Below, one piece after another: positions 1 through 64,000 of a stretch of 64,000 bases of DNA. The stretch is from an uncultured Bacteroidota bacterium (GTDB lineage: Bacteria > Bacteroidota > Bacteroidia > 2-12-FULL-35-15), in NCBI GenBank assembly GCA_903926385.1, contig CAIYIS010000007.1, positions 1 to 64,000 on the forward strand, in the 5' to 3' direction. The translations under genes and the position numbers were made by a program. Numbering within the stretch: position 1 is the stretch's first letter; the number at the start of each line of letters is the position of its first letter. Under the pieces are notes generated by a model. That model saw only the letters and a list, made by a program, of their open reading frames with translations. It did not search any database and was not told where the DNA came from.

Positions 1-1
1 G

Positions 2-85
2 CAATTCAATAACGGAATGTATTTCGTTAGAATACTCGATGCAAGTTCGAATGTGATGCACACCGAGCGCGTGATAAAACAATAA
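2..85 (+). CDS. C-terminal end of a secreted T9SS cargo protein (partial)
   Basis: Only the last 27 codons are in the window, ending with TAA at 83-85. The peptide contains NGMYFVRI and ends with RVIKQ. This is the closing beta-strand pattern of type A T9SS C-terminal sorting domains (NGxYxVRI...KVxKx), known to direct proteins through the type IX secretion system of Bacteroidota. The identity of the cargo lies upstream and cannot be told. A strong terminator follows within 20 bp, so this gene ends a transcript. Confidence 0.7.
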   Translation, partial: QFNNGMYFVRILDASSNVMHTERVIKQ

Positions 86-103
86 GACATTAATTAGTCG
101 AAC

Positions 104-144
104 AAGAAATCCCGTTCCGTTAATTCGGAACGGGATTTCTTTTT
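104..144 (+). terminator. Rho-independent terminator
   Basis: A 16-bp perfect stem (AAGAAATCCCGTTCCG and its complement) with a 6-nt TTAATT loop, running into a T tract. It lies 19 bp after the stop codon of the partial T9SS cargo gene. Confidence 0.9.
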
Positions 145-730
145 GGTGATTATTGACGGAAACGTCTTTCCCTTATGTAGGGTTTGGTTATGCTGTCTCT
201 TAAGCATACCTACTAAATTTTAGGTTGCCTTATGGAAAGCCGTTAAATGCTTGAATTTATTGCAATAGAATATTCTTAATAACAATCAATGCATGTAATT
301 GTTACAGTTCTTTGAGTACATGTACAAACATTAAATGGATGTATTGCACTTGCGTCTATACATGAACAAATATTGAACGGATGTATTGCACCAGGATCCA
401 TACATGAATAAATATTGAATGGATGTATTACAACTGCGTCTATACATGAACAAATATTGAAAGTATGTATTGTACCAACGTCTATACCTGAACAAATATT
501 AAACAGATGTCTTGCACTTGCATCAATACATATTCAAACATTGAACGAATGTAGTGCAGTTGTGCTAGTACAAGAATATGCACTAAAGGGATTGATTGCA
601 GTATGCTCTATTTATGTGGATACAATGATTTTACTGTAAAAACACATTTTGTAAAATCAAATGAACTGTAACGGGAATTTGTAATGTTTGGTTTACATAG
701 GTATCAAAGGTGAAAAGCAAAATGTAAATT
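145..730. other. Gene-poor intergenic region holding tandem array 1
   Basis: No convincing gene. The central part is the 42-bp tandem array at 326-619, with a possible degenerate extra unit at 284-325. The short open frame through the array is a product of the repeat period: its frame is interrupted by TAA in the second unit (407-409) and it has no recognisable homology. The rest (145-283 and 620-730) shows nothing. Confidence 0.7.
326..619. repeat. Tandem array 1: seven units of exactly 42 bp
   Basis: Units begin at 326, 368, 410, 452, 494, 536 and 578 with no insertion or deletion between them. Typical unit pieces are AAATATTGAACGGATGTATTG and then a half ending ATACATGAAC. The last two units are the most diverged. 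Read on the plus strand the unit encodes a 14-residue repeat (ILNGCIALASIHEQ-like). Short words (ATACATGAAC, ATATTGAACG, ATGTATTGCA) recur about every 11-12 bp inside the unit. Function unknown. Confidence 0.9.
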
Positions 731-1039
731 TTATTTCACTCCACTTTTTTTACCTCTTTTTCCATTACCGCTCGAAGGGGTCGAAAATCCATCACCATCC
801 ACCTTATTTTTATTCTCTTTTCTTCTTCTGTTCCAAAAATCGGTTCCGTTGTGTTTCATATTCGGATCTTTTTTTGCTGCTTCAAAATGATGCATCTGAG
901 CACGAGGTTTATTGTCGCGATGAAAAATACGGTGAAAGAAGCCTTCTTTCTTAGCTGTAGTTTCTTTGCCTACTTCTTGTGCTAATGATATAGAGCTAAT
1001 GCCAATAAAAAACAAAGTTAAAACAATTACTTTTTTCAT
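731..1039 (-). CDS. Small secreted basic protein, unknown function
   Basis: A 102-residue protein with a clear signal peptide (MKKVIVLTLFFIGISSISLAQ, cleavage expected after about residue 20). The mature part is short, strongly basic and Asn/Gly-rich toward the C-terminus, with His pairs (FHRIFHRDN, MHHFEAAKKDPNMKHNG). No family is recognised. The low complexity and charge suggest a disordered periplasmic or secreted polypeptide; this is inference. It is transcribed away from the large outer-membrane gene at 1223, with a hairpin terminator between them, so it is probably its own transcript. Array 1 lies just past its 3' end. Confidence 0.6.
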   Translation of the reverse strand: MKKVIVLTLFFIGISSISLAQEVGKETTAKKEGFFHRIFHRDNKPRAQMHHFEAAKKDPNMKHNGTDFWNRRRKENKNKVDGDGFSTPSSGNGKRGKKSGVK

Positions 1040-1085
1040 GGTTCGAATAATAAAATTAAATGATGTTACAAGATTCTGAATTTCT

Positions 1086-1119
1086 AAAATCCACCCCGTT
1101 TAATTGCACGGGGATTTTT
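1086..1119 (-). terminator. Hairpin terminator after the large outer-membrane gene
   Basis: Stem formed by AAAATCC-CCCCGT-type arms around an 8-nt loop (core CCCCGT / ACGGGG), with an A tract on one side and a T tract on the other, so it may work in both directions. It lies between the minus-strand genes at 1223 and 1039. Confidence 0.65.
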
Positions 1120-1222
1120 GTTTGCGCAAACCTAATTAATAATTGACACTTAAAGGGTGCTTGAATTCACAAGTTTTAAATAATTTCTAACATAATAATT
1201 AACAAATTGAAAAAGGAGAAGG

Positions 1223-4200
1223 TTAGAAATAGGCTCTTAATTGAGCTCCTCCTATGTGAATAGCCTTGTTTCCTTCGGATTTTCGGCCATCATAAGTTAT
1301 GCTGAGTTGCAGGTTTGCGGTAATGTTTCGTTGGTAGGTGAGACCCCATGTGATATTTTGTCCTGTTTTTAAAGCGTCAAGCATTTCGAATGCCAAGGCA
1401 GTGTTTTGATAACCACTATACCTAATCTGAATAAAATCTGCTTTGAAATTTAAACTTCCTTTGTTTAATACATTATATTTTACTTCAGCTCCGTAATCCT
1501 GCATGGTTGCCATTACAGAAGTGGAGTCTGTATTTGTTCTGTCGTCTGTTTTACCGGTGTATTTAAATAGTACGCTTAATCGAAATGATGTAGTGGGCTG
1601 ATAATTCAATTTTGGCTCAAGAGAATAATAATTAATTGAAAAATTTCTGGAAACAAAGCCTTGTGAGTTGTTGTTTTTAATTCCATTAATTCCATCAAAA
1701 TTATAACTTATTTGCTGAATAATATTCCACCTCACCCTTGCTTCTTCAAAGGTGTTTTGTCGAGCCTCAAGACCATTAACAGTTAAAGATTTGTTTTTTG
1801 TGTCCTGATACGATAAATCAACTCCGAATACCGAGCTTTGTTGATTAATGGTAAGGGTGTTTCTGAATGACGAGTTCAATGTTTTGATGGTGCTATCTGC
1901 TAATTTGATTGGGTTTACTAACCCAAGAAAAGGATTATATGCAATTTCTAATATATCATTAGTTGATTTCCTTTCTACCCTGTAAGAAGTTTGATTAGTA
2001 AAGTGAGAAACAAATTTACGAAAACCTTCTTTGCTTTCCCAAGCGGTGGAGGGTTTTAAGGTTAACACCTCGCTGAATTGATTATTGTAGGTTTTAAAAT
2101 AACTATTAGAAGGTGTGAAAACTTTGATGTATTCTCCCTGACTGGGTGTTGGTGCGACCTCGAATTCATTCAGTGATTTTATACCATCATGGTTGTAATC
2201 TATCCACATATAAATTCCCAATCCCGGGTCAACTTTAATAAATGAATATTCTTTCTTTACTTCTAAACCCGAACCAATTTCATAAAAAGAGCTGGAACTT
2301 AATTGACCTTTAAATAACTTAAAACCGTATTCAATGCGTCCTACAAGCGAATTGTCGGGCTGTTGTGATGTGAATGAATGAGGCTCTATTGTTAATTTTC
2401 TATAAGTGGCATTCAGTTTTAACTGACTGTTTGGGTTTTTCATCAATTCAAAAAATCCGTTATAATTTTGACCTAGTGTTGATTTAAAGAATGAAGCATT
2501 CCCTAATGTATCTTTCACCAGATAATCAGTCCTTTCTTTATAGTTTATTCCATACTTGGTTTTAGTAGTGTCTGCATTCTGCGCAAAAGCCTGCCATTCC
2601 CAGAATTTATAGCTGTTTGAAAGAAGAGAATCAGGTTTTCCTATCGAAAATTTATTCTGTTCAAATTCGTCTTTCACACCTATAGTGATGCGTTTTATTT
2701 TTTGTGAAATTCCACTCTTATGCCTGTAAAAACTAGTGTTAATTATAGTACTCTTAGAAGTAAGTAAACTACCGTCATACATAACACTGAATCCTTTTTT
2801 TGAAATTGCAAAATTCGCATTGTTCTTATATGCATTGTATTTTGTTCCTTCCAGAAACGCATTGAATTTGTAACCAACGATTCCTAAATTCCTTTTTGCA
2901 AGACCAATTCCCGCACCGATAATATGCTGGTCGTCTGCTACGGCATCACTGCCTCTGTTCCAATCGCGTTCAAACTCTAGGCTCCGATAGCGTTCAATAG
3001 GTGAAAAATATTTTTGAACGTATTCATAATTTGCATTCGTAATTAGTAATACTCCTCTGTTGGCAGTGTCTGTAGTGTTATTGTTGTGGGAAAGTGGCAA
3101 TCTATTGTCGATATTCATTTTTAGGGCATAACCCACATCATTTTGTTTATCATGTGACGAAAATGTATTGATGTCATTATCACTCACGGCTGCTTCCAGA
3201 GCAAAGTTGGTGTTTTTATTAATTGCATATTCCACACCAGCAGTTATCATCTGCTTCTTTTTAGGTGTGATTAGCAGGCTAAGGGGTTCATAACTTCCAT
3301 GTAAGGTATCTCCATTCGCACTTGGAGGCACCCACTGAAATACTTTCCCATTAGCACTGGTCGTAATTTGGTTATAATGCCCTTTGCCTGCACCCACATT
3401 ACTAAACGAAACTCGATAATGTGTTTTGTGATTTATTGTATCTGTATCATAAACAAAAACACCTTTATATAAATAAGCTCCCAAAACGGTATCAATCATT
3501 TTATACAATATTTCGGTGTTGGTAAACGGCACTACCGCAAAACTCGGTTTTAATGCATGCGAAATGCTATCGCCTATATCAGATAACATTTTTTTATCAT
3601 CATCAGATAACGATTGCTGGAGGGGTTGGTTTTTGCTGTCTTGTTCCGAGTAAACGTGGAGATGAACTTTCAACTTGTTTTGTTCATAATCATTTCCAAA
3701 ATGAACAAGCGAACGGGCATAGTTTTTATCTGAATATTGAAATTCTACAACAATTCTTTTGTCTTTTGTTATCAATTGTTTTGCTGTAAATGTCAATTCT
3801 GCCGTGTTGTAATTAATGGTGTAATCATTTTCTTGTCCTCTTACCAGCAGTCTGCCGTCAATGTATACTTTTTCGGAGCCCGAAAGTATAATAATAAACG
3901 ATTCGTTTTCGGCTCCTTTCAATCGGTAAGGTCCTTGATTACTTTCTATTCCCTGTATTTGGTTTTTTGCGAACTTACCCCGCGATACAGCTGCACTCAA
4001 AGAGGTTTTATAGATTCCTTGTTTAGCCTTGTTTTTATTATTCTCGTTCGTTTTAATAGCAGTCGAAAAGCTCACTCCCTGTGCTTTTTTATTGAAATTC
4101 ATAAAATATCCGGTAGGTCGTGTCAGTTGAAAATCTCCGGCAATAAGCTTTGAAGTTGAAGTGGATAATTGAATAAAAACTTTGTCAAATTCTTGTAATT

Positions 4201-4798
4201 GCTGTGTGTTTCCTTCAGCTTGTATGGGGATATTGTTGTCGGTAGCTGCCATTAAAATATCAATATTGTTATTCAAATGCCCTGACAATTGCAGATTTAA
4301 ATTGGAATTTACCACCATATCCTGATTGTTTCCCACAGTAAATCCTCTCGAAATACTACCACTTTTATTTAGTCCATCCATTTTAAAGATGTCATCATTC
4401 TTAGACTCTATTGCATAATTAAAAGGATTGGCATTGCCAAATAAATCGGGTTTAACACGACTGATGTCCTTGTGTTTGGTAACCTCTGAAAATAAATATG
4501 GAAAAGTTTTATACGATGAAATGATACCAGAATCAAAGAGCCCTACTTCTTTCATTTTTTTTACATTGAAGTAAATCTTCCCTTCAGAATAGCTAATTTT
4601 ATAGTATGTACTGTCGAGCAGCTTTCCGCCTGATGAAGACAAAGTAACTGTTCCCGGTACAATACTTAGTGTATCGAGCTGCATGGTATCAGTCAATGTC
4701 GGTAATTGTTTCGTGTGGATGTAGCCCGATAATTGGGCGAAACCGCATGAGAACAACAATTCCATAAAGATTAGGAGTATGTATTTCCGAAATTTCAC
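1223..4798 (-). CDS. Large outer-membrane or surface protein, SprA-like features
   Basis: About 1,190 residues. I place the start at the GTG at 4798, because this gives a standard signal peptide (KFRKYILLIF...CGFAQ); the frame extends upstream to a TTG at 4825. The N-terminal third has segments seen in large Bacteroidota outer-membrane proteins (SGSISRGFTVGNNQD, IQAEGNTQQLQEFDKVFIQL, GYFMNFNKKAQG) and a usher/SprA-like strand pair near residues 320-365 (YIDGRLLVRGQENDYTIN). Most of the rest alternates polar and aromatic residues as in a big beta-barrel. One EF-hand-like calcium loop is visible near residue 870 (DYNHDGIKSLNE). It is half the length of true SprA, so I call it SprA-like only. 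It is divergent from xth with a 73-bp shared promoter region. Confidence 0.6.
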   Translation of the reverse strand: MKFRKYILLIFMELLFSCGFAQLSGYIHTKQLPTLTDTMQLDTLSIVPGTVTLSSSGGKLLDSTYYKISYSEGKIYFNVKKMKEVGLFDSGIISSYKTFPYLFSEVTKHKDISRVKPDLFGNANPFNYAIESKNDDIFKMDGLNKSGSISRGFTVGNNQDMVVNSNLNLQLSGHLNNNIDILMAATDNNIPIQAEGNTQQLQEFDKVFIQLSTSTSKLIAGDFQLTRPTGYFMNFNKKAQGVSFSTAIKTNENNKNKAKQGIYKTSLSAAVSRGKFAKNQIQGIESNQGPYRLKGAENESFIIILSGSEKVYIDGRLLVRGQENDYTINYNTAELTFTAKQLITKDKRIVVEFQYSDKNYARSLVHFGNDYEQNKLKVHLHVYSEQDSKNQPLQQSLSDDDKKMLSDIGDSISHALKPSFAVVPFTNTEILYKMIDTVLGAYLYKGVFVYDTDTINHKTHYRVSFSNVGAGKGHYNQITTSANGKVFQWVPPSANGDTLHGSYEPLSLLITPKKKQMITAGVEYAINKNTNFALEAAVSDNDINTFSSHDKQNDVGYALKMNIDNRLPLSHNNNTTDTANRGVLLITNANYEYVQKYFSPIERYRSLEFERDWNRGSDAVADDQHIIGAGIGLAKRNLGIVGYKFNAFLEGTKYNAYKNNANFAISKKGFSVMYDGSLLTSKSTIINTSFYRHKSGISQKIKRITIGVKDEFEQNKFSIGKPDSLLSNSYKFWEWQAFAQNADTTKTKYGINYKERTDYLVKDTLGNASFFKSTLGQNYNGFFELMKNPNSQLKLNATYRKLTIEPHSFTSQQPDNSLVGRIEYGFKLFKGQLSSSSFYEIGSGLEVKKEYSFIKVDPGLGIYMWIDYNHDGIKSLNEFEVAPTPSQGEYIKVFTPSNSYFKTYNNQFSEVLTLKPSTAWESKEGFRKFVSHFTNQTSYRVERKSTNDILEIAYNPFLGLVNPIKLADSTIKTLNSSFRNTLTINQQSSVFGVDLSYQDTKNKSLTVNGLEARQNTFEEARVRWNIIQQISYNFDGINGIKNNNSQGFVSRNFSINYYSLEPKLNYQPTTSFRLSVLFKYTGKTDDRTNTDSTSVMATMQDYGAEVKYNVLNKGSLNFKADFIQIRYSGYQNTALAFEMLDALKTGQNITWGLTYQRNITANLQLSITYDGRKSEGNKAIHIGGAQLRAYF

Positions 4799-4839
4799 AG
4801 ATTTAAAAGTACTAATTATGCACAAACAAAAGCATTTTA

Positions 4840-4847
4840 TACTTTTG
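4840..4847 (+). promoter_or_regulatory. -7 element TACTTTTG for xth
   Basis: Matches the Bacteroidota -7 consensus TAnnTTTG exactly, 24 bp before the ATG at 4872. No clear -33 TTG at ideal spacing. Confidence 0.55.
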
Positions 4848-4871
4848 TTCCCTCATAATAAACGCAAAAAA

Positions 4872-5639
4872 ATGAAAAAAATTGTTTCTTACAACTTAAA
4901 TGGTATTCGTTCGGCTCTTAACAAAGGACTCATGGAATGGATAAAGGCCGCTAATCCTGACATTCTTTGTGTTCAGGAATTAAAGGCAGAACCTTCGCAG
5001 CTCAATGTTACTATTTTCGAAAAGGCAGGATATCTCCATTACTGGTTTCCTGCTCAGAAAAAGGGATACAGCGGGGTAGCCATATTTACCAAACAGAAAC
5101 CCGACCATATTGAATATGGATGCGGAATTGAAGCGTATGATTTTGAAGGTCGTGTATTAAGGGCTGATTATGGTGATGTTTCAGTGATGAGTGTTTATCA
5201 TCCCAGCGGAAGTAGCGGTGAGGAACGCCAGGCTTTTAAGATGAAATGGCTAGCCGATTTTCAGAACTACATTAACGAATTAAAAAAGCAGCGACCTAAA
5301 CTGATCATTTGTGGCGACTATAACATCTGTCATCAGGCTATTGATATTCATAATCCGAAAGGAAATGCAAAGAGCAGTGGTTTTTTGCCTGAAGAAAGAG
5401 AGTGGATTGATTCGTTTATGAAATCCGGCTTTACCGATAGTTTCCGTCATTTTAATAAAGAACCTCATCATTACACATGGTGGACTTTCAGACAAGGTGC
5501 TAGAGGTAAAAACTTAGGGTGGAGAATTGATTACAATTTGGTAAGCACTAATCTTGAATCGAAGATGAAACGAGCTGTTATATTGCCCGATGCGGTACAT
5601 TCCGACCATTGCCCTGTAGTACTCGAAATAGATTTTTAA
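4872..5639 (+). CDS. xth: Exodeoxyribonuclease III / AP endonuclease
   Basis: Cuts DNA at abasic sites and trims 3' ends in base-excision repair. The 255-residue length fits the ExoA/ExoIII family. Visible motifs in order: YNLNGIRSA (Asn 8), LCVQELKAEPSQ (metal-binding Glu 36), GYSGVAIFTK, YHPSGSS, ICGDYNICHQAID near 150 (catalytic Asp-Asn), RIDYNLVS, and the closing HSDHCPVVLEIDF (Asp-His pair). The ATG at 4872 is chosen over an upstream in-frame ATG at 4779 because MKKIVSYNLNG is the normal family N-terminus and a -7 promoter element lies between the two. Monocistronic or followed closely by the dCMP deaminase. Confidence 0.95.
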   Translation: MKKIVSYNLNGIRSALNKGLMEWIKAANPDILCVQELKAEPSQLNVTIFEKAGYLHYWFPAQKKGYSGVAIFTKQKPDHIEYGCGIEAYDFEGRVLRADYGDVSVMSVYHPSGSSGEERQAFKMKWLADFQNYINELKKQRPKLIICGDYNICHQAIDIHNPKGNAKSSGFLPEEREWIDSFMKSGFTDSFRHFNKEPHHYTWWTFRQGARGKNLGWRIDYNLVSTNLESKMKRAVILPDAVHSDHCPVVLEIDF

Positions 5640-5702
5640 ATCCATTTTGTTTATCTCTTTTGGGGTTTGTAGCTCCGACAGAAGATATCCTGATATTTTG
5701 AA

Positions 5703-5710
5703 TATCTTTG
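5703..5710 (+). promoter_or_regulatory. -7 element TATCTTTG for dCMP deaminase
   Basis: Exact TAnnTTTG match, 23 bp before the ATG at 5734. Confidence 0.5.
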
Positions 5711-5733
5711 CAAAATAAAAAATACCAATCCTT

Positions 5734-6198
5734 ATGACCAAACCATCATTCGATGACATTTATATGGAACTGGCCGAAAACCTTGCCAAGCGCTCTCATT
5801 GCGTGAAAGCTAAAGTTGGTGCTGTTCTTACCAAAGATACACGTATTATTTCTGTAGGCTATAATGGCCCACCTGCTGGTACTCATAATTGTGATACAGA
5901 ATATCCTTCACAGGGATGTCCCCGCGATAGCAAAGGCAGTTGTTCTCTTGCTTTACATGCTGAACAAAATGCAATTTTGTATGCTTCTAAAAACAATGTG
6001 TCTATTCAGGATTGTACCTTGTATGTAACACTTTCTCCTTGTATTGCCTGCGCCAGAGTCATTTTTACCATTGGCATCAAGAAAGTTTATTATATTAACT
6101 CTTATGCGGAGTTCAAAGGCTTGCCTTCTGATGAAGGGGTTGATTTTTTGCGCAAATTCGGAGTTGAAGTATTGAAATACGAGCAGCCGGAAATCTAA
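5734..6198 (+). CDS. Deoxycytidylate (dCMP) deaminase
   Basis: Converts dCMP to dUMP, feeding thymidylate synthesis. It has the zinc site of the cytidine/deoxycytidylate deaminase superfamily: HAEQN at 75-79 (His ligand plus catalytic Glu) and SPCIACA at 102-107 (two Cys ligands). The 154-residue length and the insert between the substrate loop and HAE (YPSQGCPRDSKGSC) match the dCMP deaminase/ComEB group rather than CDD or TadA. The extra Cys residues in that insert may bind a second metal, as in some dCMP deaminases; this is inference. Cytosolic. Confidence 0.9.
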   Translation: MTKPSFDDIYMELAENLAKRSHCVKAKVGAVLTKDTRIISVGYNGPPAGTHNCDTEYPSQGCPRDSKGSCSLALHAEQNAILYASKNNVSIQDCTLYVTLSPCIACARVIFTIGIKKVYYINSYAEFKGLPSDEGVDFLRKFGVEVLKYEQPEI

Positions 6199-6259
6199 AA
6201 AGAGTTACCGTAAGCCTTTCTTACGACATAAATCATATTGTTATAGCTCTCCAAAGTAT

Positions 6260-6267
6260 TACTTTTG
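6260..6267 (+). promoter_or_regulatory. -7 element TACTTTTG for lhgO
   Basis: Exact TAnnTTTG match, 14 bp before the ATG at 6282, implying a very short leader. Confidence 0.55.
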
Positions 6268-6281
6268 ACAAAAATCTTCTG

Positions 6282-7502
6282 ATGGAAAATAATCATTACG
6301 ACATAATTATTGTTGGCGGTGGCATTGTAGGTCTGGCTTCTGCTTATAAAATCAATCTGAAATATCCTTCCAAAAAAATTCTTGTTCTTGAAAAAGAAAA
6401 AGAGGTGGCAGCGCATCAAACCGGTCACAATTCTGGTGTTATCCATTCTGGGTTGTATTACAAACCGGGTTCGTATAAAGCCAAAAACTGTGTGGATGGC
6501 CGCAGAGAACTGGTTGCATTTGCAAAAGAACATAAAATTAATCACGACATTTGTGGTAAGGTGGTGGTGGCAACCGATGTTTCGGAACTGGCACACATGA
6601 ATAAAGTATTTACAAATGGGCTTGCCAATGGAGTGGAAGGTGTTGAGAAAATCAGTGCCGCACGAATAAAAGAGATTGAACCATTTACTGTTGGAATTGA
6701 AGGGCTCTGGGTTCCATGTACCGGTATTATTGATTATACTGATGTTTCGATGAAGTATGTTGAACTTATTCAATCAAAATTTCCTGGAAGCAAAGTTTTG
6801 TGCGAACATGAGGTGATTGGTTTTGAAAAACATTCCGACCATACTATTGTTGCGACTCCAAAAGGAACTTTTAAAGGAAATTATATTATTACTTGTGCAG
6901 GTTTGCAGTCCGACAGAATAGCCAAGAAAGAAGGCGCTTCCATCGATACCGCTATTGTTGGCTTTAGAGGCGATTATTATGAACTTAGTGATAAAGGTAT
7001 GAGCAAGGTAAAGAATTTAATCTATCCCGTACCTAATCCTAAGTATCCGTTTTTAGGTGTTCACTTCACCCGAATGATACACGGAGGAACGGAATGCGGG
7101 CCAAATGCTGTTTTTGTTTTTAAACGAGAAGGATATAATAAAACTGATTTCTCTTTAAAAGATACTGCCGAAGCGCTTGGTTTTGGAGGCACTTGGAAAT
7201 TCTTCGCTAAAAATATGAAGTTTGGTTACGATGAATATCACGGTGCTTTTTCAAAAACTTTTTTCCTCAAACGTCTGCGCAAATTAATTCCCGATTTGCA
7301 AATGGACGATTTAAAGCCTGGTAGGGCAGGGGTTCGTGCTATGGCACTGGCTCCTCAGGGCGAAATGATAGATGATTTTAAAATTGAAGTGAACGGTAAC
7401 GCTATTCATGTGCTCAACGCTCCTTCGCCTGCAGCCACAGCTTCGCTGGCTATCGGAACAGCAATTGAAAAAATGGCTACCGAGTATTTTATGCTGAAAT
7501 AA
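6282..7502 (+). CDS. lhgO: L-2-hydroxyglutarate oxidase (FAD-dependent)
   Basis: Oxidises L-2-hydroxyglutarate to 2-oxoglutarate, a metabolite-repair step, passing electrons to oxygen or quinone. The 406-residue protein has the DAO-type FAD fold: GGGIVGLAS at 12-20, HNSGVIHSGLYY near 48-59, and a C-terminal segment GRAGVRAMALAPQGEMIDDF followed by APSPAATASLAIG. This order is characteristic of LhgO/L2HGDH. Its last 14 bp overlap the convergent rsmD gene, so there is no room for a terminator between them. Confidence 0.93.
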   Translation: MENNHYDIIIVGGGIVGLASAYKINLKYPSKKILVLEKEKEVAAHQTGHNSGVIHSGLYYKPGSYKAKNCVDGRRELVAFAKEHKINHDICGKVVVATDVSELAHMNKVFTNGLANGVEGVEKISAARIKEIEPFTVGIEGLWVPCTGIIDYTDVSMKYVELIQSKFPGSKVLCEHEVIGFEKHSDHTIVATPKGTFKGNYIITCAGLQSDRIAKKEGASIDTAIVGFRGDYYELSDKGMSKVKNLIYPVPNPKYPFLGVHFTRMIHGGTECGPNAVFVFKREGYNKTDFSLKDTAEALGFGGTWKFFAKNMKFGYDEYHGAFSKTFFLKRLRKLIPDLQMDDLKPGRAGVRAMALAPQGEMIDDFKIEVNGNAIHVLNAPSPAATASLAIGTAIEKMATEYFMLK

Positions 7503-8025
7503 AAATAGAAAAGTTCACATTCCCGTACTTTCTGTGCTGACTAAAATGTTCCATTTTGGATAGGTCAGTTTTTTCTCCATGTTCCACTATTAGCCAACCA
7601 TCAGGTTTCAATAGTTTATTCTGAAAAACAAGTTCTGGAATCGTGGCTATGTTTTCTAAATCATAAGGCGGGTCGCAAAAGATGATGTGAAACTGTTGTG
7701 TTTCTCTTTTCAAAAAAGCAAATGCATCCGACTTCATTACCTTTACCTGACTCATTTTAAATTCAAGTATAGTCTTCTTTACAAATTCGCAACAGGAATA
7801 ATTGCTATCCACACTAGTTATATCTCCACAGCCTCGCGAAGCAAACTCATATGTCATATTGCCTGTTCCGCAAAATAAGTCGAGTATCTTTAAACCATCC
7901 AGTTCAAAATAATTATTCAGAATATTAAATATACTTTCTTTAGCAAAATCTGTAGTAGGTCTTACATCAAGATTTTTAGGAGGATGAATCACTCTTCCCC
8001 GGTGAGAGCCGCTAACTACTCGCAT
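7489..8025 (-). CDS. rsmD: 16S rRNA (guanine-N2)-methyltransferase RsmD
   Basis: Methylates G966 of 16S rRNA in the 30S subunit using S-adenosylmethionine. It begins MRVVSGSHRGR and has RPTTDFAKESIFNIL, both typical of RsmD. The SAM site is LDLFCGTGN at 49-56 and the catalytic motif is DPPY at 118-121. The 178-residue length is usual. It is translationally coupled to the upstream DUF3822 gene: the stop and start share one base (TGATG) at 8025. The rsmD-DUF3822 pair is conserved in Bacteroidota. Confidence 0.95.
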   Translation of the reverse strand: MRVVSGSHRGRVIHPPKNLDVRPTTDFAKESIFNILNNYFELDGLKILDLFCGTGNMTYEFASRGCGDITSVDSNYSCCEFVKKTILEFKMSQVKVMKSDAFAFLKRETQQFHIIFCDPPYDLENIATIPELVFQNKLLKPDGWLIVEHGEKTDLSKMEHFSQHRKYGNVNFSIFISA

Positions 8026-8900
8026 CAGATGTAATAGTTATTAAACAATGTGAAATAATAATGCGAAGGAATAGTTTGTAACTGATAGCTGTATTGCGCT
8101 CCGTCATTGCGTTCACCGAATTTAACTTTTCGAATATATTTCTGAATCAATGCATATATGGTGGAGTTGCGTTCTATTTCGCCTAGCAATACAAGTTCTG
8201 TGGTTTCAGGATTAAGTTGTAATTGCTCACAAACAAATAGCAGGTAGTAAACAAAATCTTCTGCAGTTTGATAATTAAAGGAGTTGTAAAACAAAAGGTT
8301 TTTCCCGTCTGTAACCACCACCTGTAAGCAGGTTTGTTGAACATGCACTACTAGTTTTTTGTCCGTTTGATTTTTGTTTTGCAACACAAGAGTATCTATC
8401 AGTGCACTCGAAACATGGTGATAGCTTATGTTCTGGAATTGATAATCCAATTTTGACTTAATGCTTAGATGTAATGCAAAAATGTTTTTTGCATCCATGC
8501 TTTTCAAATCATCTGTCAGCACCATCTCATCTCCTTCAAGCGAAGTATTAAATTTTAGATACATTTTTTTTCTTTCCTCTTCATAAAGTGCATTGGGCAC
8601 TAGTGTCGAAAGCGAGTTGACGATAACGCATTTTACCGATTTATATTTGTGTTTTATCAGTTTGCTTTTGTTCATCAAGGCATCCAGCAGTTCGGCTAAA
8701 CCATCAAATGTGAAAATGTTTTGAAATGTATAATTTTCGAAAGCAATGTATTTATTATTCGATTTCTCATAAACGGTAATCAGCGCATTGTCCAAACTCA
8801 GTTGCATGAGCAACTGAAAAGACCCAGTATGTGCCGGATTAAACGCTTCGTCAATAAACGAGTTGGCTTGTGTTATTTTATTTTTTAATTCTGTTTGCAT
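8025..8900 (-). CDS. DUF3822 family protein
   Basis: A 291-residue protein of the DUF3822 family, known almost only from Bacteroidota and usually next to rsmD as here. The family is predicted to have an actin-like ATPase (PilM/FtsA-type) fold, but its job is not established. Visible core: SFQLLMQLSLDNALITVYEKSNNKYIAFENY at the N-terminus split by strands, and NLLFYNSFNYQTAEDFVYYLLFVCEQL in the C-terminal half. The ATG at 8900 is chosen over a TTG at 8909 because a -7 promoter element (8907-8914) overlaps the latter. That leaves almost no untranslated leader. The 3' end couples to rsmD. Confidence 0.85.
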   Translation of the reverse strand: MQTELKNKITQANSFIDEAFNPAHTGSFQLLMQLSLDNALITVYEKSNNKYIAFENYTFQNIFTFDGLAELLDALMNKSKLIKHKYKSVKCVIVNSLSTLVPNALYEEERKKMYLKFNTSLEGDEMVLTDDLKSMDAKNIFALHLSIKSKLDYQFQNISYHHVSSALIDTLVLQNKNQTDKKLVVHVQQTCLQVVVTDGKNLLFYNSFNYQTAEDFVYYLLFVCEQLQLNPETTELVLLGEIERNSTIYALIQKYIRKVKFGERNDGAQYSYQLQTIPSHYYFTLFNNYYI

Positions 8901-8906
8901 TGTGGG

Positions 8907-8914
8907 CAAAGATA
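8907..8914 (-). promoter_or_regulatory. -7 element TATCTTTG for DUF3822-rsmD operon
   Basis: Exact TAnnTTTG match on the minus strand. Only 6 bases separate it from the ATG at 8900, so the mRNA is probably leaderless. Confidence 0.55.
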
Positions 8915-8983
8915 AATTTATTTGTTGAATATCGAGAGTGGATAATTATGGAAATTGAGAACTGCAAAATTGTTTTTATTCCA

Positions 8984-9010
8984 TTGTTTTCTTTTAAATC
9001 CATAGCTTTG
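8984..9010 (+). promoter_or_regulatory. Promoter for the RecD/Pif1-like helicase
   Basis: TTG (-33) at 8984-8986 and TAGCTTTG (-7) at 9003-9010, about 16 bp apart, 30 bp before the TTG start at 9041. Confidence 0.5.
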
Positions 9011-9040
9011 TCGCAACGTTTTTACTCATATTAATCTATT

Positions 9041-10465
9041 TTGAAACCCGAAGAATTTTCAACCATACTCCTTCAGCATTTTCCGTTCGAAACCACCAGC
9101 GGACAACGGGCACTGTTTACCAAACTTTCCGAATTTATAATAGGAAAAAACGAAGACCACATTTTTGTTATTAAGGGATATGCCGGTACAGGTAAAACTA
9201 CCATTGTGCGTTCGCTTGTGCGCAGTATGCCTGCACTTGGCGGAAAAACAGTGTTGCTTGCTCCTACAGGGCGTGCGGCCAAAGTGCTTTCGGGCTACAC
9301 CGAAAAACCTGCTTACACCATTCATAAAAAGATATACTACCGCAAACCCGATAACGATGGAGGATTGGCCTTTACTCTTCAGCAAAATCTTCATGCTGAC
9401 ACCGTATTTATTATTGACGAAGCTTCTATGATTTCTAATGCCGGTGGATTGGGCGGTGGCGGTATGTTTGGAGGAGGCAGCTTGCTTGATGATTTAATTT
9501 CATACGTATTTAACGGCAATAATTGCAAACTTATTTTTATTGGGGACACAGCTCAGTTGCCTCCCGTTGGCCTCGACATTAGCCCTGCTCTCGATTTCGA
9601 ATATCTCAAAGCTACCTATTCTTTTAAAGTAAACTGGCACGAACTTACCGAAGTGGTGCGTCAAACCGAGGACTCGGGCATACTTTCTAATGCCACAGCC
9701 ATCCGTAATCAGATAAAAAGTAAGCTGTCTACCAAACCTCATTTTGATGTGGCTCACTTTAAAGACATCGTTCGCCTGGGAGGTGACGAACTCGAAGATG
9801 CTCTCAATTCGGCTTACAGTAAGTTTGGTGCTGAAGATACCATGGTTATTTGCCGTTCTAATAAGCGTGCAAATATTTTTAATCAGCAAATCCGCGCACG
9901 CATTCGTTGGCAGGAAGAAGAACTTTCTTCGGGCGATTATATGATGGTGGTAAAAAATAATTATTTCTGGCTCAAAGATGAGTCGAAAGCGGGTTTTATT
10001 GCCAATGGCGACATTATTCAATTAACCAGTGTGGGCCGCGTTCAAGAGATGCATGGTTTTAGATTTGCCGATGTGCGTATGAAAATGATTGATTATCCCG
10101 ATGAGCCCGAGTTGCACACAAGGCTTTTGCTTAATACTATTATGAGCGATTCGCCTTCGCTTTCGGCCGAAGATAACAAACGATTATATAATAGCGTTTC
10201 GGCCGATTATGCTGATATTCCCGACAGGCGCATGCGTTTGAAAAAAGTAAAAGAAGACGAGTTTTTTAATGCGCTTCAGGTTAAGTTTGCTTATGCCGTT
10301 ACTTGCCACAAAGCTCAAGGTGGACAGTGGGATTGTGTGTTTGTAGAGCAAGGATATTTAACCGATGAAATGATTAATACCGAATACCTCCGTTGGCTCT
10401 ACACTGCTGTGTCGAGGGCTAAACAAAAACTTTATCTCGTGAATTTTAATGAAGAATTTTATTAG
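9041..10465 (+). CDS. Superfamily 1 DNA helicase, RecD/Pif1-like
   Basis: A 474-residue ATP-dependent DNA helicase. Motif I (Walker A) is GYAGTGKTT at 46-54, motif Ia APTGRAAKVL, motif II DEAS at 126-129, motif III FIGDTAQLPP. The C-terminal UvrD_C_2-type part has VTCHKAQGGQWDCVFVE and RWLYTAVSRAKQKLYLV (motifs V-VI). This is the compact AAA_30-type helicase common in Bacteroidota; it lacks the N-terminal helix-hairpin-helix part of RecD2. A Gly-rich loop (GGLGGGGMFGGGS near 135-148) is inserted just after the Walker B motif. The only start in reach is TTG at 9041. Likely roles are replication-fork or recombination repair (inference). Confidence 0.88.
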   Translation: MKPEEFSTILLQHFPFETTSGQRALFTKLSEFIIGKNEDHIFVIKGYAGTGKTTIVRSLVRSMPALGGKTVLLAPTGRAAKVLSGYTEKPAYTIHKKIYYRKPDNDGGLAFTLQQNLHADTVFIIDEASMISNAGGLGGGGMFGGGSLLDDLISYVFNGNNCKLIFIGDTAQLPPVGLDISPALDFEYLKATYSFKVNWHELTEVVRQTEDSGILSNATAIRNQIKSKLSTKPHFDVAHFKDIVRLGGDELEDALNSAYSKFGAEDTMVICRSNKRANIFNQQIRARIRWQEEELSSGDYMMVVKNNYFWLKDESKAGFIANGDIIQLTSVGRVQEMHGFRFADVRMKMIDYPDEPELHTRLLLNTIMSDSPSLSAEDNKRLYNSVSADYADIPDRRMRLKKVKEDEFFNALQVKFAYAVTCHKAQGGQWDCVFVEQGYLTDEMINTEYLRWLYTAVSRAKQKLYLVNFNEEFY

Positions 10466-10623
10466 CCTTTGCGTAAAGAGTAATCAAAAGAAATGAGCCA
10501 CAGAATTACAGTTTAGTTCAAATAAATTAAAATTTAATTTGTAAATCTATAGCTTGTTTTTATTCTACTCTAAGCTTCTCTTTACTTCTGAGTTTGGCTT
10601 CCTTCTTTAGTTTTAGCCCTCCA

Positions 10624-11037
10624 TTAGTTATCATAATCCTTATTAACCGAACCTATGCTGTACCCAAAAGCGCGCATCTCCAAAATGTTTCCTCCTTTGT
10701 CTTTAGCCTTAATGTTATCAAACATCAGGCGCGAAGTTTGGTCGCATTTGCTTAGCAAATCCTGCATTTCGCGCGAAAGTTTATAACCGTTGGCATGTTC
10801 CGATTTGTAAATACCTTTTATGGTTACTCCCATCGTAAACTCTACAATGGCTGTATCCAGTACGTTTCCGTATTTATCTATACCCACCAGCCGGTAATTT
10901 ACATCATCAAAAATAACTTTGATAGGTACTCCTGTGCGTTGCACACGTATGGTGCCCCGCTCTTCCTGCCCGTTTTCCTGAGCATGCAAAGGAATCTGAC
11001 TTGTTAATACAACGAAAAGAATAAGTAGTTTTTTCAT
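10624..11037 (-). CDS. Secreted protein with GldM C-domain-like segment
   Basis: A 137-residue protein with a signal peptide (MKKLLILFVVLTSQIPLHAQ). The C-terminal half (ANGYKLSREMQDLLSKC, then LMFDNIKAKDKGGNILEM) resembles the last beta-domain of GldM, the T9SS/gliding motor shaft, in the order 'G..L....K.LL......D...F.NIKA....G'. This is a resemblance read by eye, not a confirmed family. No gldKLNM genes are nearby. Probably periplasmic and monocistronic. Confidence 0.55.
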   Translation of the reverse strand: MKKLLILFVVLTSQIPLHAQENGQEERGTIRVQRTGVPIKVIFDDVNYRLVGIDKYGNVLDTAIVEFTMGVTIKGIYKSEHANGYKLSREMQDLLSKCDQTSRLMFDNIKAKDKGGNILEMRAFGYSIGSVNKDYDN

Positions 11038-11387
11038 TTTACCTTACAAAGATAAATCTATTTTCCCGACCACTTTCTTTGGTTTTCACTCGAGTTGTTA
11101 CCATGCTGATGTTAGTATTGTTTCAATTATTGTTCCCAAATTCATTTTCGTCTCAATACTCACTTCTCATTTAGATTGCTAATTGCTTGGTTGCAAAATT
11201 GTTTAATTATTTTTAGGGCATCAACTTTATCTCTTTTCGTAATCCCCTCTCCCGCTATCCGTTCCAAGTCCGCCCACGCTTATGCCTCTACACTTCGGGC
11301 TTTCCACTACTATCGGGTGCATTTAGTCAGCGCATCGCTCTTTGTTGGCTTTAAGTATTCACGTAACAATACCCCAATCGTCACGTT

Positions 11388-11428
11388 CCCCCCCCCCTCT
11401 CTTTCGGAGAGGGGATTAAGGGGAGAGT
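11388..11428. repeat. REP-like palindromic repeat, single copy
   Basis: CCCCTCTCTTTCGGAGAGGGG hairpin preceded by a run of C and followed by ATTAAGGGGAGAG. The same element occurs three times at 28735-28876. Such CCCCTCTCC/GGAGAGGGG elements are dispersed in many Bacteroidota genomes. Confidence 0.85.
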
Positions 11429-11440
11429 CCCCTTCTTAAA

Positions 11441-11566
11441 CATTTCAAACTTTTAAACAACCGTTTCCAACTTTTTTAAGCTCATTTCAAATTTTTAAAC
11501 GACCTTTCTCAATTCGGAAAGGAACATTTCCAAACTCGGAATCGACATTTGCAAACGCGGAATCAA
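11441..11566. repeat. Tandem array 2: six units of exactly 21 bp
   Basis: Units start at 11441, 11462, 11483, 11504, 11525 and 11546, without indels. Units 1-3 read CATTTCAAACTTTTAAAC-like, units 4-6 CATTTCCAAACTCGGAATC-like, so two sub-families sit in one array. A decayed seventh unit may follow. On the minus strand the second sub-family encodes a 7-residue repeat (NVDSEFG-like). The nucleoid-associated protein gene starts 280 bp downstream. Confidence 0.88.
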
Positions 11567-11845
11567 CGTTGTTTTGAAATTCCCCCAAACCTCAAAATCA
11601 AATTCCCATTCCTTTCAATTCTTCTCCCAAACCCTTCTCCTCTTCGATTAAATATTCCAAAAAACACCCCAAATCACCCTTCCCAATCTCCAAATTCCCC
11701 TACTTCCTCCCCATTCTAAAATTATACAGATCTAAAACTCTAAAATTCCCCCTTTCTTCTCCATAATTGAAATTTGAAATCTGGAATTTTTATTCTCCTG
11801 CATTTCTTTTAATAAACTATATTTACTCGCTCAAAAACTATTATT

Positions 11846-12892
11846 ATGCTCGATTATATTAATACTTCGATTCAAAAAGTTTCGGTTCATCATGTGGGTA
11901 ATCAAACAAACGGTGAATTGCTAAAAATTTCGAAAGAACCACTGGATATTGGTGAGGATAAACTGAAACAACTGTTGAAGAAGTTTTTTCTTCATCCGTT
12001 TACCACACCGGAGTTTTACAACTTTACGTTTTCGAACCAAGACCATACGCTGAACCCTGTGTATAGCTATGCCACACAGATGTTCGATAGTCCTAAACTC
12101 TTTCATGCATCAACAATAAATATTGCCAAACATTTGTTTGAGCTTTCGATGCATCCTCAAATTAAATCGGGCGATATGTTTGTGGCTTATTTTTCTGAAA
12201 TAGTGGTGGACGATGAACTGACGGATGCGATTGGGATTTTTAAATCGGAAACGCGTCAGGAGTTTTTGAAGATAGATGCGAGTTCGGAGCAGTTTATGAT
12301 AAATTATGAGGACGGAATAAACATAGATAAGCTTGATAAGGGCTGCCTGATAGTGAATACGGACAGGGATAAAGGTTATAAAGTTTGTATAGTAGATAAG
12401 CTGAACAAGGCTTCGGAAGCGCAATACTGGAAAGATTCTTTTCTTCAACTGAAACCCTGCAGCGATGATTATCATTATACCAAAGAGTTTTTGAACATTA
12501 CTAAAAACTATGTAACCGAAAAGCTTTCGGAAGAGTTTGAGGTAAGTAAGGCCGATAAAATAGATTTGCTGAATAGGTCGGTGGCGTATTTCAAGTCTCA
12601 CGATTCGTTCGATAAAGAGGATTTTGAGCAGGAAGTTTTTCAGGATAAAAACATCATCAAGTCGTTTCAAAACTTTGATACGATATATCGCGAGGAAAAC
12701 GAAATAGAGTTAGAAGATAATTTTGATATATCGTCACAGGCTGTTAAAAAGCAAGCCAGGGTGTTTAAGTCGGTGCTTAAGCTGGATAAAAACTTTCATA
12801 TTTATATTCACGGTAATCGTGAATTGATAGAAAAGGGAGTGGATACAGACGGACGTAAGTATTACAAAATATATTTTAACGAAGAAAATTAA
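11846..12892 (+). CDS. Nucleoid-associated protein, YejK/NdpA family
   Basis: A 348-residue protein of the NA37/NdpA (YejK) family, which binds DNA on the nucleoid. Family features: N-terminal DYINTSIQKVSVHHVGNQ, the central GDMFVAYFSEIVVDDELTDAIGIFKSE, and the C-terminal KADKIDLLNRSVAYFKSHDSFDKEDFEQEVF. No enzymatic motif is expected in this family and none is seen. In Bacteroidota such genes occur as housekeeping copies and also in accessory regions. The codon use resembles its neighbours. Array 2 with 21-bp period lies in its upstream region, which is notable for a DNA-binding protein. It converges on the gene at 12902 with 9 bp between stops. Confidence 0.88.
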   Translation: MLDYINTSIQKVSVHHVGNQTNGELLKISKEPLDIGEDKLKQLLKKFFLHPFTTPEFYNFTFSNQDHTLNPVYSYATQMFDSPKLFHASTINIAKHLFELSMHPQIKSGDMFVAYFSEIVVDDELTDAIGIFKSETRQEFLKIDASSEQFMINYEDGINIDKLDKGCLIVNTDRDKGYKVCIVDKLNKASEAQYWKDSFLQLKPCSDDYHYTKEFLNITKNYVTEKLSEEFEVSKADKIDLLNRSVAYFKSHDSFDKEDFEQEVFQDKNIIKSFQNFDTIYREENEIELEDNFDISSQAVKKQARVFKSVLKLDKNFHIYIHGNRELIEKGVDTDGRKYYKIYFNEEN

Positions 12893-12901
12893 TGTGTTTG
12901 C

Positions 12902-13558
12902 TTAACGGGTAATGCTGTTGAGCGAGGTGGCCATGTTTTGTCCGAACCCGGAAACTAAACCGCTAAAAGGGTTAGAGAAGCCATTGGGGTTATATTCGAA
13001 AGAGTTGTTCTTTGGATTAAAGAAGTAGTTTTCGTTATTGCCTTGTGCAACGGTTGCTTTAATGCCGATGTAAGAGTGTTCTCCCACTTTATAATCCATT
13101 CCAAGCGAAAGGGCTTTATAGTTGTTTTGTTTGTTGTTCAACGAGCCTGCATCCATCATCAAAGCACCGTTAAGACTTACGCGTTTGTTTAACTGATAAA
13201 TTCCTTCTGCAAAAACCATATTACCCGAAACACTGCGGTTGCCTCTGTTATAAAGCGCTTCCTGATTGTTGAGTGGCATAAATGTGTTGCCGGCTACGGT
13301 ATAATGCAATAATCCGACATTCAACTGAAATTTTTTGGTGAGTTGATATCCTATTTTTGGAGCAATAAAAGTAGTTACACCTGTTCCTCTTGATGAGTTA
13401 AGAAAGCTAACACTCGTGCCCATACTGAGAGAGGTTACTACTTTTTCGCGAGAGAATAATTTGGGTGATGAGGGAGAATAATAATCGTCAGAAGTGGTTT
13501 GTGCAACAGCCAAAACAGCTAAAAACAAAAAACAAACAGAGGTTATTAACTTTTTCAT
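12902..13558 (-). CDS. Outer-membrane beta-barrel protein, unknown function
   Basis: About 218 residues from the ATG at 13558, which gives a good signal peptide (MKKLITSVCFLFLAVLAVAQ). An upstream TTG at 13579 is less likely because a TAACTTTG -7 element (about 13577-13584 on this strand) overlaps it. The mature part has repeated amphipathic strands (VVTSLSMGTSVSFLN, FQLNVGLLHYTVAG, GEHSYIGIKATVAQG), as in small outer-membrane barrels. The Asn/Gly-rich tail is likely exposed. No specific family recognised. Confidence 0.7.
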   Translation of the reverse strand: MKKLITSVCFLFLAVLAVAQTTSDDYYSPSSPKLFSREKVVTSLSMGTSVSFLNSSRGTGVTTFIAPKIGYQLTKKFQLNVGLLHYTVAGNTFMPLNNQEALYNRGNRSVSGNMVFAEGIYQLNKRVSLNGALMMDAGSLNNKQNNYKALSLGMDYKVGEHSYIGIKATVAQGNNENYFFNPKNNSFEYNPNGFSNPFSGLVSGFGQNMATSLNSITR

Positions 13559-13605
13559 TCTTGATAAATTATTGAGCAAAGTTAGATAAAAATCATTTAA
13601 ACAAA

Positions 13606-13613
13606 TACTTTTG
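13606..13613 (+). promoter_or_regulatory. -7 element TACTTTTG for the RRM gene
   Basis: Exact TAnnTTTG match, 23 bp before the ATG at 13637. Confidence 0.55.
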
Positions 13614-13636
13614 TAAAAATTTAACAGCAGGTCAAC

Positions 13637-13885
13637 ATGAAATTATTTATTAAAAACATAGACAGAGATATTAACGAAATGCAACTGGAAGGACTGTTTA
13701 CTCCTTTCGGAGAAGTGGTTTCGACTAAAATTGTGTACGACAAAATTACCTGGGAATCGAAGGGATTTGGGTTTGTAGAGATGGAAAAAAAGACTGATGC
13801 ATACAAAGCTATTGATGCTTTGAACGGCAAAGAAATTAAAGGCCGCCCGCTGAGTGTGGAAATAGCCATTGATAAACCAAGATAA
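13637..13885 (+). CDS. Single-RRM RNA-binding protein
   Basis: An 82-residue protein that is one RNA-recognition motif and nothing else. RNP2 is LFIKNI at the start and RNP1 is KGFGFVEM near residues 42-49, with aromatic residues in the RNA-stacking positions. Bacterial single-RRM proteins of this size (Rbp type) bind single-stranded RNA and are often cold-induced. Its own -7 element lies upstream. The serine hydrolase gene follows 41 bp later and may be co-transcribed. Confidence 0.92.
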   Translation: MKLFIKNIDRDINEMQLEGLFTPFGEVVSTKIVYDKITWESKGFGFVEMEKKTDAYKAIDALNGKEIKGRPLSVEIAIDKPR

Positions 13886-13926
13886 TCACAAGGCAACGCA
13901 CCCAACTCAGAACAGTAACTAAAAAT

Positions 13927-15147
13927 ATGAAACGATTTAAAATATCCTTATTTGTATCGAGCATACTTGTTATTGTTCTGTCTGTTTATTTATTTAATAG
14001 TTGTACGCATTCTTCTGCAACAACGAAACCTGCTGTGGCGGTTGCTGTTTCCGTTCCGGAAAATAAAGACAGCATTAATAAAATCAGAAAGGAGATTAAC
14101 GCCATTGAAAAAGCAAAACAACTGGATGCGGTGTTTACTGAGGAAGCAAAACTGAAGGGATTTAACGGAGTGGTGCTGATAGCGCAAAGGGGACAGGTTA
14201 TTTACGAAAAAGCGTTTGGTTATTCCAACATAAGGAAAAAGGATTCGCTTAAATTGAATTCGGTCTTTCAATTATCGTCTACATCCAAAACACTTACTGC
14301 GGCCGCTATTATGCTTCTTGCTGAGCAAGGTAAGTTAAAACTAAGCGATAGTATTCAGCAATATCTTCCTCATTTTCCTTATCACAATATTAGTATAAAG
14401 ATGTTACTTACCCATCGTTCGGGATTGAGCAACTATGTTTACGATTGCGAGCCATATTGTGTAAAACCCAATATTTACAACGGCTGTGTGTTCAATAATA
14501 AATCCATGCTGGATATACTTACTATCAATAAGCCGAAGATGTATTATTTGCCCAACAAAAAATTTGAATACTGCAATACCAATTATGCTTTGTTACCTTT
14601 AATAATTGAAAAAATCACGGGAATGACATTTGCAGATTACATGAAGAAAAACATTTTCGACCCACTTGGTATGCACGACACATGGGTGCATAATTCTAAA
14701 ACCGATTCGCTTCATAAAAATGTCACCATTGGTCATAATGCTTCAGGCAGTCCGGAACGAGTTGTTTTTGCTGATGATGTGGTGGGCGATAAAGGAATTT
14801 ATTCTACAGCAGAAGATTTATTTAAATGGGATCAGTCGTTATACACCGAAAAGCTTCTCAAAAAAGAAAGCATCGACCAATCGTTTGTTGGCTACAGCAA
14901 CGAACACAAAGGCAAACGCAATTATGGCTACGGCTGGCGTATGATTGATAACGGAAACGGCAACAAAGTGGTTTACCACAATGGTTGGTGGCATGGCTAC
15001 AACAGCGAGTTTTTACGTAGACCAAAAGATCAAACTACCATCATTATTTTATCCAACAAAGATAACCGAATGGCTTATCAGATAAAAGATGTAATGCCTG
15101 TTTTAACTTCATCTACTGAAGGAGTAGATGTTGGCGGAGGAGACTAA
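13927..15147 (+). CDS. Serine hydrolase, class C beta-lactamase family lipoprotein
   Basis: A 406-residue beta-lactamase-like protein (PF00144). A lipobox (LFNSC, Cys 26) after a hydrophobic segment makes it a likely lipoprotein. Active-site motifs: SSTSK (Ser 118-x-x-Lys 121), YCN in the stretch KFEYCNTNYALL, and HNG in YHNGWWHGYNS, which replaces the KTG motif of penicillin-binding proteins. This family contains esterases, D-aminopeptidases and peptidoglycan-acting enzymes; the substrate cannot be told. The HNG form suggests a hydrolase or esterase rather than a true beta-lactamase. Confidence 0.88.
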   Translation: MKRFKISLFVSSILVIVLSVYLFNSCTHSSATTKPAVAVAVSVPENKDSINKIRKEINAIEKAKQLDAVFTEEAKLKGFNGVVLIAQRGQVIYEKAFGYSNIRKKDSLKLNSVFQLSSTSKTLTAAAIMLLAEQGKLKLSDSIQQYLPHFPYHNISIKMLLTHRSGLSNYVYDCEPYCVKPNIYNGCVFNNKSMLDILTINKPKMYYLPNKKFEYCNTNYALLPLIIEKITGMTFADYMKKNIFDPLGMHDTWVHNSKTDSLHKNVTIGHNASGSPERVVFADDVVGDKGIYSTAEDLFKWDQSLYTEKLLKKESIDQSFVGYSNEHKGKRNYGYGWRMIDNGNGNKVVYHNGWWHGYNSEFLRRPKDQTTIIILSNKDNRMAYQIKDVMPVLTSSTEGVDVGGGD

Positions 15148-15193
15148 CCACAAAGAATATTGAGCGAAGAAGATACCATAAAATTATTTACCC

Positions 15194-15201
15194 TATCTTT
15201 G
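15194..15201 (+). promoter_or_regulatory. -7 element TATCTTTG for the coiled-coil lipoprotein
   Basis: Exact TAnnTTTG match, 30 bp before the ATG at 15232. Confidence 0.55.
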
Positions 15202-15231
15202 CGCAAATTTTAAAACTAATTAAAAATCACA

Positions 15232-16083
15232 ATGAAAAAATTATTTTATTTATTATTGCTTTTACCGTTAGCCTTTGGTTGTGGCGGTGGTAAAAAAGAC
15301 GGGTTGATTTCTGCTGAAGACAGTTTACGTGCAGTTTCGGGAGGACAGTCAGTTCGTATTCACGACCAGGATTCGAGTATCCAATCTTTTATTCGCGGAT
15401 TTAATGAAATTCAGGATAATCTTGATTTAATTAAAGAAAAAGAAAAAATGGTGAGCAAAAACAGCAAAGATGCTGAAATGCGCAAATCTAAACAGGAACA
15501 AATAGTGGATGACATACAGGCTATGTATGACATGATGAACAAGAACAAGCAACGACTTGCTGCTATGAAAGCAAAACTTGGCGATTCGAATAAAAAGAAC
15601 GAAGTGCTTGAGAAATTCATTACTCGTTTAACAGCGGATTTGGATGCTAAGAATATTCAGATTGAAGAATTAAAAACACAGCTTGAGCAATTAAATGTAG
15701 CTATGGCTTCGTTGAATACAAATTATGAAGAAGTGAAACAAGAATCGTCAGTAAAAACAGAGAAATTGAATACCGGTTTTTATGCATTTGGAACTGCCAA
15801 AGAATTAATTAAAAACAATGTGTTGACCAAAGAAGGTGGATTTATTGGAATTGGTAAAAACCAAAAACTAAAAGCTGATTTCAATAAAGATTATTTCACT
15901 AAAGTGGATATCTCTACTACATCATCAATTGTTTTAGGTGCTAAAAAAGCTAAGATGATTACCACACATCCTTCGAGTTCCTATAAAATAGAAGGTGCCG
16001 ATGGCAAAGCTGACAAGCTAACCATACTTAATGCAGAAGATTTCTGGAGCGCTTCTAAATATTTAGTGATAGTAGTAGAATAA
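15232..16083 (+). CDS. Coiled-coil lipoprotein, unknown function
   Basis: A 283-residue protein with a lipobox (PLAFGC, Cys 17). Residues about 60-170 are rich in Lys/Glu/Gln with heptad leucines (KQRLAAMKAKLGD, LDAKNIQIEELKTQLEQLN), predicting a long coiled coil. A C-terminal beta-rich domain follows (KNNVLTKEGGFIGIGKNQKL through HPSSSYKIEG). The family is common in Bacteroidota but unnamed to my knowledge. It is probably anchored to the inner face of the outer membrane (inference). It has its own promoter and a strong terminator. Confidence 0.75.
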   Translation: MKKLFYLLLLLPLAFGCGGGKKDGLISAEDSLRAVSGGQSVRIHDQDSSIQSFIRGFNEIQDNLDLIKEKEKMVSKNSKDAEMRKSKQEQIVDDIQAMYDMMNKNKQRLAAMKAKLGDSNKKNEVLEKFITRLTADLDAKNIQIEELKTQLEQLNVAMASLNTNYEEVKQESSVKTEKLNTGFYAFGTAKELIKNNVLTKEGGFIGIGKNQKLKADFNKDYFTKVDISTTSSIVLGAKKAKMITTHPSSSYKIEGADGKADKLTILNAEDFWSASKYLVIVVE

Positions 16084-16124
16084 GTATTCTCTCTGCGGTT
16101 TACTTCAGAATTTTAACACACAAA

Positions 16125-16164
16125 CAAAAACGCCTTACAAATAGATGTAAGGCGTTTTTGTTGT
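16125..16164 (+). terminator. Rho-independent terminator
   Basis: A 15-bp perfect stem (CAAAAACGCCTTACA and its complement) with a 6-nt loop and T tracts. It ends the coiled-coil lipoprotein gene, and by symmetry may also stop the convergent gene at 16225. Confidence 0.9.
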
Positions 16165-16224
16165 TTTAAAGCGTGTCGTTTTTAATGTTCTTGAACAGAA
16201 TTTACATAAACAAACGTATATTCT

Positions 16225-17256
16225 TTATTCTATCGGATAATAAACATCAGTGAGCCATTTGGCGGTGTCATGCTCCAGCATAGGGTCGGTTACGTATACT
16301 TCCCATGGAATACCATTTATCTTCTTGTTGTGCTCCTTTGCCCATTTTTGAATAGCATCGTGGGCAGTGCCCGATTTATCGTAAGCTCCATAATAATGTG
16401 CTACCACTGCATTCTGAGCTTTCATTTCACTTGTTTTAATTTCGCCTTCGCCTTTTATCATTTTATTCATCGGAATGGCGCATTCCATATCAATACTCTC
16501 AGGAGAAAAGCTGTGATAGAATGTAATCGGAGAACCTATCTGTTGCATATTATTTTTTCGCATAAACATCCCGATACGCCCGTAACTGTTACCTATATCA
16601 CCCGAAATGGTTTTTAAGTTAGTTTTCATTCTGTATGAAGCAATAACTTGTGCCATCGTTTTAGTGGTTTCAATTATGAGTTCATGCCTAACTGGTATTA
16701 GTGTTTCTGCTGCAGCCTTTTCGGATGCTATTTTCAAATCTGCTAATCCTTTTTCAAAATCCGGGCCTATCATTTTATCGGCAAACAAAGTAAAATATTT
16801 AGACGGAACTTTAAAGTACCAAGGCATGTCTGCATTTTTCGAATCCATTGCCCAAATAACTTTTACTCCCCCTTCTTCCTTTTTGAGTTTAAATGAAGCA
16901 TAACTTTTACCCATTCCCTGCATCATCATAATAGCCTGAACAGAATCATCGGCAACAGATTCAGCTATGCTCATGGTACCTTCGCCCACATCACTGTTTC
17001 CTTTCCACGAAAAACTTGCACCTACTCCCTCCGTTTTGGCACTGTATGTTTTCACCATGTTCGGGTCTTTGTGTTCCCATGGCGACCACTTTTCCCAGTT
17101 GGATAAATTATTAATTTCTCCGAAAATTATTTTGGCCGGAGCGTTAATGACAGTTGCTCTTTCGATATGCGATAAAGAAGGCAGGAAGAAAGATACGACA
17201 ATAATTAAGAGAAGGAATACGAACAGCCCTTTTAAAACTTTTACTACTATTTTCAT
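16225..17256 (-). CDS. SRPBCC domain fused to GyrI-like effector-binding domain
   Basis: 343 residues: an N-terminal membrane anchor (VLKGLFVFLLLIIVVSFF), an SRPBCC/polyketide-cyclase-like lipid-binding domain (ERATVINAPAKIIFGEINN at about 32-50 through FEKGLADLK near 170), and a C-terminal GyrI/AraC-effector-binding domain (about 195-343, including GRIGMFM, AVVAHYYGAYD, GIPWEVYVTDP). Both halves bind small ligands in other proteins. The combination occurs in Bacteroidota, but its ligand is unknown. The anchor places both domains outside the cytoplasmic membrane, which is unusual for GyrI-like folds. Confidence 0.82.
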   Translation of the reverse strand: MKIVVKVLKGLFVFLLLIIVVSFFLPSLSHIERATVINAPAKIIFGEINNLSNWEKWSPWEHKDPNMVKTYSAKTEGVGASFSWKGNSDVGEGTMSIAESVADDSVQAIMMMQGMGKSYASFKLKKEEGGVKVIWAMDSKNADMPWYFKVPSKYFTLFADKMIGPDFEKGLADLKIASEKAAAETLIPVRHELIIETTKTMAQVIASYRMKTNLKTISGDIGNSYGRIGMFMRKNNMQQIGSPITFYHSFSPESIDMECAIPMNKMIKGEGEIKTSEMKAQNAVVAHYYGAYDKSGTAHDAIQKWAKEHNKKINGIPWEVYVTDPMLEHDTAKWLTDVYYPIE

Positions 17257-17299
17257 TTTTATTCTTGGTTTGGTTAATTATTATTATTGAATAACGATG

Positions 17300-17307
17300 C
17301 AAATATA
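17300..17307 (-). promoter_or_regulatory. -7 element TATATTTG for the SRPBCC-GyrI gene
   Basis: Exact TAnnTTTG match on the minus strand, 43 bp before the ATG at 17256. Confidence 0.5.
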
Positions 17308-17386
17308 ATTCAAAATTTAATTTACATGTAACGTTTAAGGAAACGATACAAATCTATAATAATGTACATTCGCACAAATTTGAAGA

Positions 17387-19147
17387 ATGCGGATATTATT
17401 AACATATTTAAAGAAATTAAAAGCATTGGTGGCCTTGGCTTTATTATTAGCCACGTTCAATCAGTTGTTCTCATTGCTCGACCCATGGGTGTTTAAACAT
17501 ATTGTGGATGATTATGCGTCCAAACCATCAGCATACACCAAGTATGAATTCATTCGAGGGGTAGGTTTGCTTATTCTGCTTTCTATGGGTTTTGCCATGG
17601 TGTCGCGAATTGCAAAAAACTTTCAGGACTACTTTGTAAATGTTATCACACAAAAAATAGGAGCTCAGATTTATTCTGACGGATTACAACACTCACTTGA
17701 ATTACCTTTTCAAGTTTTCGAAGACCAGCGAAGTGGAGAAACACTTGGCAAATTGCAGAAAGTAAGGATTGATGTGGAGAAACTAATCATGGCATTTATT
17801 AGTGTGTTGTTTACTTCTCTGGTAGGAATAGTGTTTGTGATGGTTTATTCTATCAACATTCACTGGTCGGTGGCGGTGGTTTATTTTTCTGCCATTCCAG
17901 TTTTGGGATTTGTTACTTCAATGCTGAGCAAAGGAATTAAAGTGATGCAAAAAAAAATAGTTGGAGAAACCACAGCACTTGCAGGTTCCACCACCGAATC
18001 GTTGCGAAATATTGAATTGATAAAAACACTAGGACTTGCCAAGCAGGAAATTAGTAGACTGAACGGAATAACACTAAAAATTCTTGGACTTGAACTAAAG
18101 AAAGTACGCTATATCCGCAGTATTAGTTTTGTTCAGGGAACATTTGTAAATCTTTTGCGAAGCAGTATTTTGTTTCTGTTGTTGTTTCTCATTTTTGCAA
18201 AAACATTAACACTAGGTGATTTGTTTTCGTTGCAGATTTATTCTTTCTTTATTTTCGGGCCGTTGCAGGAACTGGGCAATATCATTAATATTTACAGAGA
18301 AACAGAAGTGTCGCTGGAAAATTTCAGTGCTATATTGAACACACCAAAAGAAAAGAAACCCGAAAATCCGGTTGTGTTAGAAGGTCTGCAAACACTGGAG
18401 TTTGAAAATGTAAGTTTCAAACATCAGTCGGCAAGCAACAAGGCTCTCGATCATATTTCATTCAGCACAGTAAGCGGTGAAACCATTGCTTTTGTTGGGC
18501 CATCGGGTTCCGGAAAAACTACATTAGTAAAATTATTAGTTGGACTTTATCATCCACAGGAAGGAAAAGTAATGTATAACGGCAATTGCGGAAATGTAAT
18601 CGACCTCGACCAATTGCGCTCTCAGATAGGGTTTGTTACACAAGATACGCAACTCTTTGCCGGAACGATTAAAGAGAATCTTTTGTTTGTAGCACCTAAT
18701 GCAACAGATGAAGATTGTATAAATGTATTGAATAAAGCTGCCTGCCAAACTTTGCTGCAACGTGCCGACAAAGGTTTGGACACGATGATTGGAGAAGGCG
18801 GAGTTAAAGTTTCGGGAGGAGAGAAACAGCGATTGTCCATTGCACGTGCTTTGCTTCGTAAGCCTACACTGCTTGTTTTTGACGAGGCCACTTCGTCTCT
18901 CGATTCGATAACGGAAGAAGAAATTAGCAAAACCATTCGTGAATTATCGATAGGACAAAATCAAATAACCATTCTGATTGCCCACCGACTCAGCACCATT
19001 ATGCATGCCGACAAAATTTTTGTTCTAGAAAGAGGAAACATAGTGGAACAAGGGAAACACGAAGCTCTTTTAGATCAAAAAGGATTGTATTATGCAATGT
19101 GGCGTCAGCAAATAGGCGAACGACACGATGAAAGAAAAGCAAATTAA
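17387..19147 (+). CDS. ABC exporter, fused permease and ATPase
   Basis: A 586-residue half-transporter of the type IV (MsbA/multidrug) exporter group, acting as a dimer in the inner membrane. The N-terminal part carries six membrane segments (for example LVALALLLATFNQLFSLLDPW and SSILFLLLFLIFAKTLTLG). The ATPase has Walker A VGPSGSGKTT near residue 370, Q-loop FVTQDTQLFAGTI, signature SGGEKQ, Walker B LLVFDEATSSLD and H-loop AHRLSTI. Cargo is not evident: candidates are lipids or hydrophobic compounds. It converges on the esterase at 19168. Confidence 0.9.
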   Translation: MRILLTYLKKLKALVALALLLATFNQLFSLLDPWVFKHIVDDYASKPSAYTKYEFIRGVGLLILLSMGFAMVSRIAKNFQDYFVNVITQKIGAQIYSDGLQHSLELPFQVFEDQRSGETLGKLQKVRIDVEKLIMAFISVLFTSLVGIVFVMVYSINIHWSVAVVYFSAIPVLGFVTSMLSKGIKVMQKKIVGETTALAGSTTESLRNIELIKTLGLAKQEISRLNGITLKILGLELKKVRYIRSISFVQGTFVNLLRSSILFLLLFLIFAKTLTLGDLFSLQIYSFFIFGPLQELGNIINIYRETEVSLENFSAILNTPKEKKPENPVVLEGLQTLEFENVSFKHQSASNKALDHISFSTVSGETIAFVGPSGSGKTTLVKLLVGLYHPQEGKVMYNGNCGNVIDLDQLRSQIGFVTQDTQLFAGTIKENLLFVAPNATDEDCINVLNKAACQTLLQRADKGLDTMIGEGGVKVSGGEKQRLSIARALLRKPTLLVFDEATSSLDSITEEEISKTIRELSIGQNQITILIAHRLSTIMHADKIFVLERGNIVEQGKHEALLDQKGLYYAMWRQQIGERHDERKAN

Positions 19148-19167
19148 AATTCCGGAAATTCTTTCTG

Positions 19168-20412
19168 TTAGTTTTTGTCGGCTGTAACAGTTACCTGAAG
19201 TGTTTTGAATTGTTTGCGGCAACCCGAAAAATCAATTTCAGCAACATTAATGTTTCCGCGAACATCGCCCCAGTTAAGCGTTATGGAATTACTTCCATCA
19301 TTTTTCACCACGGTACATCCCGCAGGAAACGACCATTCGTATTTGCAGTTTGCTTGAGCGGGCACGGTATATATTAAGTTCTGCTCTTTTTTACTTACTG
19401 CTGCTTTACCTATTATTAAAGGAGGAGCGATGAGTCCAAAATCGTAAGCTGTCCATAGTGTAGAAAAATAATTTATATCTTTCGTAAAGAACCCATGTTT
19501 ACCTCCCTGTGCAGGGCATTTGCCGGGGTCGACCAAGAGAGCATGACTCAATTTATTTATCCTGTAAAACAAAACCAATTCATTATTGTTCGCATCCTTA
19601 TATGCGTTTCGTTCGATATCGGCTGTGTTTACAAAATTGCTGATGGTTTCGGTTGGCGTTAAACTCAGGTGATGCAGATTAGTCCATTGTTTCATCAGTT
19701 CAGTGCCATTTCGTCTGTTCACCACCCAATCGCTGTTGCCATGATAAATAATCATGCGAGGATAATTACCTCTGTAGTCAGGATTTTGTTTACGAACTAT
19801 ACTCCCCCATTTCTCAGCAGATTTAACTCTCCAACCAAACATACCCATCAATGCAGACACATACCCATTGCCCATTTTATAAGCACCACCTTCGAATATA
19901 GCACCCGAATTAAACATGTCGGGATAATCGGCCATCATGTTTACACTCATTGCAGCTCCTGCCGAAAGCCCGGTAATATATACTTGTGCAGGATTGATGG
20001 GATATTTTGATTTCATATACTCCACCATTTGTTCGATAGAATAATTTTCTCCTCGATTTTTATTAGTGTGTTTTCGTTTGTAAAATCTGAAACACCTCAT
20101 CGGGTTATTAAAGCCTCGTTGCTGAGGATACAATACATAAAAATTATTGTCATCACCCAGCTTGCTCCATCCTGTTTGACGTGAAACACTATTGGCGCAT
20201 TGTAAACAGCCATGCAAAACAACCACCATTGGTGCAGGTTTCGACTGGTCGATAGAGGAAGGTATATGAACAAACATTTTTAAATGGCCTTTGTTTTTTC
20301 CAAAATGTTTGACACGAATTAGTTTCTGAGAAAACCCCGGTAAACTAAAAACAAGAAGTAAAAAAAGAAAAGCAAAACGATTTTTCATCAATGATTGCAG
20401 GGCTGACAGCAT
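19168..20412 (-). CDS. Secreted PHB-depolymerase-type esterase with C-terminal beta domain
   Basis: 414 residues, with a signal peptide; an in-frame ATG at 20388 (MKNRFAFLFLLLVFSLPGFSQ) is an equally good or better start. Alpha/beta-hydrolase of the PHB depolymerase/feruloyl esterase (CE1-like) family: VVLHGCLQCANSVSRQTGW carries the oxyanion region, and GLSAGAAMSVNMMADYP the nucleophile elbow (GxSxG). The HGFFTKDINYFSTLW segment holds a likely catalytic His. After about residue 320 comes a small beta-sandwich (CKYEWSFPAGCTVV...), PKD-like, which could bind a polymer. It lies 9 bp after the NamZ-type gene, so the two form an operon. Confidence 0.85.
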   Translation of the reverse strand: MLSALQSLMKNRFAFLFLLLVFSLPGFSQKLIRVKHFGKNKGHLKMFVHIPSSIDQSKPAPMVVVLHGCLQCANSVSRQTGWSKLGDDNNFYVLYPQQRGFNNPMRCFRFYKRKHTNKNRGENYSIEQMVEYMKSKYPINPAQVYITGLSAGAAMSVNMMADYPDMFNSGAIFEGGAYKMGNGYVSALMGMFGWRVKSAEKWGSIVRKQNPDYRGNYPRMIIYHGNSDWVVNRRNGTELMKQWTNLHHLSLTPTETISNFVNTADIERNAYKDANNNELVLFYRINKLSHALLVDPGKCPAQGGKHGFFTKDINYFSTLWTAYDFGLIAPPLIIGKAAVSKKEQNLIYTVPAQANCKYEWSFPAGCTVVKNDGSNSITLNWGDVRGNINVAEIDFSGCRKQFKTLQVTVTADKN

Positions 20413-20421
20413 GATGCCGAA

Positions 20422-21639
20422 TTATTCAAAATCTTTGTATAACAAATATTTTTTGCGGATAACTTTAAATTTTGCAATATCTTTTTGCCAGGTAGCGCGA
20501 ATCTCATCTTCTGTTTTACCTTCTGTTATCTGTTGTTTCAGCATAGAATTACCGGCATGATAATTAAAATTATCATCGAAGAAGGTAGCTTTGTCTGTAG
20601 AATTCTTGTAGATGCCAGATATCCAAAATAAGTATATTTTTTTATAATCTTTCATGTATTCTTTCCCGAAATCAGTAAGGTTATAACCCTTGCACAACTG
20701 ACCATTGTACTTTGGTTCCATGGCTCCTGGCTTAGGTTTGGGAGTAAATTCGTAAGAAGCTTTTGGCAAACCGGGATAACCGATTACCTGAAACGGCAAA
20801 TCGGTGCCTCTGCCTACCGCCACCACAGTGCCTTCGAACAAACCAAGACTTGGATACAAATATACCGAAGCCATGTTTGGCAAGTTTGGCGAGGGTTTGA
20901 TGGGCAGCTGATACAAGTCGCTGTGGTCGTAATTTAAAATTGAAATTACTTTTAAATTACATTTCACTTTTCCTTTTAACCAACCTTCTCCATTTATCAT
21001 CTGAGCAAATTCTCCAATGGACATGCCGTAAACAATAGGTACGGAGTGCATACCCAAAAACGATTTGTACTTCTCTTCCATCACCGGACCATCTATATAA
21101 TAGCCATTCGGATTGGGACGATCGAGCAAGATAAGCTGTTTGTTATTTTCGGCACAAGCCTCCATAACGTAATGCAGGGTGGAGATGTAAGTATAAAAAC
21201 GTACACCTACATCCTGAATATCGAACACCACCACATCCACATCTTTTAAATCGGCAGGAAGTGGTTTTTTATTTTTTCCATAAAGAGTAATGATGTGTAA
21301 GCCTGTTTTAGCATCGGTTTCCGACTTCACTCGTTCGCCTGCATCCACCAATCCTCGAAAACCATGTTCGGGACAAAATACTTTTTTGACATTAATGCCC
21401 TTTGAAATCAAACTATCCACCAAATGTGTATTTTTGATAACCGAAGCCTGATTGGCTACCACTGCCACTGATTTGCCCGCCAATAAAGGGAAATATTCAG
21501 CTGTGCGGTAAGCTCCCACAGTAACATCGTTTACAGTTTTTGTTTTATTATCAACAGAAGTGATACCTTGCGCCTTTATTTGGGAGGCCATCAGCACAAC
21601 AGATATCAATAAACAAAATTTATAAATCTTCATCTTCAC
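20422..21639 (-). CDS. DUF1343 (NamZ-type) exo-beta-N-acetylmuramidase
   Basis: 405 residues with a signal peptide (MKMKIYKFCLLISVVLMASQIKAQ). The DUF1343 family contains NamZ, which releases N-acetylmuramic acid from peptidoglycan fragments. Matching conserved pieces: VANQASVIKNTHLVD, FCPEHGFRG (putative catalytic Glu-His region), VVVFDIQDVGVRFYTYI, LLDRPNPNG and GTDLPFQVIGYP. Periplasmic or secreted. With the esterase downstream it may form a cell-wall or polymer-degrading pair; the functional link is inference. Confidence 0.88.
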   Translation of the reverse strand: MKMKIYKFCLLISVVLMASQIKAQGITSVDNKTKTVNDVTVGAYRTAEYFPLLAGKSVAVVANQASVIKNTHLVDSLISKGINVKKVFCPEHGFRGLVDAGERVKSETDAKTGLHIITLYGKNKKPLPADLKDVDVVVFDIQDVGVRFYTYISTLHYVMEACAENNKQLILLDRPNPNGYYIDGPVMEEKYKSFLGMHSVPIVYGMSIGEFAQMINGEGWLKGKVKCNLKVISILNYDHSDLYQLPIKPSPNLPNMASVYLYPSLGLFEGTVVAVGRGTDLPFQVIGYPGLPKASYEFTPKPKPGAMEPKYNGQLCKGYNLTDFGKEYMKDYKKIYLFWISGIYKNSTDKATFFDDNFNYHAGNSMLKQQITEGKTEDEIRATWQKDIAKFKVIRKKYLLYKDFE

Positions 21640-21649
21640 AGTAAAATTG

Positions 21650-21657
21650 TATTTTTG
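21650..21657 (+). promoter_or_regulatory. -7 element TATTTTTG for the LolC-type permease
   Basis: Exact TAnnTTTG match, 40 bp before the TTG start at 21698. Confidence 0.45.
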
Positions 21658-21697
21658 TAAATCTTATTTTAAAAAATAACGTCAAAGCTAATAAATT

Positions 21698-22948
21698 TTG
21701 AATACAGAACGTTTTATTGCCAAACGAATCATAAGCGGTAAAGGAACCACCAATCGGTTTTCGCGACCTATTGTGCGCATATCGGTGCTTGGTATTGCTC
21801 TCGGACTGGCGGTTATGATACTTACCATCTGTATTGTTATCGGTTTTCAAAATGTTATTAAAGACAAAATTATTGGTTTTGGTTCGCATATTTCTATTAC
21901 CAATTACGATAATAATGTAAGCAACGAGCCTCACCCCATTAGTAAAATTCAACCTTTCCTTACCGAGTTTGCCGCTAACCCCGACATCAAGCATGTTCAG
22001 ATGTATACCACCAAAGTGGGAATTATAAAAACTAAAACGGTGAATGAAGAAATTCTGCTGAAAGGAGTAGGCAGCGACTACGACTGGAATTTTATTAACA
22101 AAAATACGATAGCCGGAAAGTCGTTTATGGTAAGCGACACAGGGCTTTCGCGGAGCATAGTGGTTTCAAAAAGCTTGTCGGACAAATTAGGTTTGAATAT
22201 AAACGACAAGGTGGTAATTTATTTTTTGACCAAAACCAAAGACACCATGTCGAACGATTATGAGCAACGTGCCAAGGTGTTTTACATTTCCGGAATTTAC
22301 GAAACCGGTTATACCGAAATAGACAATGTGCTTGCATTGGTTGATATCAGGCAGATTCAGAAATTAAATTATTGGAACGAAAACCAGATAGGAGGTTTCG
22401 AACTTACGGTTCGCGACATTAGTAAATTGGATAAGATAAACGAACAAGTGGACGAGGCCATTGGACAAGGGTTGTGCTCGCAAACCATCAAAACTACTAA
22501 TGCCAGTGTGTTTTCGTGGCTCGATTTGTTTGATGTAAATGCTATCATCGTTATAACTTTTATTATTCTGGTGGCGGGTATTAATATGATTTCGGCTTTG
22601 CTTATTTTAATTCTCGAACGCACCAACATGATAGGAATACTAAAGGCTTTGGGAGCAAATAACAGAAGTATTCAAAAAATATTTTTGTACAACGCCATGT
22701 ATTTAATCTCTCGAGGTATGCTCTGGGGCAATGTGCTGGGCATAGGTTTGGCTCTTTTTCAAAAACAATTTGGTTTGTTTAAACTCGACAAAACACAATA
22801 TTATATGTCCACCGTTCCTATCCACATCAATGTGGTGGATTTAGTGCTGCTCAACATTGGTACTTTTGTATGCTGCTTTTTGATGCTTATTGTTCCGAGT
22901 TTTATTATTTCGAAAATAACTCCTCTAAAAGCTATTCGATTTAGTTGA
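21698..22948 (+). CDS. FtsX-like ABC permease, LolC/LolE type
   Basis: 416 residues with the LolC/E arrangement: one N-terminal membrane segment (SVLGIALGLAVMILTICIVIGF), a periplasmic MacB-like domain of about 200 residues, then three membrane segments, including AIIVITFIILVAGINMISALLILIL. The motif LERTNMIGILKALGANNRSIQKIFL is the coupling region of lipoprotein-releasing permeases. Bacteroidota usually carry a single LolC/E-like gene without an adjacent lolD, as here. It probably delivers lipoproteins to the outer membrane. Translation starts at TTG; no ATG is available in the right place. Confidence 0.87.
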   Translation: MNTERFIAKRIISGKGTTNRFSRPIVRISVLGIALGLAVMILTICIVIGFQNVIKDKIIGFGSHISITNYDNNVSNEPHPISKIQPFLTEFAANPDIKHVQMYTTKVGIIKTKTVNEEILLKGVGSDYDWNFINKNTIAGKSFMVSDTGLSRSIVVSKSLSDKLGLNINDKVVIYFLTKTKDTMSNDYEQRAKVFYISGIYETGYTEIDNVLALVDIRQIQKLNYWNENQIGGFELTVRDISKLDKINEQVDEAIGQGLCSQTIKTTNASVFSWLDLFDVNAIIVITFIILVAGINMISALLILILERTNMIGILKALGANNRSIQKIFLYNAMYLISRGMLWGNVLGIGLALFQKQFGLFKLDKTQYYMSTVPIHINVVDLVLLNIGTFVCCFLMLIVPSFIISKITPLKAIRFS

Positions 22949-22992
22949 GTATATCTGAGTATCCTATTTTGGATTAAACATTCATGTTTTCC

Positions 22993-25380
22993 CTACACTC
23001 TCACCCCCATCACCAATATATCATCTATCTGCTCCACTTCCTTGCGATATTCGGTAATGAATTTATCTAAGGCTATGCCTTGTTCCTGCATTGGTTTATC
23101 CTGAATGGATAGAATCAAATTTTTAAATCGTTTACGCGTAAGTTTCTTTTGTCCAGTTTCGCCACCAAACTGGTCGGCAAAACCATCGGTGAAAAGATAA
23201 ATGGTATCTCCACTGTTTAAAGTGAAGGTGTGATTAGTAAATGGTTTACTATCCTCGTTCATTCCGATGGGTTGTTTGTCGGCACGAGTTTCTGATAGAT
23301 TGAAATTTTGTGGACTGTCATGCTGAGCCTGTCGAAGCATCTTATCCTCACGCACTCCTTCGACAAGGTCAGGATGACCTGCACGCACTATCCATAATGG
23401 ATTATTAGCCCCTGCCCATTGCAATTCCATGGTTTGAAGATTAAGGCTTGCCAACGAAATATCCATACCATCTTTAATACTTTCTTCGCTCTTACTAAAA
23501 TTCTCAATTACTATTTCTGCTGTTTTATCCAGTATTTCCGAAGGTTTGGTTAAACCAAATTCTCTTACTGCTCTATTCAGTGCATTATGACATACTACTG
23601 AAACCATTGCTCCCGGCACTCCATGACCAGTACAATCGCAGGCAGCGAAAAGAATTAGCTGATTAGCTGATGTGTTGATTAGCTGATGTGATGAAGATTT
23701 ACTGTTTCTGCTTGTTTCATTAGCTAATAATGTAATCGAATCATCAACTAATTGAACTTGTTCCATCCAATAAAAATCTCCGGCTACTATGTCTTTTGGT
23801 TTGTAGAGAATAAAAGAGTTTTCTAAATATTGTTTCACAATACGAGCGGGAGGAAGTATGGCGGTTTGAATACGAAGGGCATATTGTATAGATTGTGTTA
23901 TTTCTCTGTTTTTTTCTTCTACTAAATGCTTTTGATTTGTAATTATTAAATTATCCTTATTCTTACTTCTAAAGTTCCGGTAACTAACTCCCGCCAGTAA
24001 TACCATTAAAACAAAACCACCGATAAAAGCATTTCGCTGAAAGGTCTGTTGATTTAATGCCGCCTTAGCTAGAGCATCTTTATTATCCTGCTCTCTTTTA
24101 TCTATTTCTTTTTGCTTCTTATATTCTGTCTGTATTTTTTCTTTAGTTGCCAGCTTATGTATTTCATCACTTTTTAATTTATCCCGAAACAGTATATAAT
24201 GTTTATAATGTGTAAGTGAACCAATGCTGTTTCCTGCCACCGAGTCGAGTTGCGAAGCAAGCAGTTCGGCATCCCGTAGGGTGGCAAAATCGAAAAATTC
24301 CTTACTGTTTAATGCAAAGTCGTTGTATTCTTTGGCTTTTTTGTAATTCTTTTGTTTGTTATAAGTTTGGGAAATATAAAGATTTGACCACGCAATAGCA
24401 TTTTCGTCTTTAAGTTCTTTTGCTATTTTCAGAGCTTTGAAATGATATTCAAGTGCTGTAGTTATGTCTCCTTGCTGGGTATAAACCGAACCTATTTTAT
24501 CCAAAAATTCACTAACAAGTGATTTTTCCTTTAACTCCTCAGCAGTCATTAGTGCTTTTTGATAATAGAATATTGATTTCGTGTAGTCATTATTATCCTT
24601 ATACATTTCTCCAATGTGAAGATATACTTTGCAAAGTTTTGTTTGCCACTTTTTGGGTTGAAGCAGCAAGATGGCTTTATTAAAAGATGCAATTGATTTG
24701 GAAACATTGTTTTGTTTGCCATACACTTTTCCCATTAAAGAGTGCACGTATGCAAGATAATCGGTATCGTTTATGGTGTATAAAATGGACAATGCATTAT
24801 TATAATTTTCTAACGATTGAGCTATTTCCCCTTGATCGTTATACATATCGCCCATTTGACTATACGAACCTGCAATACCTTTTTTATACTGCATCTGCTT
24901 AGATATAGATAATGCCTGTTCGCTATACCGCAACGCTTTTTGAAAATCACCTTCCGAAAAATATTCCTGACTTACCAGACGGATGGTATGCACCAGGTTA
25001 TCTGTATCCTTCATTTCTATGTAGATCGAAAAGATATTTTGATAATACTCACTTACTTTCCCGGTGTCGTTTTTATTCTTGTAGTAAACATAGAAAAAAT
25101 ATTCAAAAGACATCTTTTCTTTTAGTAGGTCCTTTCTTTTTTTCTCTTCTTTTGTTTCAGCAATAATTTTGTTTACTAAATCAATTGCCGGCTCGGCATA
25201 TATCAAATTATCCTTTACATCACATTCATTACAAAGTGCTTTATATACCCTCAACCGCGTTGTATCCTGCTTTGCATTCTTTAACTCCACCTTCAGCGAA
25301 TCCATCTTTTTGTTTTGAGCAAGCAAAGCACCTTGCACCAAAAACAATAAAACCAATATGGCTAGAATTCTACTTTTCAT
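22993..25380 (-). CDS. TPR sensor with SpoIIE-type PP2C phosphatase (copy 2)
   Basis: About 795 residues from the ATG at 25380, chosen for its signal peptide (MKSRILAILVLLFLVQGALLAQ). Order: about ten TPR-like repeats in the periplasm (30-430), a membrane segment (AFIGGFVLMVLLAGVSYRNF near 460), a coiled-coil signalling helix, and a SpoIIE phosphatase (about 515-795: KPKDIVAGDFYWME, FAACDCTGHGVPGAMVSVV, DGMDISLASL, LFTDGFADQFGGE). These are the metal-binding Asp motifs of PP2C phosphatases that control anti-sigma-antagonist switches. Two segments look inserted: residues near 560-590, and a palindrome-derived stretch (RAGHPDLVEGVRED, then MLRQAQHDS). Starts about 28 bp after copy 1; the catalytic halves are nearly identical. 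Confidence 0.9.
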   Translation of the reverse strand: MKSRILAILVLLFLVQGALLAQNKKMDSLKVELKNAKQDTTRLRVYKALCNECDVKDNLIYAEPAIDLVNKIIAETKEEKKRKDLLKEKMSFEYFFYVYYKNKNDTGKVSEYYQNIFSIYIEMKDTDNLVHTIRLVSQEYFSEGDFQKALRYSEQALSISKQMQYKKGIAGSYSQMGDMYNDQGEIAQSLENYNNALSILYTINDTDYLAYVHSLMGKVYGKQNNVSKSIASFNKAILLLQPKKWQTKLCKVYLHIGEMYKDNNDYTKSIFYYQKALMTAEELKEKSLVSEFLDKIGSVYTQQGDITTALEYHFKALKIAKELKDENAIAWSNLYISQTYNKQKNYKKAKEYNDFALNSKEFFDFATLRDAELLASQLDSVAGNSIGSLTHYKHYILFRDKLKSDEIHKLATKEKIQTEYKKQKEIDKREQDNKDALAKAALNQQTFQRNAFIGGFVLMVLLAGVSYRNFRSKNKDNLIITNQKHLVEEKNREITQSIQYALRIQTAILPPARIVKQYLENSFILYKPKDIVAGDFYWMEQVQLVDDSITLLANETSRNSKSSSHQLINTSANQLILFAACDCTGHGVPGAMVSVVCHNALNRAVREFGLTKPSEILDKTAEIVIENFSKSEESIKDGMDISLASLNLQTMELQWAGANNPLWIVRAGHPDLVEGVREDKMLRQAQHDSPQNFNLSETRADKQPIGMNEDSKPFTNHTFTLNSGDTIYLFTDGFADQFGGETGQKKLTRKRFKNLILSIQDKPMQEQGIALDKFITEYRKEVEQIDDILVMGVRV
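23317..23378. repeat. Palindromic repeat inside the SpoIIE domain (copy 2)
   Basis: Left arm GTCATGCTGAGCCTGTCGAA(G) at 23317-23337 and right arm at 23358-23378 are inverted copies with three mismatches. In frame it encodes HPDLVEG...LRQAQHD, the peptide typical of a dispersed palindromic repeat found in many bacterial genomes. The same element is at 25732-25793. Confidence 0.85.
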
Positions 25381-25407
25381 TTCTAATTTATAATTCAACA
25401 TTCATAA

Positions 25408-27777
25408 TTAAACTCTCACCCCCATCACCAATATATCATCTATCTGCTCCACTTCCTTGCGATATTCAGTAATGAATTTATCTAAGGCCACGCCTTGTTC
25501 CTGCATAGGTTTATCCTGCATGGATAAAATTAATTCTTTAAAATATTTACGGGTAAGTTTCTTTTGACCGTTGTCTCCACCAAACTGGTCGGCAAAACCA
25601 TCGGTGAAAAGATAAATGGTATCACCACTATTTAAAGTGAAGGTATGATTGGTAAATGGTTTACTATCTTCGTTCATGCCGATGGGTTGTTTGTCGGCAC
25701 GAGTTTCTGATAGATTGAAATTTTGTGGACTGTCATGCTGAGCCTGTCGAAGCATCTTATCCTCACGCACTCCTTCGACAAGCTCAGGATGACCTGCACG
25801 CACTATCCATAATGGATTATTAGCCCCTGCCCATTGCAATTCCATGGTTTGAAGGTTGAGACTTGCAAGCGAAATATCCATTCCATCTTTTATGCTTTCT
25901 TCGCTCTTACTAAAATTCTCAATTACTATCTCTGCTGTTTTATCCAATATTTCCGAAGGCTTGGTTAAACCAAATTCTCTAACCGCTCTGTTCAGCGCAT
26001 TATGACATACCACCGAAACCATTGCTCCCGGCACTCCATGACCAGTGCAATCGCAGGCAGCGAACAAAATGATTTCAGATTTCAGATTTGAAATTTCAGA
26101 TGGACGTACTGAATTTGAAATTTGAAATTTGGAATCTGAAATTCCCACTTGCTCCATCCAATAAAAATCTCCTGCTACTATGTCTTTTGGTTTGTAGAGA
26201 ATAAAAGAGTTTTCTAAATATTGTTTTACAATACGAGCAGGGGGCAGTATGGCGGTTTGTATGCGAAGGGCATATTCTATACTGTCTAATATTTCGCGTT
26301 GTTTTTCTTCTACCACTGTTTTTTGTTCTACTATTATTTTGTTTTGTTTGTTACGAATGCGAAGCGAACGAAACACAAAGCCGGCAAACACCAATACCGA
26401 CAGTAATCCTAAACAAACAAAAATAATAATCAGTTTTTGTTTTTTGCTTTCAGCTTTAGTTAGGGCATCTTTCTTCTCTTGTTCTTTTTTATCAATTGCT
26501 TTCTGTTTTTCGTATTCGGTATTAAATTTTTCTTGTTGAGCGGCTTTAATAATATCATCACTTTTTAATTTGTTTCGATAATTTATGAATTCTTTGTAGT
26601 GCTCAAAAGCTCCTTTGGTATTGCCAGTAGCTGAGTCAATTTGATAAGCAAGTTGCTCTAATGTACCACAGGTTATAGCACCATAATAATTTTTCAGTTT
26701 AAAACAGTGTTCAAGATATTCTTTTGATTTCTGATAATTCTTCTGTTTCATATAATCTTGAGTAAGGTAAAAATATGTATCAGATATGTAGTTATCTTTT
26801 TTTTGCTTCTCAGCAATTTCTAATGCCTTTAAATGATAATCAATTGCTTTTTCAAATTCGCCTTTATCAACATAAACATTACCTATACTGTTATAAACAG
26901 TTGCAATTACATTGTCATTTTTAAATTCTAAGCCAGTAGACAAGGCTTTGTTATAATAAAGGAGTGCATTGGTATAATCTGTATTGTTTTTATACATATT
27001 GCCTATAAATCCAATGGTAGTCCAAGTTCCAGCTTTGTCATTGTTTTTAGAAAAAAGGTCTAAGGCTTTTTGGTAATATTCGAGCGACTTTGATGTATTG
27101 TGTGTCTCACTATACAATCCACCAACGGCAAAAAGAACTTTTGCAATTTCCCAATAATCTGTGGTTTTATGTTTGTCAAAAAGATCAAGCCCTTTTTCAA
27201 AACTGGCTAATGCCTGTTCATAATCTTTCTGACTTCTGTACAAATTTCCAATCTTGAATAAAGAGTTTGAAATTCCGAAATAATAATTTCCCTTTTCGGC
27301 AACCTCTAATCCTTTCTGTGCAAATTCAAGTGCTTTGGGTAGATTTCCGATAGTCTTATACGAAGTAGATAGACCCAACAAATAAGTATTAATTCTTGCA
27401 GTGTCTTTTATTTCGTAGGATAAGTTCAAGGCCTTTTGCCAAAAAGATATTCCTTTTTCAAAATCAGAATTCGAGTATAACCGGCCTTCGAGGTCGTAAG
27501 AATATATTTTATGAACAATAATGTTTTTTCTTTCTTTTTCATCTTTTGCAATAGCGAGCAATTTGTCCGCCAAACTTTGGTATTCGGTTATGTATTTTGA
27601 TTGTTCCGTTTCATCCGCATTATTACAAATTTCCTTGTAAATATTCAACCTGGTAGTATCCTGCTTTGCATTCTTTAACTCCACCTTCAGCGAATCCATC
27701 TTTTTATTTTGCGCAAAACAAACACTCTGAAATAAATTCAGAATAACAAATAAAAACATCGGGAATTTGTTTTTCAT
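25408..27777 (-). CDS. TPR sensor with SpoIIE-type PP2C phosphatase (copy 1)
   Basis: About 789 residues. The ATG at 27777 is chosen over a TTG at 27807 because a -7 element (27805-27812) overlaps the TTG, and because MKNKFPMFLFVILNLFQ starts a normal signal peptide. Same architecture as its downstream neighbour: TPR repeats (PKALEFAQKGLEVAEKG, FEKAIDYHLKALEIAEKQ), membrane segment (KLIIIFVCLGLLSVLVFAGFVF), coiled coil, SpoIIE phosphatase. The TPR parts differ clearly between the copies, but the catalytic parts are almost the same. The site before LFAACDCTGHG carries a different insert here (SDSKFQISNSVRPSEISNLKSE). Role: probable partner-switching phosphatase sensing a periplasmic signal. 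Confidence 0.9.
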   Translation of the reverse strand: MKNKFPMFLFVILNLFQSVCFAQNKKMDSLKVELKNAKQDTTRLNIYKEICNNADETEQSKYITEYQSLADKLLAIAKDEKERKNIIVHKIYSYDLEGRLYSNSDFEKGISFWQKALNLSYEIKDTARINTYLLGLSTSYKTIGNLPKALEFAQKGLEVAEKGNYYFGISNSLFKIGNLYRSQKDYEQALASFEKGLDLFDKHKTTDYWEIAKVLFAVGGLYSETHNTSKSLEYYQKALDLFSKNNDKAGTWTTIGFIGNMYKNNTDYTNALLYYNKALSTGLEFKNDNVIATVYNSIGNVYVDKGEFEKAIDYHLKALEIAEKQKKDNYISDTYFYLTQDYMKQKNYQKSKEYLEHCFKLKNYYGAITCGTLEQLAYQIDSATGNTKGAFEHYKEFINYRNKLKSDDIIKAAQQEKFNTEYEKQKAIDKKEQEKKDALTKAESKKQKLIIIFVCLGLLSVLVFAGFVFRSLRIRNKQNKIIVEQKTVVEEKQREILDSIEYALRIQTAILPPARIVKQYLENSFILYKPKDIVAGDFYWMEQVGISDSKFQISNSVRPSEISNLKSEIILFAACDCTGHGVPGAMVSVVCHNALNRAVREFGLTKPSEILDKTAEIVIENFSKSEESIKDGMDISLASLNLQTMELQWAGANNPLWIVRAGHPELVEGVREDKMLRQAQHDSPQNFNLSETRADKQPIGMNEDSKPFTNHTFTLNSGDTIYLFTDGFADQFGGDNGQKKLTRKYFKELILSMQDKPMQEQGVALDKFITEYRKEVEQIDDILVMGVRV
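25732..25793. repeat. Palindromic repeat inside the SpoIIE domain (copy 1)
   Basis: Same element as at 23317-23378, with arms that match with two mismatches (right arm CTTCGACAAGCTCAGGATGA). It is read through in frame as HPELVEG...LRQAQHD. Confidence 0.85.
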
Positions 27778-27804
27778 AAGCCGGGTGTATTTGGTAATTC
27801 GTTT

Positions 27805-27812
27805 CAAAATTA
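27805..27812 (-). promoter_or_regulatory. -7 element TAATTTTG for the TPR-SpoIIE operon
   Basis: Exact TAnnTTTG match on the minus strand, 27 bp before the ATG at 27777; supports that start. Confidence 0.5.
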
Positions 27813-27825
27813 ACTTTATTTTTTA

Positions 27826-27862
27826 ATAAAAAAAACTCCCGCCTGCTATGCAGTGCGGGAGT
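27826..27862 (-). terminator. Rho-independent terminator after the FN3 protein gene
   Basis: Stem ACTCCCGC / GCGGGAGT around a 12-nt loop, followed on the minus strand by a long T tract. It separates the gene at 27890 from the TPR-SpoIIE promoter. Confidence 0.88.
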
Positions 27863-27889
27863 AAAATTTCGAAGTACCAGTTCTTGTTA

Positions 27890-28576
27890 TTAAGCAGTAG
27901 GCTCTGTTGCAGGTGGCTCCGGAACTGTGGTTACAGCCGTACCTCCGGTACCTGCCACCATGCGCGGTATCCATAATACCAGCGCTGTCCATTCGCTCAC
28001 TCCTTTAGTTCCTCTTGCTCTTACCTGAAAACAATACGTTTTGCCCGGTGCTAAATTCGGAAACGACATCACTTTCTTTTTTGTTATGGAGGTTATGCCT
28101 GTTGGAGGCAGTTCTCCTTCTTTCCAAAAACGACCTTCGTAATTACTTGCGAAACGTTTTTTATCATACGCCAGCATCACTTCGCCCACAGCTCTTCCAT
28201 CCTTTGCTGACACATTGGTTGGAGTTTCGGGTATTTGTGTGGCGCCTTCAAATGTTTGAATTTCGTATCCTGTCGTTTCCCAGTTGGTAACATTGCCCGG
28301 ATACTTGTCGCGTGCATAAATGCCTAATTCTTTAAGAGCTGCTCTCACTTCTGCTTTAGCATCCTCGTGAAGCCCCTTATAATTAATTACTCTTCCTTTT
28401 TGCCCTAATACTACCAGAAAAGCATTAAAGGAATCTAGCAGTGCAGTTAATTTTGCTCCGGAATCTGTATACAGGGCATTACCTGTCATGCAGTCTATCA
28501 CAAAATTTACAAACACTATCATTGCCTGATCGGATAACTTTGTAAATCCGAGTTTGAAAATTGGTTTTTTTTTCAT
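27890..28576 (-). CDS. Unknown protein: helical N-domain plus fibronectin type III-like domain
   Basis: 228 residues, no signal peptide. The N-terminal half (to about 105) looks helical (VFVNFVIDCMTGNALYTD, LLDSFNAFLVVLGQKGR, HEDAKAEVRAALKELGIYA). The second half resembles an FN3 domain (PETPTNVSAKDGRAVGEVML, then SFPNLAPGKTYCFQVRARGTKGVSEWTAL), which is unusual for a protein without an export signal. A short Pro/Thr/Gly tail closes it. I do not recognise a named family. It is monocistronic, with its own terminator. Its upstream region carries the REP cluster and the 21-bp array 3. The gene at 49256, also next to such an array, has a similar size. Confidence 0.65.
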   Translation of the reverse strand: MKKKPIFKLGFTKLSDQAMIVFVNFVIDCMTGNALYTDSGAKLTALLDSFNAFLVVLGQKGRVINYKGLHEDAKAEVRAALKELGIYARDKYPGNVTNWETTGYEIQTFEGATQIPETPTNVSAKDGRAVGEVMLAYDKKRFASNYEGRFWKEGELPPTGITSITKKKVMSFPNLAPGKTYCFQVRARGTKGVSEWTALVLWIPRMVAGTGGTAVTTVPEPPATEPTA

Positions 28577-28734
28577 GATTCTTTTTTTTTAATTGTTGTT
28601 TTTATTATTTATTGGTACTACGAAATATTTTTTCATTCTTTTTATTTAATCAGTGCTCTTGTTTAATCACCCGGATAAATTTCTTTTATATATAATAATT
28701 TAATTACTCTCTTTTTTTTACCCCAACCTTCACG

Positions 28735-28876
28735 TCCCTCCCCCTCTCTTTTGGAGAGGGGATTCAGGGGAGAGGCTTTTTCCGCCCCTCCCCCTCTCTT
28801 GCGGAGAGGGGATTAAGGGGGAGGCTTTTTCCGTCCCTCCCCCTCTCTTTTGGAGAGGGGATTAAGGGGAGAGGTG
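28735..28876. repeat. Three tandem REP-like palindromes, about 50-bp period
   Basis: Each copy is CCCTCCCCCTCTC, a 4-nt loop (TTTT or TTGC), GGAGAGGGGATT and AGGGG, then a GGCTTTTTCCG linker. The CCCCTCTC words begin at 28741, 28791 and 28840. Same element as the single copy at 11388. Confidence 0.88.
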
Positions 28877-28893
28877 ACGTTTTCTTAACTTCT

Positions 28894-29103
28894 TTGCCTA
28901 CTTTTACTGCAAAGAAGTCTTCTTATTTTAGTAAGAAGCCTTCTTTTTTATTTAGGAAGACTTCTTTTTATTGTAACAAGTCTTCTTTTTTTTCAAACAA
29001 CACTTCTTTTATTTGTAAGAAGACTTCTTTTTTTACGAAGAACACTTCTTTTATTTGTAACAAGACTTCTTTTTTTAAAAAGAAGTCTTCTTTTAAAAAA
29101 AAG
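28894..29103. repeat. Tandem array 3: ten units of exactly 21 bp
   Basis: Units start at 28894 (weak), 28915, 28936, 28957, 28978, 28999, 29020, 29041, 29062 and 29083 with no indels. Consensus pieces are AAGACTTCTTTT then TTTGTAA. Each unit junction forms AAGAAG-A-CTTCTT, a small palindrome, so the array is also a row of short inverted repeats. Read on the plus strand it is a 7-residue repeat (KKTSFFC-like). Confidence 0.92.
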
Positions 29104-29320
29104 CACTCAACTTTATTTCATTTCCACCCTCTTTTATTTCTTCTCCGTCTTCTTTTGGCGGCAAAACAGCTATCCCTTGCGGGCATTTGCTGGCGCAAGT
29201 ACGAAATAATAGTTGAGAATTTTTGTAGAGAGAATCTCTACACTATAATTGAGGCTTTGCAGGGCATTTTTCGGAAAATTGCTTCAAATGCTTGTTATTA
29301 AAGAAAAGTAGGTTGGGTGA

Positions 29321-29776
29321 TTAATAGTTGTGGCAAAAGCGGGTTATCGATTTTATTAAATCTTTAAGGTCGGCAAAACCATTTCTGGTGCACATTCGGT
29401 TTACCTGATTATTCACTCCGCTCATTGGATATTTAACATCGCGAAAACAATCGCGTTTTATAAAATCGGCAATTTCTTTCCTACTAAACTCTACCCACGA
29501 AAGCAAGGCTATTTTTAATTGACTCTCGGTTAAATTTAATTGATAACATTCTTCCAGCACAGCATCCAGGTTGTAAATAATCAATTCATGCAATTCGGCT
29601 TCGGAGGGTATTTTTTTTATTTCGAATCGTACAGCCTTATTCAAGTATTTGCGGAATACTTTATTTTTTTCGAGTTCCATTTTCTTTCGCCAAATAGCAT
29701 CTCTGTTTTTGCCCGTTAGCACGTACTCCACACGCCAACCATTGGGTTGATAAATAGTATAAACATAACTTTCCAT
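29321..29776 (-). CDS. Unknown protein, possible HTH C-terminus
   Basis: 151 residues, no signal peptide. The N-terminal part is a beta-rich segment (YVYTIYQPNGWRVEYVL) and the rest is mostly helical. The stretch LSWVEFSRKEIADFIKRD followed by SGVNNQVNRMCTRNGFADLKDL has the spacing of a LuxR/GerE-like helix-turn-helix, which would make it a DNA-binding protein; this is read by eye only. It is monocistronic, between array 3 and the nuclease module. Codon use is not obviously foreign. Confidence 0.55.
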   Translation of the reverse strand: MESYVYTIYQPNGWRVEYVLTGKNRDAIWRKKMELEKNKVFRKYLNKAVRFEIKKIPSEAELHELIIYNLDAVLEECYQLNLTESQLKIALLSWVEFSRKEIADFIKRDCFRDVKYPMSGVNNQVNRMCTRNGFADLKDLIKSITRFCHNY

Positions 29777-30091
29777 ATTACTTCAATTTATATGAATCCC
29801 CTGTTATTAATATTCTACATCAAAAATAATAAACCACCTTTTTTATTTTTCTGCTCGTTTTATCAAGTTATTAAATGGGGGTTGTTAAAAACTGAGGGCC
29901 CCAGGGTAGGCATTAGGGGATGAATAGGAGGGAGAATAAAGTTGGATTAACGCAATGCGTTTTTTTAGATTAGCCTTGATAATCAATGATATTTTTTTAA
30001 TTTTGTTGCGTGGATGTAATTGTTATCCGTAATAATGAGAACGCGCGTAACGAACTTTATCGCAACGAATGAAACTTAAACAAACAACAAT
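29777..30091. other. 315-bp intergenic region before the nuclease module
   Basis: No gene seen. From 30021 it includes the left inverted repeat of the nuclease module and the 11-bp word AACGAATGAAA at 30064. The rest is A/T-rich without clear structure. Confidence 0.6.
30021..30038 (+). repeat. Left inverted repeat of the nuclease module
   Basis: TGTTATCCGTAATAATGA. The reverse complement of 31401-31418 reads TGTTATCCGTAGTAATTC; 15 of the first 16 bases agree. The pair brackets exactly the two genes 30092-31395. Confidence 0.7.
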
Positions 30092-30997
30092 ATGACACAA
30101 GACATCGGAACACAGTACCAAAAAGACAACACAATAGACAAGACAGGTTTTAAAACAAAAGCCCGACTTCATCAATCAAAATACAGAGCGAATGTTTTGC
30201 AAGTTGATTTTAAAGATTATGGTAATCGGCTAACAGTTGAAGATGGACTTGCAGGTAAGAACTTTTATAACGGGTTTAATGTTTTGGAGGCAGTTAACAA
30301 ACGTTACCCAGGTTACAACAAAGGACTTTATTCTGATATGCTTCGCAGTGAACATATACCTTTCAATATTTTTGTTCCACTTGACAAAGACAAAAAATAT
30401 TGCGCTAAAATATTTAACAAGTTTTTAGGTGGAATTATTAAAACAGTTGATGATATTAAGATTGAATACGCACCAACAATTACTACTGAAAAGAAATATC
30501 TTGCCGACAGAACATCGTTTGACGCATACATTGAATACACAAGCAATGACGGAGCAAAAGGAATTATTGGAATTGAGGTGAAATATACGGAACACGAATA
30601 TGCACTAAAACCAAATTCAAAAGAAGAGGCAGACATTAAAAACCCTAATTCACTTTACAACTCTGTAACAGACAAATCAAAACTTTATATTGATGGTGCT
30701 TTAGAACAACTGAAAACAGACCTATTCCGACAAATATGGAGAAATCATATTCTTGGAGAAAGTATTTTACAACACGATAATACATTTAAACATTTTACTT
30801 CATTAACTCTTTTTCCTTTAGGGAACACGCATTTCATAGACACAAGCAAAAAATACATTGAACTTTTAAAATCTAATAACAACAAATTTATTCCTGTTAC
30901 TTATGAAGATTTTATTTCAATCGCAAAGGAAAATTGTCCGAATGAAGAATTTAAAAGTTGGTTAGAATATTTAATAGCACGATACATTGTTAAATAA
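30092..30997 (+). CDS. PGN_0703-type putative restriction endonuclease (PD-(D/E)XK)
   Basis: 301 residues. It closely follows the PGN_0703 family of predicted restriction-type nucleases: ARLHQSKYRANVLQVDF, NFYNGFNVLEAVNKRYP, YSDMLRSEHIPFNIFVPL, then the nuclease core FDAYIEY (Asp near 143) and GIIGIEVKYTEHEY (Glu-x-Lys near 161-163), then FRQIWRNHILGESI and HFTSLTLFPLGNTHF. The D...ExK pattern is that of the PD-(D/E)XK fold. No methyltransferase is adjacent, so if it is a defence nuclease it must avoid self-DNA in another way. The next gene overlaps its stop codon. The pair is flanked by inverted repeats, suggesting acquisition as a unit. Confidence 0.88.
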   Translation: MTQDIGTQYQKDNTIDKTGFKTKARLHQSKYRANVLQVDFKDYGNRLTVEDGLAGKNFYNGFNVLEAVNKRYPGYNKGLYSDMLRSEHIPFNIFVPLDKDKKYCAKIFNKFLGGIIKTVDDIKIEYAPTITTEKKYLADRTSFDAYIEYTSNDGAKGIIGIEVKYTEHEYALKPNSKEEADIKNPNSLYNSVTDKSKLYIDGALEQLKTDLFRQIWRNHILGESILQHDNTFKHFTSLTLFPLGNTHFIDTSKKYIELLKSNNNKFIPVTYEDFISIAKENCPNEEFKSWLEYLIARYIVK

Positions 30998-31395
30998 TGG
31001 ACAACAACATAGACATACAAGCGGACTTCATTACATTTAAAAACCAAATCATAAACAAGTTTGGCGAACAGTATTTTGACCAAGCAGAAATATTCTTTGT
31101 GCGTGCAATGAAACAAGCAGAACAAGGATTAATACATAGTGCCATTGCAGACGGAAAGTTTGCATTAGACCTTACGAACTATTCAAGCGACCAGACAGGT
31201 ATTCAATATCTCATTGGCTTTCTTTCACAGCTACATTGCGACATTGGACAAATAAATAAATCAAAAGCATATTACGAACTCGGTGTAAAACTACTTGACC
31301 CGAAAGACGAAGACGACAAGCGATTATACAAAAATCTTAAAGAACTTATAGACGGTGAAAGCTGGAAAGGCAGTATAGACGGCACGAACGAATGA
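30997..31395 (+). CDS. Small helical TPR-like partner of the nuclease
   Basis: 132 residues, all-helical by composition. Two TPR-like hairpins are visible (FDQAEIFFVRAMKQAEQGLIHSAIADG and the pair around GQINKSKAYYELGVKLLD). It shares one base with the nuclease stop codon (TAATG), so translation is coupled and the products are likely to act together. Possible roles are an inhibitor or immunity partner, or a specificity adaptor; the sequence does not decide. No family name is recognised. Confidence 0.75.
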   Translation: MDNNIDIQADFITFKNQIINKFGEQYFDQAEIFFVRAMKQAEQGLIHSAIADGKFALDLTNYSSDQTGIQYLIGFLSQLHCDIGQINKSKAYYELGVKLLDPKDEDDKRLYKNLKELIDGESWKGSIDGTNE

Positions 31396-31979
31396 AAAAA
31401 GAATTACTACGGATAACATAAGATTCCTCTGTAAATTAATGGGAGCGAATTGGTGAGTATAGGGCAAAGAAAATCCGTGTCACTGGTTAGTGATTTTTAA
31501 AATAGTTCGGTTGCCACTTCTGATTATAGTTTTTGTTATTACTGTATACCTGCCAGATTTGAAGTCATATAAAAAATGAAGATTCCTCTGCGAGTTGTGT
31601 TGTATTGCTACATCACGCTCAAGTATGTGTTCTCTGTTAATCCCTCCTGTTGGGCGTAGCACACCGCTACGTCCTATTTAACCGGCATCTTGCCTAATAC
31701 TAAAAGCGTAAAAAAGAAGTCCAGAGGACTTGTTAAATGCAACGTAAGGAAAAACTGCCCTTAACGGGGCGGTAACTTGAAACCAGAAACTTTCCAACAT
31801 TAAACTATCCTTTTCATAGAATATGATTGTTAGCATGTATCTAACTTCTTTGCTCAAATCTTAAATTAATTTGTAGATTTGTAAATGATTTGATGATTGT
31901 GGTGTATGGCCACAGAAAAAGAAACACAAGCTAACGGCCTTGTAATTGCAGTAAAAGAATGTAGAATGAATTAGAAGGC
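31396..31979. other. 584-bp gene-free stretch after the nuclease module
   Basis: Contains the right inverted repeat (31401-31418), a 12-bp direct repeat AAGATTCCTCTG at 31420 and 31579, and a hairpin at 31653-31674 (GGCGTAGC, loop ACACC, GCTACGTC). The only open frame (60 codons, minus strand 31480-31662) shows no gene features. A TAGATTTG -7-like element at 31874-31881 could serve the gene at 31980. It reads like repeat debris around an insertion. Confidence 0.6.
31401..31418 (-). repeat. Right inverted repeat of the nuclease module
   Basis: GAATTACTACGGATAACA, the inverted partner of 30021-30038. Just inside it, AACGAATGAAA at 31387-31397 repeats directly the 11-bp word at 30064-30074. Confidence 0.7.
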
Positions 31980-33215
31980 ATGAAAAAATATCTGCTCCTC
32001 ATTGTTGCGCTCCTCATAATTTTGGGAATTGTTTTTTCCCATAATAAGTCCGTTCATTTCGAAACCACCTCCTTTGCCGAAGTAAAAGCATTAGCCAAAA
32101 AAGAAAACAAACCCATATTTATTACCGTGTGTACTCAATGGTGTGCGGCCTGTAAAAAGATGAAAAATACTCTTTATACAGAAGATGTTGTGGCCGATTT
32201 TTGTAATTCTAAATTTATCAATTACGAACTCGATGCCACCAAGGGTGTGGATAAAGAATTCGAAAAAACCGGTGAAATATCCTGTTACCCTAACCTGATG
32301 TTTATGGATACAGAGGGTAAAATAATTCACCGGGCATGCGGAGCTCCTGTAAATACAGAGGAAATGATGAAACTACTCAATGATGTTTTTATTCCCGAAA
32401 AAACATTTGGATACTACTATTATCAATATGATAAAAAGATAAAAGATGCATCGTTTCTGTTTGGTTACCTTCCTGTTCTCAAAAAAAGCAACATGCCTTA
32501 TGAGCATGTAGTAACCGACTATTTTAAAGCACAAACTGACCAGCAACTTACTACCAGAGGAAATTGGGAAGCAATAAAAAGTAATTGTACCGATTTTAAA
32601 AGCAGAGAATTTATTTATGTAGTAAATAATCTGGACACATACAAAAAGCTGTACACCCCCGACTCTGTAAAAATTGCCATGGTTAACCTGATAGACCAAA
32701 TTATAATATGCAAAATGGTTCAAAGCAACAAACATGTAAGCGGTGCGGATTTGGAGTTTTTTAGAGGTTTATTGCATTCGTTGGATAAAGATATTGAGGA
32801 ACAAGCATTGTTTATGACAGACTTGTATTATTTACACAAATCAAAACAACGAAAAGAAATGTTTGAGTTGATAAAAGAGAGAGGAGATAAGTATTTCGAA
32901 AAAATACCAGATGAGGAAATTGTTGACGCTATTACTGAGTATTGTGATGATACGGTTTGTCTGAAGTTGGCAGCCAATCATTACAAAATTAGAATGAGTA
33001 AATATGTGCCCGACACTAAAGATGAAAAGAAGATGAGATTTATGGCAGGCGTAAGTAAAGATTACACCACTGTTTTAATAAAACTAAATAGAAAAAATGA
33101 AGCGAAGAAGGCAATCGAAAATTCTATTGCCGGTTATAATTTGAATTTAGATGATAAGTTGAAATATGATGAGGCCATTAGGCTCCGCGATAAAATAAAT
33201 AGTATGCCTGATTAA
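31980..33215 (+). CDS. Thioredoxin-fold protein, CAAC active site
   Basis: 411 residues with an N-terminal signal or anchor (KKYLLLIVALLIILGIVFS). A thioredoxin-like domain spans about 30-140: PIFITVCTQWCAACKKMKNTL has the redox pair CxxC (CAAC), and CYPNLMFMD carries the cis-Pro region. An additional Cys precedes that proline (SCYPN). The remaining 270 residues are helical, with no known family. Its paralog starts 247 bp downstream. Such proteins act in periplasmic disulfide reduction or folding; the partner is unknown. Confidence 0.82.
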   Translation: MKKYLLLIVALLIILGIVFSHNKSVHFETTSFAEVKALAKKENKPIFITVCTQWCAACKKMKNTLYTEDVVADFCNSKFINYELDATKGVDKEFEKTGEISCYPNLMFMDTEGKIIHRACGAPVNTEEMMKLLNDVFIPEKTFGYYYYQYDKKIKDASFLFGYLPVLKKSNMPYEHVVTDYFKAQTDQQLTTRGNWEAIKSNCTDFKSREFIYVVNNLDTYKKLYTPDSVKIAMVNLIDQIIICKMVQSNKHVSGADLEFFRGLLHSLDKDIEEQALFMTDLYYLHKSKQRKEMFELIKERGDKYFEKIPDEEIVDAITEYCDDTVCLKLAANHYKIRMSKYVPDTKDEKKMRFMAGVSKDYTTVLIKLNRKNEAKKAIENSIAGYNLNLDDKLKYDEAIRLRDKINSMPD

Positions 33216-33462
33216 TGATGTGTGAACACTGAGCTTTTTACACTTCTAATTCAATCGAATCAATAATTCAAATTTGCATACTATATTTATTACTCTTTGC
33301 GCCATCTATATTTCCATAATATTAAAAAGTTCAAATCATGTTTTTAGTCGGCTTCGCTTATTAGGGTATAGTAATTGCAAGAAACATAAAATACTAAGAA
33401 AGGAGTAAATACCTTATACTGTTAAAAGAAAATGAACATGTTTTTTAAATTTTTTTAATCAA

Positions 33463-34710
33463 ATGAATAAATTACGGAGCGCCCTATATCTCATCACTGC
33501 TTTTGTTGCTTGTAATACTAGTGTGTTTTCTCAAAACCGCGCAGTACGTTTTGAAACAACTTCGTTTGACTTGGTAAAAGCAAAAGCTATAAAGGAAAAC
33601 AAAATTATTTTTATAACCATTTGCACCAACTGGTGCGCACCCTGCAAATGGATGAAAAAAACACTTTATACTAACGACACAGTAGCCGATTATTGTAATG
33701 CTAAATTTATAAATTTTGAAGTTGATGCTACTTTGGGATTGAACAAAGAGTTTACACGCACAGGCGAAGTTGAGTGTTTTCCTAATCTGATGTTTATGGA
33801 TGCCGATGGTAAAGTTGTTCACCGTTTCTGTGGAGCCCCTCAAACAGCCCAAGAGATGATTGATATGCTCAGCAAAGTTTTTGATACCCCAAATACTTTC
33901 GGATACTATTATTACTCCTACAAATTGAATAAAAACAATCCTAAGTTTTTGATGGATTATATTCAAGTTTTGCAAAAGACACAATTGCCTTATGAAAAAA
34001 TATTAGCTGAATATTTCAAAACCCAGAAAGACGAACAGCTCACTACGCGTGTCAATTGGGAAGTGCTAAAGGCAAATTGCCAGGATAACCGGAGTAATGA
34101 GTTTAATTATTTTATCCGTCACCAGGCAGTTTACAAAAAGTTATATACAGACGATTCTGTAAACACTGCCATGGTTGATATTGTGGAACGAATTATTCAG
34201 GAATTACTGGTATTTAATAATTATGTGATAAAGGAGTCAGAATTTCTGTATTTCTGCAATCAGATTGCTTTACTCGATAGTCCGGTGAAAGAACAGGAAT
34301 TATTTATGGCACGTGTGTTTTATTATCGGAAAACACATAATCGCAAAGCAATGTTTGATTTAATACATAACGAAGGGAAACAGTATTTTGAGAAAATACG
34401 GGATGAAGACATTGCTTCTTCTGTTGCTGAATATGCTGAGGATACAGTTTGTTTGCGCCTTGCATCAGCTCATTTCCGTATGTTGCTAACAAGAATGGCT
34501 CTTTATGATAATAACGAATCTAACATTAGTTACATTGCTAATTTAAATAAGAAGTATGCTCAGGTGATGTATAAATTAAATGATAAAAAAGAAGCATTAA
34601 GGGCTGTTCAATTATCGCTTTCCGGATTTTCTAAAGACGATACAAATAAGGAGAGGTATAACGAAACAGAAGAGTTGTATAAGAAAATACTTAAGATGCC
34701 TGATGAGTAA
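33463..34710 (+). CDS. Thioredoxin-fold protein, CAPC active site (paralog)
   Basis: 415 residues with a signal peptide ending near FSQ (SLYLITAFVACNTSVFSQ-like region). Clear paralog of the upstream gene over the whole length. Its redox motif is WCAPCKWMKKTLYT (CAPC), again with Cys-Phe-Pro at the cis-Pro loop (ECFPNLMFMD). The helical C-terminal domain is conserved between the two copies (TTRVNWEVLKANCQDN, EDTVCLRLASAHF). Divergence of the CxxC dipeptide implies different redox potentials (inference from thioredoxin-family knowledge). Confidence 0.83.
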   Translation: MNKLRSALYLITAFVACNTSVFSQNRAVRFETTSFDLVKAKAIKENKIIFITICTNWCAPCKWMKKTLYTNDTVADYCNAKFINFEVDATLGLNKEFTRTGEVECFPNLMFMDADGKVVHRFCGAPQTAQEMIDMLSKVFDTPNTFGYYYYSYKLNKNNPKFLMDYIQVLQKTQLPYEKILAEYFKTQKDEQLTTRVNWEVLKANCQDNRSNEFNYFIRHQAVYKKLYTDDSVNTAMVDIVERIIQELLVFNNYVIKESEFLYFCNQIALLDSPVKEQELFMARVFYYRKTHNRKAMFDLIHNEGKQYFEKIRDEDIASSVAEYAEDTVCLRLASAHFRMLLTRMALYDNNESNISYIANLNKKYAQVMYKLNDKKEALRAVQLSLSGFSKDDTNKERYNETEELYKKILKMPDE

Positions 34711-34733
34711 AGGTAGAGAAACTAGAACAGGTT

Positions 34734-35582
34734 TTATTTTATATACTCCTCAAACGATATCCCTTTTTTAAACTCTTCTGAATACACATACTGTTTGATA
34801 TGTTCAGCCCATTGTTTGTGCGATTTCTGTTTGTCCAATATGGCAGTATCAAACGCTTTTCCAAAATGTACTTTAATGGTGTATCCTTTTTTCTTAAACA
34901 TTTCGTCTGGTAAAAAAAGCATTTCTATGTTGGCTTTAACACCCACTCGCTTGCGGAAATTAGCAAAACGATAAAAGAACTTAGAGTTTTCGCCTTCTAT
35001 AAACACTGGCACAATCATTCGTTTGTGGTCGATGGCTTGCGTAACAAAACTTTTCTTCCATTCCAAATCTCTTATCTGCCCATTCTGCTTGCGCGACACT
35101 AGTCCTGCCGGGAAAAAACCGATAGCGTCTTCTGTCATCAACACACTTTCGATAGTGCGCAGCGAAGTAGGAGAGGTCGATTTTATTTTATTTATGCCTA
35201 TAAACACATCGCCATAGTTCTTTAAATTTTTCAATACATCATTCACCACAAAATGAATGTCGGGCCTCACTTCGCCAATAGCTTTTACAAATGCCATTCC
35301 GTCTAGTCCTCCCAGCGGATGATTAGCTGCCAGTATAATTCCACCCGACTTCGGGATATGATGCGCGTTAACCGAAACCACATTAGCACCGAGCAGTTCG
35401 ATACAGCCGTTGTTAAATTCAATTCCGTATTTGTCTTTCAACTCATGCATCACAAAGTTTATTTCATCTTCGTGAAGTTTGCGTTTCAGATATTTTAAAA
35501 CAAAGCGAGGCAACCACTTTTTAAGAGTGGGAGCTTTGTCTTTAATCACTTTTTCAATTTCAATAAATTTCTTTTCAGACAT
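34734..35582 (-). CDS. Lysophospholipid/glycine-lipid-type acyltransferase (PlsC family)
   Basis: 282 residues of the PlsC/LPLAT superfamily, acting at the inner membrane face. The catalytic His-Asp motif is ANHPLGGLDGM (H followed by D after five residues, slightly longer than the usual HX4D) near residue 87. A second block is GFFPAGLVSRKQNGQIRDLEWK, and IVPVFIEGENSKFFY resembles the third block. This wider spacing and the SR(K) block resemble the acyltransferases that finish ornithine or glycine lipids in Bacteroidota. The exact acceptor is inference. Confidence 0.8.
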   Translation of the reverse strand: MSEKKFIEIEKVIKDKAPTLKKWLPRFVLKYLKRKLHEDEINFVMHELKDKYGIEFNNGCIELLGANVVSVNAHHIPKSGGIILAANHPLGGLDGMAFVKAIGEVRPDIHFVVNDVLKNLKNYGDVFIGINKIKSTSPTSLRTIESVLMTEDAIGFFPAGLVSRKQNGQIRDLEWKKSFVTQAIDHKRMIVPVFIEGENSKFFYRFANFRKRVGVKANIEMLFLPDEMFKKKGYTIKVHFGKAFDTAILDKQKSHKQWAEHIKQYVYSEEFKKGISFEEYIK

Positions 35583-35628
35583 ACTTATTTCGATTTGCGC
35601 TTATCATAGCGCGAGGGGAAAGCTAATT

Positions 35629-36672
35629 TCAGGGGTTAATTAATTTTTTTATTTCCAACTCCAGTGCTCTGATACGGTCGTTTAGTTTAGGTAAACTTCT
35701 AAACAGAACATAACTTCTTTTGTATTCACCAATCTGAAATGCCGGTGAACCTTGCAATGTTACACCTTCTGTTTCTACAGTAGAACCCACTCCCGACTGT
35801 CCGGCTATCTTTATTCCGTCAGCCACTTTAATGTGTCCTACTACTCCGGCTTGTCCTCCCATCATTATATTCTTTCCTAGTCTTGACGAACCGGCAACAA
35901 ATGAACCACCTGCTAACACACAGTTTTCGCCTATCTCTACATTATGTGCTATCTGCACCAGATTATCCATCTTCACTCCTTTGCGAATAATAGTAGAACC
36001 CATCGTAGCTCTGTCAATAGAAGTATTAGAGCCAATTTCAACATGGTCTTCGATTATTACATTTCCAATCTGAGGAATTTTTTTGTAATTGTTTTCCGAG
36101 TTAGGTGCAAACCCAAAACCATCACTACCAATAACGGTGCTGGCATGAACAGTGCAATGATTGCCAATTACACAATCGTGATATATTTTAACTCCTGAAT
36201 AAAAAAGACAATTGTCGCCAATGGTTGTATTGTCGCCCACATAACAATGTGGATATAGTTTTACATTGTTACCTATTTTTACATTATTTCCGATGTACAC
36301 AAAAGCGCCTATATAACAATCGGTGCCGTATGTAGCGCTTGAAGAAATAAACGAAGGTTGCTCAATTCCTTTTTTATCCTGCGAAATGGCATAATACATT
36401 TCCAATAATTGAGCGAAACTCCCGTAAGGGTCTTCCACTCGAATGAGTGTAAGAGTTGGTTTAATGGGTTTGTCGAGAACAACATTATGCTTAAGTATAA
36501 CCACAGAAGCATCTGATGTGTACACATAATTGGTATAAGCTGTGTTCGACAGGAAGCACAAACTTCCGGTTACGCCTTCTTCAATTTTTGCAAGGCTCGA
36601 CACCATTACGTTTTCGTCACCTTCCACTTTGCCCTTTAATAATTCTGCTATTTGTTTTGCTGAAAATTTCAT
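35629..36672 (-). CDS. lpxD: UDP-3-O-acylglucosamine N-acyltransferase LpxD
   Basis: 347 residues. It adds the second 3-hydroxyacyl chain to UDP-GlcN in lipid A synthesis, in the cytosol. The N-terminal uridine-binding domain ([32 protein letters not shown]) is followed by a left-handed helix of hexapeptide repeats from about 110 to 300 ([22 protein letters not shown]), with the catalytic His in [26 protein letters not shown] is diagnostic for LpxD. A C-terminal helix follows. It is separate from any lpx cluster in the window. Confidence 0.95.
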
Positions 36673-36676
36673 AGTT

Positions 36677-36704
36677 CAAAGGTACAAAAAAACTTTGTTT
36701 ACAA
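36677..36704 (-). promoter_or_regulatory. Promoter of lpxD, probably leaderless
   Basis: -7 TACCTTTG at 36677-36684 and -33 TTG at 36702-36704, 17 bp apart on the minus strand. Only 4 bases lie between the -7 element and the ATG at 36672, so the transcript should begin at or next to the start codon. Confidence 0.6.
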
Positions 36705-36800
36705 ATACAAGTTCAATTTACACTTAACAACACTCAGAAGTTAACGGCATAATTAAGTTGGCTTCCAACCTTAAATTCATCCATATTCAACGGCTTTCTT

Positions 36801-36808
36801 TATATTTG
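36801..36808 (+). promoter_or_regulatory. -7 element TATATTTG for the GNAT gene
   Basis: Exact TAnnTTTG match, 27 bp before the ATG at 36836; it excludes the TTG at 36758 as the start. Confidence 0.5.
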
Positions 36809-36835
36809 TCCACACAACACACGACAAACCTTTTT

Positions 36836-37411
36836 ATGCTGGAATTAAAATTTAAACCATTTCCTGTATTGGAAACAGAGCACCTTCTATTACGAAGGAT
36901 AACTAAAAAAGATGCTGAAGATATTTATGCATTTCGTAAAGAACCAGAAGTGATGCAATATATTGGGAAACCAACAGCTAAATCTGTAAAGGATGTAAAG
37001 GAACTAATAAGCAAAATCGATGATGGAATAAAAAGCAATTCGAATATTGCATGGGGAATTACCGTTAAACCTTCCAATATTGTTATCGGAACTATTGGAT
37101 TTCACAGCGTAGAGAAATATCATTACAGAGCCGAAGTAGGATATATGCTTAATCAGAACTATTGGAACAAACGAGTGGGGAGTGAAGCGTTAGAAGCTGT
37201 CCTTCGATTTGGTTTTTTATCAATGAATCTTCATTCTATAGAAGCCAAGCTAGATTCAGCAAATGTGGCTTCCAAGAAATTACTAACCAAATTTAATTTT
37301 GTAACCGAAGCTTACTTTAAAGAAAACTATTATTTCGAAGGGCAATTTCAGGACACCGAAGTGTGTTCGCTTTTAAGAAAAGAATTCACGAAATTAGATT
37401 TGCCTAAATAA
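36836..37411 (+). CDS. GNAT family N-acetyltransferase, RimJ/RimL type
   Basis: 191 residues. It begins MLELKFKPFPVLETEHLLLRRI, the usual N-terminus of RimJ/RimL-like acetyltransferases (PF13302). The acetyl-CoA segment is about residues 105-125 (EVGYMLNQNYWNKRVGSEAL, where the usual Q/RxxGxG/A loop is modified to NKRVGSE). The substrate, a protein N-terminus or a small molecule, is not evident. Confidence 0.88.
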   Translation: MLELKFKPFPVLETEHLLLRRITKKDAEDIYAFRKEPEVMQYIGKPTAKSVKDVKELISKIDDGIKSNSNIAWGITVKPSNIVIGTIGFHSVEKYHYRAEVGYMLNQNYWNKRVGSEALEAVLRFGFLSMNLHSIEAKLDSANVASKKLLTKFNFVTEAYFKENYYFEGQFQDTEVCSLLRKEFTKLDLPK

Positions 37412-37461
37412 AACGACATACAAACCAAGTAATCTTTAACACCCCAAACTAGAGTTGTTTT

Positions 37462-39846
37462 TTAAAACTCTACAATTATACCTAACGTTTCAAGGAATGT
37501 GCCTGTAGGGTTATCTAGCATCTTTGTTTTATACGCTGCCGGATTAGCCGGATCAGTTTGTGCATTGCCGTTCGCATCTCTTTCAAGGAGCAATATAGGC
37601 GGCTGATCTGTTTTGAACATATAGGAGTTTTGCATATCGAAATATACATCAAGCGACCATTTTTTAAAGAAGAACTTTTTGTCTACCCTCCAATCGAGCT
37701 GGTGAAAGGCTTTTAAGCGAACTGAATTTAATCGGTCGTAATCAGGCAAGCCGCGGCCGTTCACATCCCATACGGTTTTAATCGATGAAGTGGTAACATC
37801 TATTGGAGTATAAGGTGAACCTCCCTGATATCTCCATTTAATACCGGCTTCCCAATCGTGTTTGAATTTTTTACCAAACGTAAGCGAAACAATATTACCA
37901 TTGTCCCATGCCGATGGATTGTAATTGTTGTGTTTGTCTTCAAATTCACTTTTTACAAGCGTATATGCTATGATACCATAAAATCCTTTGTACAGTTTTT
38001 GTTGAATCATAAACTCCAGTCCATACGCCCGTCCTTTTGAAATGGAAGTTACAGGCTCATTGCCGATAACTCCGTAATCTCCTCCCAGATTGGCAAGGGA
38101 TATAGAGTCGCGAAGTGCAAACGGATACTTGTCGTATATTTTATAAAACCCTTCTACTGTTATTTTGGTGTTTATTTTAGTATTGTATTCAAAACCTGCT
38201 ACCAGATGGTCGTTGGTAATATAGGTTACTTTATTGTTTCTGTTCACGAGTGTGTTTGTAGAATCTCGGTAACCAAGCACAGTGTAGGCTGGTAATTGAT
38301 AGTATCGCCCCATATTAAAGTTAAAGCTTAATGATGGGGTTATGTTTAATGCAAGAGAGAATCGTGGCGAAAGCTGGTCGGCAGGATTGTTTAACTGAGC
38401 TGAATAATCAGCAAAGTCCGTGCGTGCACCAAGTGATAATACCAAATGCTGATTGAACACTGCTCTGCTTATCTGCGCAAATAAAGCATATTTATTAAAG
38501 TTCAGTGTTGAATTAAAATTGATGGTTCGGATGCCAATGGGAGTGCTGATGACATTGAAGGTGGAATTGGTATAGGCTACATTTTCGAATCCTCCTCCGT
38601 AATTAATTTTAAAACCGTGGTTACGATACGTGTCTTCCAGTCGTATTTTGTTCTCAATTTCTTCCGACACATAATCCAGTATTTTGTTGTTTGGATTACT
38701 ATCGTCATTGTTTTGAAACTTGTAAGAGCGGTTGTGCAATTGATTTCTACTTACCACTAATGTCAGATAACTGTTTTCAAAGAAATGTTTGTAGTTGGCT
38801 CCGGTTGCGTAATTCCATTGTTTGTAAACAGGCAGGTATCCCAAAATGTATTTTTGCTGTTCGGTTTTATTGGCATCCAGGTTTAATTTAAAATCATCTA
38901 TCGCTCCCAAACCTAATATCGAAATTTCATTTTTATTATTCAATTTGATTTTTGTTTTAAACTGAACATCGTTGTAAATTGGGAGAAAGGGAAGTTCCAA
39001 AAGTTTGAACAGCCAACCAAGATATGATCTGCGTGCCGAAAGAATGAATGTTGCTTTTTTGCCTAATGGTCCGTCAAACGTTAAACCTAAGTCAGATGAA
39101 CCCAGAGTAGCTGTCGTCACCAGTTTTTCAGAGTTGCCGTCTTTTTGTTTGAAATCAAAAACAGAACTCAATACATTTCCCTTATTGGCAGGGAAAGCTC
39201 CTGAATAAAAATCGACTTCACGAATAAAATTCACATTAATCATTCCTACCGGCCCTCCTGACGAACCTTGTGTGGCGAAGTGATTGATGTTGGGCACTTC
39301 TATACCATCAAGGTAAAACCGGTTCTCGTTTGGTGCACCGCCTCTTATTATAATATCGTTTCTGAACGACACCGTGGTAGCCACTCCTGCCAGTGATTGA
39401 ACCACTTTTGAAATATCTCTGTTACCTCCCGGATTTCTGTCAATCTCCGAAGAACCTATGGTTCGCAGCGAAACAGGACTTTCTTCAGTTTTGTTAAATG
39501 CAGAGGCAGAAACTTCTACCACCGATAAACTGTCGATTTGCTGATCGAGGGCAATATTGAGAACTGTAGGTGTAAAATTATTTACCTGTATTTCAAATAC
39601 ACTTTTCTTGCGAAACCCAACAAAGGATGCGGATATATTGTAAAGTCCGGGTGTAAGATTCTTTAATTCATAATTGCCGTTCACATCTGTGGTGGTAGCA
39701 ACTGAAAGGGTTGTTATTCCTACTGAAGCAAAAGGTATGGCTTCATTATTAATTGCATTATATACCTTTCCTTTTATCACACCATTCTGAGCAAAGGAGT
39801 TTGTTAAAATAGTGCTTACTATCGTTAATAGCAGTAATCTTTTCAT
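37462..39846 (-). CDS. TonB-dependent receptor with carboxypeptidase-like N-domain
   Basis: 794 residues with a signal peptide (MKRLLLLTIVSTILTNSFAQ). Order: carboxypeptidase regulatory-like beta domain (IKGKVYNAINNEAIPFASVGI through LNIALDQ, about 22-110), plug domain (SEIDRNPGGNRDISKVVQSLAG, RGGAPNENRFYLDGIEVPN), then the outer-membrane barrel to a final aromatic residue (GIIVEF). No SusD partner adjoins, and the sequence looks like the smaller non-SusC TonB receptors. It follows the N-glycan-type operon in the same direction after 186 bp and could import a product of it; this is not proven. Confidence 0.9.
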   Translation of the reverse strand: MKRLLLLTIVSTILTNSFAQNGVIKGKVYNAINNEAIPFASVGITTLSVATTTDVNGNYELKNLTPGLYNISASFVGFRKKSVFEIQVNNFTPTVLNIALDQQIDSLSVVEVSASAFNKTEESPVSLRTIGSSEIDRNPGGNRDISKVVQSLAGVATTVSFRNDIIIRGGAPNENRFYLDGIEVPNINHFATQGSSGGPVGMINVNFIREVDFYSGAFPANKGNVLSSVFDFKQKDGNSEKLVTTATLGSSDLGLTFDGPLGKKATFILSARRSYLGWLFKLLELPFLPIYNDVQFKTKIKLNNKNEISILGLGAIDDFKLNLDANKTEQQKYILGYLPVYKQWNYATGANYKHFFENSYLTLVVSRNQLHNRSYKFQNNDDSNPNNKILDYVSEEIENKIRLEDTYRNHGFKINYGGGFENVAYTNSTFNVISTPIGIRTINFNSTLNFNKYALFAQISRAVFNQHLVLSLGARTDFADYSAQLNNPADQLSPRFSLALNITPSLSFNFNMGRYYQLPAYTVLGYRDSTNTLVNRNNKVTYITNDHLVAGFEYNTKINTKITVEGFYKIYDKYPFALRDSISLANLGGDYGVIGNEPVTSISKGRAYGLEFMIQQKLYKGFYGIIAYTLVKSEFEDKHNNYNPSAWDNGNIVSLTFGKKFKHDWEAGIKWRYQGGSPYTPIDVTTSSIKTVWDVNGRGLPDYDRLNSVRLKAFHQLDWRVDKKFFFKKWSLDVYFDMQNSYMFKTDQPPILLLERDANGNAQTDPANPAAYKTKMLDNPTGTFLETLGIIVEF

Positions 39847-40032
39847 TTATTAATTTGGTTGATTTGAAAATGATTTATTGATAAATCATCATTGGTTTAT
39901 TTTAGGACTGCAAAGTAAATACAAATGAATTAAATATTGAATACTCTATTCGAATAAAGTATGAAACATTTACATTTTTTAAGAAGTTAAATGATAAAAA
40001 TTGATTAATGACAACACAATGAGTTGCTTCTC

Positions 40033-42687
40033 TTATTTGTTTGATTTGTTATAGGTGTCATAGAGCGATTTCACTTTCATAGTTAATTCTGATAGAGTTA
40101 TATTTGAATAAGGCAATGCCGGCTGTATCGTGTTTTTTCTTTTGTAATAAATTGTTTTGGTTTCATTTGGCAGGAGGTCAAAATAATTTTCCAACAACTG
40201 AATCTCTTCTCTGTTTGAACTCAGGAAGACATCTTTTGCTAATGTGTTACAAAATATTTGAAGAGCATCTTCGTCCGGGAGATTAACGATTCTAATATCC
40301 GGTTTCTGCAACAATAAGTCTTTTGGTTTTACAAAATAGTAGTTAGCTTCAGCCGTTTTTGTATTACTTATTTTGATTTTTGCGTTAAATACAATTTGTC
40401 TGAAATTAAATTTGCTCAAATCATTCTTATTTATCGCGAAGTAAGATGCACTGCTGTTTTCCTTAATGGTTACAGTTATATTTTTATTCCATAAAACGGT
40501 GCCGTTAAAGTCTGTTACTTTCATTTCGAGAGTTCCTGTTCCTTTCTTCAACTCATCATTAATAATGTAAATTTTCACACTGTCGCTTTCTTCAGTAATT
40601 GAAATAAGAACATCCTCATAACTCCTTTTTACTTGATAATGGGAGGCTTTCCAATTGCCGAAATAGTCTATAGTGCTCCATGATGTAACCGGCCAGCAAT
40701 CGTTAAGTTGCCAATACAAGGTTCCCATACAATAAGGTTTGGCTCTGCGATGTGCCTCAATAGCTGTTTTCATTCCCTCTGCCTGTAGTACTTGCGAAAC
40801 ATAATCATAGTTTTCAAAATCTTTTGGAATTATATAATCACGTTGCATATAGATGCTGATGGTTTGATATCCTGTAGGATGTTTTTGATGTGCATTGAAA
40901 ATAACGGAATCAAATCTGAATTTGTTTGTATCCGAATAAACAGGATAGTTGTACGGATTAAAATCATCCGGATTTGTATCGTCTCCACCTCTCCTAATTG
41001 AATGTATTTTTTTATTGTAAATCCCAATTTTATAAAAAGTAGTAATATCCGGCATCCCCTGAAAACCATACTCACTCACAAATTTTCCAACCTTTTGCTT
41101 ATAAATATCAAACGGCTCCATGCCCCACCAAACGCCCCAGTAATGTAAATCTCCTTGCAACAAGCTTTCCTTATGTCCCCAACCAATGGACGGGGAAGAT
41201 TGCCAATAGGCATGTTCGGTATCGCTGTGAGACAAAATATCAGGAATGTTTTTTTGAAAGAGATTAGTATAATCAGTCCATATTTTAGCAGAATCCTGTT
41301 TCGAATAGTTATATTGTTTTTGCCATCCCCAGTTTTTCCAACCTTCATTCATTTCATTGTTACCACACCATAGGGCCAGACTCGGATGGTTTCTAAGTCT
41401 TGTTACCTGTTGTTGTATTTCTTCTGAAACATTGGAAACAAAATGTTCATACCCCGGATACATTGCACAGGCAAACATAAAATCTTGCCACACCAAAATT
41501 CCTTTTTTATCACAGGCTTCATAAAATGCATCATCTGCATAAACACCACCACCCCATACCCGAAGCATATTCATGTTTGCATCTACTGCATTTTGTAATG
41601 TTTTTTCATAATCCGCTTTTATATATCTTGGCAGGAAATTATCAGAAGGAATATAATTTGCTCCTTTCATAAATACCGGAACACCGTTTAATTTAAAATA
41701 AAATGATTTGCCTGTACTGTCTTTTTCCTGAACCAATTCAAGGGTTCGAAGGCCGATGTTCATTTTCTTCGTGTCCATTTCATCACTGCTGGATAAAGAT
41801 ATTGTAAAAGGATATAGAGGGTGTTCTCCCAATCCATTCGTCCACCAAAGTTTCGGCTTTTTAATTTGATATTCGAGATAGATTGTGTTTAATCCTTTAT
41901 GTAAATCTGTGTTTTTCGAAGTGTTAATATGTTCAACATAATCATCTGAATCTTCAATCCAGTTTTGCTGTACAGTACAAGAATAATTTCCCGGAACAGA
42001 ACAATTAACAACACAATGAAATTCCAATAATGCGATGTCTTCATTTAGTTTCTTAAGAACATATTGAACATTTTCTAACTTAGCATTATTCCAGAAAATT
42101 AGTTTTAGATCCTTGTAAATTCCGCAAGTAACCAATCGAGGTCCCCAATCCCATCCATATTGGTATTGTGCTTTTCGAGTGAATACTTTTTCATCTCCTG
42201 GTAATGTATACATAAGTTTTTTTGCTTCCTCTCTTCCTTTTTTTACACATGATTCAAAAATGATTTTTAGTTTGTTCTCACCTGTATGGATATGTTTTCT
42301 TACATCAATATTCCAACTTCGAAACATATTGTCAGCTGAGAGAATCAAAGAATCATTCAGGTAAACGCTTGCATAGGTATCCAAACCGTCAAATTGCAGT
42401 TCGATATGTTGTTGGGTAATTTCTTTTTTTGAAACAGTGAACGAAGTAATGTACTCCCAGTCTTCGTTTTCTATCCACTGCACTTTCTTTTCATTGTCGC
42501 CAAAATAAGGGTCGGGAATTAAATTGTTTTTAAGTAAATCTGTATGCACTGTTCCGGGTACAGTTGCAGGTAACCAATTCTTATTTCCAACTTTGCGGAA
42601 ATGCCAATTTGAATTACATAATGATTTTTCTGTTGTTTGAGAAAATGAAAATAGGGGAAGGAGCAATAGAAGCAATAAATTCTTCAT
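40033..42687 (-). CDS. Beta-mannosidase, glycoside hydrolase family 2
   Basis: 884 residues with a signal peptide (MKNLLLLLLLPLFSFS). It removes beta-linked mannose, for example the Man-beta-1,4-GlcNAc core linkage of N-glycans. GH2 layout: sugar-binding jelly roll (SNWHFRKVGNKNWLPATVPGTVHTDLL), immunoglobulin-like domain, TIM barrel from about 330. Catalytic acid/base Glu in RNHPSLALWCGNNEMNEGW near 443, nucleophile Glu in FVSEYGFQGMPD near 537. WGGGVYADDAFYEACD and HYWGVWWGMEPF are typical of beta-mannosidases rather than beta-galactosidases. Last gene of the operon, 9 bp after cutC. Confidence 0.93.
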   Translation of the reverse strand: MKNLLLLLLLPLFSFSQTTEKSLCNSNWHFRKVGNKNWLPATVPGTVHTDLLKNNLIPDPYFGDNEKKVQWIENEDWEYITSFTVSKKEITQQHIELQFDGLDTYASVYLNDSLILSADNMFRSWNIDVRKHIHTGENKLKIIFESCVKKGREEAKKLMYTLPGDEKVFTRKAQYQYGWDWGPRLVTCGIYKDLKLIFWNNAKLENVQYVLKKLNEDIALLEFHCVVNCSVPGNYSCTVQQNWIEDSDDYVEHINTSKNTDLHKGLNTIYLEYQIKKPKLWWTNGLGEHPLYPFTISLSSSDEMDTKKMNIGLRTLELVQEKDSTGKSFYFKLNGVPVFMKGANYIPSDNFLPRYIKADYEKTLQNAVDANMNMLRVWGGGVYADDAFYEACDKKGILVWQDFMFACAMYPGYEHFVSNVSEEIQQQVTRLRNHPSLALWCGNNEMNEGWKNWGWQKQYNYSKQDSAKIWTDYTNLFQKNIPDILSHSDTEHAYWQSSPSIGWGHKESLLQGDLHYWGVWWGMEPFDIYKQKVGKFVSEYGFQGMPDITTFYKIGIYNKKIHSIRRGGDDTNPDDFNPYNYPVYSDTNKFRFDSVIFNAHQKHPTGYQTISIYMQRDYIIPKDFENYDYVSQVLQAEGMKTAIEAHRRAKPYCMGTLYWQLNDCWPVTSWSTIDYFGNWKASHYQVKRSYEDVLISITEESDSVKIYIINDELKKGTGTLEMKVTDFNGTVLWNKNITVTIKENSSASYFAINKNDLSKFNFRQIVFNAKIKISNTKTAEANYYFVKPKDLLLQKPDIRIVNLPDEDALQIFCNTLAKDVFLSSNREEIQLLENYFDLLPNETKTIYYKRKNTIQPALPYSNITLSELTMKVKSLYDTYNKSNK

Positions 42688-42696
42688 CTTTTTTGT

Positions 42697-43368
42697 TTAA
42701 GACAATTTGCTCTTCAGTAATTTCACTTCATCAAGATTGGCAATTTCAGAATTGTCAGTTATTGCAGATGAATGAAAAAATGGGGTATTTAATTTTTCTC
42801 TTAATGAGGAAATATTGGAAGAACGTACTCCTCCTCCCGGCATTATTATTATTCTATTGTTTGCTTTTTTTACCAATTCGGCTAATAATTCTATTCCTTC
42901 AATGGCTGTTGTTTTTTGTGCTGAAGTGAGGATAGTCTTAAATCCACATTCAATGATGTCTTCCAATGCATCCAAAGGCTTGTTTACTTTATCAAATGCA
43001 CGGTGAAACGTGCAGGGGAGGGGATGAGCTAATTCAACAAGTTCTTTATTTTTTTTTTTATTTATATCTCCGGTTTCATCTAGTATCCCGAAAACAAAGC
43101 CATTTATACCCATCTGTTTTAAATCTGAAATATTCTGTTTGAGAACTTCAAATTCGGAATTGGAATAAATATAGGTTTGCCCGGACGGATTGAGCATTAT
43201 TACCAAATCAATACTAAGTTTTTCTTTGGCTTGTTTTATGGTATCATACGATGGTGTAATACCACCGCAATTTATATCCTGACAAAGTTCTACTCTGTCT
43301 GCACCTCCCTGCTGTGCTAATAGTGCAGACTCTAAATGAAAGCAGGCGATTTCAAGTTTTGATTTCAT
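42697..43368 (-). CDS. cutC: CutC family TIM-barrel protein
   Basis: 223 residues. CutC-type features: LEIACFHLESALLAQQGGADRVELC, GGITPSYDTIKQAKEKL, FVFGILDETGDI, CTFHRAFDKV, ILTSAQKTTAIEGIELL and IIIMPGGGVRSSNI. The family is named for copper homeostasis in E. coli, but a direct copper role is disputed and the fold is that of a sugar- or phosphate-handling barrel. Here it sits between the aspartylglucosaminidase and beta-mannosidase genes (24 and 9 bp gaps), which argues for a role in glycan breakdown. The proposed role is inference from context. Confidence 0.92.
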   Translation of the reverse strand: MKSKLEIACFHLESALLAQQGGADRVELCQDINCGGITPSYDTIKQAKEKLSIDLVIMLNPSGQTYIYSNSEFEVLKQNISDLKQMGINGFVFGILDETGDINKKKNKELVELAHPLPCTFHRAFDKVNKPLDALEDIIECGFKTILTSAQKTTAIEGIELLAELVKKANNRIIIMPGGGVRSSNISSLREKLNTPFFHSSAITDNSEIANLDEVKLLKSKLS

Positions 43369-43392
43369 TTGATGACTGAAAAATAAAATTAT

Positions 43393-44397
43393 TTATTTCA
43401 TAAAATAATCCGAATCTACAAGATTGTTGCCCGATCCATCATATATTGCATAATTAAATCCGCTTTGTATACAGTAGGCTCCATGCTGTCCATTCTGATT
43501 GATGGCAATAAAACCTACCTGAATATCTTTTAAATTCTTACCTCTGTTCTTTGTGATTCTAACTATTCGAGCTACGGCTTCTTCGCATGCTTGCTGAGGA
43601 GATTTTCCTTGTCGCATTAATTCAACAACCAGGTGACAACCAGCAATACGAATTACTTCTTCTCCATGTCCTGTAGCCGTTGCCGCGCCAACTTCGTTAT
43701 CCACGAATAATCCGGCTCCGATTATTGGAGAATCACCCACACGACCGTGCATTTTATAAGCTAAACCACTTGTAGTACATGCTCCCGAAAAGTTGCCGTT
43801 TGCATCCATAGCAATCATACCAATGGTGTCGTGATTTTCAATATTCGCCTGAGGTTTGTAGTTACTGGTTTTTAGCCATTCTTTCCAATCCTTCTGCGAT
43901 TCTTCTACCACACCTTTTTCTTTGGTGAACCCCTGCGAAAGCGCGAACTGCAAAGCTCCTTCTCCAACCAGCATCACATGAGGTGTCTTTTCCATCACCG
44001 CTCTGGCTACTGAAATAGGATGTTTAATGTGTTCGATGCATGCCACTGAACCTATGTTTGCGAATTCGTCCATGATACAGGCATCCAGTGTAACATGTCC
44101 ATCTCTGTCTGGTCTTCCACCTAATCCAACGCTTCGTTCTTTCATGTTCCCTTCTATCACTTTCACACCTGCTTCCACAGCATCCAAAGCTCTCCCGCTG
44201 TTCGCAAGTGTTTTCCATGCTTCAGCGTTGGCATCTATTCCAAACTTCCAGGTTGAGAGAACAACAGGTTTAACACTGGTCAATCGGTTTCCTGTCTTTT
44301 GTTCTTTTGCGTCCGCCTTTGATAGATTGGTTAATATTGCTGCTGTTGCCAAAGCAGATGTTTTGATAAAATTTCTTCTGTCTTCCATATTTCTCAT
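43393..44397 (-). CDS. N4-(beta-N-acetylglucosaminyl)-L-asparaginase (aspartylglucosaminidase)
   Basis: 334 residues. Ntn-hydrolase that splits the GlcNAc-Asn bond of glycoasparagines. Autocleavage site HDTIGM: Asp 190/Thr 191, the Thr becoming the catalytic residue. Other family signatures: VVLSTWKFGIDANAEAW, GGRPDRDGHVTLDA, GACTTSGLAYKMHGRVGDSPI and ATATGHGEEVIR. A twin-arginine-type leader (EDRRNFIKTSALATAAIL) implies export to the periplasm in folded form. The start codon directly follows the hexosaminidase stop (TAAATG); an in-frame ATG three codons later is also possible. Confidence 0.93.
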   Translation of the reverse strand: MRNMEDRRNFIKTSALATAAILTNLSKADAKEQKTGNRLTSVKPVVLSTWKFGIDANAEAWKTLANSGRALDAVEAGVKVIEGNMKERSVGLGGRPDRDGHVTLDACIMDEFANIGSVACIEHIKHPISVARAVMEKTPHVMLVGEGALQFALSQGFTKEKGVVEESQKDWKEWLKTSNYKPQANIENHDTIGMIAMDANGNFSGACTTSGLAYKMHGRVGDSPIIGAGLFVDNEVGAATATGHGEEVIRIAGCHLVVELMRQGKSPQQACEEAVARIVRITKNRGKNLKDIQVGFIAINQNGQHGAYCIQSGFNYAIYDGSGNNLVDSDYFMK

Positions 44398-46077
44398 TTA
44401 TTTTTTGCCGATAAAATGTTTAGCATAATTCACTTTCATCTTATCCAGAATTTTCGAATGTAATTTTAATCGTTCATTAAATTTCTTGAAATCTTTTTTA
44501 TCGGCTGGTGTCCATAATGTTTCTGATAATGCCGCCATACGTGGCATTGCCATATACTGAACTTTGCTAAAATCGGTGATGTATTCCGTCCATACATTAC
44601 CTTGAGCTCCCAGAATAAAATTTATTTCTTCTCCTGAAAGAACCTTTGGAGTGGGATTATAGGCATACACTGAATCAAGGGGATTGAACCCTCCGATGGC
44701 AAGGGGTTCGTCTGCTTTATTCTTTGATTGGTAATGGTCGAAGTAACATGGTTTGCCGGGAGTCATCACCACCGGGTGCTTTAGCTTAGCTGCAGCAATA
44801 CCTCCGTCAGTTCCTCTCCAACTCATCACCGCTGCATTGGGAGCTAGTCCTCCCTCCAGTATTTCATCCCAACCTATAATCTGTCTGCCTTTCGAATTGA
44901 TAAATTTTTCTATACGTGTTATAAAATAATTTTGCAATTCATTTTCGTTCTTCAATTTTTCATCCGTCATTCTTTTCTGACATTTGGCGCATGCTTTCCA
45001 TCTGTCTCTCGGAGCTTCATCTCCGCCAATATGGATATATTTCGATGGGAATAAATCGAGAACTTCGGTAAGTATGTTTTCTAAAAATTGAAATGTTGAA
45101 TCATTGCCGGCACAATATACATCGTCTGAAACGCCCCATTTAGTGTAGGTCTCAAAGGGGCCGCCTGTGCAGGAATATTGAGGATATGCAGCAAGTGCAG
45201 CAAGCGAATGACCCGGCATTTCTATTTCAGGCACTACGGTAATATGTCTTGCCTGTGCATAAGCCACCACCTCTTTAATGTCTTCCTGAGTATAAAAACC
45301 TCCGTATGGTTTAACATCGTATTTATCATCTTTTGATGGGTTACCTTGTTTGTCCCATTTAGGTTTACCAATAATTGTTTCTTTTCTTTGGGAGCCAATT
45401 TTTGTAAGCAAGGGATATTGTTTTATTTCGATGCGCCATCCCTGATCATCTGTCAAGTGCCAGTGAAAAGTGTTGAACTTATATAATGTGAGATAATCGA
45501 TATACTTTTTTACTTCTTCTTTGCTGAAGAAATGACGGCTGCAGTCAAGATGCATTCCTCTCCAATTGTAGCGAGGCGAGTCTTTGATGTCTGCACACGG
45601 GATTCTTAATTCGGCAGTACCAAGTACTCCTGCCGAAGTTTTTTCAAGAGGCATTAACTGTATCAATGTTTGAAATCCGTAAAACAGTCCGGCATTGCCT
45701 TCGGCTATAAAAAGTAATTGATTTTGATTCATCATCAAATCGTAATTTTCGGTGAACCCTCTTTCAAAATCGGGTTGAGTGATGTACAGGTAATTTCCAT
45801 CCTTAGGCAGGTCGGGTATTATTTGCAATTCAAAACTATAATTAGATATTAAATAATTGTTCAAATAATCTACTTCGGGTTTAAATTTAGTATTCGATAA
45901 AACAATTTTAGTGGCAGGAGTAAGCACAAATTCATCATCGAGTTGCTTTACTTCTTTTGGCCATGGAATGAGAGGCAACACTTTTGAGGTGTTCCCGTTT
46001 TGTGCAAAAGCGCCTCCCCATTCTTTTTTGAACGGGAGAGAAAGGAGAATGGCTAATATAAGTAGTGTTTTTTTCAT
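44398..46077 (-). CDS. Beta-N-acetylhexosaminidase, glycoside hydrolase family 20
   Basis: 559 residues. It removes terminal beta-GlcNAc or GalNAc. An N-terminal GH20b domain (about 30-150) precedes the catalytic barrel. The catalytic Asp-Glu pair is in HIGGDEAPRDRWKAC near 350, with RGMHLDCSRHFFSKEEVKKYID and HWHLTDDQGWRIEI before it, and GWDEILEGGLAP after it. The signal peptide is odd: a hydrophobic LLILAILLSLPF is followed by KKEWGG before AFAQ. The corresponding DNA is an imperfect hairpin. Lies 6 bp after the ROK kinase gene in the operon. Confidence 0.93.
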   Translation of the reverse strand: MKKTLLILAILLSLPFKKEWGGAFAQNGNTSKVLPLIPWPKEVKQLDDEFVLTPATKIVLSNTKFKPEVDYLNNYLISNYSFELQIIPDLPKDGNYLYITQPDFERGFTENYDLMMNQNQLLFIAEGNAGLFYGFQTLIQLMPLEKTSAGVLGTAELRIPCADIKDSPRYNWRGMHLDCSRHFFSKEEVKKYIDYLTLYKFNTFHWHLTDDQGWRIEIKQYPLLTKIGSQRKETIIGKPKWDKQGNPSKDDKYDVKPYGGFYTQEDIKEVVAYAQARHITVVPEIEMPGHSLAALAAYPQYSCTGGPFETYTKWGVSDDVYCAGNDSTFQFLENILTEVLDLFPSKYIHIGGDEAPRDRWKACAKCQKRMTDEKLKNENELQNYFITRIEKFINSKGRQIIGWDEILEGGLAPNAAVMSWRGTDGGIAAAKLKHPVVMTPGKPCYFDHYQSKNKADEPLAIGGFNPLDSVYAYNPTPKVLSGEEINFILGAQGNVWTEYITDFSKVQYMAMPRMAALSETLWTPADKKDFKKFNERLKLHSKILDKMKVNYAKHFIGKK

Positions 46078-46083
46078 TTCAAT

Positions 46084-47034
46084 TTAGTTTATTTCTTTCC
46101 AAATTAATGATGCTGCGCCTAAAATGGCCGCATCATTTTCTTTCAGTAACGAAGGAAGAATTTTAATTTTGTTTTTATAAATGTTCAATAAATTATGTTC
46201 AAAGCTATCGATGGTTGGTTTGAAAATAAGGTTGCCCGCCAACGCCAAACCACCAAATAAAAAGATGGCTTCCGGACTGGTATACGCCACACTGTTTGCG
46301 AGTGCCAGCCCTAATATATCGCCTGTATAGGCAAATGCCTCCAATGCATGTTTGTTGCCTTCCAAGGCTTTTTCGTAAATAAACTTTGAGTTGATGAGTT
46401 GTTCATCTTCTCCGGGTTCGGGGTAACTTGTAGCCGATAATTGTTTGTAGGTGGTCACAATTCCTGTGGCCGAACAATAGGTTTCGAGACATCCTTTTCT
46501 ACCGCAACCGCACTGCCTTCCTTCCGGAAACATGATTACATGTCCTATTTCTCCCGCAAAACCATCGTGACCATAAATCATTTCTTTGTTGGCCACAATG
46601 CCACTGCCAAGGCCGGTTCCGAGAGTGATGAACATAAAATCTTTCATTCCTTTGGCTCCGCCAAACATCATTTCTCCAATAGCGGCTGCATTCGCATCGT
46701 TTGTCAACAATGCCTTTACATTCAGTTTGCTTTCGAACATTGCGGTAAGCGGAATGATACCTTTCCACTTTAAATTAGGAGCAAACACAATGGAACCATT
46801 AAAATAATTTCCGTTGGGGGCACCAATCCCTACACCGGATAATTCATATTCATTACTGAATTGCAGCATCGCGTTTTCAATATGCGTTGCAACTTCTGCA
46901 ACCAAGTCTTCGGGCAAAGGAAAGTGTTCTGTAAAGATGGTTTCTTTCAGAAGTATTTTTCCTGCTGCATTTACCAATCCGAAAGTGGTATTGGTTCCAC
47001 CTATATCAATGCCCGCTGCCAGCTTTTGTTTCAT
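46084..47034 (-). CDS. ROK family sugar kinase
   Basis: 316 residues. ATP-binding motif GIDIGGTNTTFGLV at 9-22, GAPNG, the catalytic Asp in LTNDANAAAIGE, GTGLGSGI, and the ROK zinc motif CGCGRKGCLETYCS near 180 preceded by GHV. ROK kinases phosphorylate glucose, N-acetylglucosamine or mannose. In this operon GlcNAc or mannose is the likely substrate. Cytosolic. Its first 29 bp overlap the end of the transporter gene, implying coupled translation. Confidence 0.92.
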   Translation of the reverse strand: MKQKLAAGIDIGGTNTTFGLVNAAGKILLKETIFTEHFPLPEDLVAEVATHIENAMLQFSNEYELSGVGIGAPNGNYFNGSIVFAPNLKWKGIIPLTAMFESKLNVKALLTNDANAAAIGEMMFGGAKGMKDFMFITLGTGLGSGIVANKEMIYGHDGFAGEIGHVIMFPEGRQCGCGRKGCLETYCSATGIVTTYKQLSATSYPEPGEDEQLINSKFIYEKALEGNKHALEAFAYTGDILGLALANSVAYTSPEAIFLFGGLALAGNLIFKPTIDSFEHNLLNIYKNKIKILPSLLKENDAAILGAASLIWKEIN

Positions 47035-48457
47035 AGTCTATTCCCTGTGATTTTAAAATTGTACTAACTTTCCATGCATAAAATGCTAAATACGCAAAGC
47101 AAGCCACACCCACCAAATAACTCCATTGTATTCCTAATATAGAATCAGAAGATAGAGCTCCCTGCAACCAACTGACAAGGCCTCCTCCCATAATCATCAT
47201 AATTAAAAAGCTCGACCCCTCGTTGGTATGTTTTCCTAACCCAGCAATAGCGAGTGTGAAAATACATGGCCATAACGTGGAACAAAATAATCCAACGCTT
47301 ATGAACGCATAAACACTTACCATGCCGTTCGAAAGCATTCCGATAAATAGGGCAGTGATGCCGCATGCTGAATAAATTAATAATTGCCGAGCTGGATTAC
47401 CTTTGCTCATGATGTCTGCTATTATCAAGGCAACGATTACAAAGGCATAAATATAGAACGGTGTTAAGTCGTGGCTGGCAATTTTATTAACCAATAAAAA
47501 TACACCAAAAGCAATATAAGGCATTAGGAAATTTAACATGGTTTTTATTCCTCCTTTTACATTAAACGCACCCACAGAGGATGTCCAGCGACCAATCATT
47601 AAACTGGCCCAAAACAAAGAGACATAAGGCGAAACCTGGTCGGTGCTCACTCCGGCATGTTGTTTCATAAACTCCGGCAGATTGCTGGCAGTGCTTACTT
47701 CCACACCTACATACACAAATATGGCAATCATTCCCATTAACAACTGAGGGTATTTAAGTGCGCTCTTTCGTTCGGCTGCCACAGGTATTTCAGAAGGAGC
47801 ATCGTCATTTACCGAATGTATTTTATTAGGGATAGAAGAGAATTTGAAAATTACGGCAACAATAATAAATGCCGCTCCCAATATAAGGTAAGGAGTTTTT
47901 ATGCTCTCTATACTTGCTACCGATTTACTCCCTGCTGCTATGGTTCCGAAAATAGCAAAGCTGATTAAGATGGGCCCGATGGTGGTGCCCACATTATTAA
48001 TCCCTCCTGCCAAACTTAGTCTTTGCGAACCTTTGCGAGGGTCGCCCATAACGATAGCTAAAGGATTGGCTGCTGTTTGCTGCAACGAAAAACCTAGTCC
48101 GACAATAAATAATCCTGAAATCATCAACGGAAATGAAGCTGTTTGAGCAGCCGGATAAAACAATAATGTTCCAATAGCTGAAATTACCAACCCTAATGCT
48201 ATTCCGTTTTTATAACCAATGCGATTAAGAATATCTCCTCCGGATGATTTTGAAATTAAATAGTAAATAATAGACCCAACTGTGTATGCCACATAAAAAG
48301 CAACAGAAATTAATTGTGCCTGCCATTGTTCCAGGTTTAATTTTTCTTTAAACACCGGTATCAGTATGTCGTTGCTGGCAGCCACAAAGCCCCAAAAAAA
48401 GAATACTGAAATTAAAGTAAGTAAAGCCGATGGTTTTGTTTCATTAATTTTCTCCAT
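47006..48457 (-). CDS. MFS sugar transporter, FucP/GluP/NagP type
   Basis: 483 residues, about 12 membrane segments. Features of the FucP-like sugar:H+ symporters: LISVFFFWGFVAASNDILIPVFKE at the N-terminus, LGFSLQQTAANPLAIVMGDP, and SLAGGINNVGTTIGPIL. The Bacteroidota NagP porters for N-acetylglucosamine belong here. First gene of the operon 48457-40033, so it is likely made first and imports the released sugar for the ROK kinase. The promoter region has no perfect -7 element; TATTTTCG is close. Confidence 0.9.
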   Translation of the reverse strand: MEKINETKPSALLTLISVFFFWGFVAASNDILIPVFKEKLNLEQWQAQLISVAFYVAYTVGSIIYYLISKSSGGDILNRIGYKNGIALGLVISAIGTLLFYPAAQTASFPLMISGLFIVGLGFSLQQTAANPLAIVMGDPRKGSQRLSLAGGINNVGTTIGPILISFAIFGTIAAGSKSVASIESIKTPYLILGAAFIIVAVIFKFSSIPNKIHSVNDDAPSEIPVAAERKSALKYPQLLMGMIAIFVYVGVEVSTASNLPEFMKQHAGVSTDQVSPYVSLFWASLMIGRWTSSVGAFNVKGGIKTMLNFLMPYIAFGVFLLVNKIASHDLTPFYIYAFVIVALIIADIMSKGNPARQLLIYSACGITALFIGMLSNGMVSVYAFISVGLFCSTLWPCIFTLAIAGLGKHTNEGSSFLIMMIMGGGLVSWLQGALSSDSILGIQWSYLVGVACFAYLAFYAWKVSTILKSQGIDYETKAGSGH

Positions 48458-48642
48458 AAATGTTTTCAGTTTTTAAATCGAACGAAAATAGATAAAAAAC
48501 ATTTCCCACATCTCAGTTACCATTTCAAAACAGCATGCAGTTATCATTATTTTTTAACAATGAATTTTGAACCACTTTTTTGAATGCTAAAGGAGAAAAA
48601 AAAATGGATGAAAAATAGTTTGTTTTTTTGTTTTTCTTTCTG

Positions 48643-48650
48643 TACTTTTG
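48643..48650 (+). promoter_or_regulatory. -7 element TACTTTTG upstream of array 4
   Basis: Exact TAnnTTTG match with a possible -33 TTG at 48619-48621. A transcript from here would carry the whole array in a leader of about 600 nt before the gene at 49256. Confidence 0.4.
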
Positions 48651-48874
48651 GTGAACCAAATTCGGCTTCTGTGATAGTTGTGTTGATTCGCTTTTAAGGA
48701 TTGAACTTATGTATCGGCACTCTTAAAAACAGTGAGCGTTTTGTAGAAGTGAATTCGGAACTAGGGTTGGTAAGGAATAAATTTATAAAACAATAAAAAT
48801 GAGAAAAGGTCATGAAAAGATGTTTTCGAAATATTTTTGCAAGCGAAATTGACTCGTTTAATTCACTTTTGGAA

Positions 48875-49141
48875 AGTTGCGAATTTCTTGTAAAGAAAAA
48901 CACTTTTCTAATAAAGAAATTCTCAACTTTTGTAAAACAAAGTACTCTTCTTGTAAGGAAATTCTCAACTTTCGTAAAGCAAAGCACTTTTCCTTTAATG
49001 AAATTCTCAACTTTTGTAAAACAAAGTGCTTTTCATTTAATGAAATTCTCAACTTTTGTAAACCAAAGCACTTTTCTTATAAAGAAATTCCCAACTTTCG
49101 TAAAACAACCTATTTTTCTTTTAAAGAAATTCTCAACTTTC
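48875..49141. repeat. Tandem array 4: six-plus units of exactly 42 bp
   Basis: Units start at 48875, 48917, 48959, 49001, 49043 and 49085, with a partial one from 49127. No indels. Each unit is two related 21-bp halves: AAATTCTCAACTTTTGTAAA and CAAAGCACTTTTCTT-like. It is A/T-rich with A and T runs spaced by about half a unit. On the plus strand it reads as a 14-residue repeat (NFCKTKCFSFNEIL-like). Confidence 0.92.
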
Positions 49142-49255
49142 CAAATTAACGCAAGTTTCCAATTAATACCAACTGTCCATCCTTTAAGTTTCTTGAAAAA
49201 ACTTGAGTTGGGAGAAATATGAGAAGATAAAATGATATAATTTAAAACAAATACT

Positions 49256-49921
49256 ATGATACTATCTACAATGATTCTGAATTTTAACATTCGATTGGTT
49301 TACCTTGTTGATTATTTTGAGGAAAACACGGAGAGGTTTGGTTTTACCGAATTAGAAATGGAGCTTTTCGCCAGTCTTTGGGAGGAGTGGAAACAAACTT
49401 ACAGAGATTATACCAACCCTTTAACCCATTGCGACAGGTTTGCTCAAGATATTAATGATTTGCACGACCGTTTTTACAAACTGGTATCATCCATGAAAAT
49501 TAGGGTTGCTAATTCAGGGGTTGAATTAACTGCAGTCGACAGGGCATTTTTGGAAATAAATACCAATAAAAAAGTGAGAGGGAAAGTACCTGTTACGGAT
49601 TATGCTCCTTCGCTGGTGTTGCTCGAAAATGGTAGTTTGGTAATGCGTTTTTTTGCAATGGACCCCAAACACATGGGCACCAAACGCAAACCCGGTGGAG
49701 CCGCTTACGTTGGCATATTGCTGGCTTATACCGAGCAGGGAGCACCGCCTCCAGCACCCGAAGATTACAAAAAGTTGAATGCTGAAAAGAAGACTATTTT
49801 CGAAGTAATCGTTCCAGCTGATAAAGCAAAATTGGTGCGTTATGTAAAGGTATATTATATTAGTCCCACACGTGAAGAGGGCAAAGTGTCCCTACCCGTT
49901 ATTGTGAATGTACTTAAGTAG
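49256..49921 (+). CDS. Unknown protein next to array 4
   Basis: 221 residues, no signal peptide. The first 90 residues are helical (TELEMELFASLWEEWKQTYRDY, FAQDINDLHDRFYKLVSSMK). The rest is beta-rich (PSLVLLENGSLVMRFFAMD, YVGILLAYTEQGAPPPAPEDY, KLVRYVKVYYISPTREEG), ending VSLPVIVNVLK. No family is recognised. The helical-then-beta-sandwich plan and the size recall the protein at 27890, although the sequences are not clearly homologous by eye. Both lie beside an array of 21/42-bp period. ATG codons at 49256 and 49271 are both possible starts. Confidence 0.65.
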   Translation: MILSTMILNFNIRLVYLVDYFEENTERFGFTELEMELFASLWEEWKQTYRDYTNPLTHCDRFAQDINDLHDRFYKLVSSMKIRVANSGVELTAVDRAFLEINTNKKVRGKVPVTDYAPSLVLLENGSLVMRFFAMDPKHMGTKRKPGGAAYVGILLAYTEQGAPPPAPEDYKKLNAEKKTIFEVIVPADKAKLVRYVKVYYISPTREEGKVSLPVIVNVLK

Positions 49922-50089
49922 GGGCATAGACCTTCATCTGGAAATTACTGTACATATATCGAATTTTATATTCCCTGTATTAAGGTTTAACTCACGATTG
50001 CGAGACATCTATTTTTAGTTTAACCAAAAGGTGTAGGGATATCTCAATTATTATTCTATATTTGTATCATTAATCACCATCATAAAACT

Positions 50090-51148
50090 ATGCACACATT
50101 CTCCGAAAAAATTATTGTGTGGTATAACCATCACAAACGCGATTTGCCTTGGCGCGACACCAAGGATGCTTATCATATTTGGCTTTCCGAAATTATCCTC
50201 CAACAAACAAGAGTGGAGCAGGGGAGGAGCTATTATGAGAAATTTGTAAAGCGATTTCCAACTGTTAAAAAACTTGCCTCAGCCGACACAGAAGAAGTGA
50301 TGAAACTCTGGCAGGGGTTGGGATATTACTCCCGTGCGCGTAATCTCCACGCTACAGCCCGCATCATTGCTGATAAATATAAAGGTAAATTCCCTACGGA
50401 CTATAATCAGATACTTGAGTTGAAAGGTATAGGTCATTACACAGCTGCTGCTATTGCTTCGTTTGCTTGCGATTTGCCACATGCTGTTGTCGATGGCAAT
50501 GTGTACCGAGTGCTTTCGCGTGTGTTCGGAATTCAAACTCCAATAGATTCTACCGAAGGAAAGAAAGAATTTTTTGCTTTGGCTAATCAGTTGCTCAATA
50601 AAGAAAAGTCCGCTCTGCACAATCAGGCCATTATGGAGTTTGGAGCCATGCAATGCAAACCCGTATCGCCCGACTGTAAAGTTTGCCCTCTAAATCACAT
50701 GTGTTTTGCTCTGGAAAAAGAGCAAGTAGCCGAATTACCGGTAAAATCAAAAACTACAAAGGTTCGTAACCGATACTTTAATTATATTGTTTTAAAACAT
50801 GGTGGCAAAACAGCTATTGTAAAGCGAAACGAAAAAGATATCTGGAAAAGTTTGTATGACTTTCCATTGATTGAAACCAAAAAAGAATGGACCGAAAGCC
50901 AATTTCTAGCCTCTGCCGAATGGAAGAGTTTTATTAAAAAAAATAAATATTCGGTCACATCTGTTTCGAAAACATACAAGCATGTGCTCAGTCATCAACA
51001 CATTTATGCTCGTTTCTGGGAGATTAAATGTATCGCCTCACTAAAGTTGGTTGCTCCCGAAATAGCTGTAATTATTAACGAAAAGGAGTTAGATAAATAT
51101 CCCATCCCTCGTCTTATTGATTTATATTTGAGTAGTAAGGGAAATTAG
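50090..51148 (+). CDS. mutY: A/G-specific adenine glycosylase MutY
   Basis: 352 residues. It removes adenine mispaired with 8-oxoguanine. HhH-GPD fold: catalytic Glu in LSEIILQQTRVEQG near 37, helix-hairpin-helix LELKGIGHYTAAAIASFACD near 109, catalytic Asp in AVVDGNVYRVLSR near 138. The 4Fe-4S cluster is C-x6-C-x2-C-x5-C in CKPVSPDCKVCPLNHMC near 189-205. The C-terminal 8-oxoG-recognising NUDIX-like domain is present (NRYFNYIVLKHGGKTAIVKR, KTYKHVLSHQHIYARFWEI). Standing alone in the plus direction. Confidence 0.95.
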   Translation: MHTFSEKIIVWYNHHKRDLPWRDTKDAYHIWLSEIILQQTRVEQGRSYYEKFVKRFPTVKKLASADTEEVMKLWQGLGYYSRARNLHATARIIADKYKGKFPTDYNQILELKGIGHYTAAAIASFACDLPHAVVDGNVYRVLSRVFGIQTPIDSTEGKKEFFALANQLLNKEKSALHNQAIMEFGAMQCKPVSPDCKVCPLNHMCFALEKEQVAELPVKSKTTKVRNRYFNYIVLKHGGKTAIVKRNEKDIWKSLYDFPLIETKKEWTESQFLASAEWKSFIKKNKYSVTSVSKTYKHVLSHQHIYARFWEIKCIASLKLVAPEIAVIINEKELDKYPIPRLIDLYLSSKGN

Positions 51149-51330
51149 TTGGTTGTTTCCTTTTGGCTTGAAAATATATTTATCTTTTCGCTAAAAGTTA
51201 AATAGCTATAAATTGAAACTGCGCCTTGTAGTTATGGATAAGGCGTTTGCCGATATTTTGAAATCAAGGATTCAATATGGCTTCATTGTTGTCGAGGTAA
51301 AATTATATTAATCATTAAAAACTATTTATT

Positions 51331-51744
51331 ATGGACAGAAAGGATTTTTTGAAGTTGGTGGGAACCAGTTTTGCAGTTATTACAATTGGCAGTTGCCTGG
51401 ATGGTTGCAAGAAAAAGAGCAACTCTGCCAATGCTCCTGCGGTAGATTTTACACTCGATTTAAATAGTTCGGCTTGTGCACCGTTGCATACCAATGGTGG
51501 ATATATCTATAATAATGGTGTAATAGTAGCCCGTACCATGTCCGGAACCTACATTGCCGTTTCTCAGGCTTGTACTCATGATGGAGTATCTGTGGTTTAT
51601 CAGGGTTCGGGAAATGATTTTTATTGCAGTGCTCATGGTTCAGTGTTTTCGTCTAGTGGAAGCGTTACCTCCGGACCTGCGGGTTCTTCACTCAAACAAT
51701 ACACTTGTACTCTTAACGGAACCTCACTTAGAGTAAACGGATAA
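51331..51744 (+). CDS. Rieske (2Fe-2S) lipoprotein or exported protein
   Basis: 137 residues. Rieske cluster ligands: C-x-H in SQACTHDGVSV (near 77-79) and C-x2-H in YCSAHGSVF (near 98-101), the arrangement of Rieske proteins. The leader MDRKDFLKLVGTSFAVITIGSC resembles a lipobox/Tat-like signal. No cytochrome b or oxygenase partner is adjacent, so it is not evidently part of a bc1 complex. Such orphan exported Rieske proteins are frequent in Bacteroidota, with unknown partners. Confidence 0.88.
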   Translation: MDRKDFLKLVGTSFAVITIGSCLDGCKKKSNSANAPAVDFTLDLNSSACAPLHTNGGYIYNNGVIVARTMSGTYIAVSQACTHDGVSVVYQGSGNDFYCSAHGSVFSSSGSVTSGPAGSSLKQYTCTLNGTSLRVNG

Positions 51745-51768
51745 TAAAATAAGTTAATACCTGAAGAG

Positions 51769-51808
51769 ACCGGGAAAAAGGCAATGTAAAGTCTTTACCC
51801 GGTTTTTT
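51769..51808 (+). terminator. Terminator between convergent genes
   Basis: ACCGGG / CCCGGT stem around a long loop, followed by a T tract. It serves the Rieske gene; the MATE gene ends 9 bp further on the other strand. Confidence 0.6.
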
Positions 51809-51816
51809 AGTTAAAA

Positions 51817-53160
51817 TTAAATACGTTTACTTACATAATTAAATCGAAGGAAAAGCAGTACTGCTGCTATTCCTAATCCTAACGACAATCCGTACCATAC
51901 TCCCTGAACACCTAGGTGGAATGTAAAACCAAACACATAGCTCATTGGTAAACCTATAATCCAGTAAGCGAGTAAGGTTATAAAGGTTGGTATTTTTACA
52001 TCTTTTATTCCCCTCAAAGCCCCCAAACCAACCACTTGCACACCATCGCTAAGTTGAAAAAATGCGGCTATTACTATTAGTGATGACGAAATACCAATAA
52101 CTTCGGTATCGTTACTGAAAAGTGCCGGCAGTTGATTTCGGAACACAATAAAACAGATGGCCATTAAACTCATAAACACAAGCACCATAACAAAAGCGCT
52201 GAATCCGGCAGTTCTTACTCCTTCCCTGTTTTTAATTCCGAGCTGATTGCCCACTCTAACTGAAGCTGCAGCCGAAAGTCCGGAAGCCATCATATAAGTG
52301 GTGGCCGCAACACTTAACGCTACCTGGTGTGCTGCCTGAGCTTTAGGACTTATCCATCCTATCATTACAACTGCGAATGCAAATGCACCAACCTCGAATA
52401 CCCATTGTAATCCTGAAGGAACACCTATGGCCAGAATCTTGTTAACCAGTTTTCGGGTCACCTTTATTTTGTTGAATCCTTTCCAATACACTTTGAAATG
52501 CTTGTTATAATAAACATAAGCAAACATTCCGATAGCCATCACCACCCTCGAAATAAATGTGGCCCAGCAAGCTCCCATCATTCCCATAGGGGCAAAACCC
52601 CAATGACCAAAAATCATCAGATAATTCAACAATACATTTAGCAAATTAGAACCGATGGTAATTAGCATGGCCACCCGAGTGAACGATAATCCTTCAGTAA
52701 ATTGTTTAAAGCCTGAGAAAAAACAAAGCGGAATCATACCAAGCATCATAACATTTAAAAATGGGATAGCCATATCCACCACCTCTTTTTTCTGATTGAA
52801 CAGGTGCAGAACAGGGGAAATAAAAACGAGTAGAATAAAAAGTAAAATACCCATTACAGTATTCACAATAATACTGTGTTTTAATAACAAAGCATTTTCT
52901 GAAAAGTCTTTTCGGCTGTCGGCAGCAGCCACTAATGGAGTAATTCCGTAAGAAACCCCAAGCCCAAAAACCAGTACTAGCATGTATAGGCTATTCGATA
53001 AGGCCACTGCGGCCTGTTGCATGCTCCCTATCTGACCAACCATTGCTGTATCTACCACACCCACCATTACATGTCCGAGCTGACTCAGAATCACTGGGTA
53101 GGCAAGCAATAATGTCTTTCGGTAACTGCTTATATAATTTGGTGATAATAACGAATTCAT
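51817..53160 (-). CDS. MATE family efflux transporter
   Basis: 447 residues, 12 membrane segments, inner membrane. MATE/NorM features: VILSQLGHVMVGVVDTAMVGQIGSMQQAAVALSNSLY at the N-terminus (read in two pieces), and IGVPSGLQWVFEVGAFAFAVVMIG at the start of the second half. It exports cationic drugs or metabolites in exchange for Na+ or H+. The -7 promoter element lies only 8 bases before the ATG. Confidence 0.93.
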   Translation of the reverse strand: MNSLLSPNYISSYRKTLLLAYPVILSQLGHVMVGVVDTAMVGQIGSMQQAAVALSNSLYMLVLVFGLGVSYGITPLVAAADSRKDFSENALLLKHSIIVNTVMGILLFILLVFISPVLHLFNQKKEVVDMAIPFLNVMMLGMIPLCFFSGFKQFTEGLSFTRVAMLITIGSNLLNVLLNYLMIFGHWGFAPMGMMGACWATFISRVVMAIGMFAYVYYNKHFKVYWKGFNKIKVTRKLVNKILAIGVPSGLQWVFEVGAFAFAVVMIGWISPKAQAAHQVALSVAATTYMMASGLSAAASVRVGNQLGIKNREGVRTAGFSAFVMVLVFMSLMAICFIVFRNQLPALFSNDTEVIGISSSLIVIAAFFQLSDGVQVVGLGALRGIKDVKIPTFITLLAYWIIGLPMSYVFGFTFHLGVQGVWYGLSLGLGIAAVLLFLRFNYVSKRI

Positions 53161-53168
53161 TCGGGGCG

Positions 53169-53176
53169 CAAAGATA
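53169..53176 (-). promoter_or_regulatory. -7 element TATCTTTG of the MATE gene, probably leaderless
   Basis: Exact TAnnTTTG match; 8 bases to the ATG at 53160, leaving a leader of only a few bases at most. Confidence 0.55.
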
Positions 53177-53347
53177 TCTTTTATACCTCACACCAATCAA
53201 TTATTAAAAAAACATGTGTTTTAATGTTAAATTTTTAAATATCCATGCAACCTTTTTTGTTTTTTATTTGTCTATTAAGTTAGCGTAGTTAGAAAGTAAT
53301 CTTTATTTTTACGCCTTCAAAAAGTATTTATTAATTTATTTATCAAA

Positions 53348-55744
53348 ATGAAAAAAGTTTTACTTATCAGTTTTCTTGTCACTTCTATTGTTATTCAAGG
53401 TTTTTCACAATCAAAAATCATTATGCCTTCATCTCAGTATCAAATTCTGAAATCTAAGGGGCAATTAAAACAAGGAGTTGAATACGTCCCAATCAGCGAA
53501 AATCACCCTAGCTCTGTTTCGTCCAAAGTTACGAAAGAACACCTTGACCGAATGAATTATAAGAGTGTAAACACAACAAGTTGCAGTTGTCTTGTCCCAA
53601 TCGATGGAACATTTAGTGTTGCTGAATTTGTTGGTTACACACCACCAGATTACAGAAATGACGATGCCTCTACAGCACTTAAGGCGTTACCTTTTACGTT
53701 TTGTATGTATGGTTCAAATTACGATTCAGTTTATATTAATAACAATGGAAATATCACTTTTAATAATCCATATTCTACATACTCTGCAGTTGGATTCCCT
53801 TCTACTACATATGTTATGGTTGCTCCTTTTTGGGCAGATGTAGATACTCAGAACCCGGCAAGCGGGCTCGTTTATTATAAAATTACTCCCACTTATATGA
53901 TTGTTCAGTGGAAAAATGTTGGGTATTTCAGTTCTCAGGCAGATAAATTAAATACTTTTCAGTTAATCATCACAGATGGGACAGACCCAATACTACCTCA
54001 AGGTAACAATATTGCCTTTTGTTATGGTGATATGCAATGGACTACTGGTTCGGCTTCCAGTGGAGTAAATGGTTTTGGTGGAATAGCAGCTACGGTAGGA
54101 ATTAATAAAGGAGATGGAGTAAATTATGTGCAGATGGGGCGTTTTGATCAACCTGGACTAGTTTATGATGGAGGATATGGAAACAATGATGGTGTGAGTT
54201 GGTTGGATAATCAATCTATGTATTTTAATGTGTGCAGTGGAACTAATATTGCTCCTATCGCCTCAGGTTTGAATAATTGCGACACTATTAAAATTTGTGG
54301 AAGCGGTGATACACTTTACCTTAATGGCTTATTTTTAGCACCTGAAATAGGTCAAAATACCACCATTACTGTAAATTTGATGGGAACCCCTAATGCTTCC
54401 GTAATCAGCAATGTTTCCGGAAACTCTGCTGATGCTGTAGTTATGATTGTTGCTACCACAGCCAATGCGGGGGTAAACACCATTCAATTTACGGCTACAG
54501 ATGATGGGATTCCAGTAGGGACAACAGTAGTGAATGTCAATATTTATGTAGATACCACCAATCTAACCAATTTTAACCCTATAATAACTGGAAATCTTGA
54601 GTTTTGTGAAGGAAGCAGTTCTGTATTAACAGTTAACCCTGGTACCTACGATAATTATGTATGGAACAACGGCACATACGGCACTTCACTTACAGTAGAT
54701 ACCACTGGCACTTATTATTGTACTGCCAGTTTAAACGGCTGTTACAAATCTACTTCCGTTCAAGTTGTCGATCATCTTAATCCGGTTCCATTAATTACTG
54801 GTCCTACTTTCACTTGTAATGGTAATCCTACAATCATTTATCTCGATAATTCTACTGCTTATACAAGTTATACTTGGTCTAATTCCACCACCAATGATTC
54901 GTTAGGAACCAGTGGAGGTACTTATACTATTACCGTTACAGATACCAACGGTTGCCACGGTACATCTTTACCAATAACAGTCACCAACATCACACCTCAA
55001 GTCACAATCTCTGGCTATGTCCCTTTTTGTCCTGGCGATAGTACCGCTTTAATCGCAAATCCTAATCCTACATCGGGTGCCACTTATAGCTGGAGTACTG
55101 GAGAAACTGCGCAATCTATTCAAGCTACCGCTGCAGGTACCTATACCGTTACTGTTACCTATCTTGGAAATGGTTGTAGTTCAGATACCACCATAATTGT
55201 TACTACACTAGACCCACCTGCTGCTAATTTTTCAGCTAGCCCAGGAGGACAGTCTGGCCCGCTTGTGCCTATTTCATTTACTGATGCATCTACGGTGCCA
55301 AGCGGAACCATTGCTACTTGGACTTGGGATTTTGGTGATTCAACTGGAGTTACACATACTTATTTATCACCTACAATTCCTACTCATAGTTATGCTGTAA
55401 ATGGGATGTATATAGTAACTTTAAAAGTATGTGGCAGTAACGGATGTTGTTCAACCATCGAGTATCCTTATACAATAGTATCTGAAATAGAAATGCCGAA
55501 TGTGATTACACCAAATAATCCAGGAGCAAACGGATTAAATCAATTTTTATATTTCAAACATCTTGAGTACTTTCCTGGATCAAAGTTATTGGTGTACAAT
55601 CGCTGGGGCAATAAGGTATTTGAAAGTAACGACTATGATAATAAATGGAATGGTGGAAAAGAATCGGATGGTGTTTACTATTACATTTTAAGTGGTCCGT
55701 TATTTAAAGAAGCAAAATACGGTTTCTTCCATTTATTAAGGTAG
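53348..55744 (+). CDS. T9SS type B sorted surface protein with NIDO-like and PKD domains
   Basis: 798 residues with a signal peptide (MKKVLLISFLVTSIVIQGFSQ). Residues about 80-300 resemble a nidogen-like (NIDO) domain (INNNGNITFNNPYSTYSA, VMVAPFWADVDTQN, IVQWKNVGYF). Several Ig-like or SprB-like modules follow (GTYYCTASLNGC, GGTYTITVTDTNGCHG, AGTYTVTVTY), then a PKD domain near 625-710 (TWTWDFGDSTGVTHTY). The end is the gliding-motility-associated/type B sorting domain (PNVITPNNPGANGLNQFLYF, LLVYNRWGNKVFESNDY, WNGGKESDGVYYYIL). A surface-bound adhesin-type role is likely. Composition is Thr/Ser/Asn-rich, unlike neighbours. Confidence 0.9.
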   Translation: MKKVLLISFLVTSIVIQGFSQSKIIMPSSQYQILKSKGQLKQGVEYVPISENHPSSVSSKVTKEHLDRMNYKSVNTTSCSCLVPIDGTFSVAEFVGYTPPDYRNDDASTALKALPFTFCMYGSNYDSVYINNNGNITFNNPYSTYSAVGFPSTTYVMVAPFWADVDTQNPASGLVYYKITPTYMIVQWKNVGYFSSQADKLNTFQLIITDGTDPILPQGNNIAFCYGDMQWTTGSASSGVNGFGGIAATVGINKGDGVNYVQMGRFDQPGLVYDGGYGNNDGVSWLDNQSMYFNVCSGTNIAPIASGLNNCDTIKICGSGDTLYLNGLFLAPEIGQNTTITVNLMGTPNASVISNVSGNSADAVVMIVATTANAGVNTIQFTATDDGIPVGTTVVNVNIYVDTTNLTNFNPIITGNLEFCEGSSSVLTVNPGTYDNYVWNNGTYGTSLTVDTTGTYYCTASLNGCYKSTSVQVVDHLNPVPLITGPTFTCNGNPTIIYLDNSTAYTSYTWSNSTTNDSLGTSGGTYTITVTDTNGCHGTSLPITVTNITPQVTISGYVPFCPGDSTALIANPNPTSGATYSWSTGETAQSIQATAAGTYTVTVTYLGNGCSSDTTIIVTTLDPPAANFSASPGGQSGPLVPISFTDASTVPSGTIATWTWDFGDSTGVTHTYLSPTIPTHSYAVNGMYIVTLKVCGSNGCCSTIEYPYTIVSEIEMPNVITPNNPGANGLNQFLYFKHLEYFPGSKLLVYNRWGNKVFESNDYDNKWNGGKESDGVYYYILSGPLFKEAKYGFFHLLR

Positions 55745-55765
55745 ATTAAGATTAAAGCTCATTTT

Positions 55766-55808
55766 CAAAACGACTTCTTATTTAAAATAAGAAGTCGTTT
55801 TGTTTTTA
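55766..55808 (+). terminator. Rho-independent terminator
   Basis: Long perfect stem (AAAACGACTTCTTATT and its complement) with a short loop and T tract, 22 bp after the T9SS cargo stop codon. Confidence 0.92.
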
Positions 55809-55861
55809 GTAAATCAATAAAGGAATAAACAAATGAAGTAATTTCTTAATTTCGCCAGCCA

Positions 55862-57982
55862 ATGGCAAGTGCTTTTTTACATACACCTATAGATTATCTC
55901 AAAGGAATTTGGACAGCTCGTGCAGATATGCTGAAAAAGGAATTGAGGATTTTTACGTATAACGACTTACTTCGTTTTTACCCTTTCCGTTATGTAGACC
56001 GTTCAAAATTTTATAAAATTAACGAGGTGAATGACACCTTAGCTTATGTTCAGTTGAAGGGTAAGATAGTCGGTACACAAATGCTGGGCGAAAAACGTTC
56101 ACTGAGGTTTGTGGCCAAGTTTATGGATGATACCGGCAAAATGGACCTTGTGTGGTTTCAGGGAGCAAAGTGGTTTTCAGAAAACTTTAAACCCGACATG
56201 AACAAAGAGTATGTGGTGTTCGGAAGGCCAACCGAATTCAAAGGAAAATACAATATAGCTCATCCCGATATAGAACCTGTCTCGGATGAAAATGCAAAAA
56301 CAGTTAGCGGAATGGGTGCTTTACAAGGGTTCTATAACAGCACGACTAAACTTACGGCTCGCGGACTGGACTCTAAAGGAATTGCTAAATTGTTAAACAC
56401 GGTTATTTCTATGCCGGGATATCAGATTGACGAATGTCTATCGCCAGATATCATTTCGAGATTTCAATTGATGAGTAAGGAAGAGGCGGTGAGGCAAATT
56501 CATTTTCCGAGAACCACTGATTTGCTTAAGAAGGCTGAATTTCGATTGAAATTTGAGGAGCTTTTCTTCATTCAACTAAAATTATTAAAACAAAAAAGTT
56601 TAAGAGAGAAAACTACAAAAGGTTTTGTATTTTCGAAGGTGGGAGATTATTTTAATAATTTTTACACTAATTATCTTCCGTTCGAACTTACCGGTGCTCA
56701 GAAACGAGTAACAAAGGAGATTCGTCTGGATATGGGAAGCGGCAAACAAATGAATCGATTGCTACAGGGGGATGTGGGTAGTGGAAAAACATTGGTGGCC
56801 TTGCTTAATATGTTAATAGCGATGGATAATGGTTTTCAGGCCTGTATGATGGCGCCTACTGAAATTCTCGCCAATCAACATTTTCAAACTATCTCGGAAT
56901 TGGTGAAAGGGCAGAACATAGTCGTGGATATATTAACCGGTTCGAAAAAGACTAAACACCGTAAAGTGGTGCACGAGCAATTACGCTCGGGCGAATTGCA
57001 CATTCTCATTGGCACACATGCATTACTGGAAGATGATGTGATCTTTAAAAATCTTGGTTTGGTAGTAATTGACGAACAACATCGATTTGGGGTGGCGCAA
57101 CGAGCAAAAATGTGGGCCAAAAACTCTCAACCTCCTCATGTATTAATTATGAGTGCTACGCCAATTCCGCGTACTCTGGCCATGACGCTGTATGGAGATT
57201 TGGATGTGAGCACCATTGACGAAATGCCTCCGGGGCGTAAATCTATACAAACGGTTCATCGTTTCGATACGCATCGCGATAGGGTATTTGGTTTTATGCG
57301 AGAGCAAATTGCCTTGGGCCGACAAATATATATAGTGTATCCTTTAATCAAAGAATCCGAAACGATGGATTATAAAGATTTGATGGATGGTTACGAAAGT
57401 ATAGCAAGGGCTTTTCCTATGCCTCAATATCAGGTTAGCATAGTGCATGGACAAATGAAACCCGAAGCGAAAGATTACGAAATGCAACGATTTGTAAAGG
57501 GCGAAACACATATTATGGTGGCCACTACGGTTATCGAAGTAGGAGTTAATGTGCCTAATGCATCAGTAATGATAATCGAAAGTGCTGAACGATTTGGTTT
57601 GTCTCAACTTCATCAGTTGAGAGGAAGGGTGGGTAGAGGTGCTGAACAGTCTTATTGTATATTGATGACTTCGTATAAATTGTCGGCCGAAGGAAAGCTG
57701 CGCATGGAAACCATGGTAAGAACCAACGATGGATTTGAAATAGCTGAGGTGGATTTAAAACTTCGCGGTCCGGGCGATTTGGCCGGAACCACTCAAAGTG
57801 GTGTACTCGATTTATCAATAGCCGATTTGGCTAAAGATGCTCAGATACTTTATGCTGCCCGAAACATGGCTCAGGAGCTTATTTCGGACGACCCTCATTT
57901 AACTAAACCAGAAAACGCCCCAATCGTTCAGTTTTTTAATTCCTACTTCCGAAGCGAAACCAATTGGAGCAAGATTTCTTAA
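55862..57982 (+). CDS. recG: ATP-dependent DNA helicase RecG
   Basis: 706 residues, full length. RecG regresses stalled replication forks. N-terminal wedge/OB domain (YVQLKGKIVGTQMLG, DDTGKMDLVWFQGAKW), Walker A GDVGSGKT near 305, motif Ia APTEILANQH, DEQHRFG (motif II) near 402, SATPIPRTLAMTLYGDLD (motif III), VATTVIEVGVNVPNAS (V) and QLRGRVGRG (VI). The C-terminal RecG-specific part LKLRGPGDLAGTTQSGV is present. Confidence 0.96.
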   Translation: MASAFLHTPIDYLKGIWTARADMLKKELRIFTYNDLLRFYPFRYVDRSKFYKINEVNDTLAYVQLKGKIVGTQMLGEKRSLRFVAKFMDDTGKMDLVWFQGAKWFSENFKPDMNKEYVVFGRPTEFKGKYNIAHPDIEPVSDENAKTVSGMGALQGFYNSTTKLTARGLDSKGIAKLLNTVISMPGYQIDECLSPDIISRFQLMSKEEAVRQIHFPRTTDLLKKAEFRLKFEELFFIQLKLLKQKSLREKTTKGFVFSKVGDYFNNFYTNYLPFELTGAQKRVTKEIRLDMGSGKQMNRLLQGDVGSGKTLVALLNMLIAMDNGFQACMMAPTEILANQHFQTISELVKGQNIVVDILTGSKKTKHRKVVHEQLRSGELHILIGTHALLEDDVIFKNLGLVVIDEQHRFGVAQRAKMWAKNSQPPHVLIMSATPIPRTLAMTLYGDLDVSTIDEMPPGRKSIQTVHRFDTHRDRVFGFMREQIALGRQIYIVYPLIKESETMDYKDLMDGYESIARAFPMPQYQVSIVHGQMKPEAKDYEMQRFVKGETHIMVATTVIEVGVNVPNASVMIIESAERFGLSQLHQLRGRVGRGAEQSYCILMTSYKLSAEGKLRMETMVRTNDGFEIAEVDLKLRGPGDLAGTTQSGVLDLSIADLAKDAQILYAARNMAQELISDDPHLTKPENAPIVQFFNSYFRSETNWSKIS

Positions 57983-58083
57983 AGTTTTCAACATTTTTTT
58001 AGTTCAAAGCAACCTTTTTCGGTTTTTTGCGTCTTATATATAAGGACAAATCATTAACTGAAACCTATTTACTCCGGTAGCCT

Positions 58084-58266
58084 ATGAAATTTGTAATACT
58101 ATGCATGTTTGGATGTTTGTTTGTTTCAGCTGTTGGTTGCAACGAACCACCCAAATCAGACAACCAAATGTTTGTTGAAACATTAGACTCTATCACCACC
58201 GAAAGGTCAACTTTTATTCATGCCAATGATGCTTCAATAAGAAAATTGGCTGATAGTAGCAAATAG
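58084..58266 (+). CDS. Small lipoprotein, 60 residues
   Basis: A lipobox (SAVGC, Cys 19) after a short hydrophobic leader, followed by about 40 polar residues (ETLDSITTERSTFIHANDAS). No family recognised. It lies between recG and the cold-shock gene with no overlap. The clean signal, a single-ATG start and the acylation site make it a likely real gene, although short. Confidence 0.55.
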   Translation: MKFVILCMFGCLFVSAVGCNEPPKSDNQMFVETLDSITTERSTFIHANDASIRKLADSSK

Positions 58267-58363
58267 TTTGTATTAAAGTTCATCAGTATCATTTACGTTT
58301 ACGATAATTAGGTTTCAATTTTTCGAAAGATTTCCGAAAAAATAGTTCATTTCAAAAAATTAT

Positions 58364-58371
58364 TATATTTG
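58364..58371 (+). promoter_or_regulatory. -7 element TATATTTG of the cold-shock gene
   Basis: Exact TAnnTTTG match, 30 bp before the ATG at 58402. The leader is short, unlike the long thermosensor leader of E. coli cspA. Confidence 0.55.
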
Positions 58372-58401
58372 TGCCATTATTAATTAATTAAATTCAAAAT
58401 A

Positions 58402-58593
58402 ATGAAAACAGGTACAGTAAAATTTTTCAACAATGCAAAAGGATTTGGGTTTATCACCTCAGATGAAGGAGGTCAGGAATTGTTTGTTCACGTTTCCGGT
58501 TTAAAAGACCAGATTCGCGATGGAGACAAAGTGACTTTCGATGTTGCAGAAGGTAAAAAAGGATTGAATGCAGTGAATGTGAAAAAAGCGTAA
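58402..58593 (+). CDS. Cold-shock domain protein (CspA family)
   Basis: 63 residues, one cold-shock domain. RNP1 is KGFGFI and RNP2 is LFVHVSG, with MKTGTVKFFNNAKGFGF as the standard opening. It binds single-stranded nucleic acid and acts as an RNA chaperone. Own promoter and terminator. Confidence 0.95.
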   Translation: MKTGTVKFFNNAKGFGFITSDEGGQELFVHVSGLKDQIRDGDKVTFDVAEGKKGLNAVNVKKA

Positions 58594-58612
58594 TAGCTAT
58601 TATTACTTTAAA

Positions 58613-58644
58613 CAAAAAATCCCGCTATCTGCGGGATTTTTTGT
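58613..58644 (+). terminator. Rho-independent terminator of the cold-shock gene
   Basis: AAAAAATCCCGC / GCGGGATTTTTT stem with a 5-nt loop. By symmetry it may also serve the convergent gene at 58671. Confidence 0.92.
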
Positions 58645-58670
58645 TTAATACTATTTCGAACTTTTTACTG

Positions 58671-59402
58671 TTAACTTTCCTTAATCTGTTCTCCTTTTAC
58701 CCATTTCTCTTTAGTGGGTTTTCCTTTCTCATCATATTCTATCCACGCACCATCCTTTTGATAATCATAAAGTGAAGGATTGAAAATCATACTGCCTTCG
58801 GCCTTAATGTTACCGTTTTCATAGTATTCTTTCTTCGAATAAATTCTTTTCTTTGGATTCACCAGTTCAAATAATTCTTGCGGTTTGCCATCTTGTGCAT
58901 ACGACCTTCGGTAAATAAGATATTCCATGTCTTTCGAATTTTCTTCGGTATATTCTACCTGACCATTTTGATAATAATCGGTCCAAAACTGCGGACTGTT
59001 TTCGTAAAATGTTACAGTCGATTTTATTTTTTCATCCGAATAAAATATCTGCAAGCTACTTCTTTTGTATCCCGAAACAGAAAATGAGCGTTCTACATTT
59101 CCATTCGGAAAGAAATTCTTATAAAGCGTAAGATGTCCGTCTTCGTAATAACCTTTATGAATTACTTCTCCTGTGGTGTAATAATCTTCCACCCAACCCT
59201 GACAGGCATAACCTTTCTTTGTATTTCTTACACTATCTCCTCCTATTTGAAAATTGAGCTTATCATACATTTTTATTCCATAATCCGGGTCAATCACTTT
59301 AGCGGCATCATACCTTTTTTCTTCGGGTATTTGTCCTTTGAACTGCGCAACGGACGTTTTTACAGAAATAATGATAGCAAGAAGGAAAATAGCTTTTTTC
59401 AT
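58671..59402 (-). CDS. Secreted MORN-variant repeat protein
   Basis: 243 residues with a signal peptide (MKKAIFLLAIIISVKTSVAQ). Repeats of the MORN-variant/YwqK type: YYTTGEVIHKGYYEDGHLT, FFPNGNVERSF, YYQNGQVEYTEE, YYENGNIKAEGSM. YwqK-like proteins are annotated as toxin-antitoxin antitoxins in Bacillus, but exported Bacteroidota versions have no known toxin partner, and none is seen here. Function unknown. Confidence 0.8.
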   Translation of the reverse strand: MKKAIFLLAIIISVKTSVAQFKGQIPEEKRYDAAKVIDPDYGIKMYDKLNFQIGGDSVRNTKKGYACQGWVEDYYTTGEVIHKGYYEDGHLTLYKNFFPNGNVERSFSVSGYKRSSLQIFYSDEKIKSTVTFYENSPQFWTDYYQNGQVEYTEENSKDMEYLIYRRSYAQDGKPQELFELVNPKKRIYSKKEYYENGNIKAEGSMIFNPSLYDYQKDGAWIEYDEKGKPTKEKWVKGEQIKES

Positions 59403-59420
59403 ACAAAAGTATTTTAGAGT

Positions 59421-60362
59421 TTAGTGTATCCCTTTATCGGCCAAATAACGTTCGGCATCAAGAGCTGCCATGCAACCACTGCCGGCTGCTGTTACAGCCT
59501 GTCTGTATGTTTTATCCTGAGCATCGCCCGAAGCAAACACTCCCGGTATGTTGGTTTTGCTGGTTCCCGGAACGGTTGATAAATATCCCGTTTCGTCCAT
59601 ATCCAACCATCCTTTGAAAATATCTGTGTTAGGATGATGGCCAATGGCAACAAAAAATCCAGTGATGGTAAGTGTACGTTCTTCGCCTTTATCGTTTACT
59701 ATTAATGCACCTTCCACCGTTTTATCACCAAGTATTTCTTTGGTGGTACTGTTGTAAAGCACTTCGATATTTGCGGTGTTTTTTACCCGATGTTGCATAG
59801 ATTTGGAAGCGCGCATTTCGTCTCTTCTTACAATCATGTATACTTTTCTACATAATTTAGCAAGGTAAGTAGCCTCCTCCGCTGCTGTATCGCCAGCTCC
59901 AACTATAGCCACATCCTGACCTTTGAAAAAGAAACCATCGCAAACGGCACAAGCCGAAACTCCAAATCCGTTTAGTTTTTGCTCCGATTCCAGTCCCAGC
60001 CATTTGGCCGATGCTCCTGTGGCTATAATTACACTGTCGGCAGTGATGGTTGTTTTTTCATCAATCACTACTTTATGCATCGGGCCGGTAAAATCTACCG
60101 AAGTAGCCAATCCCCATCGGATGTCGGTACCAAAGCGCTCTGCTTGCGCTTTAAAATCTTCCATCATTTCAGGGCCCATGGTTCCTTTAGGGTATCCCGG
60201 AAAATTTTCTACTTCGGTTGTAATAGTAAGTTGCCCTCCCGGTTGCAGGCCTTGGTACATTACCGGTTTCATATCTGCACGTGCGGCATAAATAGCAGCA
60301 GTGTATCCTGCCGGTCCGCTTCCTATAATTAAACATTTAACATGCTCTGTTTTTTCTTCCAT
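59421..60362 (-). CDS. trxB: Thioredoxin reductase
   Basis: 313 residues. It reduces thioredoxin with NADPH through FAD. FAD site GSGPAGYTAAIYAARA at 14-29, redox disulfide in SACAVCDGFF near 140 (CAVC, versus the usual CATC), NADPH site GAGDTAAEEA near 158, and the closing FASGDAQDKTYRQAVTAAGSGCMAAL. Length is standard. The paralogous thioredoxin-fold proteins at 31980 and 33463 are exported, so they are not direct cytosolic substrates. Confidence 0.96.
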   Translation of the reverse strand: MEEKTEHVKCLIIGSGPAGYTAAIYAARADMKPVMYQGLQPGGQLTITTEVENFPGYPKGTMGPEMMEDFKAQAERFGTDIRWGLATSVDFTGPMHKVVIDEKTTITADSVIIATGASAKWLGLESEQKLNGFGVSACAVCDGFFFKGQDVAIVGAGDTAAEEATYLAKLCRKVYMIVRRDEMRASKSMQHRVKNTANIEVLYNSTTKEILGDKTVEGALIVNDKGEERTLTITGFFVAIGHHPNTDIFKGWLDMDETGYLSTVPGTSKTNIPGVFASGDAQDKTYRQAVTAAGSGCMAALDAERYLADKGIH

Positions 60363-60394
60363 AATAAATTTTATTGATACTATTTAATTCGAAA

Positions 60395-60402
60395 CAAAAG
60401 TA
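60395..60402 (-). promoter_or_regulatory. -7 element TACTTTTG of trxB
   Basis: Exact TAnnTTTG match on the minus strand, 32 bp before the ATG at 60362. Confidence 0.55.
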
Positions 60403-60482
60403 CAATTTGAATCTAATATACAAATCAGATTTTATTCACAATCGAGTTATTCAACATTCGCCTTGCGGGATGCTTGAAAGAA

Positions 60483-61385
60483 CTACGGGTGAGGCATAAT
60501 GGTATCGAAGGTGGCTCCGAAACCGGCCCAAACACCAAGTGCTCCGTCTCCCTGAATGTTTGAAAAGATAGAAGCCGGTGCAGCAAAAGGATTCCCATTG
60601 TTCTGCACAGCTTGGTCGTAAGAGGTGTAAAACTTACTAACTGCAGCATCGATGGTACAAAACTTAATGTAAATGGTATCTGTCTTTTTATAATACCCTC
60701 TTTCCTTTTTTGGTTCCAAAGCATCGTAAGTGGCTTGGGTAGCATCATATGGTTTGTCGTAATTAAAGTTAAAACTCTTTCCGTCAAAAAACGAATCATC
60801 AGTTGTTCCTCCAAATGGCGAGACAAATCGCCTGTTGATGATGATTCGTTTTCCGTTTAACACTACCGATGCTGTTGGTTTTTTAGCGAACCATTTGTAG
60901 TCATTGCCCAATCCGGCAGGGTCGGATAAATGAGCCCATGCATAACCTAAATCTGTTTCGGGAGCTTGAGCTTTCCACCAAACGGAATCTAGTTTGATGA
61001 GTTGAGGAATGGTCGTTATGCTGGTATAGGTTTTTCCATCTGCCTTCACCGTGAGATAATATGTCTCTCCTGCTGCCCCAATAATTGTGTTGCCTTTATA
61101 TAAAACAGGAATTGCAGCTGTGGTATCGATGTTTATTCTCAAAGTATCGGTAACTCCTGCATGTGTTACCCATGCGCTGGCATTTGTAACCAGAATATTC
61201 GAAAAATTGACAGGGTCGGACAATGCACTGTTGCGGGTAATCATTACCTCAGCATACTTGCCGTTTTCTATGTTACCTTCAATAACTATTTTAGGATCGC
61301 CTTTGGCTATATCCAGGTTAATATCTTCCGAACAGCTTACCAAAAGCGAAAGGGACGAGAGAGCTAATAAATATACTTTTTTCAT
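60483..61385 (-). CDS. DUF4249 lipoprotein, TonB-receptor partner
   Basis: 300 residues. The ATG at 61385 gives a lipoprotein signal (MKKVYLLALSSLSLLVSC); a frame extension to 61442 overlaps the receptor gene and is less likely. DUF4249 features: PKIVIEGNIENGKYAEVMITR, ANASAWVTHAG-like strand, AAGETYYLTVKADGKTYTS and SVWWKAQAPETDLGYAWAHLSDPAG. In Bacteroidota this family is found right after a TonB receptor, as here with a 4-bp gap, and probably acts as its surface substrate-binding subunit, similar to SusD in role. The substrate is unknown. Confidence 0.88.
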   Translation of the reverse strand: MKKVYLLALSSLSLLVSCSEDINLDIAKGDPKIVIEGNIENGKYAEVMITRNSALSDPVNFSNILVTNASAWVTHAGVTDTLRINIDTTAAIPVLYKGNTIIGAAGETYYLTVKADGKTYTSITTIPQLIKLDSVWWKAQAPETDLGYAWAHLSDPAGLGNDYKWFAKKPTASVVLNGKRIIINRRFVSPFGGTTDDSFFDGKSFNFNYDKPYDATQATYDALEPKKERGYYKKTDTIYIKFCTIDAAVSKFYTSYDQAVQNNGNPFAAPASIFSNIQGDGALGVWAGFGATFDTIMPHP

Positions 61386-61389
61386 TTTC

Positions 61390-63864
61390 TTAAAACTTAA
61401 AATTCCATGTAATAGAAGGTACGATACCAAACAAGTAAACACCCTTTGCTTTTATTTTTAATGTGCCGTCATAAGCGCTGCCTTCGTTGGCATAATACAT
61501 AATGTAATAATTATGTCGGTTGTAAGCGTTATATACACTCACATTCCAGCTCGAACCATAATCTTTAGCCCATGCTTTTGGCACAGCTAATGTAGATGCA
61601 TCTCTGCCATTTCTTTCGTAACGCTTGGTTACTCGGGCTTTCTTTCTTTCCCAGTGTTTATCTTTGTTGGGAGTGTAGGTAGCCGAAAGGTCCATTCGGT
61701 GATAGGCCGGCATCCGGAACGAGTTGCGGTCTTCGTATTCGGTCACAAATTGTCCATCTATGAAGTAATACGAAACGGGCAGTGTTACAGCATTGCCTGT
61801 GCCATACACCCAAATAGCCGATACTGTCCATTTCGGACTGATGTCGTAACTCACCACAATAGACACATCATGTCTGCGGTCATATTTGGCATAATAGGTT
61901 CTTCCTCCGTTAATATCAGGGAATGTTCGTTTGGTGTATGAAAGGGTGTAACCCACCCAGCCATTAATTTTCCCTACTCGTTTTTTTAAGAAAAACTCTG
62001 CACCGTAAGCTTGCCCCTTACCAAACACAAAACTATTGTCGGCATTATCATACACACCGGCCGAAGGCAAAGTACCATCCTTATATTCTATCTGATTTTT
62101 CAAATCTTTGTAATAGATTTCCACCGAAGTTTCGAACATATTATCTTTAAAATTGCGGAAATAACCCAGCGAGTATTGCGAACCTTCTTGTGGTTTTACC
62201 AACTCCGAACATGGCACCCACGTGTCGGTTGGCAGGGTGAGTGATGACAGCGACACCAGATTAAGATATTGCAAATTGTAAGTATACGAAGCTTTGATAG
62301 ACGATTTGGAGTTTAACTGAAAACGGATGCTAAAGCGTGGCTCCAGTCCTCCATAATCAGCCACCTTCTCATTCGAGTTATAATGTCTTACTCCCGAAGT
62401 TTGTCCTGTTATTGGGTCTTTCAGATAACGGTCGAAAGGGCCAATTTGCATAAAGTACGAATACCTTAGTCCTGCATTCAGTTTTATTTTCTCTGTTAAG
62501 TCAAAATCATCCGACACGTACACCGCCATTTCGTGGGCTTTGTCTTTTTTTACATCACCCAAATCAAACTGTGTATCTCCGCTTTTGGCCGATACCGAAG
62601 TAGGAGTGAAGGTGTGGAAAATATAATTAACTCCAAACTTTACCTGATGCCTTATGGTAGGATAATATCCAAAATCTACTTTACCATTCCAGTCTCTTAT
62701 GCCCGAAAATAATTTGAAATCAAATCCACTTTGTCCGGCATCGAACTGAAATTTATAATCAGAAAAAATAGCCGACACATTCATAAACAATTTAGGACTG
62801 AAGAGGTGATTCCAACGGAGCACACCAGTGGAGTTTCCCCAGCTTATACCCATATTAAACCCTGCTGCTTTATCGTTAAAAGTCATTACATCTCTGCCAA
62901 AGTATCCACTCAAAAACAAACGGTCTTTGTCCGAGAGGCGGTAGTTTATTTTAGCATTCAAGTCGTAAAAATACAAGCCCGAATTTTTTTGCGGACTGCC
63001 CGGTGAAGAAAATATATGCAGAAGTTGGTCGGCATAGGTTCTGCGAGCCGAAACGATAAACGATGCTTTGTCTTTTACTATAGGACCTTCGATAGTAGCA
63101 CGCGATGAGATAAGCCCCAAACCTCCTTCGGCATGATAACTCTTGTTGTTTCCTTCTTTCATCTGTATGTCGAGCACAGAAGCCAATCGCCCTCCGTACT
63201 GAGCCGGCATACCACCTTTTATTAAATTAACGCTGCTTATGGCATCGCCATTAAACACCGAAAAGAAACCCAGTAAATGCGCAGGGTTATAAACTACTGA
63301 CTCATCGAGCAAAATTAAATTCTGGTCGGGGCCGCCACCTCTAACATAAAAACCCGAGTTGCCATCGCCAGCCGATTTAACTCCCGGCAATAGTTGTATG
63401 GTTTTCAAAACATCCACCTCGCCCATAAAAGCGGGTATCTTTTTTATCTCGGCCATATCGAGCTTTATGGTGCCCATATTGGTGCTCGATACATTTTTAT
63501 CGGAGCGCTCCGATGTTATTTCCACTTCTTTTACATTTATGGAAACAGGCTTTAAATCTACATTCAGCCTTACATCTTTGTCCAAGGTAATGTCCTGCTC
63601 AAAATTGGCATAGCCAACGTATGACACTACGACATGATACGTTCCTTTTTCTACCGTAACGGAGTAAAAGCCGTACACATTAGTATTGCCCCCTTTTTGA
63701 AGTTCTTTTAAATAAATGGTTGCGCCTATGCTGTACTCGCCTGTGCTGGCATCTTTAACATACCCACTGAGGGTGTACTTTGGTTTGTCTTGAGCTTTTG
63801 CGGCCTCGGTGCTCCACATAAGGCAACACCAGAGTAATAAAGCTGTTTTGGTTATTTGTTTCAT
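61390..63864 (-). CDS. TonB-dependent receptor with carboxypeptidase-like N-domain
   Basis: 824 residues with a signal peptide (ALLLWCCLMWSTEAAKAQ). Carboxypeptidase regulatory-like domain (YTLSGYVKDASTGEYSIGATIYLK, about 30-110), plug (PAFMGEVDVLKTIQLLPGVKS, FYVRGGGPDQNLILLDESVVYN), and a large outer-membrane barrel ending in an aromatic residue (ITWNFKF). Paired with the DUF4249 lipoprotein downstream. The pair imports an unidentified ligand across the outer membrane. The upstream 136 bp to the window edge hold no further gene. Confidence 0.93.
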   Translation of the reverse strand: MKQITKTALLLWCCLMWSTEAAKAQDKPKYTLSGYVKDASTGEYSIGATIYLKELQKGGNTNVYGFYSVTVEKGTYHVVVSYVGYANFEQDITLDKDVRLNVDLKPVSINVKEVEITSERSDKNVSSTNMGTIKLDMAEIKKIPAFMGEVDVLKTIQLLPGVKSAGDGNSGFYVRGGGPDQNLILLDESVVYNPAHLLGFFSVFNGDAISSVNLIKGGMPAQYGGRLASVLDIQMKEGNNKSYHAEGGLGLISSRATIEGPIVKDKASFIVSARRTYADQLLHIFSSPGSPQKNSGLYFYDLNAKINYRLSDKDRLFLSGYFGRDVMTFNDKAAGFNMGISWGNSTGVLRWNHLFSPKLFMNVSAIFSDYKFQFDAGQSGFDFKLFSGIRDWNGKVDFGYYPTIRHQVKFGVNYIFHTFTPTSVSAKSGDTQFDLGDVKKDKAHEMAVYVSDDFDLTEKIKLNAGLRYSYFMQIGPFDRYLKDPITGQTSGVRHYNSNEKVADYGGLEPRFSIRFQLNSKSSIKASYTYNLQYLNLVSLSSLTLPTDTWVPCSELVKPQEGSQYSLGYFRNFKDNMFETSVEIYYKDLKNQIEYKDGTLPSAGVYDNADNSFVFGKGQAYGAEFFLKKRVGKINGWVGYTLSYTKRTFPDINGGRTYYAKYDRRHDVSIVVSYDISPKWTVSAIWVYGTGNAVTLPVSYYFIDGQFVTEYEDRNSFRMPAYHRMDLSATYTPNKDKHWERKKARVTKRYERNGRDASTLAVPKAWAKDYGSSWNVSVYNAYNRHNYYIMYYANEGSAYDGTLKIKAKGVYLFGIVPSITWNFKF

Positions 63865-64000
63865 TTGGTTGTTGGTTGCTCAAAAAAGGTGATTATTTCT
63901 CCTTAATTATTTGCGGCTGCAAAACTATCGAAACTAATTTACATAGAGGATAAAGATGGGTTAATTTTTAGGAAAATTTATATTGGAGGTTTGGGTTTTG

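Follow-up and report, generated by a model that had tools for sequence, protein, structure and literature searches.

In the 64-kb stretch of DNA analysed here (the window), two genes stand between a pair of inverted repeats. The first (30092-30997, forward strand) encodes a 301-aa PD-(D/E)XK nuclease that matched PDDEXK_13 (PF20796) with E=3.3e-63 and 214.2 bits against a cut-off of 27, and REase-ARP (PF22558) with E=2.2e-28 and a score far above the cut-off. The D...EVK motif of PDDEXK_13 nucleases was read by eye in its translation (FDAYIEY...IGIEVKY). The second gene (30997-31395, forward strand) encodes a partner protein of 132 aa. Its start overlaps the nuclease stop by one base (TAATG, 30995-30999), and the two genes are translationally coupled. 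The partner matched no curated Pfam or NCBIfam family, and the PADLOC models returned no family for either protein. A first-pass annotation of this DNA had named a nuclease of this type and a TPR-like partner: the nuclease was recovered as PDDEXK_13, whereas no TPR family matched the partner, although its sequence looks helical. As that annotation had described, the ORFs between the ends are exactly these two coupled genes, with no transposase and no cognate methyltransferase that would make the pair a restriction-modification system.

The inverted repeat reported at first pass was also borne out. The sequence TGTTATCCGTAATAAT at 30021-30036 recurs as its reverse complement at 31403-31418, with 15 of 16 bases identical, far above chance. 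A framing role had been given as well to an 11-bp direct repeat, AACGAATGAAA, which is present at 30064, inside the conserved cassette leader described below, and at 31387, where it overlaps the stop codon of the partner. However, in 2.7 kb of AT-rich DNA chance alone is estimated to give about one such pair of 11-mers, and no matching repeat was seen at the 3' ends of other cassettes, so it was rejected both as an element end and as a target-site duplication.

Cassette ends in the window and in relatives

When the 5' end of the element was compared with its reverse-complemented 3' end, positions 1-10 matched, position 11 differed (A/G), positions 12-15 matched and none did beyond. The start was placed at the GTTA at 30022 and the end at the TAAC at 31417, and the element so bounded (30022-31417, forward strand) reads GTTATCCGT ... 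ACGGATAAC, its 3' end forming an R'' box at 31403-31417 (forward strand, ATTACTACGGATAAC). The rule applied to find further ends was a GTTA and the next five bases matched, an A/G difference at position 11, the following four bases matched, and ends lying 0.3-4 kb apart. The full rule is satisfied once in the 64-kb window (30022/31417), against 0.015 occurrences expected per strand from Markov resamplings. In nearly all of 25 profiled cassettes, one of them the window's, positions 1-9 agree; position 11 is a mismatch in 24 of the 25. The four bases after it agree again, either directly or once a one-base bulge is allowed, after which agreement is at background. The A/G difference of the window ends thus recurs as a constant feature across the system.

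The variable bases of these ends are shared within a cassette. In arrays, a 5' end matches its own 3' end at 5.5 of 6 variable bases and the R'' immediately upstream at 3.0 of 6 (p<5e-5 by permutation for the preference for the own end). Own-end matching of this kind would follow from recombination that cuts within GTT and a cassette that forms a circle. A boundary inside GTT with matching own ends, as in integrons, was accordingly found in the profiled set, to which the window cassette belongs.

When the whole element was used as query, several congeneric genomes proved to carry its first ~65 bases next to other cargo. A model (R1) of this conserved 5' leader (30022-30076, forward strand, GTTATCCGTAATAATGAGAACGCGCGTAACGAACTTTATCGCAACGAATGAAACT; alignments A1 and A2) matched 11 of 36 same-genus genomes, several matches lying on one contig in a single orientation. 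The exact 19-mer TGAGAACGCGCGTAACGAA occurs in nine contigs of the GTDB collection, whose titles all name Bacteroidota MAGs; the viral contigs searched do not contain it. In relatives, about 30 more cassettes, with unrelated cargo, have ends of this pattern. Outside the genus, 7 of 20 fetched regions contain a total of 19 cassettes that obey the rule, located near or downstream of a recombinase and belonging to other genera and families within the class, while the reversed control gave none. Head-to-tail arrays with unrelated cargo were found in L101, L104, L105, L106, L283, L288 and others; the window holds a single cassette and not an array. The cargo of the sister cassettes includes AbiV, a Mrr type IV nuclease, a cellulase, RCC1, trypsin-TPR and beta-propeller genes.

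The first-pass annotation had proposed a cassette moved in trans, with the same ends around other cargo in Bacteroidota. These were found in many genomes and strongly support the proposal, the cassette being of the integron type; the ends are not absent elsewhere and the two genes are not conserved in place in all relatives, the two outcomes that it had named as contrary. The evidence for movement is sequence anatomy throughout, gathered mostly from fragmented MAGs. Three further cassette-bearing contigs of the window's own genome (C59, C25 and C20; L109, L110 and L111) end in a common sequence of ~140 nt that includes a promoter-like TACATTTG; this is probably a repeated leader at which the assembly broke.

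Putative attachment sites at the two junctions

In the sister arrays (L101, L102-L106, L114) the elements are separated by imperfect palindromes, TAAC-AT-AAGATTTATG...CATAAATCTT-TCAAAC-GTTA, in which the AAC/GTT core and the R''-L''...L'-R' order of integron attC sites can be recognized. Their form is that of a hairpin, TAAC-n-stem...stem-(n+4)-GTTA, and this geometry is kept over at least seven unrelated stem sequences; the 3' spacer is 4 nt longer than the 5' spacer in 36 sites versus 5 in a reversed control. As single-stranded DNA, five attC sites folded with z-scores of -4.2 to -9.5. In the T1-type folds a 4-nt bulge lies next to the R stem, and the T1 stems carry a compensatory change from AAGATT/AATCTT to AGGATT/AATCCT.

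At the right end of the window cassette just the R'' and the start of the L'' are left. The R'' is followed at 31418-31431 (forward strand) by the spacer AT and an L''-like AAGATT(CCTCTG), and the L' and R' half is missing. This beginning, TAACATAAGATT, is that of complete attC sites. A complete attC was rejected here because the second half (CAGAGGAATCTT-GTT) was not found in the window or in its own genome and the region formed no hairpin (z=+0.84). One incomplete attC is also below the two or more sites, away from an integrase, by which a CALIN is recognized. The same 142-nt segment lies 3' of three different cassettes of this genome, at 31412-31553 of the window (forward strand) and, 98% identical, at the ends of contigs C83 (1-142) and C41 (18143-18283); it has an attC-like beginning without the second half.

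The left flank (29946-30021, forward strand), which runs into the junction, aligns over 83 nt, with 75% identity (E=5e-9), to the site by which recombinase and first cassette are separated in G026:C42 (L105). It is also identical at 30 of 30 nt to a stretch of G034:C306 that likewise precedes a cassette. Bacteroidota promoters have the consensus TTG-N19-TAnnTTTG, and by eye the flank offers TTG at 29976-29978, a 19-nt spacer and TAATTTTG at 29998-30005. Given the homology to a recombinase-adjacent site and the promoter of Bacteroidota type, the flank is probably an attI site that would drive the cassette, although the similarity could partly be one of promoters, as a 35-nt stretch of it recurs before an ordinary gene in contig C15 of the same genome. 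In relatives such an attI, with a cassette promoter read by eye, stands beside the integrase, and the window site has none. Contig C83 has a site of the G034:C304 type without recombinase, followed by a cassette whose gene is DUF2971-like by eye. In G026:C17, too, a window-type attI site without recombinase is found, with a cassette (L168 1459-2347 / L096 575-1360) carrying a 261-aa gene that is nuclease-like by eye and had no Pfam or PADLOC match.

As for the empty sites in relatives that had been anticipated at first pass, the gene on the right flank has its sole clear ortholog in G034, without a cassette beside it and with unrelated upstream DNA, and no precise empty site was recovered among the relatives. 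Just past the cassette, at 31643-31775, there is a dispersed repeat with more than 10 further copies in the same genome, ~75-81% identical. Two adjacent paralogous thioredoxin-like genes, 48% identical, lie beyond it (31980-33215 and 33463-34710).

From this anatomy, 30022-31417 appears to be one integron-like gene cassette placed at an attI-like site and read from the promoter of the site, a reading to which we assign a probability of about 0.8. In the mechanism that we propose, a tyrosine recombinase of XerA/IntI-like type, devoid of the IntI-specific insert, would join attI to a circular cassette at its folded attC hairpin, and exchange within the common GTTA would place the cassette behind the attI promoter, where that of the window would be stored and expressed. 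No array-type recombinase adjoins the window site and none was found in its own fragmented genome, in which several array pieces lie at contig ends, the arrays having broken the assembly. With the recombinase absent and the right attC incomplete, the cassette probably lies dormant or depends on a recombinase in trans for movement. The same two features would also fit a degenerate relic, that is, an immobile cassette whose genes are kept or are decaying for unrelated reasons. However, neither reading frame is broken, promoter and cassette ends are intact and the nuclease motif is present, and we hold a relic to be possible but short of probable.

Cargo genes

Close relatives of the nuclease were found neither in GTDB contigs nor in viral contigs, and a distant one (27.5% identity) is encoded on a Nocardioides plasmid, close to a DISARM gene. 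The partner was present in 1 of 395 genomes of the phylum, and is therefore accessory; it had no match in viral contigs or in the plasmid collection. Homologs of the partner, 67-75% identical, occur in G022, beside an unrelated ORF, and in G041, from another family, directly after an attC. Alignment-free structure predictions reached a pLDDT of 47 for the nuclease and 32 for the partner, too low for the models to be of use. A literature search whose coverage excluded subscription journals and preprints found no paper on REase-ARP.

The two-gene defence or competition system put forward at first pass is what we, too, infer from the nuclease family and from the defence genes in sister cassettes. 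A role in defence is our best guess for the pair, and the DISARM-adjacent relative adds to its plausibility. The cargo would most likely be a small DNA-degrading defence module whose partner controls the nuclease or recruits it to its target, a proposal that we consider to stand at about even odds. The main rival is a toxin-antitoxin or competition pair, made of the nuclease and an immunity protein or antitoxin, which would mainly keep the cassette in place and not act in phage defence. Integron arrays often hold toxin-antitoxin cassettes, and a small partner coupled in translation to the nuclease would suit such a pair; yet conservation of this partner is strong, and in both G022 and G041 it is found apart from this nuclease, which is unusual for a dedicated antitoxin and leaves this role rather unlikely.

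Array recombinases and relation to known integrons

In G026:C42, G034:C304, G026:C44, G025, G008 and G010 a tyrosine recombinase gene oriented toward the array stands a short distance ahead of the first cassette, and in G652, G502, G466 and G045 a recombinase is likewise followed at once by a first cassette. The distance is within ~200 bp, mostly ~100 bp, in several genomes; in the regions outside the genus it is 100-130 bp in L277, L293, L276 and L283. In many other fetched regions the contig runs out soon after the recombinase, which is what repeats would bring about. The first cassette beside the recombinase of G026:C44 (L043 744-1430) encodes an AbiV-type HEPN protein (PF18728, E=1.8e-13). 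Relatives of the recombinase (E<=1e-45) were found in 147 of 295 Bacteroidia genomes and in 90 of 155 genera. The genomes with arrays appear to carry housekeeping dimer-resolution recombinases as well.

The array recombinases resemble both XerA and IntI (NF040815, TIGR02249) and score 194-228 bits with their closest curated models, where the cut-off of NF040815 is 220. The IntI-specific insert of ~40 residues, described as the domain that defines IntI (PMC9668308), is absent from all those aligned: 64-67 residues separate two catalytic landmarks in the ones measured, against 106 in IntI1 of plasmid R100. In a small tree that included one IntI, on a long branch, the relation of the array recombinases to IntI was not settled.

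An ordinary IntI with the additional domain might have been missed, these patchless recombinases being unrelated neighbours of a canonical integron, and the attC sites, the attI-like site and the boundary anatomy would all fit the classical type; in three class 1 cassettes of plasmid p1658/97, too, the own ends match by eye over ~10-12 nt. Nevertheless, in the 36 genomes of the genus nothing passed the cut-off of the integron integrase model (TIGR02249, 265), with which IntI1, as positive control, scored 508.6 bits, and patchless recombinases repeatedly head the arrays, in other families too, so that a canonical integron seems improbable. Least credible by far is a non-autonomous, MITE-like DNA transposon with 16-bp terminal inverted repeats, a transposase acting in trans and two passenger genes: it would account for inverted ends, for identical ends around other cargo and for the missing transposase, but it was rejected because the junctions showed no target-site duplication, the repeats vary at certain bases among cassettes and match at them within each, unlike fixed transposon ends, and the cassettes form head-to-tail arrays with common attC bodies and adjoining tyrosine recombinases.

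It seems somewhat probable that the Bacteroidia have an integron branch of their own, in which a XerA/IntI-like recombinase without the IntI domain, regarded as indispensable in integron integrases, would capture and shuffle cassettes with 4-nt-bulge attC sites and 9+4 ends. Integrons have been reported as rare in Bacteroidota; with IntegronFinder 2.0 a complete integron was found in Bacteroidetes proper only in Salinibacter, and only In0 before (PMC9024848). If our proposal is correct, this platform would escape integron finders that depend on the IntI domain. Should the array recombinases indeed move the cassettes, the IntI-specific domain would be unneeded for integron-type recombination, with direct bearing on the origin of integrons from Xer recombinases. 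The 9+4 rule also offers a simple way to list cassette cargo across the class, abortive-infection and restriction genes included. In the literature covered, from which subscription journals and preprints were excluded, we found no paper on a patchless integron integrase in Bacteroidota.

Among known systems, the window nuclease belongs with both the PDDEXK_13 (PGN_0703 type) and the REase-ARP nucleases, its partner being without a known family. The cassette recalls CALINs, whose cassettes lie away from any integrase and are thought to be mobilised in trans (PMC12444791), but CALINs have at least two attC sites whereas this is a single cassette at an attI-like site with an incomplete attC. The recombinases share with XerA and XerC-type enzymes (NF040815, 'site-specific tyrosine recombinase/integron integrase') a domain lay-out without the IntI insert; unlike the housekeeping enzymes of dimer resolution, they head variable cassette arrays. 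As in classical integrons (class 1 and the chromosomal ones of Vibrio), the cassettes have AAC...GTT cores and complementary own ends, carry mostly forward ORFs and form head-to-tail arrays in which attC-like hairpins separate neighbours; a tyrosine recombinase heads the array, and the attI-like site contains a cassette promoter. The system departs from them in a recombinase that is without the IntI-specific insert and has a different N-terminal extension, in a recombinase gene that runs toward the array, in the constant 4-nt attC bulge and in the fixed 9 + mismatch + 4 ends, of which only the fixed mismatch and spacing are distinctive and not the extension, since the p1658/97 cassettes also match over 10-12 nt.
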